This document shows positions 1 through 64,000 of a stretch of DNA of 64,000 bases, one piece after another. The position numbers and the translations under genes were made by a program. The notes beneath the pieces were generated by a model. That model had not been told where the DNA came from, ran no database searches, and worked only from the letters and a program-made list of their open reading frames with translations. The DNA is from Spirochaetota bacterium (lineage in GTDB: Bacteria > Spirochaetota > Brachyspiria > Brachyspirales > JACRPF01), in contig JACRPF010000002.1 in assembly GCA_016214035.1 (NCBI GenBank), positions 1-64,000 of the forward strand. The letters are read 5' to 3'. The number at the start of each line of letters is the position of its first letter. The stretch's first letter is position 1.

Positions 1-47
1 CGCGATGCATCGCGCGCCTGCCGCCGCTTTTTATAGTTATATCAATA

Positions 48-1463
48 TCAGCGTGTCATTATCGTATCGCTGTAATCAACAACATACCAGTTGCTTCCAA
101 GGCGTTTGAGCGTGTAGTGGCGAAGCGTCACCGGCTCAAAACGATGTCGTGTGCTCGGATTGTAGAATTTCTCATACAATTTTGTCTCGACATATGCGGT
201 TTGAAGGCCATGTACATTGGTTACGGTGGTGCTGAAGACCGTATAATTGGTGAGCTCATACCGTTCGTCTTTCGCGTTCTCTTCAGCAATACTTTTTCTT
301 ATCTCGCGATAAAAGCGCGCTGCATCCTCCGCCGCTTTTTTTTCGTCAGTCCGCTGTGCCCGTGCCGCTTCTGCATCTTTCTCGAACGCCTGAACAGCCA
401 GCCGTTCGGAGAAATGAAACCGTATGTCGTTGTCATATCGTGACGCGAGGTAGGTGCGGTATTCATCGAAAAGAGCGGCGCGTTCGGCGGGCATTTTGGT
501 CCGGTAGGCGAGTTCATACGCGAGCGCCAGTTTGCTCACCTCGCCGGCGCGATATGCGTTCGCCATATCATCGACATATGAGCTTCCCATGAATTGCTTC
601 ATCTGCAGGAGCGATGTGGTGTCATTGAAATTCGAAAAGAGCGCATTTGAAAGGTTTGCTGCAATCCATTTTTTTCCGGCGGCAAGCTCACTGAATGACT
701 CCTGGTTCGGTCCGAACCGGCGTTCATAATAGTTGCGATACCGTGTGGTTATGGTGATGAGCGACGGCAGATGAACATTGCGGAAAAACTCACCCCATTC
801 CTTGCGCTGCTGCGCGGCGAGCATTGCTTCGACCACATCATACGGCGGGAGTGCCGCGGGTGCAAGCATGGGTATGACATCTTTCTTTTCCGCCGCAATG
901 GCGATGTTACTTATTTTACCGTCCCGCGTTGGTCCTACGGTGAAATATGCGGTAGCCGTTGTTATGAAAAAGTTGTCTTTGAGCGCCGGGGAGGGGTTGA
1001 ACGAGCCTTGAATGCGGTAACGGCCGGCGCGTTCAATGGCGAACCAGGATGCCAGATTGACCGATGTAGTGTACTGTTCACCGGCACGCAGACGCATCTC
1101 ACTGCCGCCCTGTAAGTCCATCTTTGCTTCTTTATGCTGCCACAGCGTATATGCATGCGCGGGGAGTACGGGATTATTTAATTCATCGTACAGTTTGAAT
1201 TTGAAGTTCTCGAACGGGTTCTGCGAATTGGTGAATGTCAGCATATCCTCGCGGCAGCGGAGATGAATGTCCATCGTGATGTCTTCCCCGAGGCAGAACC
1301 GGTTGTAATCGAACGAAAGCTGTATCTGGTATCGACGTTCGGCGTCTTTGACGCTTTTCGCGATAGTTTCTTCTGAACGCACCGGCATGGTGTCGGGGAA
1401 TTTTCGTTCGATCCCGATGAGCGGCAGTGAGATGAGGAGTGATATACACAGTGTCTTTTTCAT
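48..1463 (-). CDS. exported protein of unknown function
   Basis: 471 residues. The N-terminus (MKKTLCISLLISLPLIG) is a short signal peptide, so the protein is probably periplasmic or outer-membrane associated. I recognise no family. Residues about 45-180 look beta-rich, like an Ig-type domain. Residues about 330-400 are Ala/Glu/Lys/Arg-rich and probably helical. The C-terminal 60 residues, ending NWYVVDYSDTIMTR, resemble the last strands of an NTF2-like or lipocalin-like fold, but this is only an impression. It is the last gene of a minus-strand run from 8342 and follows the sensor gene after 75 bases. Function unknown. Confidence 0.8.
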   Translation of the reverse strand: MKKTLCISLLISLPLIGIERKFPDTMPVRSEETIAKSVKDAERRYQIQLSFDYNRFCLGEDITMDIHLRCREDMLTFTNSQNPFENFKFKLYDELNNPVLPAHAYTLWQHKEAKMDLQGGSEMRLRAGEQYTTSVNLASWFAIERAGRYRIQGSFNPSPALKDNFFITTATAYFTVGPTRDGKISNIAIAAEKKDVIPMLAPAALPPYDVVEAMLAAQQRKEWGEFFRNVHLPSLITITTRYRNYYERRFGPNQESFSELAAGKKWIAANLSNALFSNFNDTTSLLQMKQFMGSSYVDDMANAYRAGEVSKLALAYELAYRTKMPAERAALFDEYRTYLASRYDNDIRFHFSERLAVQAFEKDAEAARAQRTDEKKAAEDAARFYREIRKSIAEENAKDERYELTNYTVFSTTVTNVHGLQTAYVETKLYEKFYNPSTRHRFEPVTLRHYTLKRLGSNWYVVDYSDTIMTR

Positions 1464-1538
1464 ACAATAATACCTGGGGAAATGCAGATTTCTTCTATAA
1501 TTATCGGCGGATTTCAGGGAAAACTTAGCACTGGAATG

Positions 1539-4500
1539 TTACTCGATGACAACCTGACGGTTTTCGATGCCAGTTTCCTTGAGGAGCGTTTTCATGCCGG
1601 CGCTGTGTGTTATCAGTTTGAGACTGGTTCCGGACGTGGTGCACTGACGGGCAAGAATACAGAGCTTTCCCATGTCAAACGAGGACAGGAGATGCAGGTC
1701 GGCAAAATCTATCGTTAGTGACGGCTGGTTCATTTTCCGTATCCGGTCGAGCGTTATGCCGGAGTCCCAGATGATGACATTGCCGCGCTGTGATAATTTT
1801 GCGGGTGCGGCATGCGCTATCTCTTTTTTATAATGGAATTGCGTATGCGAGGGATTACGCCGTTTTTCTATCGTTACCCGATTGCCTTTTTCATTATACG
1901 TCATCCGGTCCACGATACGCGCCGTTATCCAGATGCCGCGGCCGCGTGCGGCAGTTGAGTCGCCTGCGAGAAAGTTTTGAATATGCGAGGGGGAGGTGGG
2001 ATCGGGAACCTGCGACGGGATGAAACCGTTTCCCTCATCAGTAACGGTGACCGTTGTCATTACACAGTCTATCTGCATCGTGATAACAACTTTTTTCAAT
2101 GCATTGCCGGAGTTGCCGTGTTCTACCGCGTTCAGGCACATCTCGTCGAACGCTATTCGCATCGCGGCTATCTCTTCATCGGTATAGCCGCGATGCATCA
2201 TGGCAGTACCCAGTTTCTCTGAATTGGCGGTGATACGGCTGCCCCCGCGAAGTGTAATGCTGCACTCGTGACGCTGTATGTGCTCTACGAGCAGTACGGT
2301 CGTATCGTCCTTGAGCGGGATGTCGATAAGACGTCCTACCGACGATATGAGGGTGAGCAGATCATTTGACAGTCCGTGGCCGAACTTCGACAGTATTCGC
2401 CGCATCCAGGCGGTATCGAAGATAAGTCTGTCGTTTTTCAATACCGATGAGAATGCGTCCGATGCGATGAACAGTATCTCGCCTTCCTTTATACGGCGTG
2501 ACCTGGTCTCATAACGGGCGTTCGTGTCGTAGCCGAGCATGAAGCCGTCAGTCTTAACAAGCCGTGAAACGCGGCCGCGATGAATCACGAACGGCAGCGG
2601 ACTGCCCGCATTTGCGTAGTGCATGACCTTGGTGTCGGTATTGATGACGGCGGAAAACATCGTTGGAAAGTTCTGCTCAGAGAAATAGACAACCGTGTCG
2701 CGGTTGACGAGTGACAGGAATTGCCCCGGGTCGCCGTCGGCAAGCTTGTCAATATACCGGTCGGCTATCGATTTCAGGAGCGTTGCGGCCATCGAGGCTT
2801 CAATGCCGTGCCCCGAACAGTCTGCGATGATTATGATCGTGTGATTGCCGAACTGCCGTATGTCGAAGAAATCGCCTCCGAGTTCTTCGCTCGGCATATA
2901 GAACGATGCAATATTCACGTCGGGTACCAGCGGCAGCGTTTTGGTATTCAGATTGCGCTGCAGTTTCTGCGCATTCGAGATGCCGCGTGTCTTCAGGTCA
3001 AGGCTTGTTTTAATGCTGTGCGTGTACGCTTCTGTCATCATGCGGTTGATGTATGTTCCCGTTTCGCCCGCTATCGCAGATAATATCCGTGATTCGCTGT
3101 CGGTGAACGTGCGGGGGCGTTCCGACATGACGCTGAGGGCGCCGATGACGCGTGTTCCCGAGCAGAGCGGCAACAGCGCATAGGCGTGCATATGCTGCAG
3201 TATCGGATTGGCGCGGAAATGCATGACGGTCTGCGCGCGGCGGAAAACGGCATCATAGGGTGATTTGTCGAGCGGCAGCATGCGGATGTGTTCCACTGCT
3301 GCGGCATCATCAATGTTCGTATACTGGAGCGCCGCATAATCCTTGTTCTCGCCGATGAGATGCACCATCCCTACATCGAAATGCATGCGCGTGAGCACGG
3401 TGCTGACCATGCTGGCCAGAAGATCGTCGATGCTGCTCGCGGCGGATGCGGCGGCGATGATGCTGTTGAGCATTTCAAGTTCCGTTGTGCGTACCTCAAG
3501 CTGTTCCTCGATGTATCGCCGTTCGGTAATATCACGCATGACGCCGGTCAGGTGGATGACTTTTCCGTTCGGGTCGGTGACAGCTTTTCCCATTTCTTCT
3601 ATGATGCGCACCGCGCCGTTTTTCAAGAGCACGCGGAATACGAGCCTGCGGTCTTCAGCTGTCCTTATCGCCTGCTCGAACGCCTGCGTTACCAGGTCCT
3701 GATCGTCCGGATGGATGAAGTCCATGAGCGGCCGCCCGATGATGTCCTGAGGCGCAAAACCGTATGCGAACGCGCTTTGGCTGATATAGGTGATAATGCC
3801 CGAAGTATTGACCGAGTAGAGAATATCCTGCGAATTCTCTACAATTGTCCGGTATTTCGCCTCGCTCACCGCAAGCGCCTCAGCCATCCGTTCGCGTTCG
3901 GTGATATCGCGCAGCACGCCGGTGACTGTGGTAACATTCCCTGCCGCGTCACGGATTACCGTGCTTTTTACTTCGATGTGCAGTATTGAACCAGATTTTG
4001 TTATGATGCGGAAGGTCAGCGGACGCGTAGTTCCATCGGTATTTTTACGGACTATTCCGTTCGTGACCGCCTGGCGCATCGCTTCGGAGACCATCGGGGC
4101 ATCGTCAGGGTGGATGAAATCGATCATCTTTTTTCCGATGACTTCCTCCGGTGCGTATCCGGTGATACTTACACTCGGACTAATGTAGGTAAACACGCCG
4201 GATCTGTCATAGGCATAGATGATATCCGGGCCGTTCTCGATGAGCATGCGGTAGCGCGCCTCGCTTGCCGCGAGCATGTTTTCTGCGCGCCGGTGTTCAG
4301 TGACATCATGGATGATGTAGAGCATTCCCAGCGATATGCCGCTTCGTGTGACGGGGGTGGGGATTATCATTATCGATGTGCCGTTCGCAAGTTCGCACTC
4401 GCGGGTATCGTTGAACGCAAGGTCGGAGCGGACAATGCTTTTAAACGACGTTCCCGGCGCGATCCGTTCAACGCCGAGCAGTGTGCGCGCCCGGCCGTTC

Positions 4501-5276
4501 ATCCGCTCAACGGTTCCGTCTACGCCGGTGATTACCAGACCGTCGGCCACGGCGTCGAACAAATCGCCGGCGATGCTTTCCACCGTGATGTCGAGCATGT
4601 TATACTGACGGACCGCAATAAAAAAGAAGACTGACTCTATGAATGTTGCCGCACCGGTAAGGCGGAGGAATTCGTTGATGCCGAAAACAAACGGAAGGAG
4701 GAAGTCGGCGGTCATGCCGAAGACCAATGTCGCCACGGATCCGGCAAGTACGATAGTGATCTGCTGGCGATGCAGGCTGTTTTGAGTCTTTTGCAATGCA
4801 ATCGCGAGCATGCCATAGGAATAGATGAGCGTTGCATTTGTCACGAAAACAACGGTTGGCAGGAACAGCGGCCCGCCGATGACGCTCGTACCCCACGTAT
4901 GGAATAATACGGAACGCACCACGAGATCGGTCGAAAGGCTCACGCCGATTGCGAGAAGTGCTGCTCCCAGTGCTATATAGAACAGCGCGTTGCGGGGCCG
5001 TTTCAAAAACACATACACAAAATTGAGAAAACATATACCGATGGAGATCCAGAAAATGGAATGGATCTTCAATACGGGTATCAGGAACGGCTGCCACTGA
5101 TGAATGGAAACTGCACTCCAGGTGAAGGCGTCACAGCAGAGCCATCCGATAAGACAAAGGCTGAAGATGATATATGAGTTCAAGAGCCTTTTATTTCCGC
5201 CCATGAAAAGGGCATACACCAGCATTGCGACGTCAAGAATGATGATGGATATCGGCAGCAGTACGAACAGGTTCAT
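1539..5276 (-). CDS. 7TM-PAS-GAF-PP2C phosphatase / RsbW-like ATPase / STAS-like multidomain sensor
   Basis: 1245 residues. Order: a 7-helix membrane region of the histidine-kinase 7TM type (1-225); three PAS domains (about 232-327, 336-462, 466-588), each followed by a DIT- or DVTE-type PAC tail; GAF (about 605-745); a SpoIIE/RsbU-type PP2C phosphatase (770-998) with metal-site motifs GGDFFD at 800, DCSGHG at 819 and DDTTVLL at 990; an RsbW/SpoIIAB-type HATPase (1003-1140) with an N-box (DEMCLNAVEHGN) and RGIWI; and a STAS-like tail (1165-1245). No HisKA dimerisation domain is present, so this is not a classical histidine kinase. The likely role is membrane sensing that controls a partner-switching pathway through serine phosphorylation. 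The tail keeps SS at 1198-1199 where anti-sigma antagonists carry the phosphorylated Ser. Domain calls are firm; the output is inferred. Confidence 0.9.
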   Translation of the reverse strand: MNLFVLLPISIIILDVAMLVYALFMGGNKRLLNSYIIFSLCLIGWLCCDAFTWSAVSIHQWQPFLIPVLKIHSIFWISIGICFLNFVYVFLKRPRNALFYIALGAALLAIGVSLSTDLVVRSVLFHTWGTSVIGGPLFLPTVVFVTNATLIYSYGMLAIALQKTQNSLHRQQITIVLAGSVATLVFGMTADFLLPFVFGINEFLRLTGAATFIESVFFFIAVRQYNMLDITVESIAGDLFDAVADGLVITGVDGTVERMNGRARTLLGVERIAPGTSFKSIVRSDLAFNDTRECELANGTSIMIIPTPVTRSGISLGMLYIIHDVTEHRRAENMLAASEARYRMLIENGPDIIYAYDRSGVFTYISPSVSITGYAPEEVIGKKMIDFIHPDDAPMVSEAMRQAVTNGIVRKNTDGTTRPLTFRIITKSGSILHIEVKSTVIRDAAGNVTTVTGVLRDITERERMAEALAVSEAKYRTIVENSQDILYSVNTSGIITYISQSAFAYGFAPQDIIGRPLMDFIHPDDQDLVTQAFEQAIRTAEDRRLVFRVLLKNGAVRIIEEMGKAVTDPNGKVIHLTGVMRDITERRYIEEQLEVRTTELEMLNSIIAAASAASSIDDLLASMVSTVLTRMHFDVGMVHLIGENKDYAALQYTNIDDAAAVEHIRMLPLDKSPYDAVFRRAQTVMHFRANPILQHMHAYALLPLCSGTRVIGALSVMSERPRTFTDSESRILSAIAGETGTYINRMMTEAYTHSIKTSLDLKTRGISNAQKLQRNLNTKTLPLVPDVNIASFYMPSEELGGDFFDIRQFGNHTIIIIADCSGHGIEASMAATLLKSIADRYIDKLADGDPGQFLSLVNRDTVVYFSEQNFPTMFSAVINTDTKVMHYANAGSPLPFVIHRGRVSRLVKTDGFMLGYDTNARYETRSRRIKEGEILFIASDAFSSVLKNDRLIFDTAWMRRILSKFGHGLSNDLLTLISSVGRLIDIPLKDDTTVLLVEHIQRHECSITLRGGSRITANSEKLGTAMMHRGYTDEEIAAMRIAFDEMCLNAVEHGNSGNALKKVVITMQIDCVMTTVTVTDEGNGFIPSQVPDPTSPSHIQNFLAGDSTAARGRGIWITARIVDRMTYNEKGNRVTIEKRRNPSHTQFHYKKEIAHAAPAKLSQRGNVIIWDSGITLDRIRKMNQPSLTIDFADLHLLSSFDMGKLCILARQCTTSGTSLKLITHSAGMKTLLKETGIENRQVVIE

Positions 5277-5307
5277 GGTATTTCCGGCACACAGTGCAGC
5301 ATGGTCA

Positions 5308-6519
5308 TCATTTCAGCTTCATACGTGTGATAAAAATATCGGCACCTGAGACGTTCGTCGCATTTCCAATAACAAGCATGTCATAGTTTTGCGCCGGTAG
5401 AAGCCTGACGGCAGAACAGTTGCGGTTTGATATGCGGATAGCCTTAAACCGGTCGAAATTGGTATAGCTATAATCAAGATCGCCCACCCATGCCGCTCCG
5501 TCACCGTTCATGTTTGTTGTGATCTCGATGACCCTGTCGGGGAAGAGACTGCTGTAGCGTATATCATACTGCGCGCCGGGTGTTACACTGCCGCAGGCGA
5601 GGACGCCGATGTCGTTCATGTTTGAATAACCGATACACACGGCTGTGCCCGGGAATACGAGCTGCTTGAGTGAGGCACTGTATCCGGATCTGCTGATATA
5701 TCCGAAAAGATTTGTCGACGAAGACGCGCCGCTGATGCGTCCGGTAAAATAAAAAGTATAGGGTATACGTTCGTCGCCGGTGATAGACACTACGGTGCCG
5801 GCAGTTGCAGTTCCGGTGAACGTATTTTCCTTCCAGGCTACACCGCCGCCATTGGTTATCCTGAAAACAGCAATATTCGAGCCGCTGCCGCATACGGCGC
5901 CGCCATAACCGTCGGCAGCCATGCACTGTAACGGTTCAAGCGGATAATAAGACTGCCAAAGGATTGCGCCGTTGGTACTGACGGCAAGCGCCCATCCTCC
6001 GGTATTGCTGAGGCCGCCAACCAGCACACAATCGTTGTTGCTCTGTTCCACAACCGCGTTCGCATATTCGTTGACGGATGAAGACCCGAAGTTGGACTGC
6101 CACAGCAGTGTTCCGTTACTGGCAACTTTCATCAGCAGCATATCATTATCCCCGGAAGAAGTGCATCGGCCCGCAATGTAGATATTATTGCCGGCTGTTT
6201 TTACCGCGGCGCATGGAATGATATTCGATCCGTTCGTGTATATGGCCCGGGAAACTAATGCGCCATCCTCGCTGACGGTCAGCGTACATACATTCGTTGT
6301 GCCGGTTTCGGCTGTATATCCGATGATAAATACGTTATCGAAACTGAGATTGAGCGCGGTTACTGCAACATCGTCTGTCGTTGTGCCGAATGTTTTGGTC
6401 CAGATTACGACGAAGTTCGTTGCGGCATTCGGGTCTAGCGGATTGGTGCGCTCATGCGGGATACATGAAATGAGTATTGCCGCGGTAATGACAGCGGTGA
6501 GCGCTTTGTATGCGTTCAT
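5308..6519 (-). CDS. lipoprotein with beta-propeller-like repeats
   Basis: 403 residues. I chose the ATG at 6519 because it lies one base after the upstream stop codon (translational coupling) and opens a clean lipoprotein signal (MNAYKALTAVITAAILISC) with lipobox LISC. A longer start at 6549 would overlap the upstream gene. The mature part has repeats of the form VYIAG..NDMLLMKVASNGTLLWQ and CVLVGG...ALAVSTNGAILWQS. These are typical of SBBP/PQQ-like propeller blades in secreted proteins. Asn, Thr and Gly are abundant. It is probably anchored in the outer membrane or periplasm. Its place between two envelope genes and upstream of the sensor suggests a structural or ligand-binding role, which is inference. 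Confidence 0.8.
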   Translation of the reverse strand: MNAYKALTAVITAAILISCIPHERTNPLDPNAATNFVVIWTKTFGTTTDDVAVTALNLSFDNVFIIGYTAETGTTNVCTLTVSEDGALVSRAIYTNGSNIIPCAAVKTAGNNIYIAGRCTSSGDNDMLLMKVASNGTLLWQSNFGSSSVNEYANAVVEQSNNDCVLVGGLSNTGGWALAVSTNGAILWQSYYPLEPLQCMAADGYGGAVCGSGSNIAVFRITNGGGVAWKENTFTGTATAGTVVSITGDERIPYTFYFTGRISGASSSTNLFGYISRSGYSASLKQLVFPGTAVCIGYSNMNDIGVLACGSVTPGAQYDIRYSSLFPDRVIEITTNMNGDGAAWVGDLDYSYTNFDRFKAIRISNRNCSAVRLLPAQNYDMLVIGNATNVSGADIFITRMKLK

Positions 6520-6520
6520 A

Positions 6521-7024
6521 CTACCACCGGTACGCATACGTAAATCCAAGCGATGTATTATCGGGCGTATAGGCTATTGATACTCGGGCATCGGGTACAT
6601 AGATGAGCGTCAGCGTTATCATCGTACCGCTGAGGATATAGAACGCGAGCGATTTATATCCGTAAAAAGACGCTTTTGACAGCGTGCTTTTATATTCTAT
6701 ATACGCAAGGTCGATGTCGTTGGGCGTTGTTCCGGCAAGATAGCGATTGTTATATATCGTTTCGGCATCATTGAGCGCAAGGCTCGCAAGGATAGTATCG
6801 GTGACAGCCACAGCGGCAAGAACGGCGCCGGTACCGAGCAGCATCCATTTCTCACGCGAGAACGAAAAGGTATTTTTTTTCGGTGCGTAGGTGAAAACCG
6901 CGGTGTCACCTGCGGCAAGTGTCTCTGCTAGATTGATGAGACTGCCGCGTTCATTGGTGGCACCCGGGGCGATTGCAGCCAGCATGGCTGAGGTGAGCAG
7001 TATTGATATATATTTTTTCATCAT
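6521..7024 (-). CDS. small membrane protein with signal peptide
   Basis: 167 residues starting MMKKYISILLTSAMLAA, a signal peptide. Two further hydrophobic segments lie at about 62-85 (WMLLGTGAVLAAVAV) and 122-142 (FYILSGTMITLTLIYV). The C-terminus (DARVSIAYTPDNTSLGFTYAYRW) ends in alternating aromatic residues, as in the closing strand of an outer membrane barrel or the DUF5683-like tail seen in spirochaete and Bacteroidetes envelope proteins. The gene sits 7 bases after the CsgG-like gene and one base before the lipoprotein, so all three are probably one transcript. Function unknown. Confidence 0.75.
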   Translation of the reverse strand: MMKKYISILLTSAMLAAIAPGATNERGSLINLAETLAAGDTAVFTYAPKKNTFSFSREKWMLLGTGAVLAAVAVTDTILASLALNDAETIYNNRYLAGTTPNDIDLAYIEYKSTLSKASFYGYKSLAFYILSGTMITLTLIYVPDARVSIAYTPDNTSLGFTYAYRW

Positions 7025-7031
7025 AACCGGT

Positions 7032-8342
7032 TCATATCTTCCATGTGAAAAGTATGCAATAGAACGGATACTTGACCTGACGATATCCGGGCGAACCTAC
7101 ACGCGTAGTGAAATCATAGTATGATGGATTGGGCTGATTGCCCCAGACGCTCAGCCACGACAATTCAATGCTTTCAAGTATCTCTATCCCGAAACGCAGA
7201 TATCCGGCATAATGCGAACCGAACACAACGTCCACATAACCGCCTGCCCCGACGGTGAAAAAGTACGGGTATGCGCCGGCATAGAACGATGACTGCAGGA
7301 ACGGTATCGGCATCATGATGTCGCCCAGGGCCAGCCCTGCGGATGTGCTCACTTTCCACCATTGCCGCTGCTCGCGGTTCCAGAAATGTTCCCATCCCGC
7401 AATGCCGAGCGGCCATGAGAACACCGCTGAGGTGACCGGTACGCTGTCCGCCGCCCAGCCGAGGCCGAATACGAGACGGTCCTGACGGTAATGTTCACGA
7501 TAATCGAGGTAGGCGTCGGCTGTAGGTATCTGGCGTTCATATGCGTCAAGATAATCCGAGAATGAAAGCCCGCGGGGTTTGAACTGTGTGCGGAAGTTGT
7601 ACAGATTCACGATGCCGAGTTTGAGCGCGCGTGCGAGTTCCGGATACGATATGCCGGCCTGCAGGAACTGCGCGATTATTTTTGTCTCCCATCCCGCTTT
7701 TTTGGCGGCGATGAATGCCTCGACAGTGAACCGCGCGTCGTACTGTTTGAGATCGTAGTAATCGCCGATGCTGATCCGGTTGCTGGTGAGATAGTCGATA
7801 TCGGCGGCGGAAACACCGATGAGCTCCCACCGCCGCCGCGAGTATTCGATACGGTTGTCGCCAAGATTCATCTCTGCTTCGGATTTATAGGTCATGCCGA
7901 TGCGCGCTACCATTTCAGGGATGAGTGCCAGTATGGCGGTTTCATCATGCGACGATGTCAGTTCTATAAATTCGATGACTGACGTGGCGAGATCGACGAT
8001 GCGCATGGAAACGGAATAGGTGTCATTATACCGTTCTATCGTGGTTATCAGTATCTTGTCCGCGCCGCTGGTCTTTCCTGCCGTGATGAGCGTGCTGTCG
8101 TTCGTCAGCGAATCAATGGCTATCCGCTGCTCCGTAAGCCGCGCTTCAACCAGTCCCCGGTCAATGATGCGGAAGGCCTGCTGCTTGAACAGCTCGGTGC
8201 GTACGATGTCGGTCAGTACTTTCGCCTGTGCGCCCGGAAAGATGACGGTTGTGATGTCCATGACGACAATGGAATACGCTGCATGCAAGAGTCCGGTGCA
8301 CATGCATATAACGGCTGCAAAGTTGAATAAATTCCGTCTCAT
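7032..8342 (-). CDS. exported protein with CsgG/TolB-N-like N-terminal domain
   Basis: 436 residues. I prefer the ATG at 8342 (MRRNLFNFAAVICMCTGLLHA, a good signal peptide) over 8363, because a plausible -10 (GATAAT) overlaps the extra codons. Residues about 25-160 match the pattern of CsgG/FlgT/TolB-N-type domains: a VVMDI.. strand, a helix with VLTDIVRTELF, then FRIIDRGLVEARLTEQ and SGADKILITTIERY. The middle is helical. The last 130 residues are aromatic-rich and Gly-rich (SSFYAGAYPYFFTVGAGGYVD), possibly a membrane-embedded or barrel-like part. The gene starts a co-directional envelope run and is divergent from thyX. Export function is inferred from the domain only. Confidence 0.75.
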   Translation of the reverse strand: MRRNLFNFAAVICMCTGLLHAAYSIVVMDITTVIFPGAQAKVLTDIVRTELFKQQAFRIIDRGLVEARLTEQRIAIDSLTNDSTLITAGKTSGADKILITTIERYNDTYSVSMRIVDLATSVIEFIELTSSHDETAILALIPEMVARIGMTYKSEAEMNLGDNRIEYSRRRWELIGVSAADIDYLTSNRISIGDYYDLKQYDARFTVEAFIAAKKAGWETKIIAQFLQAGISYPELARALKLGIVNLYNFRTQFKPRGLSFSDYLDAYERQIPTADAYLDYREHYRQDRLVFGLGWAADSVPVTSAVFSWPLGIAGWEHFWNREQRQWWKVSTSAGLALGDIMMPIPFLQSSFYAGAYPYFFTVGAGGYVDVVFGSHYAGYLRFGIEILESIELSWLSVWGNQPNPSYYDFTTRVGSPGYRQVKYPFYCILFTWKI

Positions 8343-8408
8343 ATCTGATTTTGATATTATCATACGGTGCTAAATAGTGCAAGTTTGATTTTGCTTTTTT
8401 AAACATTT

Positions 8409-8427
8409 TGTTATAGTATTCATACGC
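8409..8427 (+). promoter_or_regulatory. extended -10 promoter of thyX, probably leaderless
   Basis: TGT directly precedes TATAGT at 8412-8417, an extended -10. No -35 with good spacing is visible (TTGCTT at 8391 is 15 bases away). The ATG lies at 8428, so the predicted start point (about 8424) leaves a leader of only about 4 bases with no room for a Shine-Dalgarno site. Confidence 0.55.
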
Positions 8428-9141
8428 ATGAAAGCGAACGTACAACTACTGCGTCACACACCGAACCCGGAAGAGGCTGTTGCCACAGCGGCGCGCCTGT
8501 GCTATTCACCCGCGGATATCACCGCGCTGACGGAGAAAATATCACATTCAGATGTAGCCGCATTTATCCGTAAACTTGCCGCAATGAACCACTATACGCC
8601 GTTCGAGCACGTGAGTTTTACGTTCGGCATAGAGGGAATCTCACGTGTGACAACGCATGAGCTCGTACGACACCGATTGGCGAGCTATTCACAGCAGAGT
8701 CAGCGGTATATCAAAGAAAAAGAACTTTTTACCTACATAACGCCGCCGGCAGTCGATCGCGATCCGGCGTTGAAGGAACGGTACGATGCGTTCATGCGCG
8801 AGGCGTCCGATCTGTATCAGTCACTGGTGGCGTCGGGCGTGAAAAACGAGGACGCTCGTTTTGTGCTGCCCAATGCGAAAGAAGCGAAGATCATTGTCAC
8901 GATGAACGCGCGTGAACTGATGCACTTTTTCAATCTCCGCTGCTGCACGCGTGCGCAGTGGGAGATACGCGCTATGGCCGATGAGATGCTCCGGCTTGCG
9001 AAGCAGGCATCGCCGGCACTATTCGAACATGCCGGTGCTTCATGTGAGACATTGCAGTATTGCCCTGAAGGCGAATATTCCTGCGGAAGATATCCTACTT
9101 TAGCTAAGCTTACCGACAAGAAGGGAAAAAATGAAAGATAG
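8428..9141 (+). CDS. thyX: flavin-dependent thymidylate synthase ThyX
   Basis: 237 residues, usual length for the family. It carries the ThyX signature RHRLASYSQQSQRY at 81-94 (RHRxxSxxxxSxR). That motif binds FAD and dUMP in enzymes that make dTMP from dUMP using methylene-tetrahydrofolate and NADPH. The early MNHYTPFEHVSFTF and the late MNARELMHFFNLRCCTRAQWEIR segments are also family hallmarks. It is a cytoplasmic homotetramer in known cases. No thyA is seen in this window. The last 11 bases overlap the DUF1385 gene, so the two are translated together. The start follows an extended -10 almost directly, with no ribosome-binding site. Confidence 0.97.
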   Translation: MKANVQLLRHTPNPEEAVATAARLCYSPADITALTEKISHSDVAAFIRKLAAMNHYTPFEHVSFTFGIEGISRVTTHELVRHRLASYSQQSQRYIKEKELFTYITPPAVDRDPALKERYDAFMREASDLYQSLVASGVKNEDARFVLPNAKEAKIIVTMNARELMHFFNLRCCTRAQWEIRAMADEMLRLAKQASPALFEHAGASCETLQYCPEGEYSCGRYPTLAKLTDKKGKNER

Positions 9142-10072
9142 AAAAAATGTTGAAACGGTGGGTGGTCAGGCCGTTATCGAAGGCGTGATGCTTCGCGACA
9201 AGAAAAATTATGCGGTAGCCGTTCGCAAGGAGAACGGCGAGATCATCAGTATGAAAGAGGCGGTTGTCAGCGTGGCAGACAAACATCCTATTTTGAAAAA
9301 ACCGTTCCTCCGCGGCATGGTGAATTTCATCGAACAGCTCAAAATGGGTTATGGTATATTGATATATTCCGCCAATCAGAATCTCAAGGAAGGCGAAAAG
9401 CCGGAGAAGGAGAGCGGGTGGGGTATGACGCTTGCGCTTATCGTAGCACTCGGATTTGCTATCCTCCTGTTTAAGGCGCTGCCGTATGGCTTGACGGTGC
9501 TCCTGGGTGATCTTTTCAAGGTCAAGAATATTGCCGTTGAGAAACCAATCATATTCAATATCATCGCCGGTGTACTCAAGTTATCGATTTTCTTTCTTTA
9601 TATCTACGCCATTTCATTTATGAAGGATATGCGGCGTATGTTTCAGTATCATGGAGCGGAACACAAGGTAGCAAATGCCTATGAGGCCGGTGAGACGGTT
9701 ACGCCCGAGTCGGTGAAGAAATATCCCACACTGCATCCGCGGTGCGGAACTACATTCATGTTCCTTGTGCTGGCAATCGGCGTGGTTGTGTACATCATCC
9801 TGCAGCCGTTTCTCATGAATCTGCCCGGTTTCAAATCGCTGCCGAAGTTCATGAGCAATCTTGCCATTCTCGCCATGCAGATAGCGCTGCTGCCAATCAT
9901 CGCGGGCATATCGTATGAAGTGTTGAAGCTTGCATTCCGTTTCGAGGGAAATATCCTGCTCAAAGCTGCAATCGCACCGGGGCTTTTGTTTCAGAAGATA
10001 TCCACCGCCGAACCGGATGACAGCCAGATTGAAGTTGCAATAAAGTCGTTCACCGTGCTCAAAGGACTATGA
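9131..10072 (+). CDS. DUF1385 family membrane protein (YqhQ-like)
   Basis: 313 residues. The N-terminal signature GGQAVIEGVMLR (12-23) and the central YHGAEHKVANAYEAGE plus HPRCGTTFMFLV are diagnostic of DUF1385. The conserved His/Glu/Cys residues suggest metal binding. There are four or five hydrophobic segments: about 98-125 (MTLALIVALGFAILLFKALP), 141-165, 210-232 and 245-275. It is an inner-membrane protein whose biochemical role is unknown in all bacteria I know of; in Bacillus the homologue is yqhQ. The start overlaps thyX by 11 bases and is preceded by AAGGGA. Its stop overlaps the next start (ATGA). Co-translation with thyX is clear, but it does not by itself give a function. Confidence 0.92.
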   Translation: MKDRKNVETVGGQAVIEGVMLRDKKNYAVAVRKENGEIISMKEAVVSVADKHPILKKPFLRGMVNFIEQLKMGYGILIYSANQNLKEGEKPEKESGWGMTLALIVALGFAILLFKALPYGLTVLLGDLFKVKNIAVEKPIIFNIIAGVLKLSIFFLYIYAISFMKDMRRMFQYHGAEHKVANAYEAGETVTPESVKKYPTLHPRCGTTFMFLVLAIGVVVYIILQPFLMNLPGFKSLPKFMSNLAILAMQIALLPIIAGISYEVLKLAFRFEGNILLKAAIAPGLLFQKISTAEPDDSQIEVAIKSFTVLKGL

Positions 10073-10920
10073 TCCGCATCGGGATACTAACTCTTGTCAT
10101 CGCTGCTGCACTGAACGCAGTGCCGATAAAGTTCTTTCTTGTCGGAATTCCGTCAAGCGGCGGTGTGGTATATAATGAAAACATACCGCGGCTTCTGGAA
10201 TCATTCTATGAAACGGCAAAGAAGGAGCGGATATCAGAGGGCGATCTGTCATTTACAACAAGCGGATTTACCAAATACGCGTATCTTTCACGGTATTTTA
10301 ATGCAACGATATCAACGACAGGACTTGCGGTTATTTATATGAACGGTCTTGTCTCTTCCGGTCAAGGATTTCCTTTTTTGACCTATGACAGTGCGGGGAC
10401 GTCCGTCATCACAGCCGCTGATGCCGCTTCGGTGATCGCTTCAAATACGGCCGCGGTGCTGCTGCTGCTTGATACACCGACGAGTACCAATGTGCAACAG
10501 CCGGTGTTGACGCTCCCCGAGATAAAGGACAGTTTTCTGGCGGCATTTTCAGGAAAGCCGCATGCCGTGATAGCAGGCAATGCGGCAATGCCCAATGCGG
10601 TAATTTCGAACCTGATCGAGGTGCTGCATACCCACTCCGGTGTCGATGCCGAGGGGAAAGACGGTATTATCTCGGTGAATGACATTTATCAGTCATTTCC
10701 GGCGTCCATGAGGGCAGGTAATGCGCTGGGCGAGTATGGCAATGAAGCGATTGCCGTTTACCAATGGGTGCGTCCGGTAGTTTCGGTTACAACCAACGCA
10801 CCGGCGAAGTCTTCCGGTAATGTAAAGACGCGAAATTTTGTGGTATACAGCAGGAACGCGGTATCAGCACAGCAGACTGCAAACGTAACGACCAATATAA
10901 CCCCGGGGTACTGGAAATAG
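10069..10920 (+). CDS. exported protein with caspase-fold-like organisation
   Basis: 283 residues with a signal peptide (MIRIGILTLVIAAALNAVPI). The start overlaps the DUF1385 stop by four bases. The pattern recalls peptidase C14/caspase-like domains: a first strand FFLVGIPSSGG, the helix NIPRLLESFYETAKKE, strands AVLLLLDTP and HAVIAGNAAMPNAV, then DGIISVNDIYQSFP, which looks like the DGxITxxELxxY segment of metacaspases. The catalytic His and Cys expected after the third and fourth strands are not visible (SGQGFPF and NAAMPN stand there), so a peptidase would be inactive. The C-terminal 50 residues are Asn/Thr/Val-rich. Confidence in the gene is high; the fold assignment is weak. Confidence 0.8.
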   Translation: MIRIGILTLVIAAALNAVPIKFFLVGIPSSGGVVYNENIPRLLESFYETAKKERISEGDLSFTTSGFTKYAYLSRYFNATISTTGLAVIYMNGLVSSGQGFPFLTYDSAGTSVITAADAASVIASNTAAVLLLLDTPTSTNVQQPVLTLPEIKDSFLAAFSGKPHAVIAGNAAMPNAVISNLIEVLHTHSGVDAEGKDGIISVNDIYQSFPASMRAGNALGEYGNEAIAVYQWVRPVVSVTTNAPAKSSGNVKTRNFVVYSRNAVSAQQTANVTTNITPGYWK

Positions 10921-10965
10921 GCTGTCCGGGCAGTCGAAATCGGCGACGTACAACGTATCGGTTAT

Positions 10966-10994
10966 TTGACGAAGTTGATAAAATAAACTATACT
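10966..10994 (+). promoter_or_regulatory. strong sigma70-type promoter of the efflux operon, leaderless
   Basis: TTGACG (10966-10971), a 17-base spacer and TATACT (10989-10994). The predicted start point is about 11001 and the ATG is at 11003. The first gene therefore seems to be translated from a leaderless mRNA; no Shine-Dalgarno site exists between the -10 and the ATG. Confidence 0.8.
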
Positions 10995-11002
10995 GTAGTG
11001 TC

Positions 11003-12418
11003 ATGAAAACCTGCTGTACTGCGATTTGTATCGTTTTTTTTATTTTTTTTACCGCGAAAAACAGTTTCGCCGATGTTCAGCGTGTGTATACGCTGCCGGA
11101 ACTGAAAAAAATAATCCTGATACGAAACGCGGATAATATCATCGCAAGCAACCGGACGCTGCTCAGCAAGAATATGTATCAGGCCGCGGTGAATAAATTT
11201 TTCTGGCCGTATATCAGGGTTGCCGTGGATTCACCGCTTGCCGCGGGCGCGGACAATATTGTTCTGCCGGCGACCAATTACTATCTGTTCAGCACGAATT
11301 ATGCGTTGATCGGGACGCTCACGCTTGAGGAGAAGCTCCCGTGGGATATGCTCTTCAAGGCGGAAACAAAATATCAGCTGGCGATACAGACGAATGTCAG
11401 GAATTATTTTTCCGGATCATTGAGTCTGAGCCAGTCGATATTCAAACGCAACGACGATGCGTATACCGCCGATGCGGCGCAGCGTGACCTTGAACTGGCG
11501 CTGCGTACCTTTGTTCAGAACGAGCGCGATCTCGTCTATACCATCGACAGCCAGTATTACGACACCGTCACGAGCGAGATAACGCTGGCGAGTTCCCGCA
11601 GGCGCGTCACGAGCGGTTATTCGAACACGGTGATGACGGGGTATAAATACAAAGCCGGGCTCATCAATGAGATAACGTATCTTCGTCTTGATCAGAGCTA
11701 TTCCAAAACACTCGCCGATTTTGAGAGCCAGAAATTATCGCTGCGCAGTCAGAAGTCGGCGCTGGCGCTGCTCATGGATACAACCAATTACGACTTCAAT
11801 ATAGATCTGACGCTTCCGGTAGAGAAAGTCCGGTATGATAAGCAGTCATCCATTGCTCGATCAATATCCAACGATCTTACGCTGCAGTCAATCGCATTGA
11901 ATATTTGGAAGGAAAAGAAATCACTTGAAAACATACTCGACGACTATCGTCCCAACGGGACCGCGTCGGTGACGCTCGCGCGTGATTTCAACGCGAATTA
12001 TGATCTGAAATTGTCCCTGAACCTCTCTTCAGCATTATTCGACCGTATGCAGAGCGATCTGGCGATTGAGGCATCGGTGGTTGCGATATCAAACCTTAAC
12101 ATACAGATTGTGCAGCGGCAGCGGACCATACAGTCGACGATTGAACGGATAATCGACAGTCTTGATATCATGGAAACGAACATCACTATCTATCAGCAGA
12201 GCTTCGTGATTGCGAAAAAATCGTTCGATATCAACATGGAACGGTTTAATCTCGGCGTCATCTCCACGGAAACGATGGTGACCACCGAAGACGATTATTA
12301 CGCTACCGAACTTTCACTGGTGCAGCAGAAAGTGGCGTATCTGAAGGCGATTAGTCAGCTTGAGAATAAGTTCTGGATGGTGCGGGCAGCAGCACCGACT
12401 GCAGGGACGAATAAGTAA
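11003..12418 (+). CDS. TolC-family outer membrane efflux channel
   Basis: 471 residues with a signal peptide (MKTCCTAICIVFFIFFTAKNSFA). After it comes YTLPELKKIILIRNADNIIASN, the usual first helix of outer membrane efflux proteins. The protein has two long helical repeats, each ending near short beta segments (ETKYQLAIQTNV...LSLSQSIFKRND and VTLARDFNANYDLKLSLNLSSALFD), as in TolC halves. The second half contains the typical VQRQRTIQSTIERIIDSLDIMETNITIYQQSF. It forms the outer membrane exit duct for the ABC exporter encoded downstream. The ABC ATPase ATG overlaps its stop (TAATG), so the operon is tightly coupled. Confidence 0.93.
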   Translation: MKTCCTAICIVFFIFFTAKNSFADVQRVYTLPELKKIILIRNADNIIASNRTLLSKNMYQAAVNKFFWPYIRVAVDSPLAAGADNIVLPATNYYLFSTNYALIGTLTLEEKLPWDMLFKAETKYQLAIQTNVRNYFSGSLSLSQSIFKRNDDAYTADAAQRDLELALRTFVQNERDLVYTIDSQYYDTVTSEITLASSRRRVTSGYSNTVMTGYKYKAGLINEITYLRLDQSYSKTLADFESQKLSLRSQKSALALLMDTTNYDFNIDLTLPVEKVRYDKQSSIARSISNDLTLQSIALNIWKEKKSLENILDDYRPNGTASVTLARDFNANYDLKLSLNLSSALFDRMQSDLAIEASVVAISNLNIQIVQRQRTIQSTIERIIDSLDIMETNITIYQQSFVIAKKSFDINMERFNLGVISTETMVTTEDDYYATELSLVQQKVAYLKAISQLENKFWMVRAAAPTAGTNK

Positions 12419-13122
12419 TGCTTGCCAAACCGCTGATTCAGCTGAGCAATATCACCAAGCAATATGTGGTGGGCGATTCGCTGATACACGCGCTGCGTGA
12501 TGTGAATATACGCATCGATCACGGCGAGTATGTCGCCATAACCGGACATTCGGGTTCCGGCAAGTCAACGCTCATGAACATACTCGGCTGTCTTGATAAG
12601 CCGACGGGCGGGACCTATACGCTCAACGAGGTGAATGTTGAATCGCTGTCCGACGATGAGTTGAGCGGCATACGCAATAAGGAGATCGGTTTCGTGTTTC
12701 AGACGTTCAATCTTTTTATGAGAAAGGACGTGTATTTCAACGTGTCGCTGCCGCTTGTGTATGCTTATCACCGAAACGGGGTGGACCGTTCACGGGTGCT
12801 CGCGATGATCGAGAAGGTGGGACTTATGAACCGGCTGCATCATAAGCCCAACGAACTTTCCGGCGGACAGCGCCAGCGTGTGGCTATCGCACGGGCGCTC
12901 GTAACCGGCCCGTCGCTCATTCTCGCCGACGAACCTACCGGCAACCTGGACAGCGCCACCTCGCGCGATATCATGAAGATATTCGATTCGCTCCATGAGG
13001 AGGGCGTTACGGTCATCATCGTCACGCATGAAGCCGATATCGCAGCGCACTGCAAGCGCACCATACATATCACCGACGGCAGCGTTGCCGATCAAAAAAA
13101 AGTAAAAAGGCTCCGATCATGA
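12418..13122 (+). CDS. MacB/LolD-type ABC transporter ATP-binding protein
   Basis: 234 residues. Walker A is GHSGSGKST (43-51); the signature is LSGGQRQRVAIARAL; Walker B is LILADEPTGNLD, the form typical of the MacB/LolD/FtsE subfamily; the switch His is in IIVTHEADIAAHC. It powers the FtsX-type permease encoded two genes downstream. Together with the TolC-like channel and the adaptor lipoprotein it should form a tripartite MacAB-TolC-like machine that expels periplasmic substrates such as peptides, lipids or toxins; the substrate is not predictable. The start overlaps the previous stop by one base and the end overlaps the adaptor start by four. Confidence 0.95.
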   Translation: MLAKPLIQLSNITKQYVVGDSLIHALRDVNIRIDHGEYVAITGHSGSGKSTLMNILGCLDKPTGGTYTLNEVNVESLSDDELSGIRNKEIGFVFQTFNLFMRKDVYFNVSLPLVYAYHRNGVDRSRVLAMIEKVGLMNRLHHKPNELSGGQRQRVAIARALVTGPSLILADEPTGNLDSATSRDIMKIFDSLHEEGVTVIIVTHEADIAAHCKRTIHITDGSVADQKKVKRLRS

Positions 13123-14867
13123 AAAAGAACGTGTTGCTCGCCGCCGCAGCGATTGCGATCATCCTTGCCGGCTGTACGAAAAAGAAAGAGAATATGCTCC
13201 TCGTCGCTGACGTGAAGCACGGCGATTTTTATGAATCGCTCACGGCCACCGGAAATCTCGACGCCGTTGAGTCCATCGACGTGCTCGCCCCGAATTTTCT
13301 GGGTTCATCAACGCTCATCGCGCTCATTCCCGAAGGTTCGTTCGTTGAAAAGGGTGAAAAGATCGCACAGTTCGACACCGGATGGCTGGACGATCAGATA
13401 AAAAACACGGACGATAAAATATTAAACGCCGGCTATGATATGGATAATTATCTTGCGAACTGGCAGGAGACGATTATCGCGCTGTCGAACAATCTCAGTG
13501 ACAAGGAAACGGCGCTCAAGGCCCAGGAATACAGTCAGGAGGCGCTGAAATTCGCCGCGCAGATGGACCAGGAAAAAGGGAAACTTGATTACATCAAAGC
13601 GCAGCGCGGGGTTGAGGATGCGTTGTCGAAGATAAAACTGGGCATACTCAATAACGAACGTATGATACGTTCGAAGAAAGACAATATGAAAAAGCTTGCT
13701 GCAGAACGTGAGATGCACTCAACGAACATCAGCAACTGCACGGTATACTCGCCCGCAAAAGGCCTCATCGTATATCGCACAAAAAATCCCTATACCAAGG
13801 AAAAAATAAAAATCGGCGATACGCTCAGGCGAGGGCAGGTGTATATTACCATACCCGATCTTGAAAAAATGAAAGTTCTCATGGATGTGAACGAGGTCGA
13901 TATACACCGTATCCGAAACGGCATGCCGTGCAGCATGGTATTCGACGCATTTCCCGACCGCACCTATACGGGGCGTCTGACGTCCATCGGTTCACTTGCC
14001 CGTGCGAAGATAAATAATGCCGATATCATGGTGTTCGATGTTACCGCCAGTGTGAACGAATCAGACGAGGATCGGCTGCGTCCCGGGATGTCGGCGCGGG
14101 TTGATATCATCATCGCCACCTATAAGAACTCTGATTTTATTCCGCTTGACACCGTTTTTAACAAGACCGACGACAAAGGCATTGTTTTCGAATTAAGACG
14201 GGGTTCGCTCAAAAAACATGAAGTCACCCTCGGTCCGAAAAATGACGACTTTGTCATCATCCGTTCGCCGCTGCCCGATAATATCAAACTGGTTCTGTAT
14301 GACCCGGTTATCGAGGAAAGTACATTTAAACTTGATCAGTACACGTTCAAGAATTATACGCCGACAAAGCAGAAATCAATGAGCAATGCCGCCGGAATGA
14401 CGAATGCAATCGTCAGCAATGTGCGCCCGCGACGTGCGGCGGCGACAAATGCAATGGCGCCGAAAATGCCGCCCGAGGAAGCGCCGCCTCCGCCTCAGAT
14501 GGCAGCCTCAGCCGGACCCTCCGGCGATGCTTCCGAGCAGGGAAAAGAGAATGAAGTGAAGACGAATGATAAACCGCGCCGGCGTACGTTTTCTCTTGAA
14601 CAGATAAAACAGTCACGTCCTGATGACTACAAAAAGATCGAAGCGTACATGAAGGAAAATAAGATAACCGAAGATATGCTTAAAAGCGATCGGGCGAAGA
14701 TGGTGAAGATGTTTTCCGATCTCGGTTTTGCACAGCGGCGTACGAATGCGGCGCCCACAAATGCCGAAGCAACGAATAACGCACCGGCGAATGCAGCATC
14801 AGCGAAAACGGGAACGGCAAAGCCGGAATCCCCGAAAAGCGAAACGCCGGGGAAAGAAGCGCGCTGA
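13119..14867 (+). CDS. MacA/HlyD-type adaptor lipoprotein with long C-terminal tail
   Basis: 582 residues. The lipobox LAGC places the modified Cys at 19. Residues about 30-420 follow the membrane-fusion-protein plan: a first lipoyl half (SIDVLAPNFLG...LIPEGSFVEKGEKIAQFDT), a helical hairpin (about 85-205), the second half (NCTVYSPAKGLIVYRT), then beta-barrel segments (LMDVNEVDIHRIRNGMPCSMVFDAFPD...GRLTSIGS and LRPGMSARVDI). Residues about 430-582 are an unusual extra tail: two Ala/Pro/Asn-rich stretches around a basic helical segment (RRRTFSLEQIKQSRPDDYKK). Usual family members end near 370-420. It should bridge the ABC permease and the TolC-like channel. The start overlaps the ATPase stop and the end overlaps the permease start (TGATG). 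Confidence 0.92.
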   Translation: MKKNVLLAAAAIAIILAGCTKKKENMLLVADVKHGDFYESLTATGNLDAVESIDVLAPNFLGSSTLIALIPEGSFVEKGEKIAQFDTGWLDDQIKNTDDKILNAGYDMDNYLANWQETIIALSNNLSDKETALKAQEYSQEALKFAAQMDQEKGKLDYIKAQRGVEDALSKIKLGILNNERMIRSKKDNMKKLAAEREMHSTNISNCTVYSPAKGLIVYRTKNPYTKEKIKIGDTLRRGQVYITIPDLEKMKVLMDVNEVDIHRIRNGMPCSMVFDAFPDRTYTGRLTSIGSLARAKINNADIMVFDVTASVNESDEDRLRPGMSARVDIIIATYKNSDFIPLDTVFNKTDDKGIVFELRRGSLKKHEVTLGPKNDDFVIIRSPLPDNIKLVLYDPVIEESTFKLDQYTFKNYTPTKQKSMSNAAGMTNAIVSNVRPRRAAATNAMAPKMPPEEAPPPPQMAASAGPSGDASEQGKENEVKTNDKPRRRTFSLEQIKQSRPDDYKKIEAYMKENKITEDMLKSDRAKMVKMFSDLGFAQRRTNAAPTNAEATNNAPANAASAKTGTAKPESPKSETPGKEAR

Positions 14868-16102
14868 TGCTGAAGATCATTCTCCTGAGCGCCGCCATCG
14901 CATTTGACGGCATTCTGACGCATAAGCTTCGAAGCTTTCTCACCATGCTCGGCATCATTTTCGGTGTCACCGCCGTCGTCGCCATGCTTGCGATCGGCGC
15001 CGGAGCCGAGCAGGAGATACTGAATCGCATCGCCGTGATGGGGATTAACAATATATTCGTATATGATGTGCGGAGCGTTCGCGCGAGCGAGGTGGTCAAG
15101 GGGCAGTACATATCGCGCGGTCTGTCATATGACGACGTGACATCGCTCTATGAACTCGTGGGGCCGTATGCTACCGTCATCCCGGTGCAGGACAAGACTA
15201 CACCCGTGTATTTCATGAGTTACAAAGGCGAAACGAAAGTGGTCGCTACTACGGAACGTTATTACAAGGCGCTCAGTCTGAAGATGAAAGAGGGACGGTT
15301 CATCAATAATCTCGATACTGCGGGAAGTCAGATCGCCGTCATCGGCGGCGGGCTGTATGCGCGCCTCAAACGCGAGGGTGAAGTGCTCGGTCAGCCGATA
15401 CGGTTACGGGATCAATGGTATACCGTGGTAGGCGTCATTGAGAGCAAATCGGTAGGCGTTAAGAAAGACGACAATATGGATTATGAGGATTTCAATTACA
15501 ATATCTATGTGCCCATCGATTCGGCCATCATAGAAAACCCCGACGTGCTGTCATCGGAAGTAAGCCGGATCATCGTAAGCTGCCACGATAAAGAGCTCGT
15601 GGGGAAGGTTGGCGTCATCGTTGAACGGATACTGCTGCGTCATCATCGTGAACTGCGCGACTTCAAGATCGTGATACCCGAGGAGCTGCTTAAACAGCAT
15701 CGGGAGACGCAGCGTATATTCGATATCGTACTCGGCTGCATCGCCGGTATTTCTCTTCTCGTCGGCGGCATCGGCATCATGAACATCATGCTTGCGTCGA
15801 TACTTGAACGCACCAAGGAAATAGGTCTCTGCCGGGCGCTTGGCGCAAAAAAGATAGAAATACGGCTTCAGTTCCTTCTGGAAGCAGTGCTCCTGACCAT
15901 TCTCGGCGGATTGCTCGGTATCGTGCTCGCGTTCATCATCACCACAATAATCACCGTATTCTGGCATATGCCGACCAAAGTAACGATGATATCGTGTGTT
16001 CTGTCATTCAGTATTTCAGCGCTGGTTGGTATCGTGTTCGGGTATGTTCCCGCAAAACAGGCCGGCGATATGAATCCCATTGATGCGCTGCGTTACGAGT
16101 GA
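14867..16102 (+). CDS. MacB-type FtsX-domain permease
   Basis: 411 residues. The first membrane helix lies within the typical FDGILTHKLRSFLTMLGIIFGVTAVVAMLAIGAGAEQEIL segment. A periplasmic core follows (about 45-275). Then come three C-terminal helices of the FtsX domain (about 283-308 with GISLLVGGIGIMNIMLASILERTKEIGL, 335-360, 370-395) and the closing PAKQAGDMNPIDALRYE. This is the MacB permease half without a fused ATPase; the ATPase is encoded two genes upstream. It uses mechanotransmission to push substrate through the adaptor and TolC-like duct. The ATG overlaps the adaptor stop. It is the last gene of the operon. Confidence 0.95.
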   Translation: MLKIILLSAAIAFDGILTHKLRSFLTMLGIIFGVTAVVAMLAIGAGAEQEILNRIAVMGINNIFVYDVRSVRASEVVKGQYISRGLSYDDVTSLYELVGPYATVIPVQDKTTPVYFMSYKGETKVVATTERYYKALSLKMKEGRFINNLDTAGSQIAVIGGGLYARLKREGEVLGQPIRLRDQWYTVVGVIESKSVGVKKDDNMDYEDFNYNIYVPIDSAIIENPDVLSSEVSRIIVSCHDKELVGKVGVIVERILLRHHRELRDFKIVIPEELLKQHRETQRIFDIVLGCIAGISLLVGGIGIMNIMLASILERTKEIGLCRALGAKKIEIRLQFLLEAVLLTILGGLLGIVLAFIITTIITVFWHMPTKVTMISCVLSFSISALVGIVFGYVPAKQAGDMNPIDALRYE

Positions 16103-16162
16103 ACGGACTACTTTCTTGACCGCGTTATGGAATATAATGAATTAGTTGTTGAAGATTCTGGA

Positions 16163-16290
16163 GCTGTAAAGTACTATTTATTGTCGCTCTCGCGATGCAT
16201 CCAGCATCGCTTGCGCTAGCGTAACGCGGGAGTCATCTATTTAGCGCGCATCCTTGCGCGTGTTTCTTCTTGTGTGCTGTTCATTACAGC
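16163..16290. repeat. hairpin-rich intergenic element bounded by short inverted repeats
   Basis: Lies between the efflux permease (plus) and the exporter gene (minus), which converge. Outer 12-base inverted repeats (16163-16174 and 16279-16290) match at 10 of 12 positions. Inside are two clean hairpins: GCGATGC/GCATCGC (16192-16198 with 16204-16210, 5-base loop) and CGCGCA/TGCGCG (16245-16250 with 16255-16260, 4-base loop). The second is followed by a T-rich stretch on the plus strand and could act as a terminator. The rest of 16103-16315 contains no gene that I can support. Confidence 0.45.
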
Positions 16291-16315
16291 AATCGAGTAG
16301 ATATCTTGTCCCGCG

Positions 16316-18190
16316 TTATGATATAGCCTGCTTCATCTGTTCAACACCGAGGTTGAGCTGCAGATCGACAAGCTTGGCGTATTCGCCTTTCTTCTCAATG
16401 AGTTCCGCGTGTGTTCCCGTTTCAACGATCTGCCCTTCTTTGAACACCAATATCTTGTCCGCGTTCATGATCGTTGACAGCCGGTGCGCGATGATCACGG
16501 TCGTCTGATTACCGAGCATGCTTTCAATGGCTTTCTGGATCTGCTGTTCCGATTCTGAATCGAGCGCACTGGTGGCTTCGTCAAGTATGAGTATCGCCGG
16601 ATCGCGCATGAGCGCACGCGCAATGGCAATGCGCTGGCGCTGGCCGCCGGAAAGTGTGACGCCGCGTTCGCCGATTATCGTGGCGTATTTTTCCTGGAGT
16701 TTCTCTATGAACTCATGCGCATTCGCCTTCTGCGCGGCCGCTATCATATCGGCCGCGCTGGCTTTGCGCGCATGACGTATGTTGTCCTCGACACTGCCGG
16801 TGAACAGAATGGGATCCTGTGTTACCACGCCCACGAACTGCCGTACGATGCGCATGTCAAGCTCATCGATGGGCATGCCGTCAAGATATATCATGCCGTC
16901 AAGCGGGCGGTAGAGTCCGAGGATGAGGTTCGCGAACGTTGTTTTTCCGCCGCCGGAAGCGCCCACGAGTGCCACGGTCTCGCCCTTGCTGATGCGCACC
17001 GTTATGTGTTTGAGCACCGGGCGCGTGGGGTCGAAGCCGAAGGTGACATCCTCGAAAAAGATATCGCCTTTAAGAGATGCGATTTTCTTTTTTCCTTCGT
17101 TATATTCTATGTCGGGCGCGGTGAGTATTTCGTTTATTGAGCTCATCGATTCGGAGAATTCAAGGAACATATTGTACTGGTTGACGATGGCGGATACGTT
17201 GCCGATGATATTTCCCGCGAACTGCTGGAACAGGAACAGTTCACCGATGAGTATCTGCTTGTTGATGACTGCAAGCGCAAGCATGATGAGGAGGCCGAAC
17301 TGCAGAAGCTGCGTGAGCACCGAGTTTGACGCGCCGAAAAGCGCCGTGCGGAATACGATGTTCCGGTAACGCGATACGATGTTCCGGTTCTTTTCGTCGA
17401 TCTTCCGTTTTTCAAAGTCCTCTTCGCCGTGTACGCGCGAGAGAAACGCGGTCTGCAGGAATGTCGCAACCGAGAATGAAAGGTCTTCGTTCACCATACG
17501 CCCGAGGTGCTGCTGCCGCTCAAGCATGTTCTTGAACAGGCGTTGTGTTATGAAGACCACCGGCACGATGAGCAGAAGCACGAGGAGAATTTTCGGGTTG
17601 ACGAGTGCGAGTACGATGACGCTGTAGAGAAGCGCCACGATGACCGCCAGTACGCTGTTGAAGAGCGCGTCGCCGAAGAACTCGATTTTATTCACATCCA
17701 CCATGATCTTTGAATACAGACGTCCGGTTTCCGCCACGCTGTGATACTGAAGCGACAGTATCTGCAGCTTCGTCACGATATTGTTGCGCATGTCGCGGGA
17801 TACGTTCTTGATGATGTCGGTGCGCGATGCCCCGAACGCCATCCAGTATGATATGTTGATGAGCCCGAAGATGACGATCAGTATCATCGCGAAATAGATC
17901 TTCGTGATGTCGCCGGCGGGGATATAGGTGTCAACAACAAGTTTTACGATAATGGAGAACGATGCCACGGGCACATAGGCGATGATGTAAAAGATGATAG
18001 TCCAGAATACTTTCAGCTTATAGTTTCTGAAATACTCCATGTAAGACAGGAAATTCCTGAAGATGCCGCGGTTCTCGTAATTCGTTCTTCTTTTGCCGTC
18101 GGAACGGTCTCTGTCCCTGTCGCGGTCCCGCCCGCGCTCACGGTCTCTGTTTCTATCCCTGTCTCTGTCCCGGTAATCGTCACGCGCCAT
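16316..18190 (-). CDS. MsbA-like ABC exporter with N-terminal Arg-Asp repeat
   Basis: 624 residues, a fused transmembrane domain plus ATPase. Residues 3-33 are an extraordinary run of alternating Arg and Asp (units RDRD, RNRD, RERG), followed by a basic linker. Six membrane helices lie at about 60-345. The ATPase has Walker A GASGGGKTT, signature LSGGQRQRIAIARAL and Walker B ILILDEATSALDSE, then the switch His in IIAHRLST. Family members work as homodimers moving lipids, peptides or drugs. The RD tail is cytoplasmic by topology and is not part of the family. It is the third gene of a minus-strand run: 21 bases separate it from the transglutaminase-like gene. Confidence 0.93.
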   Translation of the reverse strand: MARDDYRDRDRDRNRDRERGRDRDRDRDRSDGKRRTNYENRGIFRNFLSYMEYFRNYKLKVFWTIIFYIIAYVPVASFSIIVKLVVDTYIPAGDITKIYFAMILIVIFGLINISYWMAFGASRTDIIKNVSRDMRNNIVTKLQILSLQYHSVAETGRLYSKIMVDVNKIEFFGDALFNSVLAVIVALLYSVIVLALVNPKILLVLLLIVPVVFITQRLFKNMLERQQHLGRMVNEDLSFSVATFLQTAFLSRVHGEEDFEKRKIDEKNRNIVSRYRNIVFRTALFGASNSVLTQLLQFGLLIMLALAVINKQILIGELFLFQQFAGNIIGNVSAIVNQYNMFLEFSESMSSINEILTAPDIEYNEGKKKIASLKGDIFFEDVTFGFDPTRPVLKHITVRISKGETVALVGASGGGKTTFANLILGLYRPLDGMIYLDGMPIDELDMRIVRQFVGVVTQDPILFTGSVEDNIRHARKASAADMIAAAQKANAHEFIEKLQEKYATIIGERGVTLSGGQRQRIAIARALMRDPAILILDEATSALDSESEQQIQKAIESMLGNQTTVIIAHRLSTIMNADKILVFKEGQIVETGTHAELIEKKGEYAKLVDLQLNLGVEQMKQAIS

Positions 18191-18211
18191 GTATGTAGGT
18201 GTCCTGTGTGC

Positions 18212-19489
18212 TTAACGCTTTTGCTTGGCGTATTGCTTTAATTTCAACAGTTCCGCATCTGAGGGAACGTACGATAGTCCTGCATCGCAATATCGTATGG
18301 CTTCATCAAATCTGCCTTTGTTGTATGCTTCCACGGCGAGGTTATAATACGATGCACGCAGATTTTTCACGAGCACGGGGTCTGCAACGTCCTTGAATCC
18401 GGCTTCGAAAATAACCACCGCTTTTTTATAATCCTTTGTGATAAAATACGTCCGTCCCCAGGTCGTGTAGTAATATGCGGTATTCTGACGCGGGAGCGAT
18501 TCCTCGGGATATTCGGTGCGTGCCGGACGCAGGAGCTCGATAGCTGTTTTATAATCATTTGTTTTGGCGGCAATTTTTGCCATGGCATCGTAACGTTGTA
18601 TGGCGAGATCCTTAAAAGAGGGATTTGCCGGCGCGAATGCTTTACCCTGTTTGATGTAGGAAAGAGCGTCGTCAAATTCATTTTTCTGGATGGCAAACAG
18701 CGCAAGATTATTGTAACAGCCGATGATGTTTTCGGAGAAAAGTTTCGACTGAGGGTCGAGATAATATCCTTTTTTATATTTCGGCAGGTCCTTGTCGTAC
18801 GCGCTGGTAGACCGCTGGAGCAGCGAGATTCTGTTGCCGTACAGTGCGGCGATGAGCTGCTGGATGCTCACGATATCGCGGCTGGCATAACTGTTCTTCG
18901 GAACGTAAATATAGCGGGTTTCGTTTTTCAGCTGTTCTATCTCTTTTGTTCCCGGGTCGAATCCGTATCGGGCCGTTGTCTCAATGTCTTTATCGCCGCG
19001 CGTATCCTTAAGCATGCAGAACGCGTGGTCCGGCACCATGACGCCGACGACGGTGAGACCCAGGTCGGTTGCCAGGAGACCGTACAGTATGCTTGCGGAT
19101 AGGCAGTTATATTCGCCGCTGTCGATGATGGTATACGCCACCGTCGCAGTAGCCTGGTACTTTTTCAACACATTGTCGTGCATCCAGAAGAGGAGTTTTT
19201 TTCCGAGCACATACGGGTCTTCACCCCTGGACGGTCCCAGTTCCTGAATCGCTTTTGCGCGGATGTCCATCAGCTTTTTCTGATAGCCCGGAAAAATGCT
19301 TGTGTCGCAGATTTCCGATGCAATTAAAAATGCGTCGTAAAGCGTGTATTTTGACAGCGTGCCGTCATCGATATCGGCAAAGAATGATGCCTCTATCTCG
19401 GTGACCTCTGATTTGCTGAAACGGACGGTGTCGGACGGTTTCGCCGCAAGCGCGAATACAGCCGCGAAAAGCAGAATGAATGATTTCAT
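18212..19489 (-). CDS. exported transglutaminase-like protein with TPR repeats
   Basis: 425 residues from the ATG at 19489 (MKSFILLFAAVFALAA signal peptide, AAGGA upstream); 19510 is an alternative start. Residues about 90-190 resemble a transglutaminase-like core: GEYNCLSASILYGLLATDLGL supplies the Cys at the head of a helix, and MVPDHAFCML supplies the His; an Asp follows near DIETT. Residues about 255-425 are tetratricopeptide repeats (NNLALFAIQKNEFDDALSYIKQGKAFAPANPS, TWGRTYFITKDYKKAVVIFEAGFK, YNLAVEAYNKGRFDEAIRYCDAGL). It probably acts in the periplasm in protein processing or binding. Encoded between a diguanylate cyclase and an ABC exporter on the same strand. Confidence 0.85.
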   Translation of the reverse strand: MKSFILLFAAVFALAAKPSDTVRFSKSEVTEIEASFFADIDDGTLSKYTLYDAFLIASEICDTSIFPGYQKKLMDIRAKAIQELGPSRGEDPYVLGKKLLFWMHDNVLKKYQATATVAYTIIDSGEYNCLSASILYGLLATDLGLTVVGVMVPDHAFCMLKDTRGDKDIETTARYGFDPGTKEIEQLKNETRYIYVPKNSYASRDIVSIQQLIAALYGNRISLLQRSTSAYDKDLPKYKKGYYLDPQSKLFSENIIGCYNNLALFAIQKNEFDDALSYIKQGKAFAPANPSFKDLAIQRYDAMAKIAAKTNDYKTAIELLRPARTEYPEESLPRQNTAYYYTTWGRTYFITKDYKKAVVIFEAGFKDVADPVLVKNLRASYYNLAVEAYNKGRFDEAIRYCDAGLSYVPSDAELLKLKQYAKQKR

Positions 19490-19531
19490 GATGGCCGTCC
19501 TTGTGATCAACCATCAGATTATATTACCGTA

Positions 19532-20455
19532 CTATGCTTTGTCAACAGCGCCGCCGCGGTAAACGTTGAAAACCTGTGTATTCGGCATTTTCTGGTGCTT
19601 TTCGTTGTAGAGTGCGCTGTCCGCCTCGCTTATAAGTTCGGTAAGAGATACCGGCTTATCGGGATTGAAACGGCTTGCGCCGATGCTCACGGTAACCGTG
19701 GCGGGATATGCCGTTTGTACAATCGTTTCAATATTATTCGCAAGCCGCTGACGTATCGGTGAAAGATCGCTCTGTCCGTCGATGAGCAGGATGATAAACT
19801 CATCGCCGCCGATGCGCGCGACAATATCGGGTTCGGGGAACGTTTCACGCAGCGCATGGGCGGTATTGACGATAAGTGTGTCTCCCGCGGAATGCCCGAA
19901 GTTTTCATTCGCTGCTTTCAACCCGTCAATATCGACAAAAAGAAGAAAGAACGGCGTGCGTTTCCGCTGAGACATGCGCATCTGCTGTTCCGCCAGAAGG
20001 CCGAGCCCACGTCGGTTATATAAGCCGGTGAGCTCATCGGTGAGCGAAAGCGCCCTGATGGAAGCGATGAGCTGTTTGCGCTCCATGGCGAAGATGATCG
20101 TGCGTCCGAGTGTGTATCCGTTGATATCGGATTTACCCATATAGTAATCGGCGCCCATCTGGACTGCACGACGTCCGAGCTCGTCGTCTTCGATACTTGT
20201 GAGAATGATCACCGGCATGCGGTCGATGTACGGACGCATGCGGGTGACGGTGTCAAGACCGTCAGTATCGGGTAGCGTCAGGTCGAGAAGGATGACATCA
20301 AAGGTGCCGTTCTCGAGAAGTCCGTACGCTTCATCCGCACGTTGTGCGTGCGTTATGACGAACTCCGCCGATTTAAAATCTTCGAGATGTTCTTTGATGA
20401 GTTCAACAAACGGACAATAGTCCTCAACGACGAGAACGGAAATCGTGCAAGCCAT
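19532..20455 (-). CDS. response regulator with GGDEF diguanylate cyclase domain
   Basis: 307 residues. Receiver domain at about 5-125 with acidic pocket VVED, phospho-acceptor Asp 58 (ILLDLTLPD) and Lys near 108. GGDEF domain at about 140-300 with the intact active site GGDEF at 216-220 and LTDELTGLYNRRG at its start, so it should make cyclic di-GMP from GTP. The inhibitory I-site is lost: PEPD stands where RxxD is expected, so product feedback through that site is unlikely. Partner kinase not encoded nearby. It has its own promoter and a leader of about 70 bases ending in a good AGGAG site. Confidence 0.95.
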   Translation of the reverse strand: MACTISVLVVEDYCPFVELIKEHLEDFKSAEFVITHAQRADEAYGLLENGTFDVILLDLTLPDTDGLDTVTRMRPYIDRMPVIILTSIEDDELGRRAVQMGADYYMGKSDINGYTLGRTIIFAMERKQLIASIRALSLTDELTGLYNRRGLGLLAEQQMRMSQRKRTPFFLLFVDIDGLKAANENFGHSAGDTLIVNTAHALRETFPEPDIVARIGGDEFIILLIDGQSDLSPIRQRLANNIETIVQTAYPATVTVSIGASRFNPDKPVSLTELISEADSALYNEKHQKMPNTQVFNVYRGGAVDKA

Positions 20456-20532
20456 ATCACGCTCCTTGAAAAGGTACGGGCGGTTCTTTGAGTTTCGGGG
20501 GATACCTTCGGCTAACTGTATTGCACGACTCT

Positions 20533-20561
20533 AATATACTATGTTGACTTCAAATGGTCAA
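20533..20561 (-). promoter_or_regulatory. promoter of the diguanylate cyclase operon with inverted repeat over the -35
   Basis: On the minus strand: TTGACC (20561-20556), a 17-base spacer and TATATT (20538-20533); start point about 20526. An inverted repeat (TTGAC at 20544-20548 and GTCAA at 20557-20561, 8 bases apart) covers the -35 box and spacer, a possible repressor site. The leader 20456-20526 contains no riboswitch pattern that I recognise. Confidence 0.7.
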
Positions 20562-20581
20562 ACAAATCCGAAAAAAAATAT

Positions 20582-21655
20582 TCATCGCCGGGACAGCTTC
20601 TCATAGCAATCATTGTACCAAAGCGCATTGTCCACCGGCGTGTTCGACGGCAGATGATTGCCCACGGCCATGATGAAACCGGGATATTTTTTTCCGATAT
20701 CCATGCAGCGTTTTACTTCGTTGTGAATATCGTCCTTTGTACCGGAGAGCAGTATACGGCAGTCCGCATTGCCCACGAAGCCCGCCCGCTTGCCGTATTT
20801 TTCGGCGAAGAGGGCCATATCGGTAGTGGGTTCCATGACCACCATGTCCGGCGAGTACGGGCCTTCCATGATGTCGTCGAAAAAGTCAGTCCAGGTGCCG
20901 TCGCAGGTGAAAATGAGTTTTTTGCCGGCCTCTTTCACCGGCTTCCAGAGTTTTTTTATGTGCGGGAATATATATTTCCGATACCAGTCCGGATGCGCAA
21001 CGGGGCCCGACGTCCACACGAGGTCGTCATGGCTCATCATCACCGGGACATCGCATGCGGCGAAACCGTCAAAGAACGGCTTGATCCATTCGAAATAACG
21101 GTCGACGAATTTCCCGAATCGTACCTCGTCGGTGCCGATGCTCACGAGCAGCAGATCCCAGACCATAATTTCGATGAGCCCGGAAAACATGGTTATATAC
21201 ACGCCCGCCATATTCATCGTGTCCGGCCATGTTTTCTGCATCGTGCTGTAGTGACGGTTGAAGTCGGCGACGATCTCTTCCTTCGTGAAGTGTCCGTATT
21301 CCTCGAACATGTCAAGGTTATATATTTCTTCAGGCGATGTGAACGGCTGTTGTGCGGTGTCGCGGAAATCGCTTTTACCTTCGTTGTTTTCCGCATACGT
21401 CGCGTGTCCCATATCGGTGATGCGGCCGCCTTTGCTTTTCAGTGTGCCGCGGTATACGTTCAGCGACCACATGAACGCGTAGTCCCATGACTTGAGAAAA
21501 GCGGAACTCGCTTTAGCGCGATTGGCGGTGACGGCGGTATCAATTCCCGTCACGCGTTTGACAAGATCCCAGTGTGTATGCGCGGAATATTCGGTGCGCG
21601 GTACACGGTCGGTCATTTCAAGATTGAGCGCTTTCCATCCGGCATCATACGACAT
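20582..21655 (-). CDS. uroporphyrinogen decarboxylase-like protein
   Basis: 357 residues. The sequence fits the URO-D/MtaA/CmuA superfamily TIM barrel: an early DRVPRTEYSAH, the middle VPVMMSHDDLVWTSGPVAHPDWYRKYIFPHIKKL, KKLIFTCDGTWTDFFDDI, then GFVGNADCRILLSGTKDDI and PGFIMAVGNHLPSNTPVDNALWYNDC. True HemE has a conserved RQAGRY near the N-terminus and I do not see it. This is therefore one of the divergent paralogues, common in Planctomycetes, Lentisphaerae and environmental spirochaetes, whose substrates (often methyl groups or unknown) are undetermined. It follows purA after 110 bases, possibly on the same transcript, but has its own inverted repeat upstream. A GAGG ribosome site precedes the ATG. 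Confidence 0.85.
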   Translation of the reverse strand: MSYDAGWKALNLEMTDRVPRTEYSAHTHWDLVKRVTGIDTAVTANRAKASSAFLKSWDYAFMWSLNVYRGTLKSKGGRITDMGHATYAENNEGKSDFRDTAQQPFTSPEEIYNLDMFEEYGHFTKEEIVADFNRHYSTMQKTWPDTMNMAGVYITMFSGLIEIMVWDLLLVSIGTDEVRFGKFVDRYFEWIKPFFDGFAACDVPVMMSHDDLVWTSGPVAHPDWYRKYIFPHIKKLWKPVKEAGKKLIFTCDGTWTDFFDDIMEGPYSPDMVVMEPTTDMALFAEKYGKRAGFVGNADCRILLSGTKDDIHNEVKRCMDIGKKYPGFIMAVGNHLPSNTPVDNALWYNDCYEKLSRR

Positions 21656-21673
21656 AGGGGGCCTCGCTTGATT

Positions 21674-21692
21674 AGTATGATAATAACATACT
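21674..21692. promoter_or_regulatory. inverted repeat upstream of the URO-D-like gene
   Basis: AGTATG (21674-21679) and CATACT (21687-21692) are perfect 6-base arms 7 bases apart, about 20 bases upstream of the start. It could be an operator or a leader hairpin. No convincing -35/-10 pair accompanies it. Confidence 0.3.
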
Positions 21693-21765
21693 GCAACGGC
21701 GCGTTCGGTACATGGACAGCAAACACGTCCGGCATGGATTATTTTTCATGCCGCGGTGAGGGTTC

Positions 21766-23238
<1,473 letters not shown>

Positions 23239-23256
23239 TCAAACAACGGAGCCGCT

Positions 23257-24051
23257 ATGAGATATCACCCGGTCGTTTTTATCATCCTGGCTGCGGCAGT
23301 GCTTTACGGGACTCCATTCACACAGCCTGAGGATGTAGCCGCTTATATCATCGCCTCTTTCAATAAGGGGGATACCACAGGCGATCAGTCGTGTTTCACG
23401 GATCAGCTATGGACATCATCGAACAACAGCCCGAAACGGCTTATCATGCAGGGGTATGGGAAGACAAGGATATTTTATCTCGAAATGATCGAACTGCAGA
23501 AAATCACCGATCGCGCGGTGATCGTTGCCGCGGCGCTTTCAGCCAAAGACAGACACCCGATGGACGGCATTTATTTTTATACGGAAAAACGCGAACGGTC
23601 GTGGTTGATATACGGCTACAACGAAGATACTGTTTTCAAAAAACGTTTTCTGGAAGGCATTATTCCGGCAGATTTTTCGCTGTCGGCGCTGCCGTCGTCG
23701 GACGCACTGCTCCGCCTCGGGGAACAGATATCCGCGGCTCTTCGCGGATTCACGAACGATGTGAGTACGGATGTATTCGTGCCGACATGCGGCTCCAATG
23801 TATCCGCCGGCGCAACGCTGCCGCGAGTAGTGCCGGCATATCTTTTCACAGGTATTCGTCATCCCGCTGTATTGGAAACAAAGTGGGCGGAGAATCTTCT
23901 GCGCGGGTATATCGTCATCGGCGACAAACATACGCCGCAGCAACCCGATCCCGACTCGTTCGTGCTCTATGTGCACCGGACCAATGATGCGTGGATGCTG
24001 TATGGTATCGGCGGGTCCCCGTATGCCGCCGGGTTTCTTGGCTGGGAATGA
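23257..24051 (+). CDS. exported protein of unknown function
   Basis: 264 residues from the ATG at 23257, chosen for the GGAG site and the clean signal peptide (MRYHPVVFIILAAAVLYG). The frame upstream to 23152 runs through the promoter and is not coding. Residues about 25-130 (EDVAAYIIASFNKGDTTGDQSCFTDQLW ... AVIVAAALSAKD ... YTEKRERSWLIYGYNED) look like an NTF2-like/SnoaL-type cone. A second similar segment follows (LRGYIVIGDKHTPQQPDPDSFVLYVHRTNDAWMLYGIGG), so the protein may be two related domains. No enzymatic motif. It is alone on its transcript as far as I can see; the next gene has its own promoter. Confidence 0.8.
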   Translation: MRYHPVVFIILAAAVLYGTPFTQPEDVAAYIIASFNKGDTTGDQSCFTDQLWTSSNNSPKRLIMQGYGKTRIFYLEMIELQKITDRAVIVAAALSAKDRHPMDGIYFYTEKRERSWLIYGYNEDTVFKKRFLEGIIPADFSLSALPSSDALLRLGEQISAALRGFTNDVSTDVFVPTCGSNVSAGATLPRVVPAYLFTGIRHPAVLETKWAENLLRGYIVIGDKHTPQQPDPDSFVLYVHRTNDAWMLYGIGGSPYAAGFLGWE

Positions 24052-24099
24052 GCTGCGTGGATGATTTGTGTTTGCGGATATCCCGATGCCGCCGTTTGA

Positions 24100-24127
24100 T
24101 TGACAAACCTGTATTATCCGGTAGAAT
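24100..24127 (+). promoter_or_regulatory. promoter of the beta-propeller / FecR gene pair
   Basis: TTGACA (24100-24105), a 16-base spacer, TAGAAT (24122-24127); start point about 24134. An AGAGGA site (24155-24160) lies before the ATG at 24165. Confidence 0.7.
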
Positions 24128-24164
24128 GAAAACATCGAGATTGACACATCTTTGAGAGGAATGC

Positions 24165-26192
24165 ATGAACCGATTTATTCTTATCGCCGCACTTGTCCTG
24201 AATGCCGTGTGTCTCTTCCCGGTGAAAACACAGTTTTTCACATCTGATAATGAAGAATTTTATGACCGCGGCAAGCAGGATGGCGTCAGTATCAATCAGC
24301 GTAATGTGATGACACTGTCCCCGCAGCTGGTAAAGATCGGCGGGATAAAAAAGGACTATGTGTGGAAGATTACAGCCGCACCGAACGGCGACGTGTATGC
24401 CGCGACGGGTCATGCCGGCGTTATCTATAAACTGCAGGGAAAGAATTTCGCAGAGCATGCCGTACTCGACAGCCTGGAAGTTTCGGCTATCGCCGTTGAC
24501 AGCTCGGGAACGGTGTATGCCGCGGGAATTCCAAAAGCGGTTCTGTATAAGATTGTGAAAGGCACGGTGAGCGTGCTGCGTGTCATGCCGGATCTGTATA
24601 TCTGGGATATGGCCGTTGATGAAGACGATAATGTCTATGTGGCTGCCGGAGGGAAAGAAGGGAAGCTGTATCGTTATGCGAAAAACGGTACATGGACAGA
24701 GCTGGCGGTTACGAAAGAGAATCATATCGTCACGCTCTGCTATGACAAAAAGCGCGGCGTAATTTATGCAGGCACCGAAGGGAAAGGGCTTGTCTTGAGG
24801 ATTACAAAGACCGGCGATGTCAGCACCGTATTCAGCGCTGTTGAGGAAGAAGTTCACGCGATATCGGTAAATGACCGCGGCGAGATTTATGTGGGGACCG
24901 CCGGAAGGGATATCGACGTTAAGGCGGGTGATTCAAAAACACCGCAGGCGAACGGCGAGAAGAAATCGCGTCCGCTGAAAAACTCGTTATACAAGATCGA
25001 TACGCGGGGCGTGTCCGACAGGCTGTTCACGTTCAATGACACCGTCATGCTTTCAATCATCGACGATAATGCCGGCGGTGTGTATGTCGGGTCCGGGGAT
25101 AAAGGCGAGTTGTATCGGGTCGCCGAAGACGGGATAATCTCTCTTGTGGCAAAAATTGATGAGCGGCAGATACTTTCATTCGCCAAGTCGAAAGATGGTA
25201 TACTTGCCGCAACCGGTAATGCCGGTGCCGTATACCGGCTTGATGTCGCGTACCGCACCTCCGGCAGCTTTGTCAGCGAAACGCTTGACGCCGGATCGCT
25301 CACGCGGTGGGGCAGTGTCCGGATGAAGGCAAAAGTGCCCGCGGGCGGAAATATACTTGTCGAGACACGCAGCGGCAATGTGAATTCGGCCGATGCAACA
25401 TGGAGTTCGTATACACCGGTTGTCTCAAACCGCATCATGAGTTCCGAGGGTCGATATCTGCAGTATCGCCTGACGCTGTCGAATAAAAATGTGTCGACAT
25501 CCCCGGAAGTGGAATCACTTTCATTATCGTATATTCCAATGAACGCAGCGCCGGAGATAACCGGAGTAAAGTGCACCACCGCATACCGGCAGCTGTCGCA
25601 GAAAGATGCGGTGAAAAAACCGCAGCTCCTGCAGAACACCGCCATGGTGACCTGGAATTATTATGATGCGAACGGCGACACATTGCGTTACGAAGTCTAT
25701 TACCGCAGAGAAGGCGAACAGAAGTACAAATTGCTCAAAGGCGATCTCAGGGAACCGAGTTGCGTGTTCGATGCGCAGAAGCTTTCCTCCGGTGTGTATT
25801 ATTTCAAAGTGACCGCAACAGACGCATATGACAATGACGTCCGGGAAGCGCTGACCGGCGAGGCGATATCGTCCCCGTTCGTGTTCGATCAGACGGTGCC
25901 GCAGGTCAAGGACTTCGTCTATGTCGCCGACAAAAACGGAAAACGCGTGAGTTTTCGCGCGGTTGATGATCTATCGGTTATAAAAAGCATCCGCTATGCG
26001 GTTGACGGCGGTGAATGGGTGTATGCAAATCCCAATGACGGCCAGTGCGATGCGAGCGCCGAGGAACTTTCATTCACGGCAGCCGCGGACAGCGACGCCA
26101 TAGCAATTGAAGTCACCGATGTTGAGGGCAATAGCGCCGTGTATGCATTCACGGTGAACGGAACTTCTGTGGACAGTCAAACGACCAAATAG
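24165..26192 (+). CDS. exported beta-propeller protein with C-terminal Ig-like modules
   Basis: 675 residues with a signal peptide (MNRFILIAALVLNAVCLFPV). Residues about 60-365 hold at least six blades of the pattern GDVYAATGHAGVIYKL, GTVYAAGIPKAVLYKI, NVYVAAGGKEGKLYRY, GVIYAGTEGKGLVLRI, GEIYVGTAGRDI and GVYVGSGDKGELYRV, an SMP-30/WD40-like propeller. Residues about 370-465 (ETLDAGSLTRWGSVRM...WSSYTPV...GRYLQYRLTLSN...SPEVESLSLSY) form a beta sandwich that also occurs twice in the giant protein at 41729. The end carries two Ig/fibronectin-like units. Likely a periplasmic or surface binding scaffold. The FecR gene follows after 34 bases. Confidence 0.85.
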   Translation: MNRFILIAALVLNAVCLFPVKTQFFTSDNEEFYDRGKQDGVSINQRNVMTLSPQLVKIGGIKKDYVWKITAAPNGDVYAATGHAGVIYKLQGKNFAEHAVLDSLEVSAIAVDSSGTVYAAGIPKAVLYKIVKGTVSVLRVMPDLYIWDMAVDEDDNVYVAAGGKEGKLYRYAKNGTWTELAVTKENHIVTLCYDKKRGVIYAGTEGKGLVLRITKTGDVSTVFSAVEEEVHAISVNDRGEIYVGTAGRDIDVKAGDSKTPQANGEKKSRPLKNSLYKIDTRGVSDRLFTFNDTVMLSIIDDNAGGVYVGSGDKGELYRVAEDGIISLVAKIDERQILSFAKSKDGILAATGNAGAVYRLDVAYRTSGSFVSETLDAGSLTRWGSVRMKAKVPAGGNILVETRSGNVNSADATWSSYTPVVSNRIMSSEGRYLQYRLTLSNKNVSTSPEVESLSLSYIPMNAAPEITGVKCTTAYRQLSQKDAVKKPQLLQNTAMVTWNYYDANGDTLRYEVYYRREGEQKYKLLKGDLREPSCVFDAQKLSSGVYYFKVTATDAYDNDVREALTGEAISSPFVFDQTVPQVKDFVYVADKNGKRVSFRAVDDLSVIKSIRYAVDGGEWVYANPNDGQCDASAEELSFTAAADSDAIAIEVTDVEGNSAVYAFTVNGTSVDSQTTK

Positions 26193-26226
26193 CAAAAATA
26201 GATATCACTATTAGCGGAGGATAATC

Positions 26227-27459
26227 ATGAGAGTCATTTTAGCATTATTCGCGGCGGCTGCGTTCGTATTCGGAACGCCGATAGCGGAGATCACATCGCT
26301 GACGGGGAACGCATATCAGGTCAAAGACGGTGCATCAGACAAAACGCCGCTTGCAGTCGGCGCCTCCTTTAACGGCGGTGAAACGATATCCACCGCAAAA
26401 GGGGCGCGGGTAACGCTTACATTCAACGACGACTCGATAGTTGAAGTGGCGGAAGGTACGCAGTTCACTATAGAATCGCATGATGCGTGGTCTGACCGCG
26501 GCAAGAATACGCTGTCGCTTCTGTTCGGTTATGTCGTCGCAAAAGTCAAAAAACTTGCGGTGGGTGACGAGACAAAATTCCAGATCGTCACGCCGACGGC
26601 GGTCGCCGCGGTTCGCGGTACCGTTTTCGGAGTCGGAGTAGGCGAGGATGGCGCAAGCAGTATCGGTGTTGAAGAAGGGACCGTTGATGTAAGCCAGGAT
26701 ATCGACGCGCCATCCGCCCCGGTACGGCTGCAGAAGGATGAAGGCGTGGAAGCGGGATTTGCCGGTGTTCAGAAAAAAAACGGAATGAATCCCGGGAAGT
26801 TCGATTACGCCAAATGGAATGAACAGCGCAGGGAATGGGCGAAGCAGCATCCGGAAGAAGTGATCAAGTTCATGAACAGGCGGATGGAAGGATCCGTCAA
26901 GGCGATGGTTCAGAACGAAGAAGAAACAAAAGTTATCTTAAACAAGCTTCGTGAAATGAAGGCGCGCGGCGAGGCCGTACGAAAGGCGAATAATCCGGAA
27001 ATGATGAATAAATTCAAAACCGCTGAATCACAGCTGCTGCACGCCCTCATCATGCAGAAAGTGAAAGAACGTTCAATCATGGCGACCTACGCGGGGTGCA
27101 GGGGATTCTACGGTAAAATGTACGAAGGCGGGAAGAATAATCCGGAGATGATGAAAAAAATGGCCGGATCATTTATGGCAATAAAAAAGATCGACGAGGC
27201 GGTTAGTGCGCGCAAGACCGAAATGGGTAAAATATTCATAGCGAACAGGGAACTTGTCGCTGATAAATTCAAGGAACATGATATAGACCCGTCGCGCGTC
27301 AAAGAGCGCATTGATGAGCGTGTGAAAGAGATGAAGGAACGGGGGGATTTGCCGCCGGATGCGCAGAGGGATAAACGTGACGATGCGGGCAACGATCGTC
27401 GTGATGACAAAACGCCGGCTGATAGACGGCCGCCAGTTCGCCCGAATCCGAAACGATAA
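26227..27459 (+). CDS. exported FecR-domain protein
   Basis: 410 residues, signal peptide MRVILALFAAAAFVFG, GGAGG six bases before the ATG. Residues about 25-165 are a FecR domain: GASFNGGETISTAKGARVTLTFNDDSIVEVAEGTQFTIE ... FGYVVAKVKKL ... FQIVTPTAVAAVRGTVFGVGV ... VEEGTVDV. The rest (about 190-360) is predicted helical and rich in Lys, Glu and Met, and the last 40 residues are a charged Asp/Arg/Pro tail (DKRDDAGNDRRDDKTPADRR). Unlike classical FecR there is no inner-membrane anchor or neighbouring ECF sigma factor, so this is the secreted form whose FecR fold probably binds a ligand or cell-wall component. Confidence 0.88.
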   Translation: MRVILALFAAAAFVFGTPIAEITSLTGNAYQVKDGASDKTPLAVGASFNGGETISTAKGARVTLTFNDDSIVEVAEGTQFTIESHDAWSDRGKNTLSLLFGYVVAKVKKLAVGDETKFQIVTPTAVAAVRGTVFGVGVGEDGASSIGVEEGTVDVSQDIDAPSAPVRLQKDEGVEAGFAGVQKKNGMNPGKFDYAKWNEQRREWAKQHPEEVIKFMNRRMEGSVKAMVQNEEETKVILNKLREMKARGEAVRKANNPEMMNKFKTAESQLLHALIMQKVKERSIMATYAGCRGFYGKMYEGGKNNPEMMKKMAGSFMAIKKIDEAVSARKTEMGKIFIANRELVADKFKEHDIDPSRVKERIDERVKEMKERGDLPPDAQRDKRDDAGNDRRDDKTPADRRPPVRPNPKR

Positions 27460-27479
27460 ACGATTCCGGGGCGATGAAA

Positions 27480-27508
27480 CTCCGGCGAAATAGTTCATTA
27501 CGCCGGAG
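27480..27508. terminator. hairpin between convergent genes, probable bidirectional terminator
   Basis: CTCCGGCG (27480-27487) and CGCCGGAG (27501-27508) form a perfect 8-base GC-rich stem with a 13-base loop, 20 bases after the FecR stop and 28 bases from the ispG stop. There is no clear U-tract on either strand, so termination strength is uncertain. Confidence 0.5.
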
Positions 27509-27535
27509 GGTGCTGTCGTGTTTGTACTAGTGCCG

Positions 27536-28579
27536 TTATCTATTTGCTGCGGCGTTGATACGGTTCATGAGAAAATCTACTGTATCAGCGCGTGCAAGTT
27601 TTACCGGCGCCTGTTCTTTTTCGAAGAAAAGAAATGATCCGTCTTCGGTGCCGGCGATACCGAAATCCGCATGACGCGCCTCGCCGGGACCGTTGACCAC
27701 GCATCCCATGACGGCCACCGTAAGACGCACACGAAGCCCCGCCGTACGACGTTCCAGCTCTGATGCGATATCCTCAATAGCCGCTGTGGTCCGTCCGCAG
27801 GTGGGGCAGGATATTATCTCCACCATCGGTTCGTCGCGCAATGACAGATACTGCAGGAGCCGTCTGCCGGCGATCACCTCTTCCACGGGGTCTCCGGTTA
27901 TCGATATGCGTATTGTATCGCCGATGCCTTCGAGGAGCATCGCTCCGAGCGCGGCCGAGCTTTTGATAAGCGATGAACGAAGTGTCCCCGCCTCGGTGAC
28001 ACCCAGATGCAACGGATAATCGTATTTTGTGCGGAATAATCTGTTTGCCGCTATGGTGCCGGTTACCGACGATGTTTTCAGCGATACCTTGATGGCGGTG
28101 AACCCGAGGTCTTCCATGAGCGTGATATGATCGCGTGCAGCGGCGACCATGTTTTCCGGCGTCGGTTCCCTGTATCTCGCGCGGTCAAGCGATCCGGCAT
28201 TCACCCCGACTCGTATCGGTATGCCGCGGTCGGCGGCTTCGCGGACTACCGTTTTTACATCTTCATGTCTGCGGATATTGCCCGGATTCAGACGAAGCGC
28301 ATGCACACCGGCTTCCATGGCCAGAAGCGCCAGTTTATGATCGAAATGAATATCGGCTACAAGCGGGATGGATGTTTCTTTCCGTATGGCGGCAATGCTT
28401 TTTGCAGCGTCCTCGTCGATGACGGCAAGGCGGACGATATCGCATCCGGCTGCTGTGAGCGCACGGATCTGTGCAACGGTAGCAGGAATATCGCGCGTGT
28501 CGGTGTTCGTCATCGATTGTACGCTCACCGGAGCCCCGCCGCCGATGCGGACCGAACCGATATGAATTGCTTTTGTCAT
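27536..28579 (-). CDS. ispG: 4-hydroxy-3-methylbut-2-enyl diphosphate synthase IspG (GcpE)
   Basis: 347 residues from the ATG at 28579 (MTKAIHIGSVRIGGGAPVSVQSMTNTDTRD). The open frame continues upstream to 28633 but the promoter lies there. It converts MEcPP to HMBPP in the MEP isoprenoid pathway using a [4Fe-4S] cluster. The three cluster cysteines are visible as SCPTCGR (two) and VMGCVVNGPGEA (one). The TIM barrel motifs VADIHFDHKLALLAMEAGVHALRLNPGNI and PIRVGVNAGSL are canonical. Length matches the short bacterial form without the plant-type insertion. The start codon is six bases after a TATAAT box, implying a leaderless mRNA. Confidence 0.97.
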   Translation of the reverse strand: MTKAIHIGSVRIGGGAPVSVQSMTNTDTRDIPATVAQIRALTAAGCDIVRLAVIDEDAAKSIAAIRKETSIPLVADIHFDHKLALLAMEAGVHALRLNPGNIRRHEDVKTVVREAADRGIPIRVGVNAGSLDRARYREPTPENMVAAARDHITLMEDLGFTAIKVSLKTSSVTGTIAANRLFRTKYDYPLHLGVTEAGTLRSSLIKSSAALGAMLLEGIGDTIRISITGDPVEEVIAGRRLLQYLSLRDEPMVEIISCPTCGRTTAAIEDIASELERRTAGLRVRLTVAVMGCVVNGPGEARHADFGIAGTEDGSFLFFEKEQAPVKLARADTVDFLMNRINAAANR

Positions 28580-28585
28580 GAAATC

Positions 28586-28614
28586 ATTATAGCGTAAGTG
28601 ATGAAATATGTAAA
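28586..28614 (-). promoter_or_regulatory. ispG promoter, leaderless
   Basis: On the minus strand: TTTACA (28614-28609), a 17-base spacer, TATAAT (28591-28586), then six bases and the ATG at 28579. The predicted start point coincides with the A of the start codon. Confidence 0.8.
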
Positions 28615-28668
28615 ATATTTCCGCAGGGCTCATGTCGTATTTATCGAACGGCGTGTCGCTTTTTTACA

Positions 28669-28697
28669 ATGACAAATGGCGGCAAATTGCGTATACT
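28669..28697 (+). promoter_or_regulatory. promoter of the lyase-like gene
   Basis: ATGACA (28669-28674), a 17-base spacer, TATACT (28692-28697); start point about 28704. CGGAGTG at 28713-28719 is the ribosome site for the ATG at 28725. Confidence 0.65.
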
Positions 28698-28724
28698 GAT
28701 GACATCATTTTTCGGAGTGTTCAC

Positions 28725-31700
28725 ATGAAACTGGTGCAATATGCTGTTATCGCCATACTGTCGGTATCCGCCGCGTTCGCACTCGAACCGTGGAAAACTA
28801 CGGCGGAAGCGCAGGCCGCAATGAAGACGCGGCTCGATCAGCAGTGGGAGAAATACGCCGGTGATGACCTGAAAAAAGGCACCGGCAGTCAGGAACCCGC
28901 ATATTATGCGCTCTATGGCGCCTCGATAGGCTATGACCCCGCGCGGATTGAAAAAGCGATATCCTGGATACAGAAATTCCTCATCACCGATGAAAAGAAC
29001 AGGGCGTACGGGAACTGCTACTGGTATTGGGGTGATACGAATGTCAACGATTACAACGCGATTCAGTTCACGATGCGCATATCGGTGCTGCTCTATATGC
29101 ATTACAGCGACAGGCTTACACCTAAGGCGAAAAAGATACTTGAAGATACGTTCAAGCTCGGCATTGAAGGTGTAAAGCGGCAGCGAGTGCGTCTGTCATA
29201 TTCGAACATCATACTGAAAAAGATATTCAATCTCATCGCGCTCGGTGAGGCGATGAATATGCCCGAGGTTGCAGCGGAAGGGTACAGGATATTTGATGAA
29301 TGGCTTGTCTACACCTATCAGAACGGGCTCTGTGAATTCTTAAGCCCCACGTATTATCAGATAGACGTTGAGAATCTGTCGCTGATACAAAAATACGCGA
29401 AACGTCCGGAAGCACGTGATGCGGCCGCGCAGGCGCTTATGTTCATCTGGACCGATATACTGGCAAACTGGTATGCGCCGTCGGAACGTCTCGGCGGAAC
29501 GCACAGCCGCGATTACGACAGGCTCACCGGGCACGGCGGCATCGATAAACTCGTGGCGATGTCCGGCCTTGTCCTGCCCAACGATAAAAATACGACAAGT
29601 ACGCCGTTCGAGTATTTTTCATTCGCACAGCCTTCTGCGTCGCTTGCCTCGTATGCGAAGGGACCGTTCCCCCGTTTTATGTTTCAGCGATGGGGTGATA
29701 AACCGGAGAACTGGGCAAGCCATTATCTCGGCAAAAATATCAGTATCGCGTCCGCCGGATGCAATTACTGGGATATGGACAAGACGCCGCTTGTCATCAA
29801 TATCGGCAGCGGCAGTACAACGCCGGTAATCAATTACTGGATGGATGGACGCGGCGACTATTTCGGCAAGGCGAAAATACTTGAACGCTCGGGCCATATG
29901 AAATCACTCCACTTGAAGCCGTTCACCATGAGTGTGCAGAACGATGCTGAGGTCCTCTTTCTCTCATCAATCGCTTCCAACGGCAGTGATATGACAGCAG
30001 GCGTAGAATCGACGATATCGCTCCCGGCTGACGCAGAAGTATGGACGAATGAGGCGCGGCTTGACGTGTTCACGAAAAGAAGTGCGTGGGTACACAGTCC
30101 CGGAGCGGATAACAGCACGACCTTCATCACTGTCGGAACCTCGGACGGGGCTCCGGCGTTGACTATTGTTGATAAGAATGACAAAGCGGGAGTCGGTATT
30201 CAGCAGATGGTGCCGGTCAAGGCGGGGAATTTCTACCGCGAGAAGTTACGTGTCAAGGGCGGCATTATCTCGATGTATATGAACTGGCATGATAAAAATA
30301 AGGTTCGCATTGAACCAGAATACATCAAAGAGATTACCGGCGGCACTGCGTACTCGGTTCAGGAATTCGTCGCACAGGCGCCTCAGGGAGCGGAGTACTG
30401 TCTGGTATGGATATATTCACGCGGTGCAAGCACCACCGAAGTGACGATAAACGATATTACATTCGAAGATATCGGCACATCGGCAACAGGTGCATCGCGC
30501 AGTGTGCTGGCATCGTTTGATTTTGTTGAACCCGTGATGCAGTCATTCGCTATTCCCGCGGGAGTGGATATCTTTATCCGCCGCGGAGATGCGGTCGCGG
30601 CATTGCGTATGATTTCCGCGAGAACTGCGGCCGGCGGCGAGGCGCCGCTCACCTTGTATAACGACGGACTTATCCATAATACGCTTCGGCTTACCGCTGC
30701 TCATGATCCGGAACGCACCGGCAAGCGTGTCGCGTTCGCTATGTATGCGTATGCGGCGGAAGGAATACAATCCGACGCCGCGTTCGCCGATGTACGGAAG
30801 AAGATTAGTGCCGTACGGACGCGTGCGGCATATAAAGACAATGAAATGACCGTACAATCGAAAGGGATAACCGGCGATATGAAACTTGTCGGGGATATTG
30901 CGGCGGGAGAACGCCTGACGATGGAAGGCATGCGGCCGGGTACTGCCGATAATATTCTGTCTATCAATGGAAGGGATGCCGGCCGGGAGATACTGGGTGC
31001 GGTTCCGGCGGTGAAGACATATCTTGCGTCACCGAAGAAAAAGGCGTCGTTGTTCCGAGAAACTGCACCGGGCTTGTTCGTCATCAATCCGGCGGACGGT
31101 ACGCTTGAAAAACCGATGCAGATCGTCGACGGGGGGATTACCGTTCCCGTGGATGCGTCAGGGAATAACGGGTCGGCTGCTTATACGTTCGATGTGGCGG
31201 CAGACGGAGATTACGTCGTGTGGCTTCGCATCATCGCGCCGACAGAAAAGAACGATTCGGCATTCATTCAGATGGACGATAAGAAGAAAACGACATACGA
31301 TGCGTTCGACCGGATAAAGGAATGGGCGTGGGATACGGCGCGCGAACGTGACGGTGACAAGTTCAAGCTTGATAATATTTCGGTTTATCCGCTCAGGAGA
31401 GGTCCGCATACGCTCACCATATCCGAGCGCGAGTCGGGATTCAGGATCGGCGGTATCATCGTGGTGAAAAAAGATCTGCAGTTCGATCCGAAAAAGACAC
31501 CGATACCGGCAGCCGCATCGCAGGCAGCAGTTTCGCTGATAACAAACGGGAACTTCACCGACGCCGACGGTAACGGTATGCCCGACGGATGGACGGAGCG
31601 TTTTGCACCCAACAAAACGACGACGTTCATCGAAGCTGTCCGTGCCGATGGCGTATCCGCGGTGAAGATAACAGATAATGATGATAAAAAAGGCGTAGGT

Positions 31701-31985
31701 CTTATGCAGATTGTCGCGGTGAAACCGGGAGAGACCTATACGCTTGCGGCAAAGATAAAAAGCGGACCGATCTATTTTTACATCAATTGGCTTGATGCCG
31801 ATAAGAAGGATATCAAACCGGAGAACAGTAAAATGTTCAAAGGAACAGGTGCGTTCAAACGTGAGACGTATGAAGCCTCGGCGCCTGCCAATGCCGCATA
31901 CGCGCAGGTGTGGTTCTATTCGGTGACGTCACTGAAAACCGAAGTGTTCATAACCGATGCGTCGTTCGCCGCGTCCGGGAAATAA
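28725..31985 (+). CDS. exported polysaccharide lyase-like (alpha/alpha toroid) protein with carbohydrate-binding modules
   Basis: 1086 residues from the ATG at 28725 (MKLVQYAVIAILSVSAAFA); the upstream frame to 28632 runs through the promoter. Residues about 30-300 are helical with Trp/Tyr-rich loops (GNCYWYWGDTNVNDYNAIQF, NGLCEFLSPTYYQID, GGTHSRDYD), resembling the (alpha/alpha)6 toroid of alginate-lyase/heparinase-type enzymes. A beta-rich region follows. A CBM4/9-like module at about 464-585 recurs at about 939-1085; between them, at about 800-930, is another sandwich (AADGDYVVWLRIIAPTEKNDS...GPHTLTISERESGFRIGGI). It probably binds and cuts an acidic polysaccharide outside the inner membrane. 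Catalytic residues cannot be assigned. It converges on the glycosidase operon 30 bases away. Confidence 0.8.
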   Translation: MKLVQYAVIAILSVSAAFALEPWKTTAEAQAAMKTRLDQQWEKYAGDDLKKGTGSQEPAYYALYGASIGYDPARIEKAISWIQKFLITDEKNRAYGNCYWYWGDTNVNDYNAIQFTMRISVLLYMHYSDRLTPKAKKILEDTFKLGIEGVKRQRVRLSYSNIILKKIFNLIALGEAMNMPEVAAEGYRIFDEWLVYTYQNGLCEFLSPTYYQIDVENLSLIQKYAKRPEARDAAAQALMFIWTDILANWYAPSERLGGTHSRDYDRLTGHGGIDKLVAMSGLVLPNDKNTTSTPFEYFSFAQPSASLASYAKGPFPRFMFQRWGDKPENWASHYLGKNISIASAGCNYWDMDKTPLVINIGSGSTTPVINYWMDGRGDYFGKAKILERSGHMKSLHLKPFTMSVQNDAEVLFLSSIASNGSDMTAGVESTISLPADAEVWTNEARLDVFTKRSAWVHSPGADNSTTFITVGTSDGAPALTIVDKNDKAGVGIQQMVPVKAGNFYREKLRVKGGIISMYMNWHDKNKVRIEPEYIKEITGGTAYSVQEFVAQAPQGAEYCLVWIYSRGASTTEVTINDITFEDIGTSATGASRSVLASFDFVEPVMQSFAIPAGVDIFIRRGDAVAALRMISARTAAGGEAPLTLYNDGLIHNTLRLTAAHDPERTGKRVAFAMYAYAAEGIQSDAAFADVRKKISAVRTRAAYKDNEMTVQSKGITGDMKLVGDIAAGERLTMEGMRPGTADNILSINGRDAGREILGAVPAVKTYLASPKKKASLFRETAPGLFVINPADGTLEKPMQIVDGGITVPVDASGNNGSAAYTFDVAADGDYVVWLRIIAPTEKNDSAFIQMDDKKKTTYDAFDRIKEWAWDTARERDGDKFKLDNISVYPLRRGPHTLTISERESGFRIGGIIVVKKDLQFDPKKTPIPAAASQAAVSLITNGNFTDADGNGMPDGWTERFAPNKTTTFIEAVRADGVSAVKITDNDDKKGVGLMQIVAVKPGETYTLAAKIKSGPIYFYINWLDADKKDIKPENSKMFKGTGAFKRETYEASAPANAAYAQVWFYSVTSLKTEVFITDASFAASGK

Positions 31986-32015
31986 CCGATGCTGGCGTGA
32001 TGCTATCCGGCGGTG

Positions 32016-35000
32016 TCACTCCAGGCGCAGCAGTTTAACATCCATAGGCTTTACCGTGAATGGTGTACCCGTGCCGCGTTCTCCGGTGATGAGATCTTCC
32101 CATCCTGAGAACGGTGTCTCCGCCGAAAGACGGATATCGGTTGCGGTCGCGTTAAGACCAACGATATAGACGATGCGTTTCCCGCCCACAACCGCGGTGC
32201 GCGATTCCACCGGCCATGCGGCAGCATCACCTTTCGCGGTGAGTACACGTACCGGTCGTGCAATATCAGCCTGTGTGAACAATGTGTCAAACGTCGCCGC
32301 AAGCTCGCGTGGTTTTCCATCGGCAATGCGTTTGATGCTTCCGCCTGGTGAGGTGATCTGCCTGCCGTAGTTGTCTTGTGTCAGACAATCGCCGATGAAA
32401 ACAGCTTTCCCGCCGGATGCGATGTACTGCTGGACCGCATCAATGATCTCTTTTTCCGCGTGTGTTGCCCCCGCGACAACGAGCAGTCTGCACTTTTTCA
32501 GGTCGCCGTTTTTTATCATACGGTCGGTGATGAATCCCACCGGTGCGTCGAGTGCGATGCCGGCACGATATGCGCTCGTGAGCGTTTTGACGTATGCGTC
32601 GTGGTTCAGATAGAGCGATGGTTTTGAAAAATAGAAGAACACCTCGGGCGTTCCGGGAAATGCCGCCACATATTTGGCAAGGCGTCTGATATCGAGCGCG
32701 GCGGTAGCCGTGCCCCAGGTCACTTTCGGCTGACTCCAGGCGGTGTGCTGCATGCCTGCTCCGCCTTTGTCAATGCCGATATCGCCTTTGGACCATACCC
32801 AGAACTGGCTCATGCGCAGTCCGTGAAAATAGCTGTGGAAATATGTCGCGCGGACGTATTCACTCGATACGTCGGGTTCGTGTATGTAGTGGTATTCATG
32901 GTCTGCAAGCGGTTTTCCGGGCGCCACCGAGCGCTGAAAGTCAAAGAGCATGATCGGTTCAGTCCAGCCGAAGGAGAATTCGTTCTCGGTGAGCGGTTTG
33001 CGTCCCGCATCGCAGCCGGGGATATCCCAGAGCAATGCCTCGCGTTCAAAGTCGATGCCGTTCTCGGGCGAGAGCAGTGTCCATGCCATCGGTTTGTTAG
33101 ATAAGAGCGCCTTCGGACAGTTCTTTTTAAACTCCGCGGCAAGCCATTCGAACCATGATGCAACCTGGTCCTGATGAAACGAAAGCCAGTCCGAGTATCC
33201 GGGTGACCTCGACGGGGGAGGCGTTATCTTTTCAAATGCGGCAATATTCGTATTCCAAACCGTGTTCAGCCGATCTATAGTGCCGTATTTGTTCGCGAGA
33301 CTTTCGCAGAACTGACGCACATAATTCGTGTCTTTGCTTTTATACGTCGGCTCGTTCATGAGCCAGACCACGTGCATCGACGGATGATCGCAGAGCGCCG
33401 GGGCGAGTTTCCTGTAATAATCTGAAACCAGTGTGCGCAGATTCGGCGAATCGATGGCGAACGGGAAAAAACCGCCGTATATTTTATGCCGTTTGGTCCT
33501 GTGGCGCCCGAGTCCCGACCAGTCCGGAAGCACGTCAACGACATCGCCGCCGGTTATGTCCGGATATTTCTGCATCGCCCAGAACGGGAAGTAGTGGAGT
33601 GTTGGATTGTATGCGATCGCAACGTTCTGTCCGGTGAGTTTATCCCAACTTGCTTTGAATCTCGGGAACACGCTTTCATCGCAGACGCCGTCATTGGTCA
33701 TCATGCGGAGAGCCGAATATGAGTTGAAATCATCGCCGAGTATATTGAAACCGTAATCACGGTAGACGTCAAGTTCCGCGAGGAGTTCCCCGTATCCCAT
33801 GCCGCCGATGAGCATGACGGGTTCATTTCCCGCGTAAAAGTTTCCATTGCGTATGGTGACCGTTGCAAGTGCAGGGTCGGGAATGGTTATCGCCCGTGCG
33901 CTTCCGGCAAGCACCGCTTTCTGGGCATCAGATTCACGTCTGCAGGTGGCCTCGATGTAGCGTACATCGTCTGCCGCCTCCGGAATAAGTCCTGCATTGT
34001 ATTTTATTTCGGCTATTTTGAGAAAGCGTCCGGCAATAGCGCGGGCGGCGCGCGCGAACGGAGCCTGCACTCCTTTTTTGTCCGATACGTCGATCACGGA
34101 TTTGAGCTCTTCGACAGCCAGCGATGAACGCCTGATCAGTGCAAGGTATTGCGCGGGAGAAAAAAGTTCAAATGATGCTTCCTTGCGGATACCGCCGGCT
34201 GCAACACTGATGCGGTATCGATTGTTTCCGGGTGTGTCGTCAGTGATGGATAACGTCATGGCGACACGGTTCATGCCGGATGACGCTTTTTTTTCTGCGG
34301 AACGAAGTACATTATTGTTTTCATCAAGGAGCGAAACGGTGAACGGCGTGTTATCCGCGGGAACGTACAGATATGCGCTTACACGGGCTTCATTGGATAC
34401 AGCAGAAAGACGTCCCGGTACGTCAAGGGTAACGGCGCATTTTCCCCCGAACGAGTCCTTGTCGAAGAACGTTGTCGCATGCGGACCTTTTTCAAGTTTC
34501 ACGCTGTCGATGATTATCCCTTCCGTCGGGCTGTCGGTGTTTATCATGATGGGGCAGTCGCGGTCGTTCGGACCGGCGATGAACGTTTTTATCACCCGCT
34601 GCCAGTTCGCGCCGGTCTTTGGCAGCGTCATGCGCATATTCCAGCCGTTGCAGCCGCCCGCCCATGCGTTTCCGGGATTGGCGCTTTTTAAATACAGACT
34701 TAACGTGTACTGCTGGCCGGGTTCAAGCGAAATGTTTTTTGCAAGGATTATCTGGCCGAAAATATTGGGGCCATATGGTGCGCTGTTGCTTATGAAGACC
34801 GCGGTTCCGCCCGAATGAGCGTCGGTGATAAGCGAAAAAGAGGCGTTCGCTTTACCGGGATTGAAACGCCAAGACGACGGTGCGTCGCCGTCACGAAGCT
34901 CAAACCCGCTGTTGGGGATAATATTCTCGCCGATGTCCGATGCCGGCGCGATATCGACGGCGATGTTGATTGCCGACAGTACTATCGTGCCCATAAAAAT

Positions 35001-35030
35001 CATGAGCCCGGATAAGATGCCTCGTTTCAT
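32016..35030 (-). CDS. exported GH42-like glycoside hydrolase with N-terminal carbohydrate-binding module
   Basis: 1004 residues, signal peptide MKRGILSGLMIFMGTIVLS, GAGG upstream. Residues about 35-190 form a CBM4/9-like sandwich (IIPNSGFELRDGDAPSSW...). The catalytic TIM barrel at about 410-800 is of the GH-A type: acid/base Glu 560 in VVWLMNEPTY and probable nucleophile Glu 712 in LADHEYHYI. After the barrel comes a Rossmann-like domain (CRLLVVAGATHAEKEIIDAVQQYIASGGKAVFIGD) equal to the GH42 trimerisation domain, and a short C-terminal beta domain. Beta-galactosidase or a related exo-activity is likely, but the substrate is unknown. It is the last gene of the operon, 13 bases after the related glycosidase gene. 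Confidence 0.87.
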   Translation of the reverse strand: MKRGILSGLMIFMGTIVLSAINIAVDIAPASDIGENIIPNSGFELRDGDAPSSWRFNPGKANASFSLITDAHSGGTAVFISNSAPYGPNIFGQIILAKNISLEPGQQYTLSLYLKSANPGNAWAGGCNGWNMRMTLPKTGANWQRVIKTFIAGPNDRDCPIMINTDSPTEGIIIDSVKLEKGPHATTFFDKDSFGGKCAVTLDVPGRLSAVSNEARVSAYLYVPADNTPFTVSLLDENNNVLRSAEKKASSGMNRVAMTLSITDDTPGNNRYRISVAAGGIRKEASFELFSPAQYLALIRRSSLAVEELKSVIDVSDKKGVQAPFARAARAIAGRFLKIAEIKYNAGLIPEAADDVRYIEATCRRESDAQKAVLAGSARAITIPDPALATVTIRNGNFYAGNEPVMLIGGMGYGELLAELDVYRDYGFNILGDDFNSYSALRMMTNDGVCDESVFPRFKASWDKLTGQNVAIAYNPTLHYFPFWAMQKYPDITGGDVVDVLPDWSGLGRHRTKRHKIYGGFFPFAIDSPNLRTLVSDYYRKLAPALCDHPSMHVVWLMNEPTYKSKDTNYVRQFCESLANKYGTIDRLNTVWNTNIAAFEKITPPPSRSPGYSDWLSFHQDQVASWFEWLAAEFKKNCPKALLSNKPMAWTLLSPENGIDFEREALLWDIPGCDAGRKPLTENEFSFGWTEPIMLFDFQRSVAPGKPLADHEYHYIHEPDVSSEYVRATYFHSYFHGLRMSQFWVWSKGDIGIDKGGAGMQHTAWSQPKVTWGTATAALDIRRLAKYVAAFPGTPEVFFYFSKPSLYLNHDAYVKTLTSAYRAGIALDAPVGFITDRMIKNGDLKKCRLLVVAGATHAEKEIIDAVQQYIASGGKAVFIGDCLTQDNYGRQITSPGGSIKRIADGKPRELAATFDTLFTQADIARPVRVLTAKGDAAAWPVESRTAVVGGKRIVYIVGLNATATDIRLSAETPFSGWEDLITGERGTGTPFTVKPMDVKLLRLE

Positions 35031-35043
35031 AACAAAATCCTCG

Positions 35044-38000
35044 TTATTTTATTTCAAGTAATACCGGAACGAACGGGTCAAGCGTCAGCTCTGCTGCAGT
35101 AACTGGCTTTTCAGCGATCAGGTCATGGAAGCGTTGTATGCGGCTGCCGCCGAGTTCAAGCGTAATGTTTTTTTTCTGCTTTGTATAATTTGCGGCAAGC
35201 ATCAGCGTCCGGTTATCATGTTTCACGAAACGATATTCAACACCTGTTACCGGCTGTTTTGTGGTTGTATCGATAAGCTTGTAGGGGAATAGACCCATCG
35301 TATTAAGCAGCTTTCCGAGGTACGTATGGAGTTCATCCACAGGCGGAGTGTTCTTCAGCATGATTGCTGATGCAGTAACGGTGTTATAATCACTTCCCGC
35401 GGTGCGGTCGTATTCATCCCGTGACAATGACGATTCACCGATGAGGAGGACTTTCCCTCCGGCGGATGCATATCTTTTTATGCCTGCAAGAACTGCGGCA
35501 GGTACATTTTTTGCCGCAGGTACTACAAGCAGCTTGAACGACGGTAGTTTTCCTTCAACTATCTGCTTTTCAGAAACGAACGCAGCTTTCTGGCCGTTGA
35601 ACAGTATAGACTCATACGCGGCTTTGACGCCGGATGCATAAAATGGTGAATACACAAGCGAGGTGACGGAGTAAAGTATTGCCACGTTTGCCGCCGCATC
35701 CTGAAATGCGGTAACCTCAGGTGCAAGACGATTCAAGTCGAGGCCGGTTTTGCCGACCGCGGCTACAACATCGGGACGATGCAGTATGCTGCCCTCGGCG
35801 TCGCTTTTTTCGTCATACGTGCGCTCCCAGAGCCAGCCGGTGGTCGCGCTCCGGCCGTGGAAAGCGCCCATGAAAATATCGGTATTCACATGCGTCGCCT
35901 GTTCCGGTCCGTAGAAACTATCGCGGTCGAGTATGTAATGATCTTCTGAGTTGAATATCGGTGCGGCTTTCATCGAGGACATCAGGTCGTAGAACATGAA
36001 TTTATTGACATGCGGCTTTTCGCCTTTCACCCATGCCCACGCGTCGCAGCCGTTTATGTCAGACCAGTCGCACATACGTTCCGGATCTATGCCGTTACCG
36101 ATACAGCCGCCGCATTCGAATATCTGCGGCATTATCTTTGCGTGGAGCGGTATTTCCGGCGCCGTCGTCCGTACGATTTCCGCCATCCAGCGATGCCATC
36201 CCGCAAAACGTTCCATATTGAACACGGTCCAGTCATAGAACAGCGGTGTCGCCTCCGGTTTTGTACCGTTGGGAACCTGAACGTCGTCGAACGATGCATA
36301 TGAGCTGCCGTGTGCTTTGGAAAGATTCTCAACGGTGCCGTGTATCCGTTTCAGATATGCCGCCCAGAGCGCTTTCGTGAAAGCGTCACCCCGCGAATCG
36401 ATGTACACCGGCTCATTGCTCAGGCAGAAGCTGTGCAGTGAGCGGTATTTTTTAAGAACCGGGATAACCGCACGGAGAAATGCCTCTTCGATGGCACGGG
36501 CTTCAGGTGCGTCGATGGTCTGCTTGAGAAAACCGCCCCGGTAATTCGTCAGGTGCGGCCATTTTTCGAGCGCCCATTTGGGAAAATAATGCGGCGAAAG
36601 GAGTATGTTCACCGCGATATTGTTCGCTTCGGCATTGGTCAATACCGGGATTATATCCTGGTCGAGCTTCTTCAGGTCGATGCTGCATAATTCACCGGTC
36701 GTTTTCGGAGGCATGACCACACCGCTCGGACCTACTTCTATCTGGATAATGTTGTTTCCGAAATCCTGAAATACCGGAACGTCGCGCCGCACCTGGCCGA
36801 AGTGTCCGTAGCCGGTCAGTATCACCGGACGCCGTTTTACCAAACCGGAAGGTTCCAGCACGTCGGCGATCATAGAACGGTTTTTTACTTCCATTGTTCC
36901 GGTGCGATAACGATACACGGGAACAGGGCTTTTCTGTTTCGCAAGATATGCGGTCAGCGTATCCGTTGTTTCGTCATAGAGGCGCTCCAATTCACGTATA
37001 ACATATGCCGCCCGCGGCAGACGGCTGTTCTTGATATCATCTTTTCCATAGCCGATGAAGCGCTTAATTACTGTATAATTCACCGTTTCATAATCGGTGC
37101 TTATCTTCCGGGTTTTGCAGGCGGAGAAGAGTTCTTCCAGTTTTGTAAGCTTAGCCGCAAGTGCATCAAGCCCGGCGATAAGGTTTTCTGCATTATAATC
37201 AAGGACATTGACGGATGCAATACGCTTGACTATTTCGCCCGATGAGTTCTGTTTTACCTCGAACGGAACAGTTATGTTTCCTGCATCAGCAAATTTCATG
37301 GAATAGGTAATGCCGGTTACCGTACGGGCCGGTATCGTTAGTTCGCCGTCGCCGGAGGGTGTTGAAAATCGAATCGTCTCTGCAGCATCCGATATGTTTC
37401 CCATCCATGCCCCAAGTTCCGCGGTGCCGCCTTTGAAGATCTCTTTTCCATAATAATGAGTGAATGCACTGAACGTTTTTCCTTTCTCAATCGGAGCGAG
37501 TATCGGGAAATTCAGCGGCAGTTTACTCACGCCGATACCGGGCGTCCATTCGATGTAGCCCTTGCGTCCGTTGCCGTCATCATCATTGATGAGCATGTTG
37601 AACTGCAGTCGATCGGGAACGGACTTTGATGATGACACCGATTCCCAGGGCATTGCTATTTCATACGTGATGACATTTTCTTTTGTTGTTACCGCGAGTT
37701 TCACGGCTTCCTTTCCGGATAAAGCGCTTCCTTTCACCCACGACCATACGTCTGGTCTGTCTTTCACCGAAGCAAAACCGTATTCGGGACCATATGAGTC
37801 TCCGGTTCCAAATCCAATCTGAACACTGTCGCCTTTCCACATGCTTTCACCGGGCAGTGCTGCCTGGATGTTGTCGGTGACCTTAATACAGAGATAAAGA
37901 TTTTTCTCATCATATGCGAAACGTATTTTTGCGGAAAGATCGTTTTCTCCGTTCCAGTCTTTCATAACGGTCTGGACGGGAAGGGTGGGTAACGCAATCC

Positions 38001-38616
38001 CGGAAAAGCCTTTCCAGTCATCGGTGTTTCCATCGATAATAACAGTGTTTGCATAAAGCAATGGAACGAATAGCGACGCGCCCAGCGAGTCTATCCGGCG
38101 ATCGATTTTATTGAACGGCATCTTTTCTTCGGTAACCGAAATGCCGTCAACGTAGAGTAGTTCGGTGATATTCTCGGTTATCAGCCGGAGTTCGGCAGAT
38201 GTCTCATGTTCCGGAACCGTGTAGGTGAAGGATATTTTATACCAATCATATGAGCCGTTGGGGCAGGACTTGCGTATCATCCACTTTTTATCAATGGTAA
38301 ATACGGCGCCGCTCACATTAACGCCTTTTACCCATGCGGTGATTACGTATGTCTTTTTCGGCTGCACCGTTATCTTCTGCCATAGAGTGCCATAGACGTT
38401 CGCCTGTTTTGCTGTTGCATTCTTTATCAGGAGCGATTTCTGACTTTGATATGCAACATCGCTTATCTCCCATGAAGCACGCGCATCTCTGCTTATCGCT
38501 TTATTCCAGCCGTCAAGACCGTTTTCAAAACCGCCGTTGCTTACCGCTTCCTGTGCGGTGACAAGTACCGCAGACATGAAACATGCCGCGATGAGCGATG
38601 TGCAGAGCTTTTTCAT
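35044..38616 (-). CDS. exported GH42-like glycoside hydrolase with CBM4/9 and CBM9-like modules
   Basis: 1190 residues from the ATG at 38616 (MKKLCTSLIAACFMSAVLVTA), six bases after GGAG. An ATG four codons upstream lies within that ribosome site. Residues about 25-160 are a CBM4/9-like module (AVSNGGFENGLDGW). Residues about 185-365 are CBM9/DOMON-like (IDGNTDDWKGFSG...IRFAYDEKNLYLCIKVTDN...DSVQIGFGTG). A GH-A barrel follows, with acid/base Glu 735 in SFCLSNEPVY and probable nucleophile Glu 891 in IFNSEDHYI. Then comes the trimerisation-like domain (FKLLVVPAAKNVPAAVLAGIKRYASAGGKVLLIGES). It is a divergent paralogue of the next gene, with an extra module. Confidence 0.87.
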   Translation of the reverse strand: MKKLCTSLIAACFMSAVLVTAQEAVSNGGFENGLDGWNKAISRDARASWEISDVAYQSQKSLLIKNATAKQANVYGTLWQKITVQPKKTYVITAWVKGVNVSGAVFTIDKKWMIRKSCPNGSYDWYKISFTYTVPEHETSAELRLITENITELLYVDGISVTEEKMPFNKIDRRIDSLGASLFVPLLYANTVIIDGNTDDWKGFSGIALPTLPVQTVMKDWNGENDLSAKIRFAYDEKNLYLCIKVTDNIQAALPGESMWKGDSVQIGFGTGDSYGPEYGFASVKDRPDVWSWVKGSALSGKEAVKLAVTTKENVITYEIAMPWESVSSSKSVPDRLQFNMLINDDDGNGRKGYIEWTPGIGVSKLPLNFPILAPIEKGKTFSAFTHYYGKEIFKGGTAELGAWMGNISDAAETIRFSTPSGDGELTIPARTVTGITYSMKFADAGNITVPFEVKQNSSGEIVKRIASVNVLDYNAENLIAGLDALAAKLTKLEELFSACKTRKISTDYETVNYTVIKRFIGYGKDDIKNSRLPRAAYVIRELERLYDETTDTLTAYLAKQKSPVPVYRYRTGTMEVKNRSMIADVLEPSGLVKRRPVILTGYGHFGQVRRDVPVFQDFGNNIIQIEVGPSGVVMPPKTTGELCSIDLKKLDQDIIPVLTNAEANNIAVNILLSPHYFPKWALEKWPHLTNYRGGFLKQTIDAPEARAIEEAFLRAVIPVLKKYRSLHSFCLSNEPVYIDSRGDAFTKALWAAYLKRIHGTVENLSKAHGSSYASFDDVQVPNGTKPEATPLFYDWTVFNMERFAGWHRWMAEIVRTTAPEIPLHAKIMPQIFECGGCIGNGIDPERMCDWSDINGCDAWAWVKGEKPHVNKFMFYDLMSSMKAAPIFNSEDHYILDRDSFYGPEQATHVNTDIFMGAFHGRSATTGWLWERTYDEKSDAEGSILHRPDVVAAVGKTGLDLNRLAPEVTAFQDAAANVAILYSVTSLVYSPFYASGVKAAYESILFNGQKAAFVSEKQIVEGKLPSFKLLVVPAAKNVPAAVLAGIKRYASAGGKVLLIGESSLSRDEYDRTAGSDYNTVTASAIMLKNTPPVDELHTYLGKLLNTMGLFPYKLIDTTTKQPVTGVEYRFVKHDNRTLMLAANYTKQKKNITLELGGSRIQRFHDLIAEKPVTAAELTLDPFVPVLLEIK

Positions 38617-38634
38617 GGTATACTCCATTGTCTT

Positions 38635-40020
38635 TTACTTAGGCATTTTGCCGAGCATTGCGCATTCATCGGTGGATAGTTTTTTCCCGTTGATGGTGAT
38701 ATTAGTGAGGGTGACATTTTTATACCGATCGACGATAATGTCGCCGCCTGAGACGGTGATGTCGTTCGCCGAGAGCCCGGCCTTATCCGGTTTTGTAAGA
38801 TCGTTTGCGTAAAAGCCCAGAGACGCGTTGCTTACGTTAACGGTGTCCAATGTACATTGCTGTGCGGTCGCCACACGGATTCGGCGGTTCACTGACAGGA
38901 CATTTGATACAGTAACCCCGGCGCAGCGGAACAAATGCATGCCGTCATTGCCGCAGTCGACAGCGGTGATGTCGTTTGCGGTAATTCCATAGCGCCAGAA
39001 CCGTTCATCGCCGATGAGCGGTTCATTGAAATTCCATACGAAAAATCCCGTATTAACGCGGCGTGCATATAATCCGTTGATATGTATACCGCGTGAAGCT
39101 AGATATGTCCAGCTGAAACGGGAGCCGTCCTTACGGCCGCTGTCGCATATGATTCCGGATGATTTTCCATCAACACGTACGTTTGATATGGAAACATTTG
39201 ACGCGCCGGAAATCCGGATGCCGTTTGCTCGTCCGCCGATAGCGGTTATGTTTTCGGCATCTGAACCGCTGTTGTTCCATTCGCCGAGTGACGGCAGCAC
39301 ATAAGGTCCGCCGGTATAATGATTGGTTATTCCGTTCTCATCGTAATATGTTACGAATGCAAGTGTATCATCACCGTTCGATATACCGGTATGGTTTTTT
39401 ACATGAACCCTGCGGCAGGCGTTGAAATGAAGGCCGTCGGCGAGATTATTTTCAACATGAAAATAGTCAACGGTGACGTCAGAACAGCCCATCAATACAG
39501 CGCCGGTCTGCGGGCATTGTTCTGCACGGCAGTTGATCATGCGTACGTTTGCAATGGATTTCGCATCACCCGGATAGCCGAAGAAGTTAAAGCCGTCTCC
39601 TTTACTTCTGCTGGACGCACGAGTTTTCCAGCGTACTGTCACGTTTGAAATTACAATATTGCGGCACGCACCTTCAAAATGAATTCCGTGACCGCGGTCG
39701 CCTTTGCCATTTTCGGGGCTGAGATTGTCCATCAGCAGGACCGTTCCGGCATCAAAAATGATATTGATGTTTGTCGCGTCCTTGAAATAGATGCCGTCGC
39801 ATGCGCTGTTCTGTCTTGCGCAGCGGTATGTGCCTTTCGGAAAGTAGAGCGTGCCTCCTGTGGCTGCAATGGATGATGCCGCTTTGGTTATTGACGGCTG
39901 GTCATCGGTAATGCCGTCGCCGGCTGCGCCCTGTTCGCGAAGATTAACAACGAATGGTTCTATGGAAAATAGTGACGCCGCAAGCGTTGTGATGCAGATA
40001 CAAAAGGTTTTAAATGTCAT
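38635..40020 (-). CDS. exported right-handed beta-helix protein (pectate lyase / GH28-like)
   Basis: 461 residues. Start at 40020 because GGAGG lies six bases upstream; the ATG at 40026 touches that site. Signal peptide MTFKTFCICITTLAASLFS. The opening VNLREQGAAGDGITDDQPSITKAASSIAATGGTLYFPKGTY is the classic Pectate_lyase_3 / polygalacturonase-type beginning. Many beta-helix rungs follow (NIVISNVTVRWKTRASS, NVRMINCRAEQCPQTGAVLMGC, DVTVDYFHVENNLADGLHF, GNDGMHLFRCAGVTVSN). GDD in HTGISNGDDTLAF resembles the catalytic Asp pair of GH28, but the full GH28 set is not evident. Substrate unknown; probably part of one polysaccharide-degrading pathway with its neighbours. Confidence 0.85.
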   Translation of the reverse strand: MTFKTFCICITTLAASLFSIEPFVVNLREQGAAGDGITDDQPSITKAASSIAATGGTLYFPKGTYRCARQNSACDGIYFKDATNINIIFDAGTVLLMDNLSPENGKGDRGHGIHFEGACRNIVISNVTVRWKTRASSRSKGDGFNFFGYPGDAKSIANVRMINCRAEQCPQTGAVLMGCSDVTVDYFHVENNLADGLHFNACRRVHVKNHTGISNGDDTLAFVTYYDENGITNHYTGGPYVLPSLGEWNNSGSDAENITAIGGRANGIRISGASNVSISNVRVDGKSSGIICDSGRKDGSRFSWTYLASRGIHINGLYARRVNTGFFVWNFNEPLIGDERFWRYGITANDITAVDCGNDGMHLFRCAGVTVSNVLSVNRRIRVATAQQCTLDTVNVSNASLGFYANDLTKPDKAGLSANDITVSGGDIIVDRYKNVTLTNITINGKKLSTDECAMLGKMPK

Positions 40021-41164
40021 GATCATCCTCCGTGGAATATCGCTGAAAAGCTAAATGATATTTTTTATGAAGCGTATCGCCGTTCTGCCAGATACGCGGC
40101 ACTTCAATCCTGGTGCCGTTGACCGTTGCGCCGTTTATTTTTTCTATAAGCAGCTTGGCAGCCATCGACGCAAGCATATCGGTTTTTTTCAGCATACCGC
40201 TGATTGATTTTCTGGTGAGTAGTTTCATGTAGTCACCGCCCTCCGACAGCCCGACGATGGAAACCTGATCCGGTATTTTTATACCGCGTTCCGTGAGCGC
40301 GAGATACGTGCCGGCCGAGGCATAATCATTGATGCAGAAAAAACATTCCGGAAGTGTGTTTGCGTCAAGAAAACGGTTTACCTGGTTATATGCTATCATA
40401 TGAGGCGAGTTTCGAAACTCAAATGCCTGGCGTTGTTCTTCCTGGGTTCGGGATTCCGTCGTACTGCCGACCGTGGTGATTATACTGTGCTCTGAATATC
40501 CGGCTTTTAAAACCGATGCGGCAATATAGGAACCGAGATGGGATATTTCAGTTCCAAGCACAACAAAAGCAGCTTTGTTTATTCCTGTATTTTTGATAGA
40601 AATAAACATTTCGTCGAATGCGTTTTCATCATTCGAATAAACATAATCAAACTGTTTGCCGAAAATCGGATAACCGATAAACACCGATGGAATACCTTTT
40701 CTTCTTAAAGCAGAAGCGGCGTCAAAGCTCCGCTGCCACGACTGTATCAATATTCCGCCAACTGCGGCAGGATCGAGTTCTTCTATGTATCGCGTATGAA
40801 GCGCGGAATCAAACCTTGCTTCTTTCAATATTAAAGAGTATCCGCGTTCACTGAGCGCATTTTCAACAGCGGCAATTGATTGTAACGCGTAATAGCCCTG
40901 TAAGGTATCTATAAGAAATGTTATCGTATGAGGTGCACTCGCTGATAATTTTTGAAGGCTGACAAAACTTCCTTTGCCATGCACGGAATATATTAATCCT
41001 GAATGCTGTAATTCCTGGGTTACACGACGTATTGTTATCAGGCTTACTTTATAAATTGCAGCAAGTGATTTTTCAGAGGGCAGTTTTTCATCTGCTTTAT
41101 ACTTCCCCGCGGCTATGTCCGCGGATATTTTTTTAATTATTGTGTTGTATAAATTATGTTTCAT
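40010..41164 (-). CDS. GntR-type DNA-binding / LacI-type sensor transcriptional regulator (AraR-like)
   Basis: 384 residues. An N-terminal GntR winged helix (1-70: DIAAGKYKADEKLPSEKSLAAIYKVSLITIRRVTQELQHSGLIYSVHGKGSFV) is joined to a LacI/periplasmic-binding-protein sensor (about 78-370: ITFLIDTLQGYY, GGILIQSWQR, NDYASAGTYLALTERGIKIPDQVSIVGLSEG). This architecture is that of AraR-like repressors that respond to sugars. As the first gene of the glycosidase operon it is probably autoregulated and senses a breakdown product. Its 3' end overlaps the beta-helix gene by 11 bases. The mRNA leader is about 22 bases without a Shine-Dalgarno site. Base composition is more AT-rich than the flanking genes. 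Confidence 0.92.
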   Translation of the reverse strand: MKHNLYNTIIKKISADIAAGKYKADEKLPSEKSLAAIYKVSLITIRRVTQELQHSGLIYSVHGKGSFVSLQKLSASAPHTITFLIDTLQGYYALQSIAAVENALSERGYSLILKEARFDSALHTRYIEELDPAAVGGILIQSWQRSFDAASALRRKGIPSVFIGYPIFGKQFDYVYSNDENAFDEMFISIKNTGINKAAFVVLGTEISHLGSYIAASVLKAGYSEHSIITTVGSTTESRTQEEQRQAFEFRNSPHMIAYNQVNRFLDANTLPECFFCINDYASAGTYLALTERGIKIPDQVSIVGLSEGGDYMKLLTRKSISGMLKKTDMLASMAAKLLIEKINGATVNGTRIEVPRIWQNGDTLHKKYHLAFQRYSTEDDHDI

Positions 41165-41175
41165 ATTAATATAAG

Positions 41176-41187
41176 TACATATATGTA
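41176..41187. promoter_or_regulatory. palindromic operator at the regulator transcription start
   Basis: TACATATATGTA is a perfect 12-base palindrome that covers the predicted start point (about 41186) of the regulator promoter. Its position suits repression by the encoded GntR-LacI hybrid. The region is AT-rich, so chance is not excluded. Confidence 0.5.
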
Positions 41188-41192
41188 GTTAT

Positions 41193-41221
41193 ATTATAAT
41201 CGAGTATTTTTATTTTGTCAA
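41193..41221 (-). promoter_or_regulatory. consensus promoter of the polysaccharide operon
   Basis: On the minus strand: TTGACA (41221-41216), a 17-base spacer and TATAAT (41198-41193), identical to the sigma70 consensus in both boxes. It should be very active unless repressed. Confidence 0.88.
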
Positions 41222-41231
41222 GCTTCCATCT

Positions 41232-41268
41232 ATCAGTTCCGAATTAAAATTATTTTTAATTTTCTGAT
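41232..41268. other. compound hairpin in the AT-rich divergent region
   Basis: Inner arms AATTAAAA (41242-41249) and TTTTAATT (41254-41261) with a TTAT loop are enclosed by outer arms ATCAG (41232-41236) and CTGAT (41264-41268). It lies just upstream of the regulator -35. Apart from this, the operator and the promoters, 41165-41728 is strikingly AT-rich and contains no gene that I can support. Confidence 0.35.
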
Positions 41269-41627
41269 GCTGAATATTATTCAAGTCTTTGTTTGTATTA
41301 AAAATATATTAAAATATTCGATATGTGTACGTTAACGCATTCATGTAACATAACACTATTATCACATTTGGGGACTAAACCAAGAAAAAAATTGGCTGCT
41401 GGCCAGAAAGTAATGGTTTGCTTTTTATAACAATAAATCCGGAAGCATGTCATTTTTTGAAAATATGCCTGATTTTTAATGGATTTTCACAATATTAGCA
41501 AATATGTTCAAAAATGGCTTAAAAATCAAGTTATTTGCTTACGAAAATGAATTCTCGTGAAATCATGATAGGTGGTGCCATGAAAAACAAAATTCACTAT
41601 TTTTCTATTAATTTGTTATATATTTTG

Positions 41628-41655
41628 TTGAAAAATGTTAAAACTATTTTATATT
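41628..41655 (+). promoter_or_regulatory. probable promoter of the giant surface-protein gene
   Basis: TTGAAA (41628-41633), a 16-base spacer, TATATT (41650-41655); start point about 41662. Boxes of this quality are easy to find by chance in such AT-rich DNA. Confidence 0.45.
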
Positions 41656-41681
41656 TAATAGGGAGAATGGACGATAATTAA

Positions 41682-41712
41682 GCGGTTTATAGTGAGTTCA
41701 AATCACTGCCGC
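41682..41712 (+). promoter_or_regulatory. hairpin in the leader of the giant gene
   Basis: Inner stem AGTGA (41691-41695) with TCACT (41703-41707) and a 7-base loop; outer stem GCGG (41682-41685) with CCGC (41709-41712) across an asymmetric internal loop. It ends 8 bases before the AGGAG site of the 41729 ATG, so it could affect ribosome access. Confidence 0.4.
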
Positions 41713-41728
41713 AATTTAGAAGGAGCCG

Positions 41729-44700
41729 ATGCTGACATTGATGTTCGACACGATAATACGGGCGTTGCCTTCATCGTCTAGGAGAGACTGCAGTCATAAT
41801 CATAATCGGGCACAAATCAATGAAAACGTTTTCATTGCAACTGTTTGTAAAAAAATTATTCTTGTAATATCACTGATGTTGTCAGGGTTGATTGCAGTTC
41901 ATGCTCAAACCATAACGTTGACCGTTGCACCGACAACAAATTTTTCAAAAGCAACTAATATTTCAAACGATTATCAGAACGTACGGATGATGCATTTTGC
42001 TGTTATTCATCCGGGCGGAAGTGAGGCGGTTACTATTACCGCTTTCGCATTCAGCGCATCCGGCAGGGGAGACGAATCACTTGATGTTTCTGCAGTGAAA
42101 TTATACCGTGACAATAATAACAACGGCGTTTATGACGGCGGTGATATCCAGATTGGCAGCGCGCAGTCATTTTCAATTGATGACGGCGATGTTTATTTTC
42201 TTGGAGCAAGTGAGACGGTATCAGCAGGTTCCACGAATTATTACCTGTTGGTATATGATTTTGCGGGGACCGGTCTTGATGGATCCTCATATATGGCGAG
42301 GATAAACACTTTGACAGCATCCGGTTCTTTGAGCGGAACAGTGATTACTGTACACGGTCTCCCGGCAACAGGTACCGGTGCGAGCATCAATGCCGATGGA
42401 ATTGGGCCCTCGTTTTACCAAGGACTTCCGTTTGCCTCGGCAAATCCTGCTTTTGTTCCAACGAATCTAACATTGAATATCAATACCGATGAACCCGTTT
42501 TCTCGGGCGGCCTCATTGCAGTGACAAATTTTTCAAGTGGCACCGGGACAAATCTGGTGGTCGGCGCAACGGTTACGATAGCGACGTGTAGTATCTCTGC
42601 GGGCCGATATGATGTGTCTGTATCGAATGCAACACCAGAAGTTCGGGATAATTGCTCAGTGTATAACAGTACACCAGGCGAGACATTTCAAAATCACGGT
42701 ATAGTGACAATGAGCTATCTCGTTTCAGCTGCAAATATCAATGACGGGACCGTATACTTCAAAATAGCATCGAACCGGTGGGCGAGCAATCTGGTTCTGA
42801 TGTATGAGACAAATATCGGAAATTTGAATAGTGGCGGTGTATGGTCGAATTTTATCACACCGGCATGGGAAGTTTTTCCGGGCAACATGGTAGGATATTT
42901 TGAGGATGACAACAATACTTCGAAATTCATGTCATTCGGTACTCCCGGAAGTTGTGATAGGTACTATCGTGCAGTTCCGAATCATACAGGAACACAATTG
43001 TTCACAGGCGAGACTGGACTTGCGCCATGCGTATATGCTGAGGGGTATGCTGTCGCTGATTATTATTCTCCGGTATATGATACGATAACCGGCGGTTCAA
43101 ATTATTACAGAATTCTCTGGTCGGAAGTTTCAAATAACGGCCAGGTTCAAGTGTCGTTGCGATGTGCAAATAACACCAACATGACTTCATCCAGCGGATG
43201 GACTAATGTTACGAACGGGATGTACCTCACCAATGTGACGGCACTCAGTAATCGCTTTCTGCAATACCGGATAACGTTATATGCCTCTACAAACGGTGAG
43301 GAATCGCCTGAAGTTTCATACCTGCGTATCCTGTATAACGTTACAAACCGTCCGGTTGTCAGTGTGACACAATCCAATTATGCAAATAGCGCAATAACAA
43401 ATTATCAATTCGTTTATTCAAATGCTGTATCGCAGCAATATTTCTCATTTACCAATACTCTTCGGTCCGGATATAATGGCGATCTGCTTATTTATTCTTC
43501 AGGTTTTGATATAAGCGGTAATCTTACTACGAATCAATATGTCGGCAGTATGGTCGTAGACGGTTTAACACCGGATGTCAGCAATATAACCTGCTGGCAG
43601 AATGCCAATTTTACCGGCATAATCACGAACGGCGTTTTGAATTATGATAATCTTGTTTCATACAGATTTTACAGTACCAATACGGCATCCGCGCAGCGAT
43701 TTTACTATGTATACACAAACAACGCTTCGGTAACTGTTGATGCAACGATGACGTCGACCACAAATAATTATCTGCTCAATCAGAATTTGACCGCTGGCAC
43801 CAATTATTTCATCGTACGTGCACGTAACGAGGTTGGTACCTGGGGGAGCCAGTTTGTTTTTACCAATGTATACACGGCGCCGCCGTTTTATGTTGATATC
43901 GGTGCCAATACACCGCCGGACCGATATGTTGTAAATAATGCCAATAACGTAGTGCTCATGCAGCTTCGCATGCAGGCGGGTGCCGTTGGGTATCATGTTT
44001 TTTATTTGAAATTCAAGGCGAACGGTACGTTGAATGATGTGTCGGATTTTTCGTTCAACAGTCTGAAATTATTCCTTGATGACGGCAACGGTGTATTTGA
44101 CGGAAGCGAACCGCTTTTATGCGGTGACCGCGCATTCACCGCTGACGACGGGTACGTTACGTTTGATAATTTTACGAACACTATTTCGGCAAATGCTGAG
44201 ACGAATATTTTCATTGTCGGCAGTCTTTCCGGCACCGCAGCTAGCAATAAGACTTTTTATCTCAGTTTTGAAGGTGTCAACGCCATGTCGAATATTGCGG
44301 TGGATAATGCAGCTACCAATGTGTTCACCGGAATACCCGTGTATGCGAATACCAACATTATAACGCTGCTCGGTACCATTTACGCAAATTATGGTCCGCA
44401 AAATCCATCACAAAGTATTATCAACCCCGATGATCAAAATGTACCGATGCTGCAGATGGCGTTGGGCGCTGGACCCGAAGAGGATGTTGATATTACATCC
44501 ATTACGATCAGCGCAAACGGAAGCGGTGATGACATGAATCATATTGCTGTAAACGGGGTAAGGTTAGTCAATGATGTGAACACCAATGGCATTTATGATG
44601 CGGGAGACGTCCCGGTGAGCGGCGGGCAGACCTATTCTGCTGATAATGGCAGCATAAGTTTTACCGGGTTGAATCTGCTGACTTCAGCCGGAACTACCAA

Positions 44701-47700
44701 TTATCTGCTGGTGGTGTATGACTTCAAAGGAACGGCTCCGAGCCAGGCAGATTTTCAAATGCAGGTGAATTCGGTCAGCGGAACCGGAATAAATTCTTCC
44801 GGCAGCGTGTCCGCATCAGGCACACCGCTTATAGGTTCCAAAAAAGTGGTGTTACTCGATCTGACCGGACCGCAATATTTTACCGGAACTCCGTTTGTTA
44901 CACCGGCGTTTGTTACAAACACGAATGTCATCATCAGCATAATTCCCGATGAGAATACCTATACCGGCGGGACGAATTATACCGACGTTCTTTTTACGAA
45001 AGGGACAGGAACCAACGTGAATCGTGTCGACAACAATCTTGTTATGACATTATTAAGTATTTTTGCGGGGAATACGAATACAATTGGATTGGCTAATTCA
45101 GGAAATAATAACTATACATATCTAAACAATGGGACTGCTGCGAAGTTTCAGTCACATGGTGTTGTTACAAAATATATCGGAATGACCGGAAGAACAGCGA
45201 ACAGAACTATGTATATATCAGTGTCCACCAACAGGACCGATCTCGGCGCTAATTTTTGGCAGGGATACGGTGTCCGTGCGATTTCTGCACCGGCTGTCAA
45301 TACATCGTACAGTCTATCAAATTTGAGTATTGCGGTGAAATCGAACGATGGTGTATATATCAATCCCAGAAATACGCGTGCACGGATAAACACAACTACG
45401 TATGGAAGCGGATTCCGGTCATATATAGGGAATGCATCAACTGCTGCGGTTGATTATACCGTTAATACTCCCGGTGTTGCAGCTATGGTGTATGTGGGAG
45501 CCGTCGGATACGCCACCGCAATATTCTATTCAACAAACATGCCGTTTGCCACAGGATTTTCAAATGCGTTACGCATGACATGGTCGAATGACGTTACCGG
45601 AGGCGGGACCATAACCATGCGTGTTCGTGGAGCCGATACGCTTGTTAATCTAGCATCGGCAACCTGGTATACCGTAAACAAAAACTCAACACCGAATGCG
45701 CTGACGAATGCAGCTATACGATATGTGCAGTATGAGGCGGCATTTACAGCTGCAGCCCCAGAAGGCGGAACAGTCTCGCCGAAATTGGTCTCTTTCTCAA
45801 TTGATTACGGCTGGAAGAATTATCCAATAGTATACACCGTTCAACCCGGCGGAAAGACCAATTATGCCACGTATCAAACGGGCAGCGGAACGGGGACGTT
45901 TACGTTCACCAATAATATAGCCGATACCAACGGTGCTGTTGATGTCTACGCTACCGCACGTGATTATTACGGTAACTGGGCATCAAATGTATATGTGGGG
46001 ACGTTCATATACGATCGTTCACAGCCGAATATTACCAATCTGAAGTGTTATACATCACCGTCATATTCATTTGAAATATCAAATAATGCTCTGTTTTATG
46101 ATGAAATAGTCAGTTTTAATGTTAGTAACAAGGTTGATTCTCCTTCGGGGGTATACTATTATTATACACTCGACGGAAATCCGGATACGAACAGCATATC
46201 AAACGCACTGGCAACATATTCGACAAACACTTCAATAAACGATATCGGATTGCCGGAAGGTACCAATTATTTCCATGTACGCGCAAGAACGTTCTACGGG
46301 ATCTGGGGAAATGAGGCCGTTTTCACTAATATTTTCAAACGCCCAGCACTGAGCATTGATGCCGGCAGCGCCAATCCTCCTGCAACCAATGTGATCATCG
46401 GCACCGGAGATGTAGCCGTGCTGCAGATGCGTCTGCGTGCGGGTCCGGCATCGGGTATTATTGTCTCAAATCTATCTTTTACCGCGGCGGGGAGCGCGCA
46501 TGATGTGAACGATATTTCTTTAATCCGGATATATGATGATAACGGGAACGGTATACTTGACGCCGGCGATACATTACTTGCATCCAATGTATATAACGCA
46601 GATAATGGCCTGGTGACATTCACCAATTTAAATTATACGTTTGCGGCAAATCAAACACGGTATCTCACGCTTATATATGATACCAAGACGACAGCAACTA
46701 TCGGCAGTACCTTTTTTGCAGGTATAACCAATCTTTCAAGTATCGTTGCTTGGCCGCCTGATTACAGCGATATCGTCTCAAATATCCAATACTTTCCGCT
46801 CTGGGGCAATACAAACACCTTTTTCCGTACGGCTGCAGTATCACTCTCCGCGGGTGCGAATAACCCGTCATCAACCAATGTTGCAAGCAATACAACCGAT
46901 CTTCTCATGCTGCAATTCACCGCAACAATGAATAACGGGGAATCGGTCAAGCTGTCGAATATCACCATCAGGGCAACGGGAACCGGCGATGATACATTCG
47001 ATGTTTCTGCAGCGAGCGTGCGTCTGTATTTTGACAATAATGCCAACGGCGCAATTGACGGCGGCGACACGTTGCTTGGGTCAGGTTCATATAATTCGAA
47101 CGACGGAGTTTTCAGCGTTCAGAACATAAACCGCACGTTGACACCGAATTCCGTGACGAATTTTATCGTTGTACAGAGCTTCAGCGGTAATGCTACGAAC
47201 GGCAAGTGGTTCAGAGTCTCGCTTGACACAAATACTGCTTTCACCGTATATGGTATGACAACAGGCAATCCAATTACCGTTTCCGGAGCCCCGGTGAGCG
47301 GCGGTACGGTGAATATCGGTGTTGATACCACGCCGCCGTATTTTTCCCCGTACGGTGGTTTTGTGAGTCTGGACCCGTCTCCGCTGACCAACAGTCTGTA
47401 TATCTATGTCCAGGTTGATGAAAAAGTGAAAAGCACGAACGGGCCGGGGGCAACGGTGACGAATTATCCGATCATCCGTGTCATACAGAGTAATGCATCA
47501 CAATGCACTACGAACACAGCCGTTTGGATATCCGGTCTCACCAACGGTCCATTTACGAACAGCTATGCTGTACAGAATTTCGACGGAAAGGCATATGTCT
47601 ATGCGGAAGGATACGACCTCGCGTCACCGTCGAACTGGACGAATATGCTTGTTGGTACATTTATGGTGGATGTAACATACCCAGCGTCATTTATAACTAA

Positions 47701-48334
47701 TTATATAACCTATGATACGGTAACTAATACCAATATCAATGTCATGATGTATGCGTTGGAGACGAATGTTACCGTATCAATAAATGTGACAACAGCTTCA
47801 AACGGCGGCAGTGTTGTTTCGTATATTTCAAACCGCTCTATTGCGGGCAGCAATTATACGTTCACCAATGTGGCACTCAGTAATCTTGAGGGATATACCA
47901 ACTGGCTCACGCTTACCGTTCGCGATGCTGCAAGCAATAGTTCAAATTCAGCATCAATCGGGGTCATATATGCAACAACACCGGTGATAATTGTCAGTAA
48001 AACAAGGGCAATCTATACTCCGCTCGATTTTTATACAACTCCGACGAATGAACTGCTCCCTGGGGGCATTATTTTGTATACAATTGCCTATACCAATGCG
48101 GGCGTATCGCTCGCAACGAATATCGTCGTTGAGGAATATCTGCCGGCGAATCTATACTATCTGACCGGCAGTGCTACGGGTGGCGACAGTTACAGCTATG
48201 CTACGAACGGTGTGTATGCAGGATATACACCATCAGGAACGGTTGATACCAACATTAACCGCATCAAATTCTCGAAGACCGTGATTCCCGCGGGCGCATC
48301 AGGCTCCGTCAACTACCGAGCGGTGTTGAGGTAA
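41729..48334 (+). CDS. giant exported repeat protein with calcium-loop modules and DUF11 C-terminus
   Basis: 2201 residues in this frame. The signal peptide core (KKIILVISLMLSGLIAVHA, cleavage before Gln 60) is preceded by 40 residues that do not look like a signal peptide, so the real start may be the ATG at 41820 in another frame (see findings). Five related modules at about 60-215, 720-880, 884-1050, 1541-1695 and 1702-1865 each carry a DxNxNGxxDxGD loop (for example DNNNNGVYDGGD), like calcium-binding loops. A 650-residue superunit occurs twice (about 60-719 and 884-1541), with sandwich and Ig-like modules between. Residues about 2085-2201 are a DUF11 domain (LLPGGIILYTIAYTNAG). Asn and Thr are very abundant. 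Probably a secreted adhesin or outer-layer protein. Confidence 0.85.
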   Translation: MLTLMFDTIIRALPSSSRRDCSHNHNRAQINENVFIATVCKKIILVISLMLSGLIAVHAQTITLTVAPTTNFSKATNISNDYQNVRMMHFAVIHPGGSEAVTITAFAFSASGRGDESLDVSAVKLYRDNNNNGVYDGGDIQIGSAQSFSIDDGDVYFLGASETVSAGSTNYYLLVYDFAGTGLDGSSYMARINTLTASGSLSGTVITVHGLPATGTGASINADGIGPSFYQGLPFASANPAFVPTNLTLNINTDEPVFSGGLIAVTNFSSGTGTNLVVGATVTIATCSISAGRYDVSVSNATPEVRDNCSVYNSTPGETFQNHGIVTMSYLVSAANINDGTVYFKIASNRWASNLVLMYETNIGNLNSGGVWSNFITPAWEVFPGNMVGYFEDDNNTSKFMSFGTPGSCDRYYRAVPNHTGTQLFTGETGLAPCVYAEGYAVADYYSPVYDTITGGSNYYRILWSEVSNNGQVQVSLRCANNTNMTSSSGWTNVTNGMYLTNVTALSNRFLQYRITLYASTNGEESPEVSYLRILYNVTNRPVVSVTQSNYANSAITNYQFVYSNAVSQQYFSFTNTLRSGYNGDLLIYSSGFDISGNLTTNQYVGSMVVDGLTPDVSNITCWQNANFTGIITNGVLNYDNLVSYRFYSTNTASAQRFYYVYTNNASVTVDATMTSTTNNYLLNQNLTAGTNYFIVRARNEVGTWGSQFVFTNVYTAPPFYVDIGANTPPDRYVVNNANNVVLMQLRMQAGAVGYHVFYLKFKANGTLNDVSDFSFNSLKLFLDDGNGVFDGSEPLLCGDRAFTADDGYVTFDNFTNTISANAETNIFIVGSLSGTAASNKTFYLSFEGVNAMSNIAVDNAATNVFTGIPVYANTNIITLLGTIYANYGPQNPSQSIINPDDQNVPMLQMALGAGPEEDVDITSITISANGSGDDMNHIAVNGVRLVNDVNTNGIYDAGDVPVSGGQTYSADNGSISFTGLNLLTSAGTTNYLLVVYDFKGTAPSQADFQMQVNSVSGTGINSSGSVSASGTPLIGSKKVVLLDLTGPQYFTGTPFVTPAFVTNTNVIISIIPDENTYTGGTNYTDVLFTKGTGTNVNRVDNNLVMTLLSIFAGNTNTIGLANSGNNNYTYLNNGTAAKFQSHGVVTKYIGMTGRTANRTMYISVSTNRTDLGANFWQGYGVRAISAPAVNTSYSLSNLSIAVKSNDGVYINPRNTRARINTTTYGSGFRSYIGNASTAAVDYTVNTPGVAAMVYVGAVGYATAIFYSTNMPFATGFSNALRMTWSNDVTGGGTITMRVRGADTLVNLASATWYTVNKNSTPNALTNAAIRYVQYEAAFTAAAPEGGTVSPKLVSFSIDYGWKNYPIVYTVQPGGKTNYATYQTGSGTGTFTFTNNIADTNGAVDVYATARDYYGNWASNVYVGTFIYDRSQPNITNLKCYTSPSYSFEISNNALFYDEIVSFNVSNKVDSPSGVYYYYTLDGNPDTNSISNALATYSTNTSINDIGLPEGTNYFHVRARTFYGIWGNEAVFTNIFKRPALSIDAGSANPPATNVIIGTGDVAVLQMRLRAGPASGIIVSNLSFTAAGSAHDVNDISLIRIYDDNGNGILDAGDTLLASNVYNADNGLVTFTNLNYTFAANQTRYLTLIYDTKTTATIGSTFFAGITNLSSIVAWPPDYSDIVSNIQYFPLWGNTNTFFRTAAVSLSAGANNPSSTNVASNTTDLLMLQFTATMNNGESVKLSNITIRATGTGDDTFDVSAASVRLYFDNNANGAIDGGDTLLGSGSYNSNDGVFSVQNINRTLTPNSVTNFIVVQSFSGNATNGKWFRVSLDTNTAFTVYGMTTGNPITVSGAPVSGGTVNIGVDTTPPYFSPYGGFVSLDPSPLTNSLYIYVQVDEKVKSTNGPGATVTNYPIIRVIQSNASQCTTNTAVWISGLTNGPFTNSYAVQNFDGKAYVYAEGYDLASPSNWTNMLVGTFMVDVTYPASFITNYITYDTVTNTNINVMMYALETNVTVSINVTTASNGGSVVSYISNRSIAGSNYTFTNVALSNLEGYTNWLTLTVRDAASNSSNSASIGVIYATTPVIIVSKTRAIYTPLDFYTTPTNELLPGGIILYTIAYTNAGVSLATNIVVEEYLPANLYYLTGSATGGDSYSYATNGVYAGYTPSGTVDTNINRIKFSKTVIPAGASGSVNYRAVLR
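41849..41855 (+). other. A7 slippery run at the signal-peptide junction
   Basis: Seven A residues read A AAA AAA from the ATG at 41820, the classical -1 slippery heptamer form. The 41820 frame stops 18 bases after the run; moving to the -1 frame at this run joins a normal basic signal-peptide n-region to the hydrophobic core of the giant protein. Confidence 0.5.
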
Positions 48335-48502
48335 GCAGATGCGCGGCGCTTTATATAAAATCTGCATCGCAGTAAGGAGGTCACACGACACAGCATCTGT
48401 ACAGTACGTCGACTTGCCGGAGCAAGGCAAGAGAAATAAAGTCCGTTTTAGTGTTTTCGTAAAAAGCGCAACATTAAAGAAACTTTCTTAAGGAGAAAGA
48501 CT
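48335..48502 (+). promoter_or_regulatory. leader region of the DUF11 gene with two hairpins
   Basis: 168 bases between the giant gene and the DUF11 gene. CTTGCC/GGCAAG (48413-48418 with 48426-48431) is a perfect stem. CTTTCT (48483-48488) pairs with AGAAAG (48494-48499), placing most of the AAGGAG ribosome site (48490-48495) in the loop and stem edge. A 50-codon open frame (48339-48491) with GAGG in front of it also fits here; I do not annotate it as a gene. Confidence 0.45.
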
Positions 48503-49549
48503 ATGGTTTCCAAACATTGGAAAAAGGTGTTCTCGATGCTCGTCATCGCGATCGCCATGGTGCTCGGCACCGTAACCGTCGCATTCGCAAAGGGCACGAC
48601 GGCAGGATCTGACATTCTCTCGACAAACACGGTGGTAACGTTCGAAAACACCGCGGCCTTCTCAATGACGACGAACGCGACCAATGCGCTCAGCGCATTG
48701 TCGAACAAAGTGCTCTCGGTATTCGGGGCCAGCAACTATACGGTCGAATATTCGAACATGTCGCCGTCTGCCGGGACGTCGAATTACATTTCGTTTATTT
48801 TCACCAACTGGGCTAACTCGAACGCTCAGTATCGCAGTCTGTTCTGGACGAACTGGGCAGCCCTCGGCGCATCAAGCGCATGGGAATGCATCCTGAGTAA
48901 CTTCACGGGTAACAATGAGATTGCGGCTGCGGGCACCACATCGGCAAATATCGCCCCTGACGCTGAACTGGAACTTCGCCTGCATTACGGGATTCCCGCC
49001 GATGCGCCGGACGGAGCGCAGTTGACCTTCATGCTGACCAATATACTCGGTGAGAACCCCTATGGCGGTCAGGCTCCGCGCACATTTAAGTATCTCGGCA
49101 CCAACGGGATCTTCTACGGCGGTTCGAACTGGTTCACGAACACCGTGGTGATAACCGTCGGCGGTCCGAAGATCATCGTCTCGAAAGCGGTTACGGTTTC
49201 TGCTCCTGCCGCATACGTGACCACGGGTGGTGCTGCGACCGATGTTGTTCCTGGTTCAGTGATTACGTATACGCTGACCTACACCAACGCCGGCTCGGGC
49301 ACTGCACAGAACGTTGTGCTGCGTGACTACCTGCCGTCCGCGGTTGCGTATTTTACCAACACTGCTGCCGGTTCTGCAACGCCGACAATCGTGTTGCGCA
49401 ACCTTGCTGACTCTGCCAACGTAACTGAAGGTACGGTCACTGCCGGGAACGTTAACGACACGGTCGGACACATCCGGTTTACCATACCCGGCACTATCGC
49501 AGCTAACGCAGCTGTCGGTACTGTTACGTACAAAGTCGTAGTGAAATAA
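48503..49549 (+). CDS. exported DUF11-type surface protein, probably highly expressed
   Basis: 348 residues with a strong signal peptide (MVSKHWKKVFSMLVIAIAMVLG...AFA). Residues about 35-75 (SDILSTNTVVTFENT) are the first strand-pair motif found at the start of DUF11-repeat proteins. The middle (about 75-215) is a beta domain rich in Trp, Asn and Ser. Residues about 225-348 are a DUF11 unit (VVPGSVITYTLTYTNAGSGTAQNVVLRDYLP ... VGTVTYKVVVK). AAC dominates over AAT for Asn, unlike the giant gene just upstream, which suggests selection for high expression. It may be the major subunit of a surface layer, sheath or fibre; that is inference. Confidence 0.85.
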   Translation: MVSKHWKKVFSMLVIAIAMVLGTVTVAFAKGTTAGSDILSTNTVVTFENTAAFSMTTNATNALSALSNKVLSVFGASNYTVEYSNMSPSAGTSNYISFIFTNWANSNAQYRSLFWTNWAALGASSAWECILSNFTGNNEIAAAGTTSANIAPDAELELRLHYGIPADAPDGAQLTFMLTNILGENPYGGQAPRTFKYLGTNGIFYGGSNWFTNTVVITVGGPKIIVSKAVTVSAPAAYVTTGGAATDVVPGSVITYTLTYTNAGSGTAQNVVLRDYLPSAVAYFTNTAAGSATPTIVLRNLADSANVTEGTVTAGNVNDTVGHIRFTIPGTIAANAAVGTVTYKVVVK

Positions 49550-49802
49550 CACCTCATCGTACTGCGCCATACCAACAATGGCGTAGCCCGGTGTTGCCGG
49601 CTGTCTGACGGATCTCCATCCGCGTAGACGGCACGGTTTACATTTTTATACCCGGAACTAGAGACGTTCCGGTGTGGATTGGTCGAACGTCCGCATTTCT
49701 TTCAGAATTTTGAAAGAAAGCGAGCCTCGTTCCCGAATTCCAACTAGGTTACCATAGCCAGGGCTGGAATTCCAGGAATGAACGGAGACGTAGAGAATTA
49801 CG
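49550..49802 (+). promoter_or_regulatory. structured intergenic leader with serial stem-loops
   Basis: No gene. Four perfect inverted repeats: CGCCAT/ATGGCG (49565-49570, 49578-49583) inside AACACC/GGTGTT (49548-49553, 49590-49595); CCGGAAC/GTTCCGG (49652-49658, 49666-49672); TTTCTTTC/GAAAGAAA (49696-49703, 49712-49719); and the 12-base palindrome CTGGAATTCCAG (49764-49775). None has a clear U-tract. The first could be a terminator or mRNA-stabilising 3' end for the DUF11 gene; the others belong to the leader of the next gene. Confidence 0.5.
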
Positions 49803-51014
49803 ATGAGAGTGTTAAAGGCGCTCATACTTGCGGTGATCCTATTCGCACCGCTTGCCGCGCAGATATCGTATGATATCCTTCATACGAATGCGCTGGTAAC
49901 GTATGACAACGCCCTTGGTGTGCCTTTTACAAATACGAATTGCAGCAACATGTCGGTACCGTTGAATGCGTGGACGAATAATTCACCCACGAATACTAAT
50001 AACATATCTACCAACATTCTTACGGTAAACGAACTGCCGCTGGCAAAGTTTGTATTATCCACCAATGGAGCCGCGTTGTTTGCGGGAAGCCCGTTCTTCC
50101 TGAATATACGCGCTGTAGACGCTTTCGGTAATCACGTCACTGTGACCAATGTTTCGAACCTCACTTTCTCCTCCTTAAATAATAGCCTCAACCTGACGAC
50201 ATCGAACCTTGCTGTGACCAACATGGCGTTCGTGTCACCGTCAGCAGTTGTTCCTGATCTCTTCGGGAGCAATTTCAGCAACGCCTACGCGGTACCCGGC
50301 CTGATATACATCAGGGTGGACCAGAATACCAACACGGATATGCTGGGCCTACTCAATGTAAGGCCGGGTATCGTGGGCGGGCTGATAACGTTCGACCGCA
50401 GCACCTATGTGGGTCACGGTGAGCGTGCGCTGATCACGGTGAACGATGCCGACCGCAACATCACCTATGATGCGGTCGACTCGGTGGTCATACATGTGAC
50501 GTCAACGGCTGATGCTTCAGGCAAGGATCTCGTACTGTATGAGACAGGCGTGAATACCGGTGTGTTCACCCATGTACTCAGGTTCGAGACGGCGCTGTCA
50601 GCAGCACCGGGAAAGATCTATGCCACCAACAACAGTATCGTGTATGCGGCGTACGCAGACACAAGCCCCGTCGCAACAACAACGGTGAGCGCGCTGTTCA
50701 GGGCTGTTTCCGATGTGACAAAAGTCGGAACCTGGCCCAATCCGTTCGACATGCGCGTTACGCCGACGATGTACATGCTCAATCTCCCGCCGGATACGAG
50801 CTATGTAAAGATCTATACGATCGACGGAAAATTGGTCCGTACGCTGGTGCCGGGCGGCGGTATCGGCAATGTTGAGGTGCAGGGGGCGAGGTTCTTCGGA
50901 GCAACATGGGACGGCAAGGACGAACAGAGTAATCCGGTGCGGCCGGGACTGTATCTGATGGAGATGCGCACTCCGCAGGCGACACTTGTCAAGAAGTTCG
51001 GGGTGCTGCGATGA
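49803..51014 (+). CDS. exported protein with FlgD/T9SS-type C-terminal domain
   Basis: 403 residues, signal peptide MRVLKALILAVILFAPLAA. The mature start (ISYDILHTNALVTYDNA) matches the DUF11-protein beginning of the preceding gene. Residues about 85-300 are Ig-like beta modules (FFLNIRAVDAFGNHVTVTN; ALITVNDADRNITYDAVDSVVIHVTS). The last 85 residues (VGTWPNPFDMRV...YVKIYTIDGKLVRTL...ATWDGKDEQSNPVRPGLYLMEM) have the FlgD Ig-like / type IX secretion type-A sorting-domain pattern (PNPF, IYxxxGxLVRxL, WDGKD, GxYxxxM). The C-terminus may direct sorting or anchoring. It follows a 253-base structured leader. Confidence 0.85.
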   Translation: MRVLKALILAVILFAPLAAQISYDILHTNALVTYDNALGVPFTNTNCSNMSVPLNAWTNNSPTNTNNISTNILTVNELPLAKFVLSTNGAALFAGSPFFLNIRAVDAFGNHVTVTNVSNLTFSSLNNSLNLTTSNLAVTNMAFVSPSAVVPDLFGSNFSNAYAVPGLIYIRVDQNTNTDMLGLLNVRPGIVGGLITFDRSTYVGHGERALITVNDADRNITYDAVDSVVIHVTSTADASGKDLVLYETGVNTGVFTHVLRFETALSAAPGKIYATNNSIVYAAYADTSPVATTTVSALFRAVSDVTKVGTWPNPFDMRVTPTMYMLNLPPDTSYVKIYTIDGKLVRTLVPGGGIGNVEVQGARFFGATWDGKDEQSNPVRPGLYLMEMRTPQATLVKKFGVLR

Positions 51015-51118
51015 GCGCGATAATGCCTGCTATGGAGGACACCTGACAGAGATAAGATTATACTGAACGATACCGATAATGGATGATACCACGTCATATA
51101 TAAGGAGACAGTAATACG

Positions 51119-52375
51119 ATGAAGCGATCGCTGCATATGACAGCGATATTGACAGTAATTGCCGCCGTACTCGGTGCGCAGTCCGTACTGTATATTTCGC
51201 CATACCCCACGGGGCAGGCCTTGGCCGGCGCGTTCAGTGCATATGCCAAGGATTCCGAGGCGATATACTATAATCCGGCGGCAACGTATTACGGCTATAA
51301 GAACGATCTGTATGTAACGTATACGGCATGGCTGGCAGAGACCAGTCTCATGGCGCTGAGTTACCGCTACAAGTATGACTCACGGTTGGCATTTGGTTTT
51401 TCATTTACGGCTTTTTTAAGCGGCAATGTATCATACAACCCGTTCGGAACAGCGCAGCCGTTCCTGTATGACAGCGACGGCGCATGGGTATTGCCCACAA
51501 CATCAAGCATGTATTCGTATAATGAGTTTCTCACAACATTCAACGCAAGTTATCTTCTGGCAATAGATAAATTTTTCATTCCCATCGGTGCGAATCTGAA
51601 ACTGGGCCGATTATCATTCGACCTGAGTGCAGATTCACTCACGCAGGGATCGTTTTTCATCACCGCCGATGTCGGCGCCATACTGCCGGTGCACATAACG
51701 TTCGGCATTAAAGACGAGTGGCTGAAACGCTTCATTCCCGAGCGGGTGTCGCTGACCATAAAAGACCTCGGCGGGAGTTTTGACCCGGGCGGAGGTCTTG
51801 CCTCAGCCGCGGCGGATGCGGCGATACGGCTCGGACTCGGGTTCAATATCTGGGAAACAAAATTCCTCATGCTCGATCTTCCGTCATATTATCACACGAC
51901 CACGGAGATTGATCTTTCCACGGACGATATCTTCAGTATGGGAATTAACAATGAACTGACAATCAACCGCATGGTCAGCATCGATGCCATGCTGGGTTTC
52001 AAGGCCAACGCATCTCTTGTGTCATTTGCCGGAGGTTTTTTTACAAGCCTTGAGTTCTATAACATCGTTTACCGTGCGGGATATTCATTCGCCCTGATGG
52101 GTTCTCTCGGTATGACGCATCAATTTTCATTCAATGTTGATTTCGACTTTGACATCATCGGCAGTATATTCGGCAAGGATGCGAAGACCGTTGAGCAGGA
52201 GAAGGTGACCCAGACGGTGACCGAACTCAAACGGCTTATCCAGGAAAGCAATTATAAACAGGCTGCGTTCATTCTGAAACAGCTGCTTGAAAAATATCCT
52301 GAGAATGAAAAACTCAAGGAAATATACGATCGGCTCAAAGAGATCAGCCCGGATGTTGATTTGTTTTTCTACTAG
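51119..52375 (+). CDS. PorV/UPF0164-like outer membrane beta-barrel protein with C-terminal helical extension
   Basis: 418 residues, signal peptide ending VLGAQ. The opening YPTGQALAGAFSAYAKDSEAIYYNPAATYYG is the PorV/FadL-like hatch sequence also seen in UPF0164 proteins of treponemes. Amphipathic strands rich in aromatic residues fill about 45-350. The last 60 residues (VEQEKVTQTVTELKRLIQESNYKQAAFILKQLLEKYPENEKL) form a helical TPR-like extension that would lie in the periplasm. In Bacteroidetes, PorV shuttles substrates with C-terminal sorting domains. Here the preceding gene encodes such a domain, making a functional pair plausible but unproven. The upstream 104 bases hold AAGGAG, somewhat far (11 bases) from the ATG. 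Confidence 0.85.
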   Translation: MKRSLHMTAILTVIAAVLGAQSVLYISPYPTGQALAGAFSAYAKDSEAIYYNPAATYYGYKNDLYVTYTAWLAETSLMALSYRYKYDSRLAFGFSFTAFLSGNVSYNPFGTAQPFLYDSDGAWVLPTTSSMYSYNEFLTTFNASYLLAIDKFFIPIGANLKLGRLSFDLSADSLTQGSFFITADVGAILPVHITFGIKDEWLKRFIPERVSLTIKDLGGSFDPGGGLASAAADAAIRLGLGFNIWETKFLMLDLPSYYHTTTEIDLSTDDIFSMGINNELTINRMVSIDAMLGFKANASLVSFAGGFFTSLEFYNIVYRAGYSFALMGSLGMTHQFSFNVDFDFDIIGSIFGKDAKTVEQEKVTQTVTELKRLIQESNYKQAAFILKQLLEKYPENEKLKEIYDRLKEISPDVDLFFY

Positions 52376-52387
52376 ACAATAGCCGTA

Positions 52388-53125
52388 TTACTGCGGGAAT
52401 CCAATAAGGCGCGATGCTATTGACTCAAGGACGCGTCTTGCTTTCACATGCGGCATAACGGCAAACGGTTTCTGTTTTACGCCCGCATCCATCACGTTCT
52501 GATCATGAGGAATCGTGTCAAGAAAGATTACATCGCGTCCGAGCTTGTCCCGGACCAGCGAGACATAGTTCTCTGCATAATTCAATGTCGTAGTTCTATC
52601 CGTGACACGGTTCACTACATAATAAAATCTTCCGTGCGGATTATACCGGTTGATGAGCGCCATGGTACGGTAACTGCCGAGGAGCGCCACGGGATCGGGG
52701 AGTGTTACGATGATGATATCGGTCGCGTGACGGGATATCTCGAGCATGGTATGGCTGACGCCGGCGCCTGAATCGAAAATGACAATATCATAGGGAAGAC
52801 GGCTTACGGCAAGCACGAGGCGCTTTACCATATCGATTGACAGATCTTTTGATTCATTGATGTCAGAAACAAATGAAAGGACATCAATTCCGTATGCTGT
52901 TCCGGTGATCATCGGTGTAAGATTGCGCAACGCCGCATGCAGTACTTCTTTCAGCGAGTGTGTAGGAACAATACCGAGAATGGCGTTCACTGACGGAAGG
53001 AAAAAATCGGCATCGACAACGAGTACCCGTGATCCGAGATAATTCGCTATGGTTATCGCAAGGTTCACCGAAAATGTCGTTTTGCCGGTTCCACCCTTGC
53101 CGCTAGCCACCGAGTAAATCTTCAT
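52388..53125 (-). CDS. MinD/ParA-family ATPase
   Basis: 245 residues. Deviant Walker A KGGTGKTT (10-17), VLVVDADFFLPSVNAILG, and the second-site DIVIFDSGAGVSH place it in the MinD/FlhG/ParA group. No MinE, MinC, FlhF or flagellar gene is encoded beside it, and the C-terminal amphipathic helix of MinD is not obvious, so I give no symbol. It is translated seven bases after a gene for an exported, membrane-anchored protein, and the two are probably one unit. Such ATPases position or count membrane or polar structures. Its 3' end converges on the PorV-like gene with only 12 bases between. Confidence 0.93.
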   Translation of the reverse strand: MKIYSVASGKGGTGKTTFSVNLAITIANYLGSRVLVVDADFFLPSVNAILGIVPTHSLKEVLHAALRNLTPMITGTAYGIDVLSFVSDINESKDLSIDMVKRLVLAVSRLPYDIVIFDSGAGVSHTMLEISRHATDIIIVTLPDPVALLGSYRTMALINRYNPHGRFYYVVNRVTDRTTTLNYAENYVSLVRDKLGRDVIFLDTIPHDQNVMDAGVKQKPFAVMPHVKARRVLESIASRLIGFPQ

Positions 53126-53132
53126 GAACGCC

Positions 53133-54293
53133 TCATTTTTTCCTGGCGTCAGTGTGCGTTATTTCGTTTTCTTTGTCAATATAATCCTTCAGATAGCCGA
53201 TGTTCATGCGGGGACGTCCTGCCGCACCGGGCCGTGACGATGCAAAATGCCGGAACAGCAGGAACGCGGCTGAGAAAAGCAGTATTGCACCGGATACGAT
53301 GATGAGGATCAGTGCGATAGGCGCCACAGGAAGTGCTGGCTTCTGTTCACGTATCAGCGGACGGATTATAGGTGTGGTATCGGACGGGATATTTATCGTG
53401 CGTACCTGAATGGGGCTTTTGCCCGCCTGGGTAATCACCGTGACTACATTGCTCACAAGGTACTGCGTAGTCATGGTCGGGCGCTGCATGTAGTGCCGCT
53501 CCATCAGACGCATGCGTTCTTCGAGTGAAAGAATATTATACAGATAGTTGCTGTATGAAGAGATGAGGGCGGCGATGTTGAAATTCTGCATCGTGAAATA
53601 ATTTGAATACATATCGAACTGATTTGAAAAATAGATGATGTTGCTCAGAAGTTCTTCACGCCCGACGGACTCGGGACGGCGTTTCAGATCTTCGATATCG
53701 TTGCTGACAATCGTCGAGAATACCTGGAAATTTGAGAACAGAAAAAACTGCAGGTTGCTGTAGGCGTCGTGCGAGACTTCACCGGACGGGACCGTATTGT
53801 TGAGATCATTGCTGAATATCGTCATAAACTCCTGCAGCCGCCGTATTTTCGATTTCTGCGTTTCACGTTTTTTTAAAAGGGTAGCCTGCTGCAGTTCATT
53901 GATCTTTTCAGAAACTTTGCCGAGCGACGTGAGAATAATGTCATTGTCAAAGATGATGTACGCATCAAGCGCGGATTTCAGATATTTTCTGCAGAAAATA
54001 ATGGGTGAATCACTCGGGGATATGCGCGGGAGCAGTGCATTATTCGGCGTGTTTGTCGACGTTGATGCCGCTTTCTGTGCGGAGAAATGCGCGGTAAGCC
54101 GAACGCATTCAGTCTGTGCCGCGGCGAAGGTATCGATGGCGCCGATATAGTCATTTGTGTAGTATTGATTGAAGCCCTGTTCGATAATATCACGCAGACC
54201 TATGAAATTCGATGCGGTAACCGTACCGCCGTTTGCAGCGGATAATACCCATGGCATGGTAAGCAGAGTTATAAAGATGTACAATTTATGCAT
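53133..54293 (-). CDS. exported single-pass membrane protein partner of the MinD-like ATPase
   Basis: 386 residues. Signal peptide MHKLYIFITLLTMPWVLSA, a mostly helical extracytoplasmic region (about 25-310) with possible TPR-like beginning (IIEQGFNQYYTNDYIGAIDTFAAAQTE), then Pro-rich IREQKPALPVAP and a strong membrane helix (IALILIIVSGAILLFSAAFLLF) followed by a basic cytoplasmic tail of about 40 residues. The topology would let the tail contact the cytoplasmic MinD-like ATPase encoded next. No family recognised. It has its own good promoter; the leader is about 17 bases with no Shine-Dalgarno site. Confidence 0.82.
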   Translation of the reverse strand: MHKLYIFITLLTMPWVLSAANGGTVTASNFIGLRDIIEQGFNQYYTNDYIGAIDTFAAAQTECVRLTAHFSAQKAASTSTNTPNNALLPRISPSDSPIIFCRKYLKSALDAYIIFDNDIILTSLGKVSEKINELQQATLLKKRETQKSKIRRLQEFMTIFSNDLNNTVPSGEVSHDAYSNLQFFLFSNFQVFSTIVSNDIEDLKRRPESVGREELLSNIIYFSNQFDMYSNYFTMQNFNIAALISSYSNYLYNILSLEERMRLMERHYMQRPTMTTQYLVSNVVTVITQAGKSPIQVRTINIPSDTTPIIRPLIREQKPALPVAPIALILIIVSGAILLFSAAFLLFRHFASSRPGAAGRPRMNIGYLKDYIDKENEITHTDARKK

Positions 54294-54316
54294 GTTTTGC
54301 TGCCGGATACAATATA

Positions 54317-54345
54317 AGTATATTATCGGTTAACATAAAATTCAA
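54317..54345 (-). promoter_or_regulatory. promoter of the MinD-like operon
   Basis: On the minus strand: TTGAAT (54345-54340), a 17-base spacer, TATACT (54322-54317); start point about 54310, 17 bases before the ATG. Confidence 0.7.
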
Positions 54346-54403
54346 TATAGCGATTTATTGTCATATGTACCCATGCATTTCCGGCAATACGCCGGCTTTT
54401 TGT

Positions 54404-54432
54404 TTGATTTTTTGCTATTTACAGTGTACTAT
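54404..54432 (+). promoter_or_regulatory. promoter of the spiro-SPASM gene, leaderless
   Basis: TTGATT (54404-54409), a 17-base spacer, TACTAT (54427-54432); predicted start point about 54439 and ATG at 54442. There is no room for a ribosome-binding site. Confidence 0.65.
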
Positions 54433-54441
54433 CGGCACATC

Positions 54442-55947
54442 ATGAATAACGTTCTCATTCTTGTTGATTATATCCGGACGAATGCATGTGCGCAGAGTTT
54501 TGCCGGAGATGTATCTTTTGCCGGAATTCTGGCAGAAAAAACGAAGCTGTTAGCGCAGCAATTGAAAGCAGATATCGTTCTTTTAACCGACAATAATACA
54601 TCGACCGACGCTGCCGCCAGGTATGGAAGCGCAAAACTGGTCGCATGGGAAGGTGCCGCAGATTCGGCATCATATTTCAGCAGGATACGTGATATTGCTG
54701 AGGGATATGGCGACATTGTTCATATCAAAGGGGATACGCCGCTCATCGATGTACATGAGACACTCCGCGCGTTTGCGCAGCACCGTGAACAGTTTGCGTT
54801 CTATACCTATGGCGAGAATTATCCCGAAGGCGTGCTTCCGTGTATCTATAAACGGGGAACGCTTGATCGTCTGATACCGCTTGCCGAAGAAAAAAAAGCG
54901 CCGCTCGTCTGGAACAGCGTGCACGATACGGTGTTCATCGACCCGAATTTCTTCGAGATTGAAGTGGTTATCTCACCGGAGGATATGCGGTATCATCGCC
55001 TGAGTTTCCGGGCATCAAGCAGAAGGAACGTTCTGATCATACAGCGTCTGGCGGCGGATGATCACGCGCTGGCATATCCGGATATGATAAAAAAATTGAA
55101 AGCGCAGCCGGCGTTGCGGCGTACGCTTCCTGCATATGTGGAGATTGAGCTCACAACCAGGCAGAATCTGTATCCCGTATATTTTCCATTCGCACCCGGC
55201 GACAGGACGGACGCGGAACTTCCGTACGAAGCGTTTTGCGCATCGTATCAGCGCATGGCAGATGCCGTCGGTGATATACATGTGTCATTCTCGCTGTACG
55301 GCGAACCGCTTCTGCACAGCGACATCAAACGCATCATCAGCGCGGCTCTTGAACCGCCGTCGGCAACCGTGTATCTGGAGACCAACGGGCTTCTCTTTGA
55401 TCGCGCGTTCGCCGATTATATCCTTGCGCTCAACAATGACCGGCTTAAGATTATCTTTCATCTCGACGCCATCGACAGTGAGCTGTATGCCTCGCTTTAC
55501 CGCAACGGCGATCTCACGAAGGTCCTCGGTAATATCGAATATTATCTGACGCGCGAGAATAAAAATGCGTATATGCAGATACGGAAGATGAAGGATAATC
55601 TTGAACATTTGATGGCGTATTATAAATATTTCGAAAAATACGATGTTACTATTATCCTGCAGAAATATGATTCCATACGCCGGACACTTCCGGACGCCGA
55701 GGCGGGAAACCTCGCGCCGCTGGTGAAGACCTGCTGCTGGCATCTGGCGCGTGATATGGCCATACTTGCCGACGGCCGCACGGTGCTCTGCAAGGAGGAC
55801 TGCCGCGGGGAGCATACCCTCGGTAATTTCCTGACCGACGATTTTCAAACCCTCTGGCGCAACGGTGAGCGGTACTATCTGGAGAATATCGGGAATAAAC
55901 TGCCGTTCTGCGACACATGCAATGAATGGTATACGTATAATTTTTAG
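54442..55947 (+). CDS. spiro-SPASM protein (cytidylyltransferase-like + degenerate radical-SAM + SPASM)
   Basis: 501 residues from the ATG at 54442 (MNNVLILVDYIRTN); the frame upstream to 54358 contains the promoter. Residues about 1-195 look like a nucleotidyltransferase/GT-A fold (LAQQLKADIVLLTDN, DIVHIKGDTPLIDVHETL). Residues about 230-430 follow the radical-SAM barrel, with the second motif LYGEPLLHSDI intact. The CxxxCxxC cluster site, however, reads QNLYPVYF (241-248) with all three Cys lost. The C-terminus has the SPASM cysteines (CCWHLARDMAILADGRTVLCKEDC ... FCDTC). This combination is the spiro-SPASM family, which I recall as restricted to spirochaetes. Function unknown; radical chemistry is unlikely. 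Confidence 0.9.
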   Translation: MNNVLILVDYIRTNACAQSFAGDVSFAGILAEKTKLLAQQLKADIVLLTDNNTSTDAAARYGSAKLVAWEGAADSASYFSRIRDIAEGYGDIVHIKGDTPLIDVHETLRAFAQHREQFAFYTYGENYPEGVLPCIYKRGTLDRLIPLAEEKKAPLVWNSVHDTVFIDPNFFEIEVVISPEDMRYHRLSFRASSRRNVLIIQRLAADDHALAYPDMIKKLKAQPALRRTLPAYVEIELTTRQNLYPVYFPFAPGDRTDAELPYEAFCASYQRMADAVGDIHVSFSLYGEPLLHSDIKRIISAALEPPSATVYLETNGLLFDRAFADYILALNNDRLKIIFHLDAIDSELYASLYRNGDLTKVLGNIEYYLTRENKNAYMQIRKMKDNLEHLMAYYKYFEKYDVTIILQKYDSIRRTLPDAEAGNLAPLVKTCCWHLARDMAILADGRTVLCKEDCRGEHTLGNFLTDDFQTLWRNGERYYLENIGNKLPFCDTCNEWYTYNF

Positions 55948-55967
55948 TCGGATGAACAGGCGGCTGT

Positions 55968-56387
55968 ATGTATTTTCCCGTTGACCGGTTCGTGATTGCG
56001 ATGGTGATTGGCGTTGCGCTGTCGCTGTTCATCCGGTTCATATTCGACCACCTGCCGATGATCGCGCGTCAGCGTGAGTTTCTCGGCGCACTTCCCTCGG
56101 TGCGGAATCCGTCGCCATTGAACATCATCGCCCGGGAGGCGGTGTTTTCAGCCGAGATCATCGTCGCCGTCGCCGCGTTCGGGCTGATCCACTGGGCGCT
56201 TCCGTTCCCCGGTACAGGCAACGGTTTCATCTATGCGTTCGCGATCATTATACTGCGTATTGTCCCCAACGCGGCGGACAGATTATTCCGGACTCATTAT
56301 CCGTACATACTCGTAGTGCTTGATGCATCACGTGATACGATCGCGTTTATCGCAGTAGGCCTGTGCTGCGGGCTTGCATTTCTCTAA
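55968..56387 (+). CDS. small multi-pass membrane protein
   Basis: 139 residues with four hydrophobic segments: about 5-27 (VDRFVIAMVIGVALSLFIRFIF), 60-80 (AEIIVAVAAFGLIHWAL), 85-103 and 115-139 (LVVLDASRDTIAFIAVGLCCGLAFL). No family recognised. It starts 20 bases after the spiro-SPASM gene, behind a weak AGGCGG site, and is probably cotranscribed with it. That pairing is the only functional hint. Confidence 0.75.
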   Translation: MYFPVDRFVIAMVIGVALSLFIRFIFDHLPMIARQREFLGALPSVRNPSPLNIIAREAVFSAEIIVAVAAFGLIHWALPFPGTGNGFIYAFAIIILRIVPNAADRLFRTHYPYILVVLDASRDTIAFIAVGLCCGLAFL

Positions 56388-56428
56388 TACGGCGACTGAA
56401 CGACGCTGCGGGCAGCCGGGCAGTTCGA

Positions 56429-57619
56429 TCAATCCATGCAGAGGTCATACGTATCGTGCGCGATAGCCTTTTCCTCGTCGGTGGGAATAACCATAATCTT
56501 CACGCGTGAAGCGTCAGTGGATACAATACGTTCCGTGCGTGACGGAGCCGTATTCTTCGCCGTATCTATGGCGATGCCCCAGAAATCAAGATTGCCGCAC
56601 ATCTCTACGCGCAGCTGAGCGTTATTCTCTCCGATGCCTCCGGTGAACACGATGCCGTCAAGGTGATTGAGCACGGCCATGTAGGCGCCGATATATTTGC
56701 GGACGCGGTACGCGAAAATCGAGATGGCAAGCGCCGCTTTTTTATTTCCCTTTTTCGCTTCCTCGTCGAGATTGCGCATGTCATTGCTTAAGCCCGAAAT
56801 GCCGATAAGTCCGCTCTTTTTATTAAGCATGGTGTTGATGTCTTTGAGCGGCATTTTGAGGGAGTCAGCGAGGTGAAATATGATAGCCGGATCGATGTCT
56901 CCTGAACGTGTTCCCATGACAAGCCCTTCGAGCGGCGTGAGTCCCATGGTGGTGTCGACGGACTTTCCGTCTTTCACCGCCGTCATGCTGCAGCCGTTGC
57001 CCAGATGGCAGGTGATGATGTTGATATCCTTTTTGCCGAGCATTTCCTGCGCGCGTTCGGTCACATAGCGGTGTGATGTTCCGTGGAAACCGTAGCGCCG
57101 TATTTTATGCTCTTCATAAAGCTTGTGCGGTATCGCATAGAGATATGCGTGTTCCGGTATCGTCTGATGGAATGCGGTATCAAAACAGGCTACCTGCGGT
57201 ATGGAACCGAGCACGGCCATGGTGGCCTTGATGCCGGTGAGGTTCGGCGGATTGTGCAGCGGTGCGAGATCGCAATAATCGGTGATGGTCTTGATGACCG
57301 CGTCGTTGATGAGAACGCTTCCGGTGAACGCTTCGCCGCCATGAACCACGCGGTGTCCTACAGCCTGTATTTCATGGATATCCTTGACAACACCGTTTTC
57401 TTTATCCGTCAATGTCGCCAGAATGAGCTTCATCCCGTCCTCATGATTGGCGACGGGCGCAGTGGTTTCCGACTTCTTGTCTTTCACCGAATGCACCAGA
57501 TGTGATGCTCCCTCGCCGATGCGCTCGAGCAGGCCTTTACAGAGTACGTCCCCCTCCGGCATGCCGAATACCTGATATTTGATGCTGGAACTTCCGGAAT
57601 TGACGACAAGTACTTTCAT
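56429..57619 (-). CDS. ackA: acetate kinase AckA
   Basis: 396 residues, the normal length. The N-terminus VLVVNSGSSSIKYQVF, HRVVHGGEAF, CFDTAFHQTIPEHAYLYAIP, RRYGFHGTSHRYV, TCHLGNGCSMTAVKDGKSVDTTMGLTPLEG and FTGGIGENNAQLR are all canonical. The enzyme interconverts acetyl phosphate plus ADP with acetate plus ATP, usually with phosphotransacetylase (not in this window), which suggests fermentative energy conservation. AAGGAG stands seven bases before the ATG. It follows the small membrane gene after 42 bases. Confidence 0.97.
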   Translation of the reverse strand: MKVLVVNSGSSSIKYQVFGMPEGDVLCKGLLERIGEGASHLVHSVKDKKSETTAPVANHEDGMKLILATLTDKENGVVKDIHEIQAVGHRVVHGGEAFTGSVLINDAVIKTITDYCDLAPLHNPPNLTGIKATMAVLGSIPQVACFDTAFHQTIPEHAYLYAIPHKLYEEHKIRRYGFHGTSHRYVTERAQEMLGKKDINIITCHLGNGCSMTAVKDGKSVDTTMGLTPLEGLVMGTRSGDIDPAIIFHLADSLKMPLKDINTMLNKKSGLIGISGLSNDMRNLDEEAKKGNKKAALAISIFAYRVRKYIGAYMAVLNHLDGIVFTGGIGENNAQLRVEMCGNLDFWGIAIDTAKNTAPSRTERIVSTDASRVKIMVIPTDEEKAIAHDTYDLCMD

Positions 57620-57661
57620 GGGGTGACTCCTTAGATATTATTGAACAAGTGCAGTATGTTT

Positions 57662-57892
57662 TCAGGGCTGTTTTTCTGATGATGCATCACCGGTTTGTTT
57701 CTGCTCACGTTCATGACGCATGCGCAGTATATTGAAGGTGACGATGAGCACAAGCAGAAGCACACGGATATACCACGCAACCGGCAGGAATATCGCGACG
57801 AGGAGGATGCCGACGCCTATCATGGCATGCATGGCGAGGTTCTTCCAGTCTTTCAGATATCCGATGATGCCGCGCAGTATTGTCTTAACCAT
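57662..57892 (-). CDS. small two-helix membrane protein
   Basis: 76 residues: an amphipathic start (MVKTILRGIIGYLKDW) and two membrane helices at about 19-36 (AMHAMIGVGILLVAIFLP) and 40-56 (WYIRVLLLVLIVTFNIL). A hydrophilic tail (RHEREQKQTGDASSEKQP) follows. The ATG lies one base after the aspS stop (TGATATG), so translation is coupled. No family recognised. Its tight link to aspS supports a real gene; function unknown. Confidence 0.75.
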   Translation of the reverse strand: MVKTILRGIIGYLKDWKNLAMHAMIGVGILLVAIFLPVAWYIRVLLLVLIVTFNILRMRHEREQKQTGDASSEKQP

Positions 57893-57893
57893 A

Positions 57894-59669
57894 TCACTCT
57901 TTTTCCTTTACGACCTCTATGTGCAGTTCGCGCAGCTGGCGCGGTGTCGCCGGTGCCGGAGCGCCCATGAGCAGATCCTGCGCCTTCTGGTTCATCGGGA
58001 AGGTGATGACTTCGCGGATGTTCGTCTCGTTGGCGAGAAGCATCACCATGCGGTCGATACCAGGCGCTATGCCGCCGTGCGGGGGAGCGCCGTAGCGGAA
58101 TGCGTTGATGAGCGCGGGGAATTTCGTATCCACGACGCTTTTGTCATATCCGGCAATTTCAAACGCCTTGTACATGATGTCCGGACGATGGTTGCGGATG
58201 GCGCCGCTTGAGAGCTCAATGCCGTTGCAGACGATGTCGTACTGGAAGGCGAGGATGTCAAGCGGATCTTTTGAGGTAAGCGCTTCCATGCCTCCCTGTG
58301 GCATCGAGAACGGGTTATGTGAGAACACGATCTTTTTTTCTATCTCGTCATATTCAAACATGGGGAAATCGGTGATCCAGCAGAACTTGAATACATCCTT
58401 TTCCACCATGCCGAGGTCATTGCCTATCTTGAGGCGTATGTCGCCGGCGAGCTTATCAGCCACTTTCTGCTTTTCGCAGATGAAGAATACGACGTCGCCG
58501 GTGCCGATGCCGCAGGTGTCGGTGATCTCCTTGAGCCGGTCGGCATCGAGAAATTTCATGAGCGGCCCTTTGATGGTGCCGTCTTTTTCGAATTGCAGAT
58601 AGGCGAGGCCTTTTGAGCCAAGCGACTGCGCGTATTCGACGAGCTTGTCGAAGAAACTTCTCGGCTGATCGACGATGCCTTTCACCGGAATGGCGCGCAC
58701 GACGCCGCCTTTCTCGACGATGGACTTGAATATCTTGAACTCCGAGCGTTTGAATATATCGCTCACGTCGCAGTTCTCGATGGGTATGCGGAGGTCGGGT
58801 TTGTCGCTGCCGTATTTGAGCATCGCTTCACGGTACGGTATGCGCACGAACGGCGGCTTGGCCATCTTCCATGAGGAGAACTGGGTGAATATCGAGTACA
58901 TCACGTCTTCCAGCGTGGCGAACACATCATCCTGCGTCACGAACGACATCTCAACATCGAGCTGATAGAACTCGCCCGGTGAGCGGTCAGCGCGCGAGTC
59001 TTCGTCGCGGAAACACGGTGCAATCTGAAAATACCGGTCGAATCCGGATATCATGAGAAGCTGCTTGAACTGCTGCGGCGCCTGCGGGAGCGCATAGAAT
59101 GTTCCCGGATGAACGCGTGACGGGACGAGATAATCGCGTGCGCCTTCGGGGCTGGACGCGGTGAGTATCGGCGTCTGGAACTCGTGAAAACCGAGCGATG
59201 TCATCTTCGCGCGTATGGCGGAGACGACATTCGAGCGGAGCATTATGTTTTTGTGAAGCCGGTCCTTGCGTAGGTCGAGAAAGCGGTATTTCAGGCGGAG
59301 TTCTTCGGAGGTCTGATCGTCGGGGAACACACTGAAGGGCACTATCTCCGCGGGCCCGAGCACCTCGAACGAAGTCACCGTCACTTCAATTTCGCCGGTG
59401 GGAAGCTTCGGGTTGATGTTCTCATCGGTGCGAGCGATGACCGTTCCGTCAAAACGGACAACCGTCTCTTTGGGCAGGTGTGATACCGTGTTTTGAAAAT
59501 CGCAGGTCGGCGGTATGACTATCTGCGTAATACCGTAATGATCGCGCAGGTCAATGAACAGAATGCCGCCGTGATCGCGCTTGTTATTTATCCAGCCGCT
59601 GAGCCGGACGTTCTGTCCGAGCGCGGTTTTTCGCAGATCATTGCAGGTGTGTGTGCGGTAGGCGTGCAT
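57894..59669 (-). CDS. aspS: aspartyl-tRNA synthetase (bacterial type)
   Basis: 591 residues. An anticodon-binding OB fold at about 1-105 ([31 protein letters not shown]), the class II core, and a GAD insertion at about 300-425 that marks the bacterial type. Motif 2 reads [25 protein letters not shown] and motif 3 [14 protein letters not shown]. It charges tRNA-Asp, possibly also tRNA-Asn if the organism lacks AsnRS. Motif 2 has [14 protein letters not shown] rather than the Escherichia-type LRADRQPEFTQ, a form I associate with spirochaetes and some other phyla. GAGG lies six bases before the ATG. It is the first gene of the aspS - small membrane protein - ackA run. Confidence 0.97.
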
Positions 59670-59728
59670 GATAACCTCATCGTGAATCCCGGTACGTTAT
59701 ATTCCGCCGGGGAAATTTATGAAGCCGC

Positions 59729-59756
59729 AGTATAGCTGAAAAAGGCGAAAATGCAA
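59729..59756 (-). promoter_or_regulatory. aspS promoter
   Basis: On the minus strand: TTGCAT (59756-59751), a 16-base spacer, TATACT (59734-59729); start point about 59722, giving a 53-base leader. I see no T-box-like structure in the leader. Confidence 0.7.
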
Positions 59757-59797
59757 GGGAAAAGCGGGGAATGGGTGCGCGTGTTGATACTCGGTGA

Positions 59798-59959
59798 AAA
59801 TTATCTTTCTGCGCGCCGTGCGCTCCTCAGCTGCCCATCCGTGGGCAGATTCGTCGCAATCGCGGCATCGTGCCGCTCGCTATGAAAATAGGATTGTTTA
59901 TAAATGTTGTCTGAAATTATAATAATGTTTCTCATGCGCGGCGTGCAGAAAGATAATTT
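59798..59959. repeat. 162-bp element bounded by 24-base inverted repeats
   Basis: The arms at 59798-59821 and 59936-59959 are reverse complements at 22 of 24 positions. Between them are two perfect hairpins: CTGCCCA/TGGGCAG (59831-59837, 59842-59848, 4-base loop) and GCGGCA/TGCCGC (59862-59867, 59871-59876, 3-base loop), then an AT-rich tail. No open frame of note and no obvious target-site duplication. The layout resembles a MITE or REP-type element. It lies between the aspS promoter and the holA 3' end; the remainder of 59670-60032 holds only the promoter and leader. Confidence 0.65.
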
Positions 59960-60032
59960 GCCCCTCGTTATCACGCGTAAAGGTACATGGAAATCATAAA
60001 AAAGAGATTGAGCGTGCGCGTCATCCAGTGCG

Positions 60033-61037
60033 CTATGCGGTGATTGAAAGAATCATCTTCTCGAACGATGCTGCCTGGGCATATTTCGGCTGCGAGACGA
60101 GTGTCGCGTTCATTTCGGTGAGTTCGGTGAGTATCTGCGCAGCCTGCTCGAGCGAGAAGTTGCCGGCGTATTTTCTGTCCTGCTCGAGTGCCCATGGGTT
60201 GACCTTCGCGGCTTTTGCTATTTCCTGGGCGCGGTTGCCGCCGAACAGTTTAAGGTAATAGATGTTCGTGAATTTGTAGAACAGAAGACCGTTCAGCTCC
60301 ATGAGCGACGAATCCATACGCCTCAGCAGCGTGAACGCCCGTCTGGCATCCTTGGCGAGAACCGCTGTGGAAAATTCGAAACCGGCGTCGAGTTTGGTGG
60401 TGTGTGTGAAATCCTTCACCTCATCGATATCGATGAGATTCTTGTCGCCGTGAAACGATATTATCTTCGCAAGCTCCTGGGCAATGTCGTTGTAACCGAG
60501 CCGCATATTGTCGAGCAGATAATTCACCGCGTCTTTGCTGATGAGACGGTTTCGCTCCCGGAAATAGCCGGTGACCCATTCGCGCATGTCGCGTTCCTGC
60601 GGCAGCGGAAAATCGATGAAATGTGCTGCAGAAGATGCTCCGAGTTCGGAGAAGAGATAGTCCTTTTTCAGTTCCTGGTCGGTCACCAGTACGAGCGATG
60701 ATGTTGACGACGGATGCTGCGCGTATTCCAGTATGGCTTCCTTGTAGGAACTTTTTTCATACTGATACAGTATCACCATACGCGCAGGATGGCACATTGG
60801 CGCGGTACGGCAGAGGTCGATGACACTTTCGTTTTCATCACCGCCGTAGACAACCGTATGATTGAAATCCTTGCCGGCGTCCTCGGGGAACAGACGCGCT
60901 TCGATGGCGGTGATGAGCTTTTTCTTGAACATGGATTCTTCACCCGTGAGCACGAATACACTGGTCGCGGGCACACGCGGGAACTCGTTCATGAAAACGC
61001 CGAAGTCGCGTTCGCTGGTTATGGACTCATTGCGCAT
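60033..61037 (-). CDS. holA: DNA polymerase III delta subunit HolA
   Basis: 334 residues. The fold pattern matches the clamp-loader delta subunit: FVLTGEESMFKKKLITAIEARLF at the start, a domain with MVILYQYEKSSYKEAILEYAQHPSSTSSLVLVTDQELKK, FPLPQERDMREWVTGYFRERNRLISKDAVNYLLDNMRLGYNDIAQELAKI (the most conserved part), and the C-terminal collar (AFTLLRRMDSSLMELNGLLFYKFTNIYYLKLF). It opens the beta clamp during replication. The ATG overlaps the stop of the LptE-like gene (TGATG), the same neighbour order as in Escherichia coli. Sequence similarity in this family is low, so context helps the call. Confidence 0.9.
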   Translation of the reverse strand: MRNESITSERDFGVFMNEFPRVPATSVFVLTGEESMFKKKLITAIEARLFPEDAGKDFNHTVVYGGDENESVIDLCRTAPMCHPARMVILYQYEKSSYKEAILEYAQHPSSTSSLVLVTDQELKKDYLFSELGASSAAHFIDFPLPQERDMREWVTGYFRERNRLISKDAVNYLLDNMRLGYNDIAQELAKIISFHGDKNLIDIDEVKDFTHTTKLDAGFEFSTAVLAKDARRAFTLLRRMDSSLMELNGLLFYKFTNIYYLKLFGGNRAQEIAKAAKVNPWALEQDRKYAGNFSLEQAAQILTELTEMNATLVSQPKYAQAASFEKMILSITA

Positions 61038-61681
61038 CAGCGATTCCTGTTGCTGAGAATAATGCGGTTGAGTGTTCCCGCATCATCAAGCCGCGTCCTG
61101 TTCGTCTCGCCGAACTTGTACTGCGTCTTCTGATAGCCGTATTTCAATATTTCAAGAAGGATCGGCGCCATATTGGTGGCGAATTCGTCGTTCAGGTCAC
61201 CGCGCGTCGGCACCGGCGGAGTGATGCGGTTATAATATGCGCAAAATGGGATGGAATTGGTAAGTATGTCGATACGGTTGATCCTGTCATGCACCTTGAT
61301 GCTCAGGATAAGGTAATCGCGCACGCGGTCGGGCTCCCGTGTCTGCGATTCGATAAGAGTTTTGGTAGAATAATAGCTGAACGATCCGCTTACAATGATA
61401 TCCGCGGTTTTCGGTGATGCCGCAAGCGTCAGCTGACAATAGGCGGGGAGCGTGTTCTTTATCTCATCGAGGATGCGGTCTTCAAGTCCCGCGAGCGGCG
61501 TATCATTGCCGAATGTCATTACATAGATGTTCGTCACCGCATCGGGAAGGAAACGGTCCGCGAGCGTTGACGGCGGAGGTTTTACGGGGCGTGTCGGCGC
61601 AGATTCGTATTCGATATTCTTCTTTTCAACGGTATTGCATGCGGTCAACAGCAGCAATGCAAATAGTATCCAGTACTTCAC
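61037..61681 (-). CDS. LptE-like lipoprotein
   Basis: 214 residues. Lipobox LTAC with Cys 15 (MKYWILFALLLLTAC). The pattern TNIYVMTFGNDTPLAGLEDRILDEIKNTL ... LTLAASPKTADIIVSGSFSYYSTKTLI resembles LptE-type proteins (VPxFxNxTxxxxLExxLxxxL...AD..l.G), and the position directly upstream of holA is that of lptE in proteobacteria. LptE plugs LptD, the outer membrane LPS translocon. If correct, the organism has an LPS-type outer leaflet. Similarity in the family is weak and no other lpt gene is in the window, so no symbol is given. It overlaps bioD by four bases. Confidence 0.7.
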   Translation of the reverse strand: MKYWILFALLLLTACNTVEKKNIEYESAPTRPVKPPPSTLADRFLPDAVTNIYVMTFGNDTPLAGLEDRILDEIKNTLPAYCQLTLAASPKTADIIVSGSFSYYSTKTLIESQTREPDRVRDYLILSIKVHDRINRIDILTNSIPFCAYYNRITPPVPTRGDLNDEFATNMAPILLEILKYGYQKTQYKFGETNRTRLDDAGTLNRIILSNRNR

Positions 61682-62367
61682 AATCGTTCTCCGATCTCCT
61701 TGAATCGTTCAGGGTCAAAGCCGTCCTTCATGGGATGGCGGTTGTCGATGAACGGCAGCTTTACAACACAGGCAGGCGCGAGCTGCTCGCTTAAGTACTC
61801 ATAGTTGATGTCGAACACAGGTTCCTTTTCACGCCGGCATTGATTCAGTATCACCATGCGGATTTTTATTTTGCGGTTGATAAGCGCTTCGCAGGTGAGC
61901 AGGGTATGATTGATGGCTCCGAGCACACCGTCGGCAACGACAACGGCGCTTGCCCCGCAGTCGGTAAACAGGTCGAGGAAATAGTACTGTTTCAGGATGG
62001 GAGCATAGACACCGCCGGCGCCTTCAAGGATGACGGTATCGTACGTCTGGGTGAGCTGCACCGCCTTGTCAACGGCCTCCGATGATGTGATGCCCACGCC
62101 CATTTCACGGGCTGCATGATACGGCGAAAGCGCCGGATTGAGCGCATAGGTCACATGGATATCACTTGAGGCGAGCGGAGTGTGCCATTTTATAAAATCG
62201 ATATCGGGAAGTACCAGCCGTTTACCGTCGTGAAATACACCGCTTTGATACGGTTTATAGTAGCAGACACGTTTGCCGAGCGCTGACTGGATATTTGCCA
62301 GGAGCGCTGCGGTATATGTTTTTCCAACACCGGTTCCGGTGCCGGTCACGGCGATGATATCTCCCAT
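61678..62367 (-). CDS. bioD: dethiobiotin synthetase BioD
   Basis: 229 residues. P-loop GTGTGVGKT (9-17); KPYQSGV; the LEGAGGVYAPI motif; and VLNQC late. It closes the ureido ring of biotin from diaminopelargonic acid, CO2 and ATP. No bioA, bioB or bioF is in this window; the gene instead sits between a lytic transglycosylase and the LptE-like gene, with a four-base overlap downstream and 12 bases upstream. GGAGA lies before the ATG. Confidence 0.93.
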   Translation of the reverse strand: MGDIIAVTGTGTGVGKTYTAALLANIQSALGKRVCYYKPYQSGVFHDGKRLVLPDIDFIKWHTPLASSDIHVTYALNPALSPYHAAREMGVGITSSEAVDKAVQLTQTYDTVILEGAGGVYAPILKQYYFLDLFTDCGASAVVVADGVLGAINHTLLTCEALINRKIKIRMVILNQCRREKEPVFDINYEYLSEQLAPACVVKLPFIDNRHPMKDGFDPERFKEIGERL

Positions 62368-62379
62368 TACTGTCTCCGG

Positions 62380-63435
62380 TTATCGCGCTGCGGCGACAAG
62401 TGCCGCGTATTTCGGGCGGCGGTCCGGTATTTTCACCAGATAGCGCTGCGTCTCATACGGCACAGCGGCGGTCAATGATTTGAGGAACACGGCGTCCGAC
62501 GCATTGAGCATTCCTTTGTTCGCATCAATCCAGCGGCGTACTCGGTTCGGACCGCAGTTGTACCCGGCAACACCCATCATCTGATGCTTGTATGAATATT
62601 GTTCGAACGGCGCAAAATATGCTTTCCATGTATAGAATTGATTGAGGAGCGCGGTACCGAGCGCGATGCTCGTCTCGGGGTGTTTGAGCTGCGGTATCGA
62701 ATACGCCCGCTTTGTACCGTATGCCGTCTTTGAAGCGTCCGATGCGGAGTCCGGCACAAGCTGCATGAGGCCGTATGCGATGCCGTTGTCGGAGTACGGA
62801 TTGAACGCGGATTCAGTCTCGATGATGGCAAGCGTGAGATCGGCGGGGATGCCGTGTTTCTGAGAATATTGCAGCACGATAGGCAGATACTGTTCCGCGC
62901 GTTTTACCATGCTGTCTTTTTTCAGCGGCACCGAAACCGAATATTTAACTTTGGCTTCTCCGTCGGCCGCGGTATACACCGTCCGTACCGGTTTCGCCGC
63001 GGACACGTCGGTATCGGCAACCTGGTCCTTAAGGTACTGTATGCCGGCAGGGTCTTTATCCCTGCGGGCTTCTTTTATCCTGCTGTCGATATTCGCGAGC
63101 ATCACCTGCTTGTTTTCCTGCTTGGCGCTGTCGATGACCTCCACCATGACGAAACCTTCCTCGAAGGCGACCTTGGTCTTCTGTTTTGCGTCCTCTGAAT
63201 AATCGACATAATCGAACCGTGTAGTCTTGTCAATCTTGTCCCAGATGAGCTTGATGCGCTTTTCAAGCCGTGTGAATTTATCGGCGATGAGTGCTTCATG
63301 TGCCGCCGATTTGTCCTCGATGCCCTGTTTCACCGTTGTGGTGCGGTCTTTGATCTTGTTGAGCGTTGCCGTTTGAGCCGTGAGCATTCCCGAAATGAGT
63401 GACATCATACCGGCCATTACCATAACGTGTTTCAT
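62380..63435 (-). CDS. MltC-like lytic transglycosylase
   Basis: 351 residues from the ATG at 63435, five bases after GGAGG; the ATG at 63453 lies upstream of that site. Signal peptide MKHVMVMAGMMSLISGMLTAQ. Residues about 50-110 (FDYVDYSEDAKQKTKVAFEEGFVMVEVID) resemble the MltC N-terminal domain. The SLT domain (about 185-335) has the catalytic Glu in LAIIETESAFNPYS, then YGLMQLVPDSA and VAGYNCGPNRVRRWI. It cleaves peptidoglycan between MurNAc and GlcNAc, giving anhydro-MurNAc ends. There is no lipobox, unlike proteobacterial MltC. It is translated 14 bases after the partial outer membrane protein gene. Confidence 0.92.
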   Translation of the reverse strand: MKHVMVMAGMMSLISGMLTAQTATLNKIKDRTTTVKQGIEDKSAAHEALIADKFTRLEKRIKLIWDKIDKTTRFDYVDYSEDAKQKTKVAFEEGFVMVEVIDSAKQENKQVMLANIDSRIKEARRDKDPAGIQYLKDQVADTDVSAAKPVRTVYTAADGEAKVKYSVSVPLKKDSMVKRAEQYLPIVLQYSQKHGIPADLTLAIIETESAFNPYSDNGIAYGLMQLVPDSASDASKTAYGTKRAYSIPQLKHPETSIALGTALLNQFYTWKAYFAPFEQYSYKHQMMGVAGYNCGPNRVRRWIDANKGMLNASDAVFLKSLTAAVPYETQRYLVKIPDRRPKYAALVAAAR

Positions 63436-63449
63436 ACCTGCCTCCGTTG

Positions 63450-64000
63450 TCATCGATTTGAAGTTTTATCGGAAGTCGTTGTCGTATTCGTTTCATCGAA
63501 TGTAAGTTTCATGGAAGCGCCTACCGTGAAAAAAAATTCCCGGTCAAGATAATTGATCGTGCCTGCGGGAAGCGTGGACGTAAGCGTACCGGCGTTATGC
63601 GCCACAGGCGTGCCGTCGGTGTAATACTGCAGATGCATACCGGCGGTACCGGTGAAATAATACGGCGGGAAGACTTTTATCATGATGCCGGCGGCGATGA
63701 TGGTCCCGAGCCCGTGCAGCGTGGTGGACGGGTAGGGCTTCGCCGCCGTGATATTGGTCGTGCATTTTATCTGCGCATAGGTGGCCGCAATGCCGATGAA
63801 CGGTTCAACCCACCAGCCGGAAAAGTCGTGCAGATTCACGCCGAGCGCAGCGCTGAATCCGTTGTCCTTAATCTGGTGATAGAATCCGCCATTTGAGGAG
63901 TTCGGTACGGGTGCGGTGAAGTTCCTGTTCTCATATGATGAGATATAGGTCAGTTCAAGATATCCGGTGAGGAACTGCATATAGGGTATCGTCGACTCAC
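63450..64000 (-). CDS. outer membrane beta-barrel protein, 5' end beyond the window
   Basis: At least 176 residues. The frame stays open through the window edge at 64000, so an ATG at 63980 is probably internal and the signal peptide lies outside. Alternating hydrophobic and aromatic strands (FLTGYLELTYISSYE, GFSAALGVNLHDFSGWWVEPFIGIAATYAQI, YYFTGTAGMHLQYYTDG, DREFFFTVGASMKLTF) mark an outer membrane barrel of the OmpA/OmpW size class. The C-terminal tail (DETNTTTTSDKTSNR) is hydrophilic and does not end in an aromatic residue. Cotranscription with the transglycosylase is likely. Confidence 0.75.
   Translation of the reverse strand, partial: ESTIPYMQFLTGYLELTYISSYENRNFTAPVPNSSNGGFYHQIKDNGFSAALGVNLHDFSGWWVEPFIGIAATYAQIKCTTNITAAKPYPSTTLHGLGTIIAAGIMIKVFPPYYFTGTAGMHLQYYTDGTPVAHNAGTLTSTLPAGTINYLDREFFFTVGASMKLTFDETNTTTTSDKTSNR

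Follow-up and report, generated by a model that had tools for sequence, protein, structure and literature searches.

Homopolymer runs that join two reading frames fall into several described classes: programmed -1 frameshift sites such as those of dnaX and the IS3/IS911-type cassettes, transcriptional slippage sites such as those of Thermus dnaX and IS elements (PMC1088944), the phase-variable runs of surface-protein genes in, for example, Bordetella and Neisseria, and singleton frame transitions, of which the authors who classified them expected the BLASTp-validated ones to reflect sequencing errors and not true indels (PMC3711429). In E. coli, A-rich heptamers are shift-prone, and heptamers lacking stimulators reach 2.1–10 times a background of 0.055% (PMC4066793). 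Homopolymers of eight or longer are often used in programmed transcriptional slippage (PMC3711429), and selection against runs is evident from nine upward in many genomes (PMC1088944).

We analysed a 64,000-nucleotide stretch of a Spirochaetota bacterium genome (the window), in which a giant secreted-protein gene has a run of seven A's in its signal-peptide coding region. The locus shares with singleton homopolymer transitions a break at a homopolymer in one genome only, an intact in-frame relative and conservation of the rest of the gene, but here an upstream in-frame ATG hides the break and a gene caller still gives one long ORF. Like the dnaX and IS3/IS911-type sites it has a correctly phased A_AAA_AAA-type heptamer with a zero-frame stop soon after, but no Shine–Dalgarno (SD) stimulator, downstream structure or conservation accompanies it. 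As in A-run transcriptional slippage, an A run joins two frames, although it comprises seven A's instead of nine and is unconserved; and as in phase-variable surface-protein genes, a homopolymer lies near the gene's 5' end, although the run is short and known here from one assembled sequence. On balance, we consider a homopolymer slip (mutation or consensus error), not recoding, the probable explanation of the gene's start.

Two reading frames meet at an A7 run

The giant ORF extends on the plus strand from ATG 41729 to a stop ending at 48334 (41729–48334; 2,201 aa) and has a DUF11-like domain close to its C terminus. Another frame (41820–41867, plus strand) opens at ATG 41820–41822 with MKTFSLQLFVKK and reads MKTFSLQLFVKKLFL before ending at TAA 41865–41867. 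The junction of both frames is the A7 run (41849–41855, plus strand), which in the 41820 frame is read as GTA AAA AAA, the zero-frame phase of an X_XXZ_ZZN slippery heptamer. Across the run, the giant frame reads CKK IILVISLMLSGLIAVHAQ and continues with IILVISLMLSGLIAVHAQTITL; it contains the hydrophobic core and cleavage region of a signal peptide, IILVISLMLSGLIAVHA (41855–41905, plus strand), and an A-X-A motif suggests that the mature protein would begin at Gln 41906. The positions of the ATG and the run and the joining of the two frames there, first proposed in a sequence-only reading of the window, were borne out.

The geometry of ATG and run is by itself ordinary and is weak evidence, because 16% of A6+ runs in ORFs show the same arrangement (96 of 604 across an 864-kb sample of this genome, counting an ATG no more than 60 nt upstream of the run, in the -1 shift donor frame and open up to the run). 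Among the A6+ runs within the first 240 nt of sampled ORFs, 10 of 133 did so. What sets this case apart from chance is how well the MKTF frame matches the signal peptide of the gene's orthologue, which lies in frame.

An orthologue favours ATG 41820 as the start

The collections searched yielded one close orthologue, in a genome of the same family (G001:C101; 68% identity to the giant protein), and one distant homologue in another family (G040); no further genome of the species and no closer orthologue was found in the genome contig collection. The G001 protein starts with MKTFLQYVKNILLFAMFGSLAANAQ, carries MKTF-LQ-VK in a single frame with the mature protein, and has neither an A7 run nor a shift. 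The first 12 codons of the short frame in the window are homologous to this signal-peptide start. The apparent signal peptide of the G040 protein is also in frame. Neither the offset nor the site is thus conserved in these relatives, G001 being in frame without the run and G040 in frame, and as far as the two genomes go a conserved recoding site is excluded.

Read through the run, the MKTF peptide of the window scored 45 against the G001 peptide, compared with a maximum of 17 for the 121 other predicted signal peptides of the genome and 21–25 for the giant-frame alternative; when the mature start was included, the read-through peptide scored 90 and the giant-frame alternative 60. With MKTF left out and the lysines fixed, 1.6% of random draws equalled the read-through match. 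The DNA alignment from ATG to Gln between the window and G001 was better than 2,000 of 2,000 shuffles, and its score without the first 16 nt was reached by 0.3% of shuffles. The protein and DNA scores therefore favour ATG 41820 as the homologous start, with a frame-breaking length difference at the A-run. As in singleton frame transitions, there is an unbroken homologue (G001) that both the upstream and the downstream part match, the upstream part being short and a register with no break existing as well. At the DNA level the gapped and ungapped registers score similarly, with an outcome that varies with the gap costs chosen, and the best alignments with gaps arrive at the same total length via several indels.

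Apart from the A-run, the giant gene is intact, and its differences from G001 lie mostly at third codon positions, a sign of purifying selection on the ORF. The next gene, encoding a DUF11 protein (48503–49549, plus strand), is intact and 49% identical to the gene at the same position in G001; the secreted-protein gene that follows (49803–51014, plus strand) is 46% identical to its G001 counterpart, and its signal-peptide start is conserved and in frame. The gene downstream of the giant operon (51119–52375) gave a weak, below-cutoff match to UPF0164.

Our preferred explanation is that an ordinary signal peptide, naturally starting at ATG 41820, would export the giant protein, and that in the assembly the A-run would be offset by one base from the mature frame. 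The cause would be a single homopolymer slip, either a consensus error or a contraction that arose recently in the strain or population sampled, and the run would be no programmed recoding site. From these comparisons we infer a true start at 41820 and a slip in the run; the initial ~40 residues of the 41729 frame are probably not part of the natural protein. The sequence-only reading had joined the two frames into one signal peptide that a shift might gate, and the orthologue upholds the part that places the natural start probably at ATG 41820 and the break at the A-run; the gating was not supported. The alternative offered there, one missing A through error or mutation, gives the best fit.

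An operator-like palindrome overlaps ATG 41820

A feature absent from that reading is a perfect 20-nt palindrome, CAATGAAAACGTTTTCATTG (41818–41837), that overlaps ATG 41820, is shared with G001 and supports a rival explanation without any shift. It contains a LacI-type operator match, TGAAAACGTTTTCA (41821–41834), and as RNA would form a hairpin of about -5.8 kcal/mol. We take TGWAANCGNTTWCA to be the consensus of LacI/CcpA-type operators, which the palindrome matches fully. The 14-bp pattern TGWAARCGYTTWCA has 3 exact matches in this 5.2 Mb genome and 11 in G001 (reversed control, 0), and a looser 16-mer with no more than 2 mismatches has 11 and 19, respectively, versus 0 and 2 in the control. 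With a palindromic consensus matched above chance in the genome, the element is a predicted LacI-type operator. Its resemblance to known operators extends to the recurrence of sites in the relative, mostly before secreted-protein genes, but here the start-codon region is overlapped, whereas other sites lie roughly 40–280 nt upstream of the gene. The G001 sites are mostly intergenic, several of them upstream of secreted-protein genes. The palindromes ATGTAARCGYTTACAT (L038–L050, L079–L094) recur in G001 and are rarer in this genome, several again lying 5' of secreted-protein genes; their recurrence suggests a putative LacI-type regulon. A neighbouring gene (40010–41164) encodes a GntR-type DNA-binding domain and a LacI-type sensor domain, and a perfect TTGACA-17-TATAAT lies upstream of it on the minus strand (41193–41221).

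The palindrome matters for the main rival explanation, in which no frame break exists: translation would begin elsewhere in the giant frame, ATG 41820 and MKTF would be by-products of the LacI-type operator, and AAA AAA ATT would be plain Lys-Lys-Ile codons ahead of the hydrophobic core. The start could then be ATG 41729, which follows AAGGAG and would give the signal peptide an extended n-region, or ATT 41834 (41834–41836, plus strand, giant frame), a candidate non-canonical start. We regard this as rather unlikely, though a serious contender. In its favour, ATG 41820 lies inside a perfect palindrome whose pattern recurs as described above, and the distance from operator to mature Gln codon is exactly 88 nt in both the window and G001, so that in an ungapped register ATG 41820 stands opposite ATG-TAA and the G001 start ATG faces ATT 41834; moreover, in both genomes the giant frame stays open further upstream. 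In that register, however, identity across the central part of the signal peptide is no higher than chance (9 of 30 nt, 41850–41879), and the protein match of the MKTF frame to G001 is much better than that of the no-break alternative. Because the signal peptide aligns at chance level without gaps, we kept the ungapped register as the main rival and did not adopt it.

The SD-like AAGGAG (41720–41725, plus strand), which speaks for ATG 41729, lies 3 nt before it, an unusually short spacing found in 4 of 516 sampled ORFs, the 41729 ORF included (usual spacing, 5–9), and residues 1–40 of that frame do not clearly resemble the frame upstream in G001. ATT, the other candidate start, is a very rare start codon. 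The coding score of 41729–41817 was -3.8 per 90 nt, which is non-coding-like, but the signal-peptide core scored equally low, which makes this weak evidence. Because roughly one in two sampled genes has no clear SD, the lack of one before 41820 does not settle the matter.

Further upstream, a sigma-70-like promoter match (TTGAAA-16-TATATT, 10 of 12; 41628–41655, plus strand) was not above shuffles for the region. The leader at 41670–41900 folds better than shuffles (z -3.0, equalled by 0 of 200), and part of AAGGAG 41720 falls within a stem; in G001 the leader has no folding excess (z 1.16). An Rfam search of the giant gene's leader gave no match near gathering scores, and upstream of the operator the window and G001 aligned locally no better than shuffles (24% reach the score). 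In the G001 leader, about 190 nt ahead of the MKTF start, a strong SD precedes an open frame of 17 codons (L015, 9448–9387, minus strand).

Recoding and phase variation at the run

Programmed recoding, by a ribosomal -1 shift on A_AAA_AAA or by RNA polymerase slippage on the run, could also yield the exported protein from ATG 41820, and the sequence-only reading had proposed that it could gate expression. The heptamer has the phase required, the zero frame stops shortly afterwards, and such A-rich heptamers are the shift-prone kind in E. coli (PMC4066793). Yet the 85 nt after the run fold no better than shuffles (z -0.03), leaving no stimulatory structure; 41820–41848 contains no GGAG/AGGA/GAGG-like motif that could act as an SD-like stimulator; and 267 ORFs hold 49 copies of A_AAA_AAA in this phase, not fewer than in the other phases (64 and 47). 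With neither A7 nor frame offset in G001, the site is also unconserved. We therefore prefer a slip to recoding, given a break that is not conserved, the failure to find an SD or a stimulatory structure, and a heptamer whose in-phase form is frequent in other ORFs; recoding appears highly improbable, and nothing beyond the heptamer supports the proposed gate.

The same reading had allowed for a phase-variable gate through run length. Slipped-strand changes would then switch the frame of the signal peptide, export would occur in part of the population and the assembly would represent the off state. Such a switch would suit a large surface protein with a homopolymer in the part of its gene that encodes the signal peptide and with the rest of that gene intact and conserved. 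Seven is a short run, though, in a genome where runs of A6–A9 are numerous (A8, T8 and A9 are all present), and a run near a signal-peptide start is ordinary there, A6+ occurring in the first 60 nt of 10 of 121 predicted signal-peptide genes. The G001 orthologue has no such run, and beyond the heptamer itself we found no support for the gate, which we judge improbable. If run length did vary in the population, the run would be a compact means of switching the export of a giant surface protein. A combined arrangement, in which export is set by two elements within 40 bases, the start-codon-overlapping operator and the length or decoding of the A-run that decides the signal-peptide frame, strikes us as quite improbable.

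A probable slip in the run

The preferred reading, a slip in the run, finds a parallel elsewhere in the genome: a membrane-protein gene is broken at a T8 run (L030, 6739–7411, G000:C15), and one G001 protein, in frame across this point, matches the first frame with its N-terminal part and the second with its C-terminal part. Against a slip stand the ungapped register, which needs no break, the partial dictation of MKTF by the operator-like palindrome and the single close orthologue in the collections searched. Nor is an error in the A-run expected a priori, because mid-gene frame breaks are rare (few across the 864 kb of this genome surveyed) and A8, T8 and A9 runs are present; on these same grounds we rejected a general contraction of homopolymers by the assembly. 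If the break were a real null mutation, it could only have arisen very recently, because the giant ORF is otherwise intact and under purifying selection. A slip is therefore recent, an error, or tolerated.

With either a slip or a misjudged start, the consequence would mainly be one of annotation: the ~40 predicted N-terminal residues would probably not be real, and a broken signal peptide would be masked by the upstream in-frame ATG. Elsewhere in the genome, a coding-frame model marked possible mid-gene frame transitions at about position 15567 of L059 and about position 355 of L078, the latter near a C5 run.
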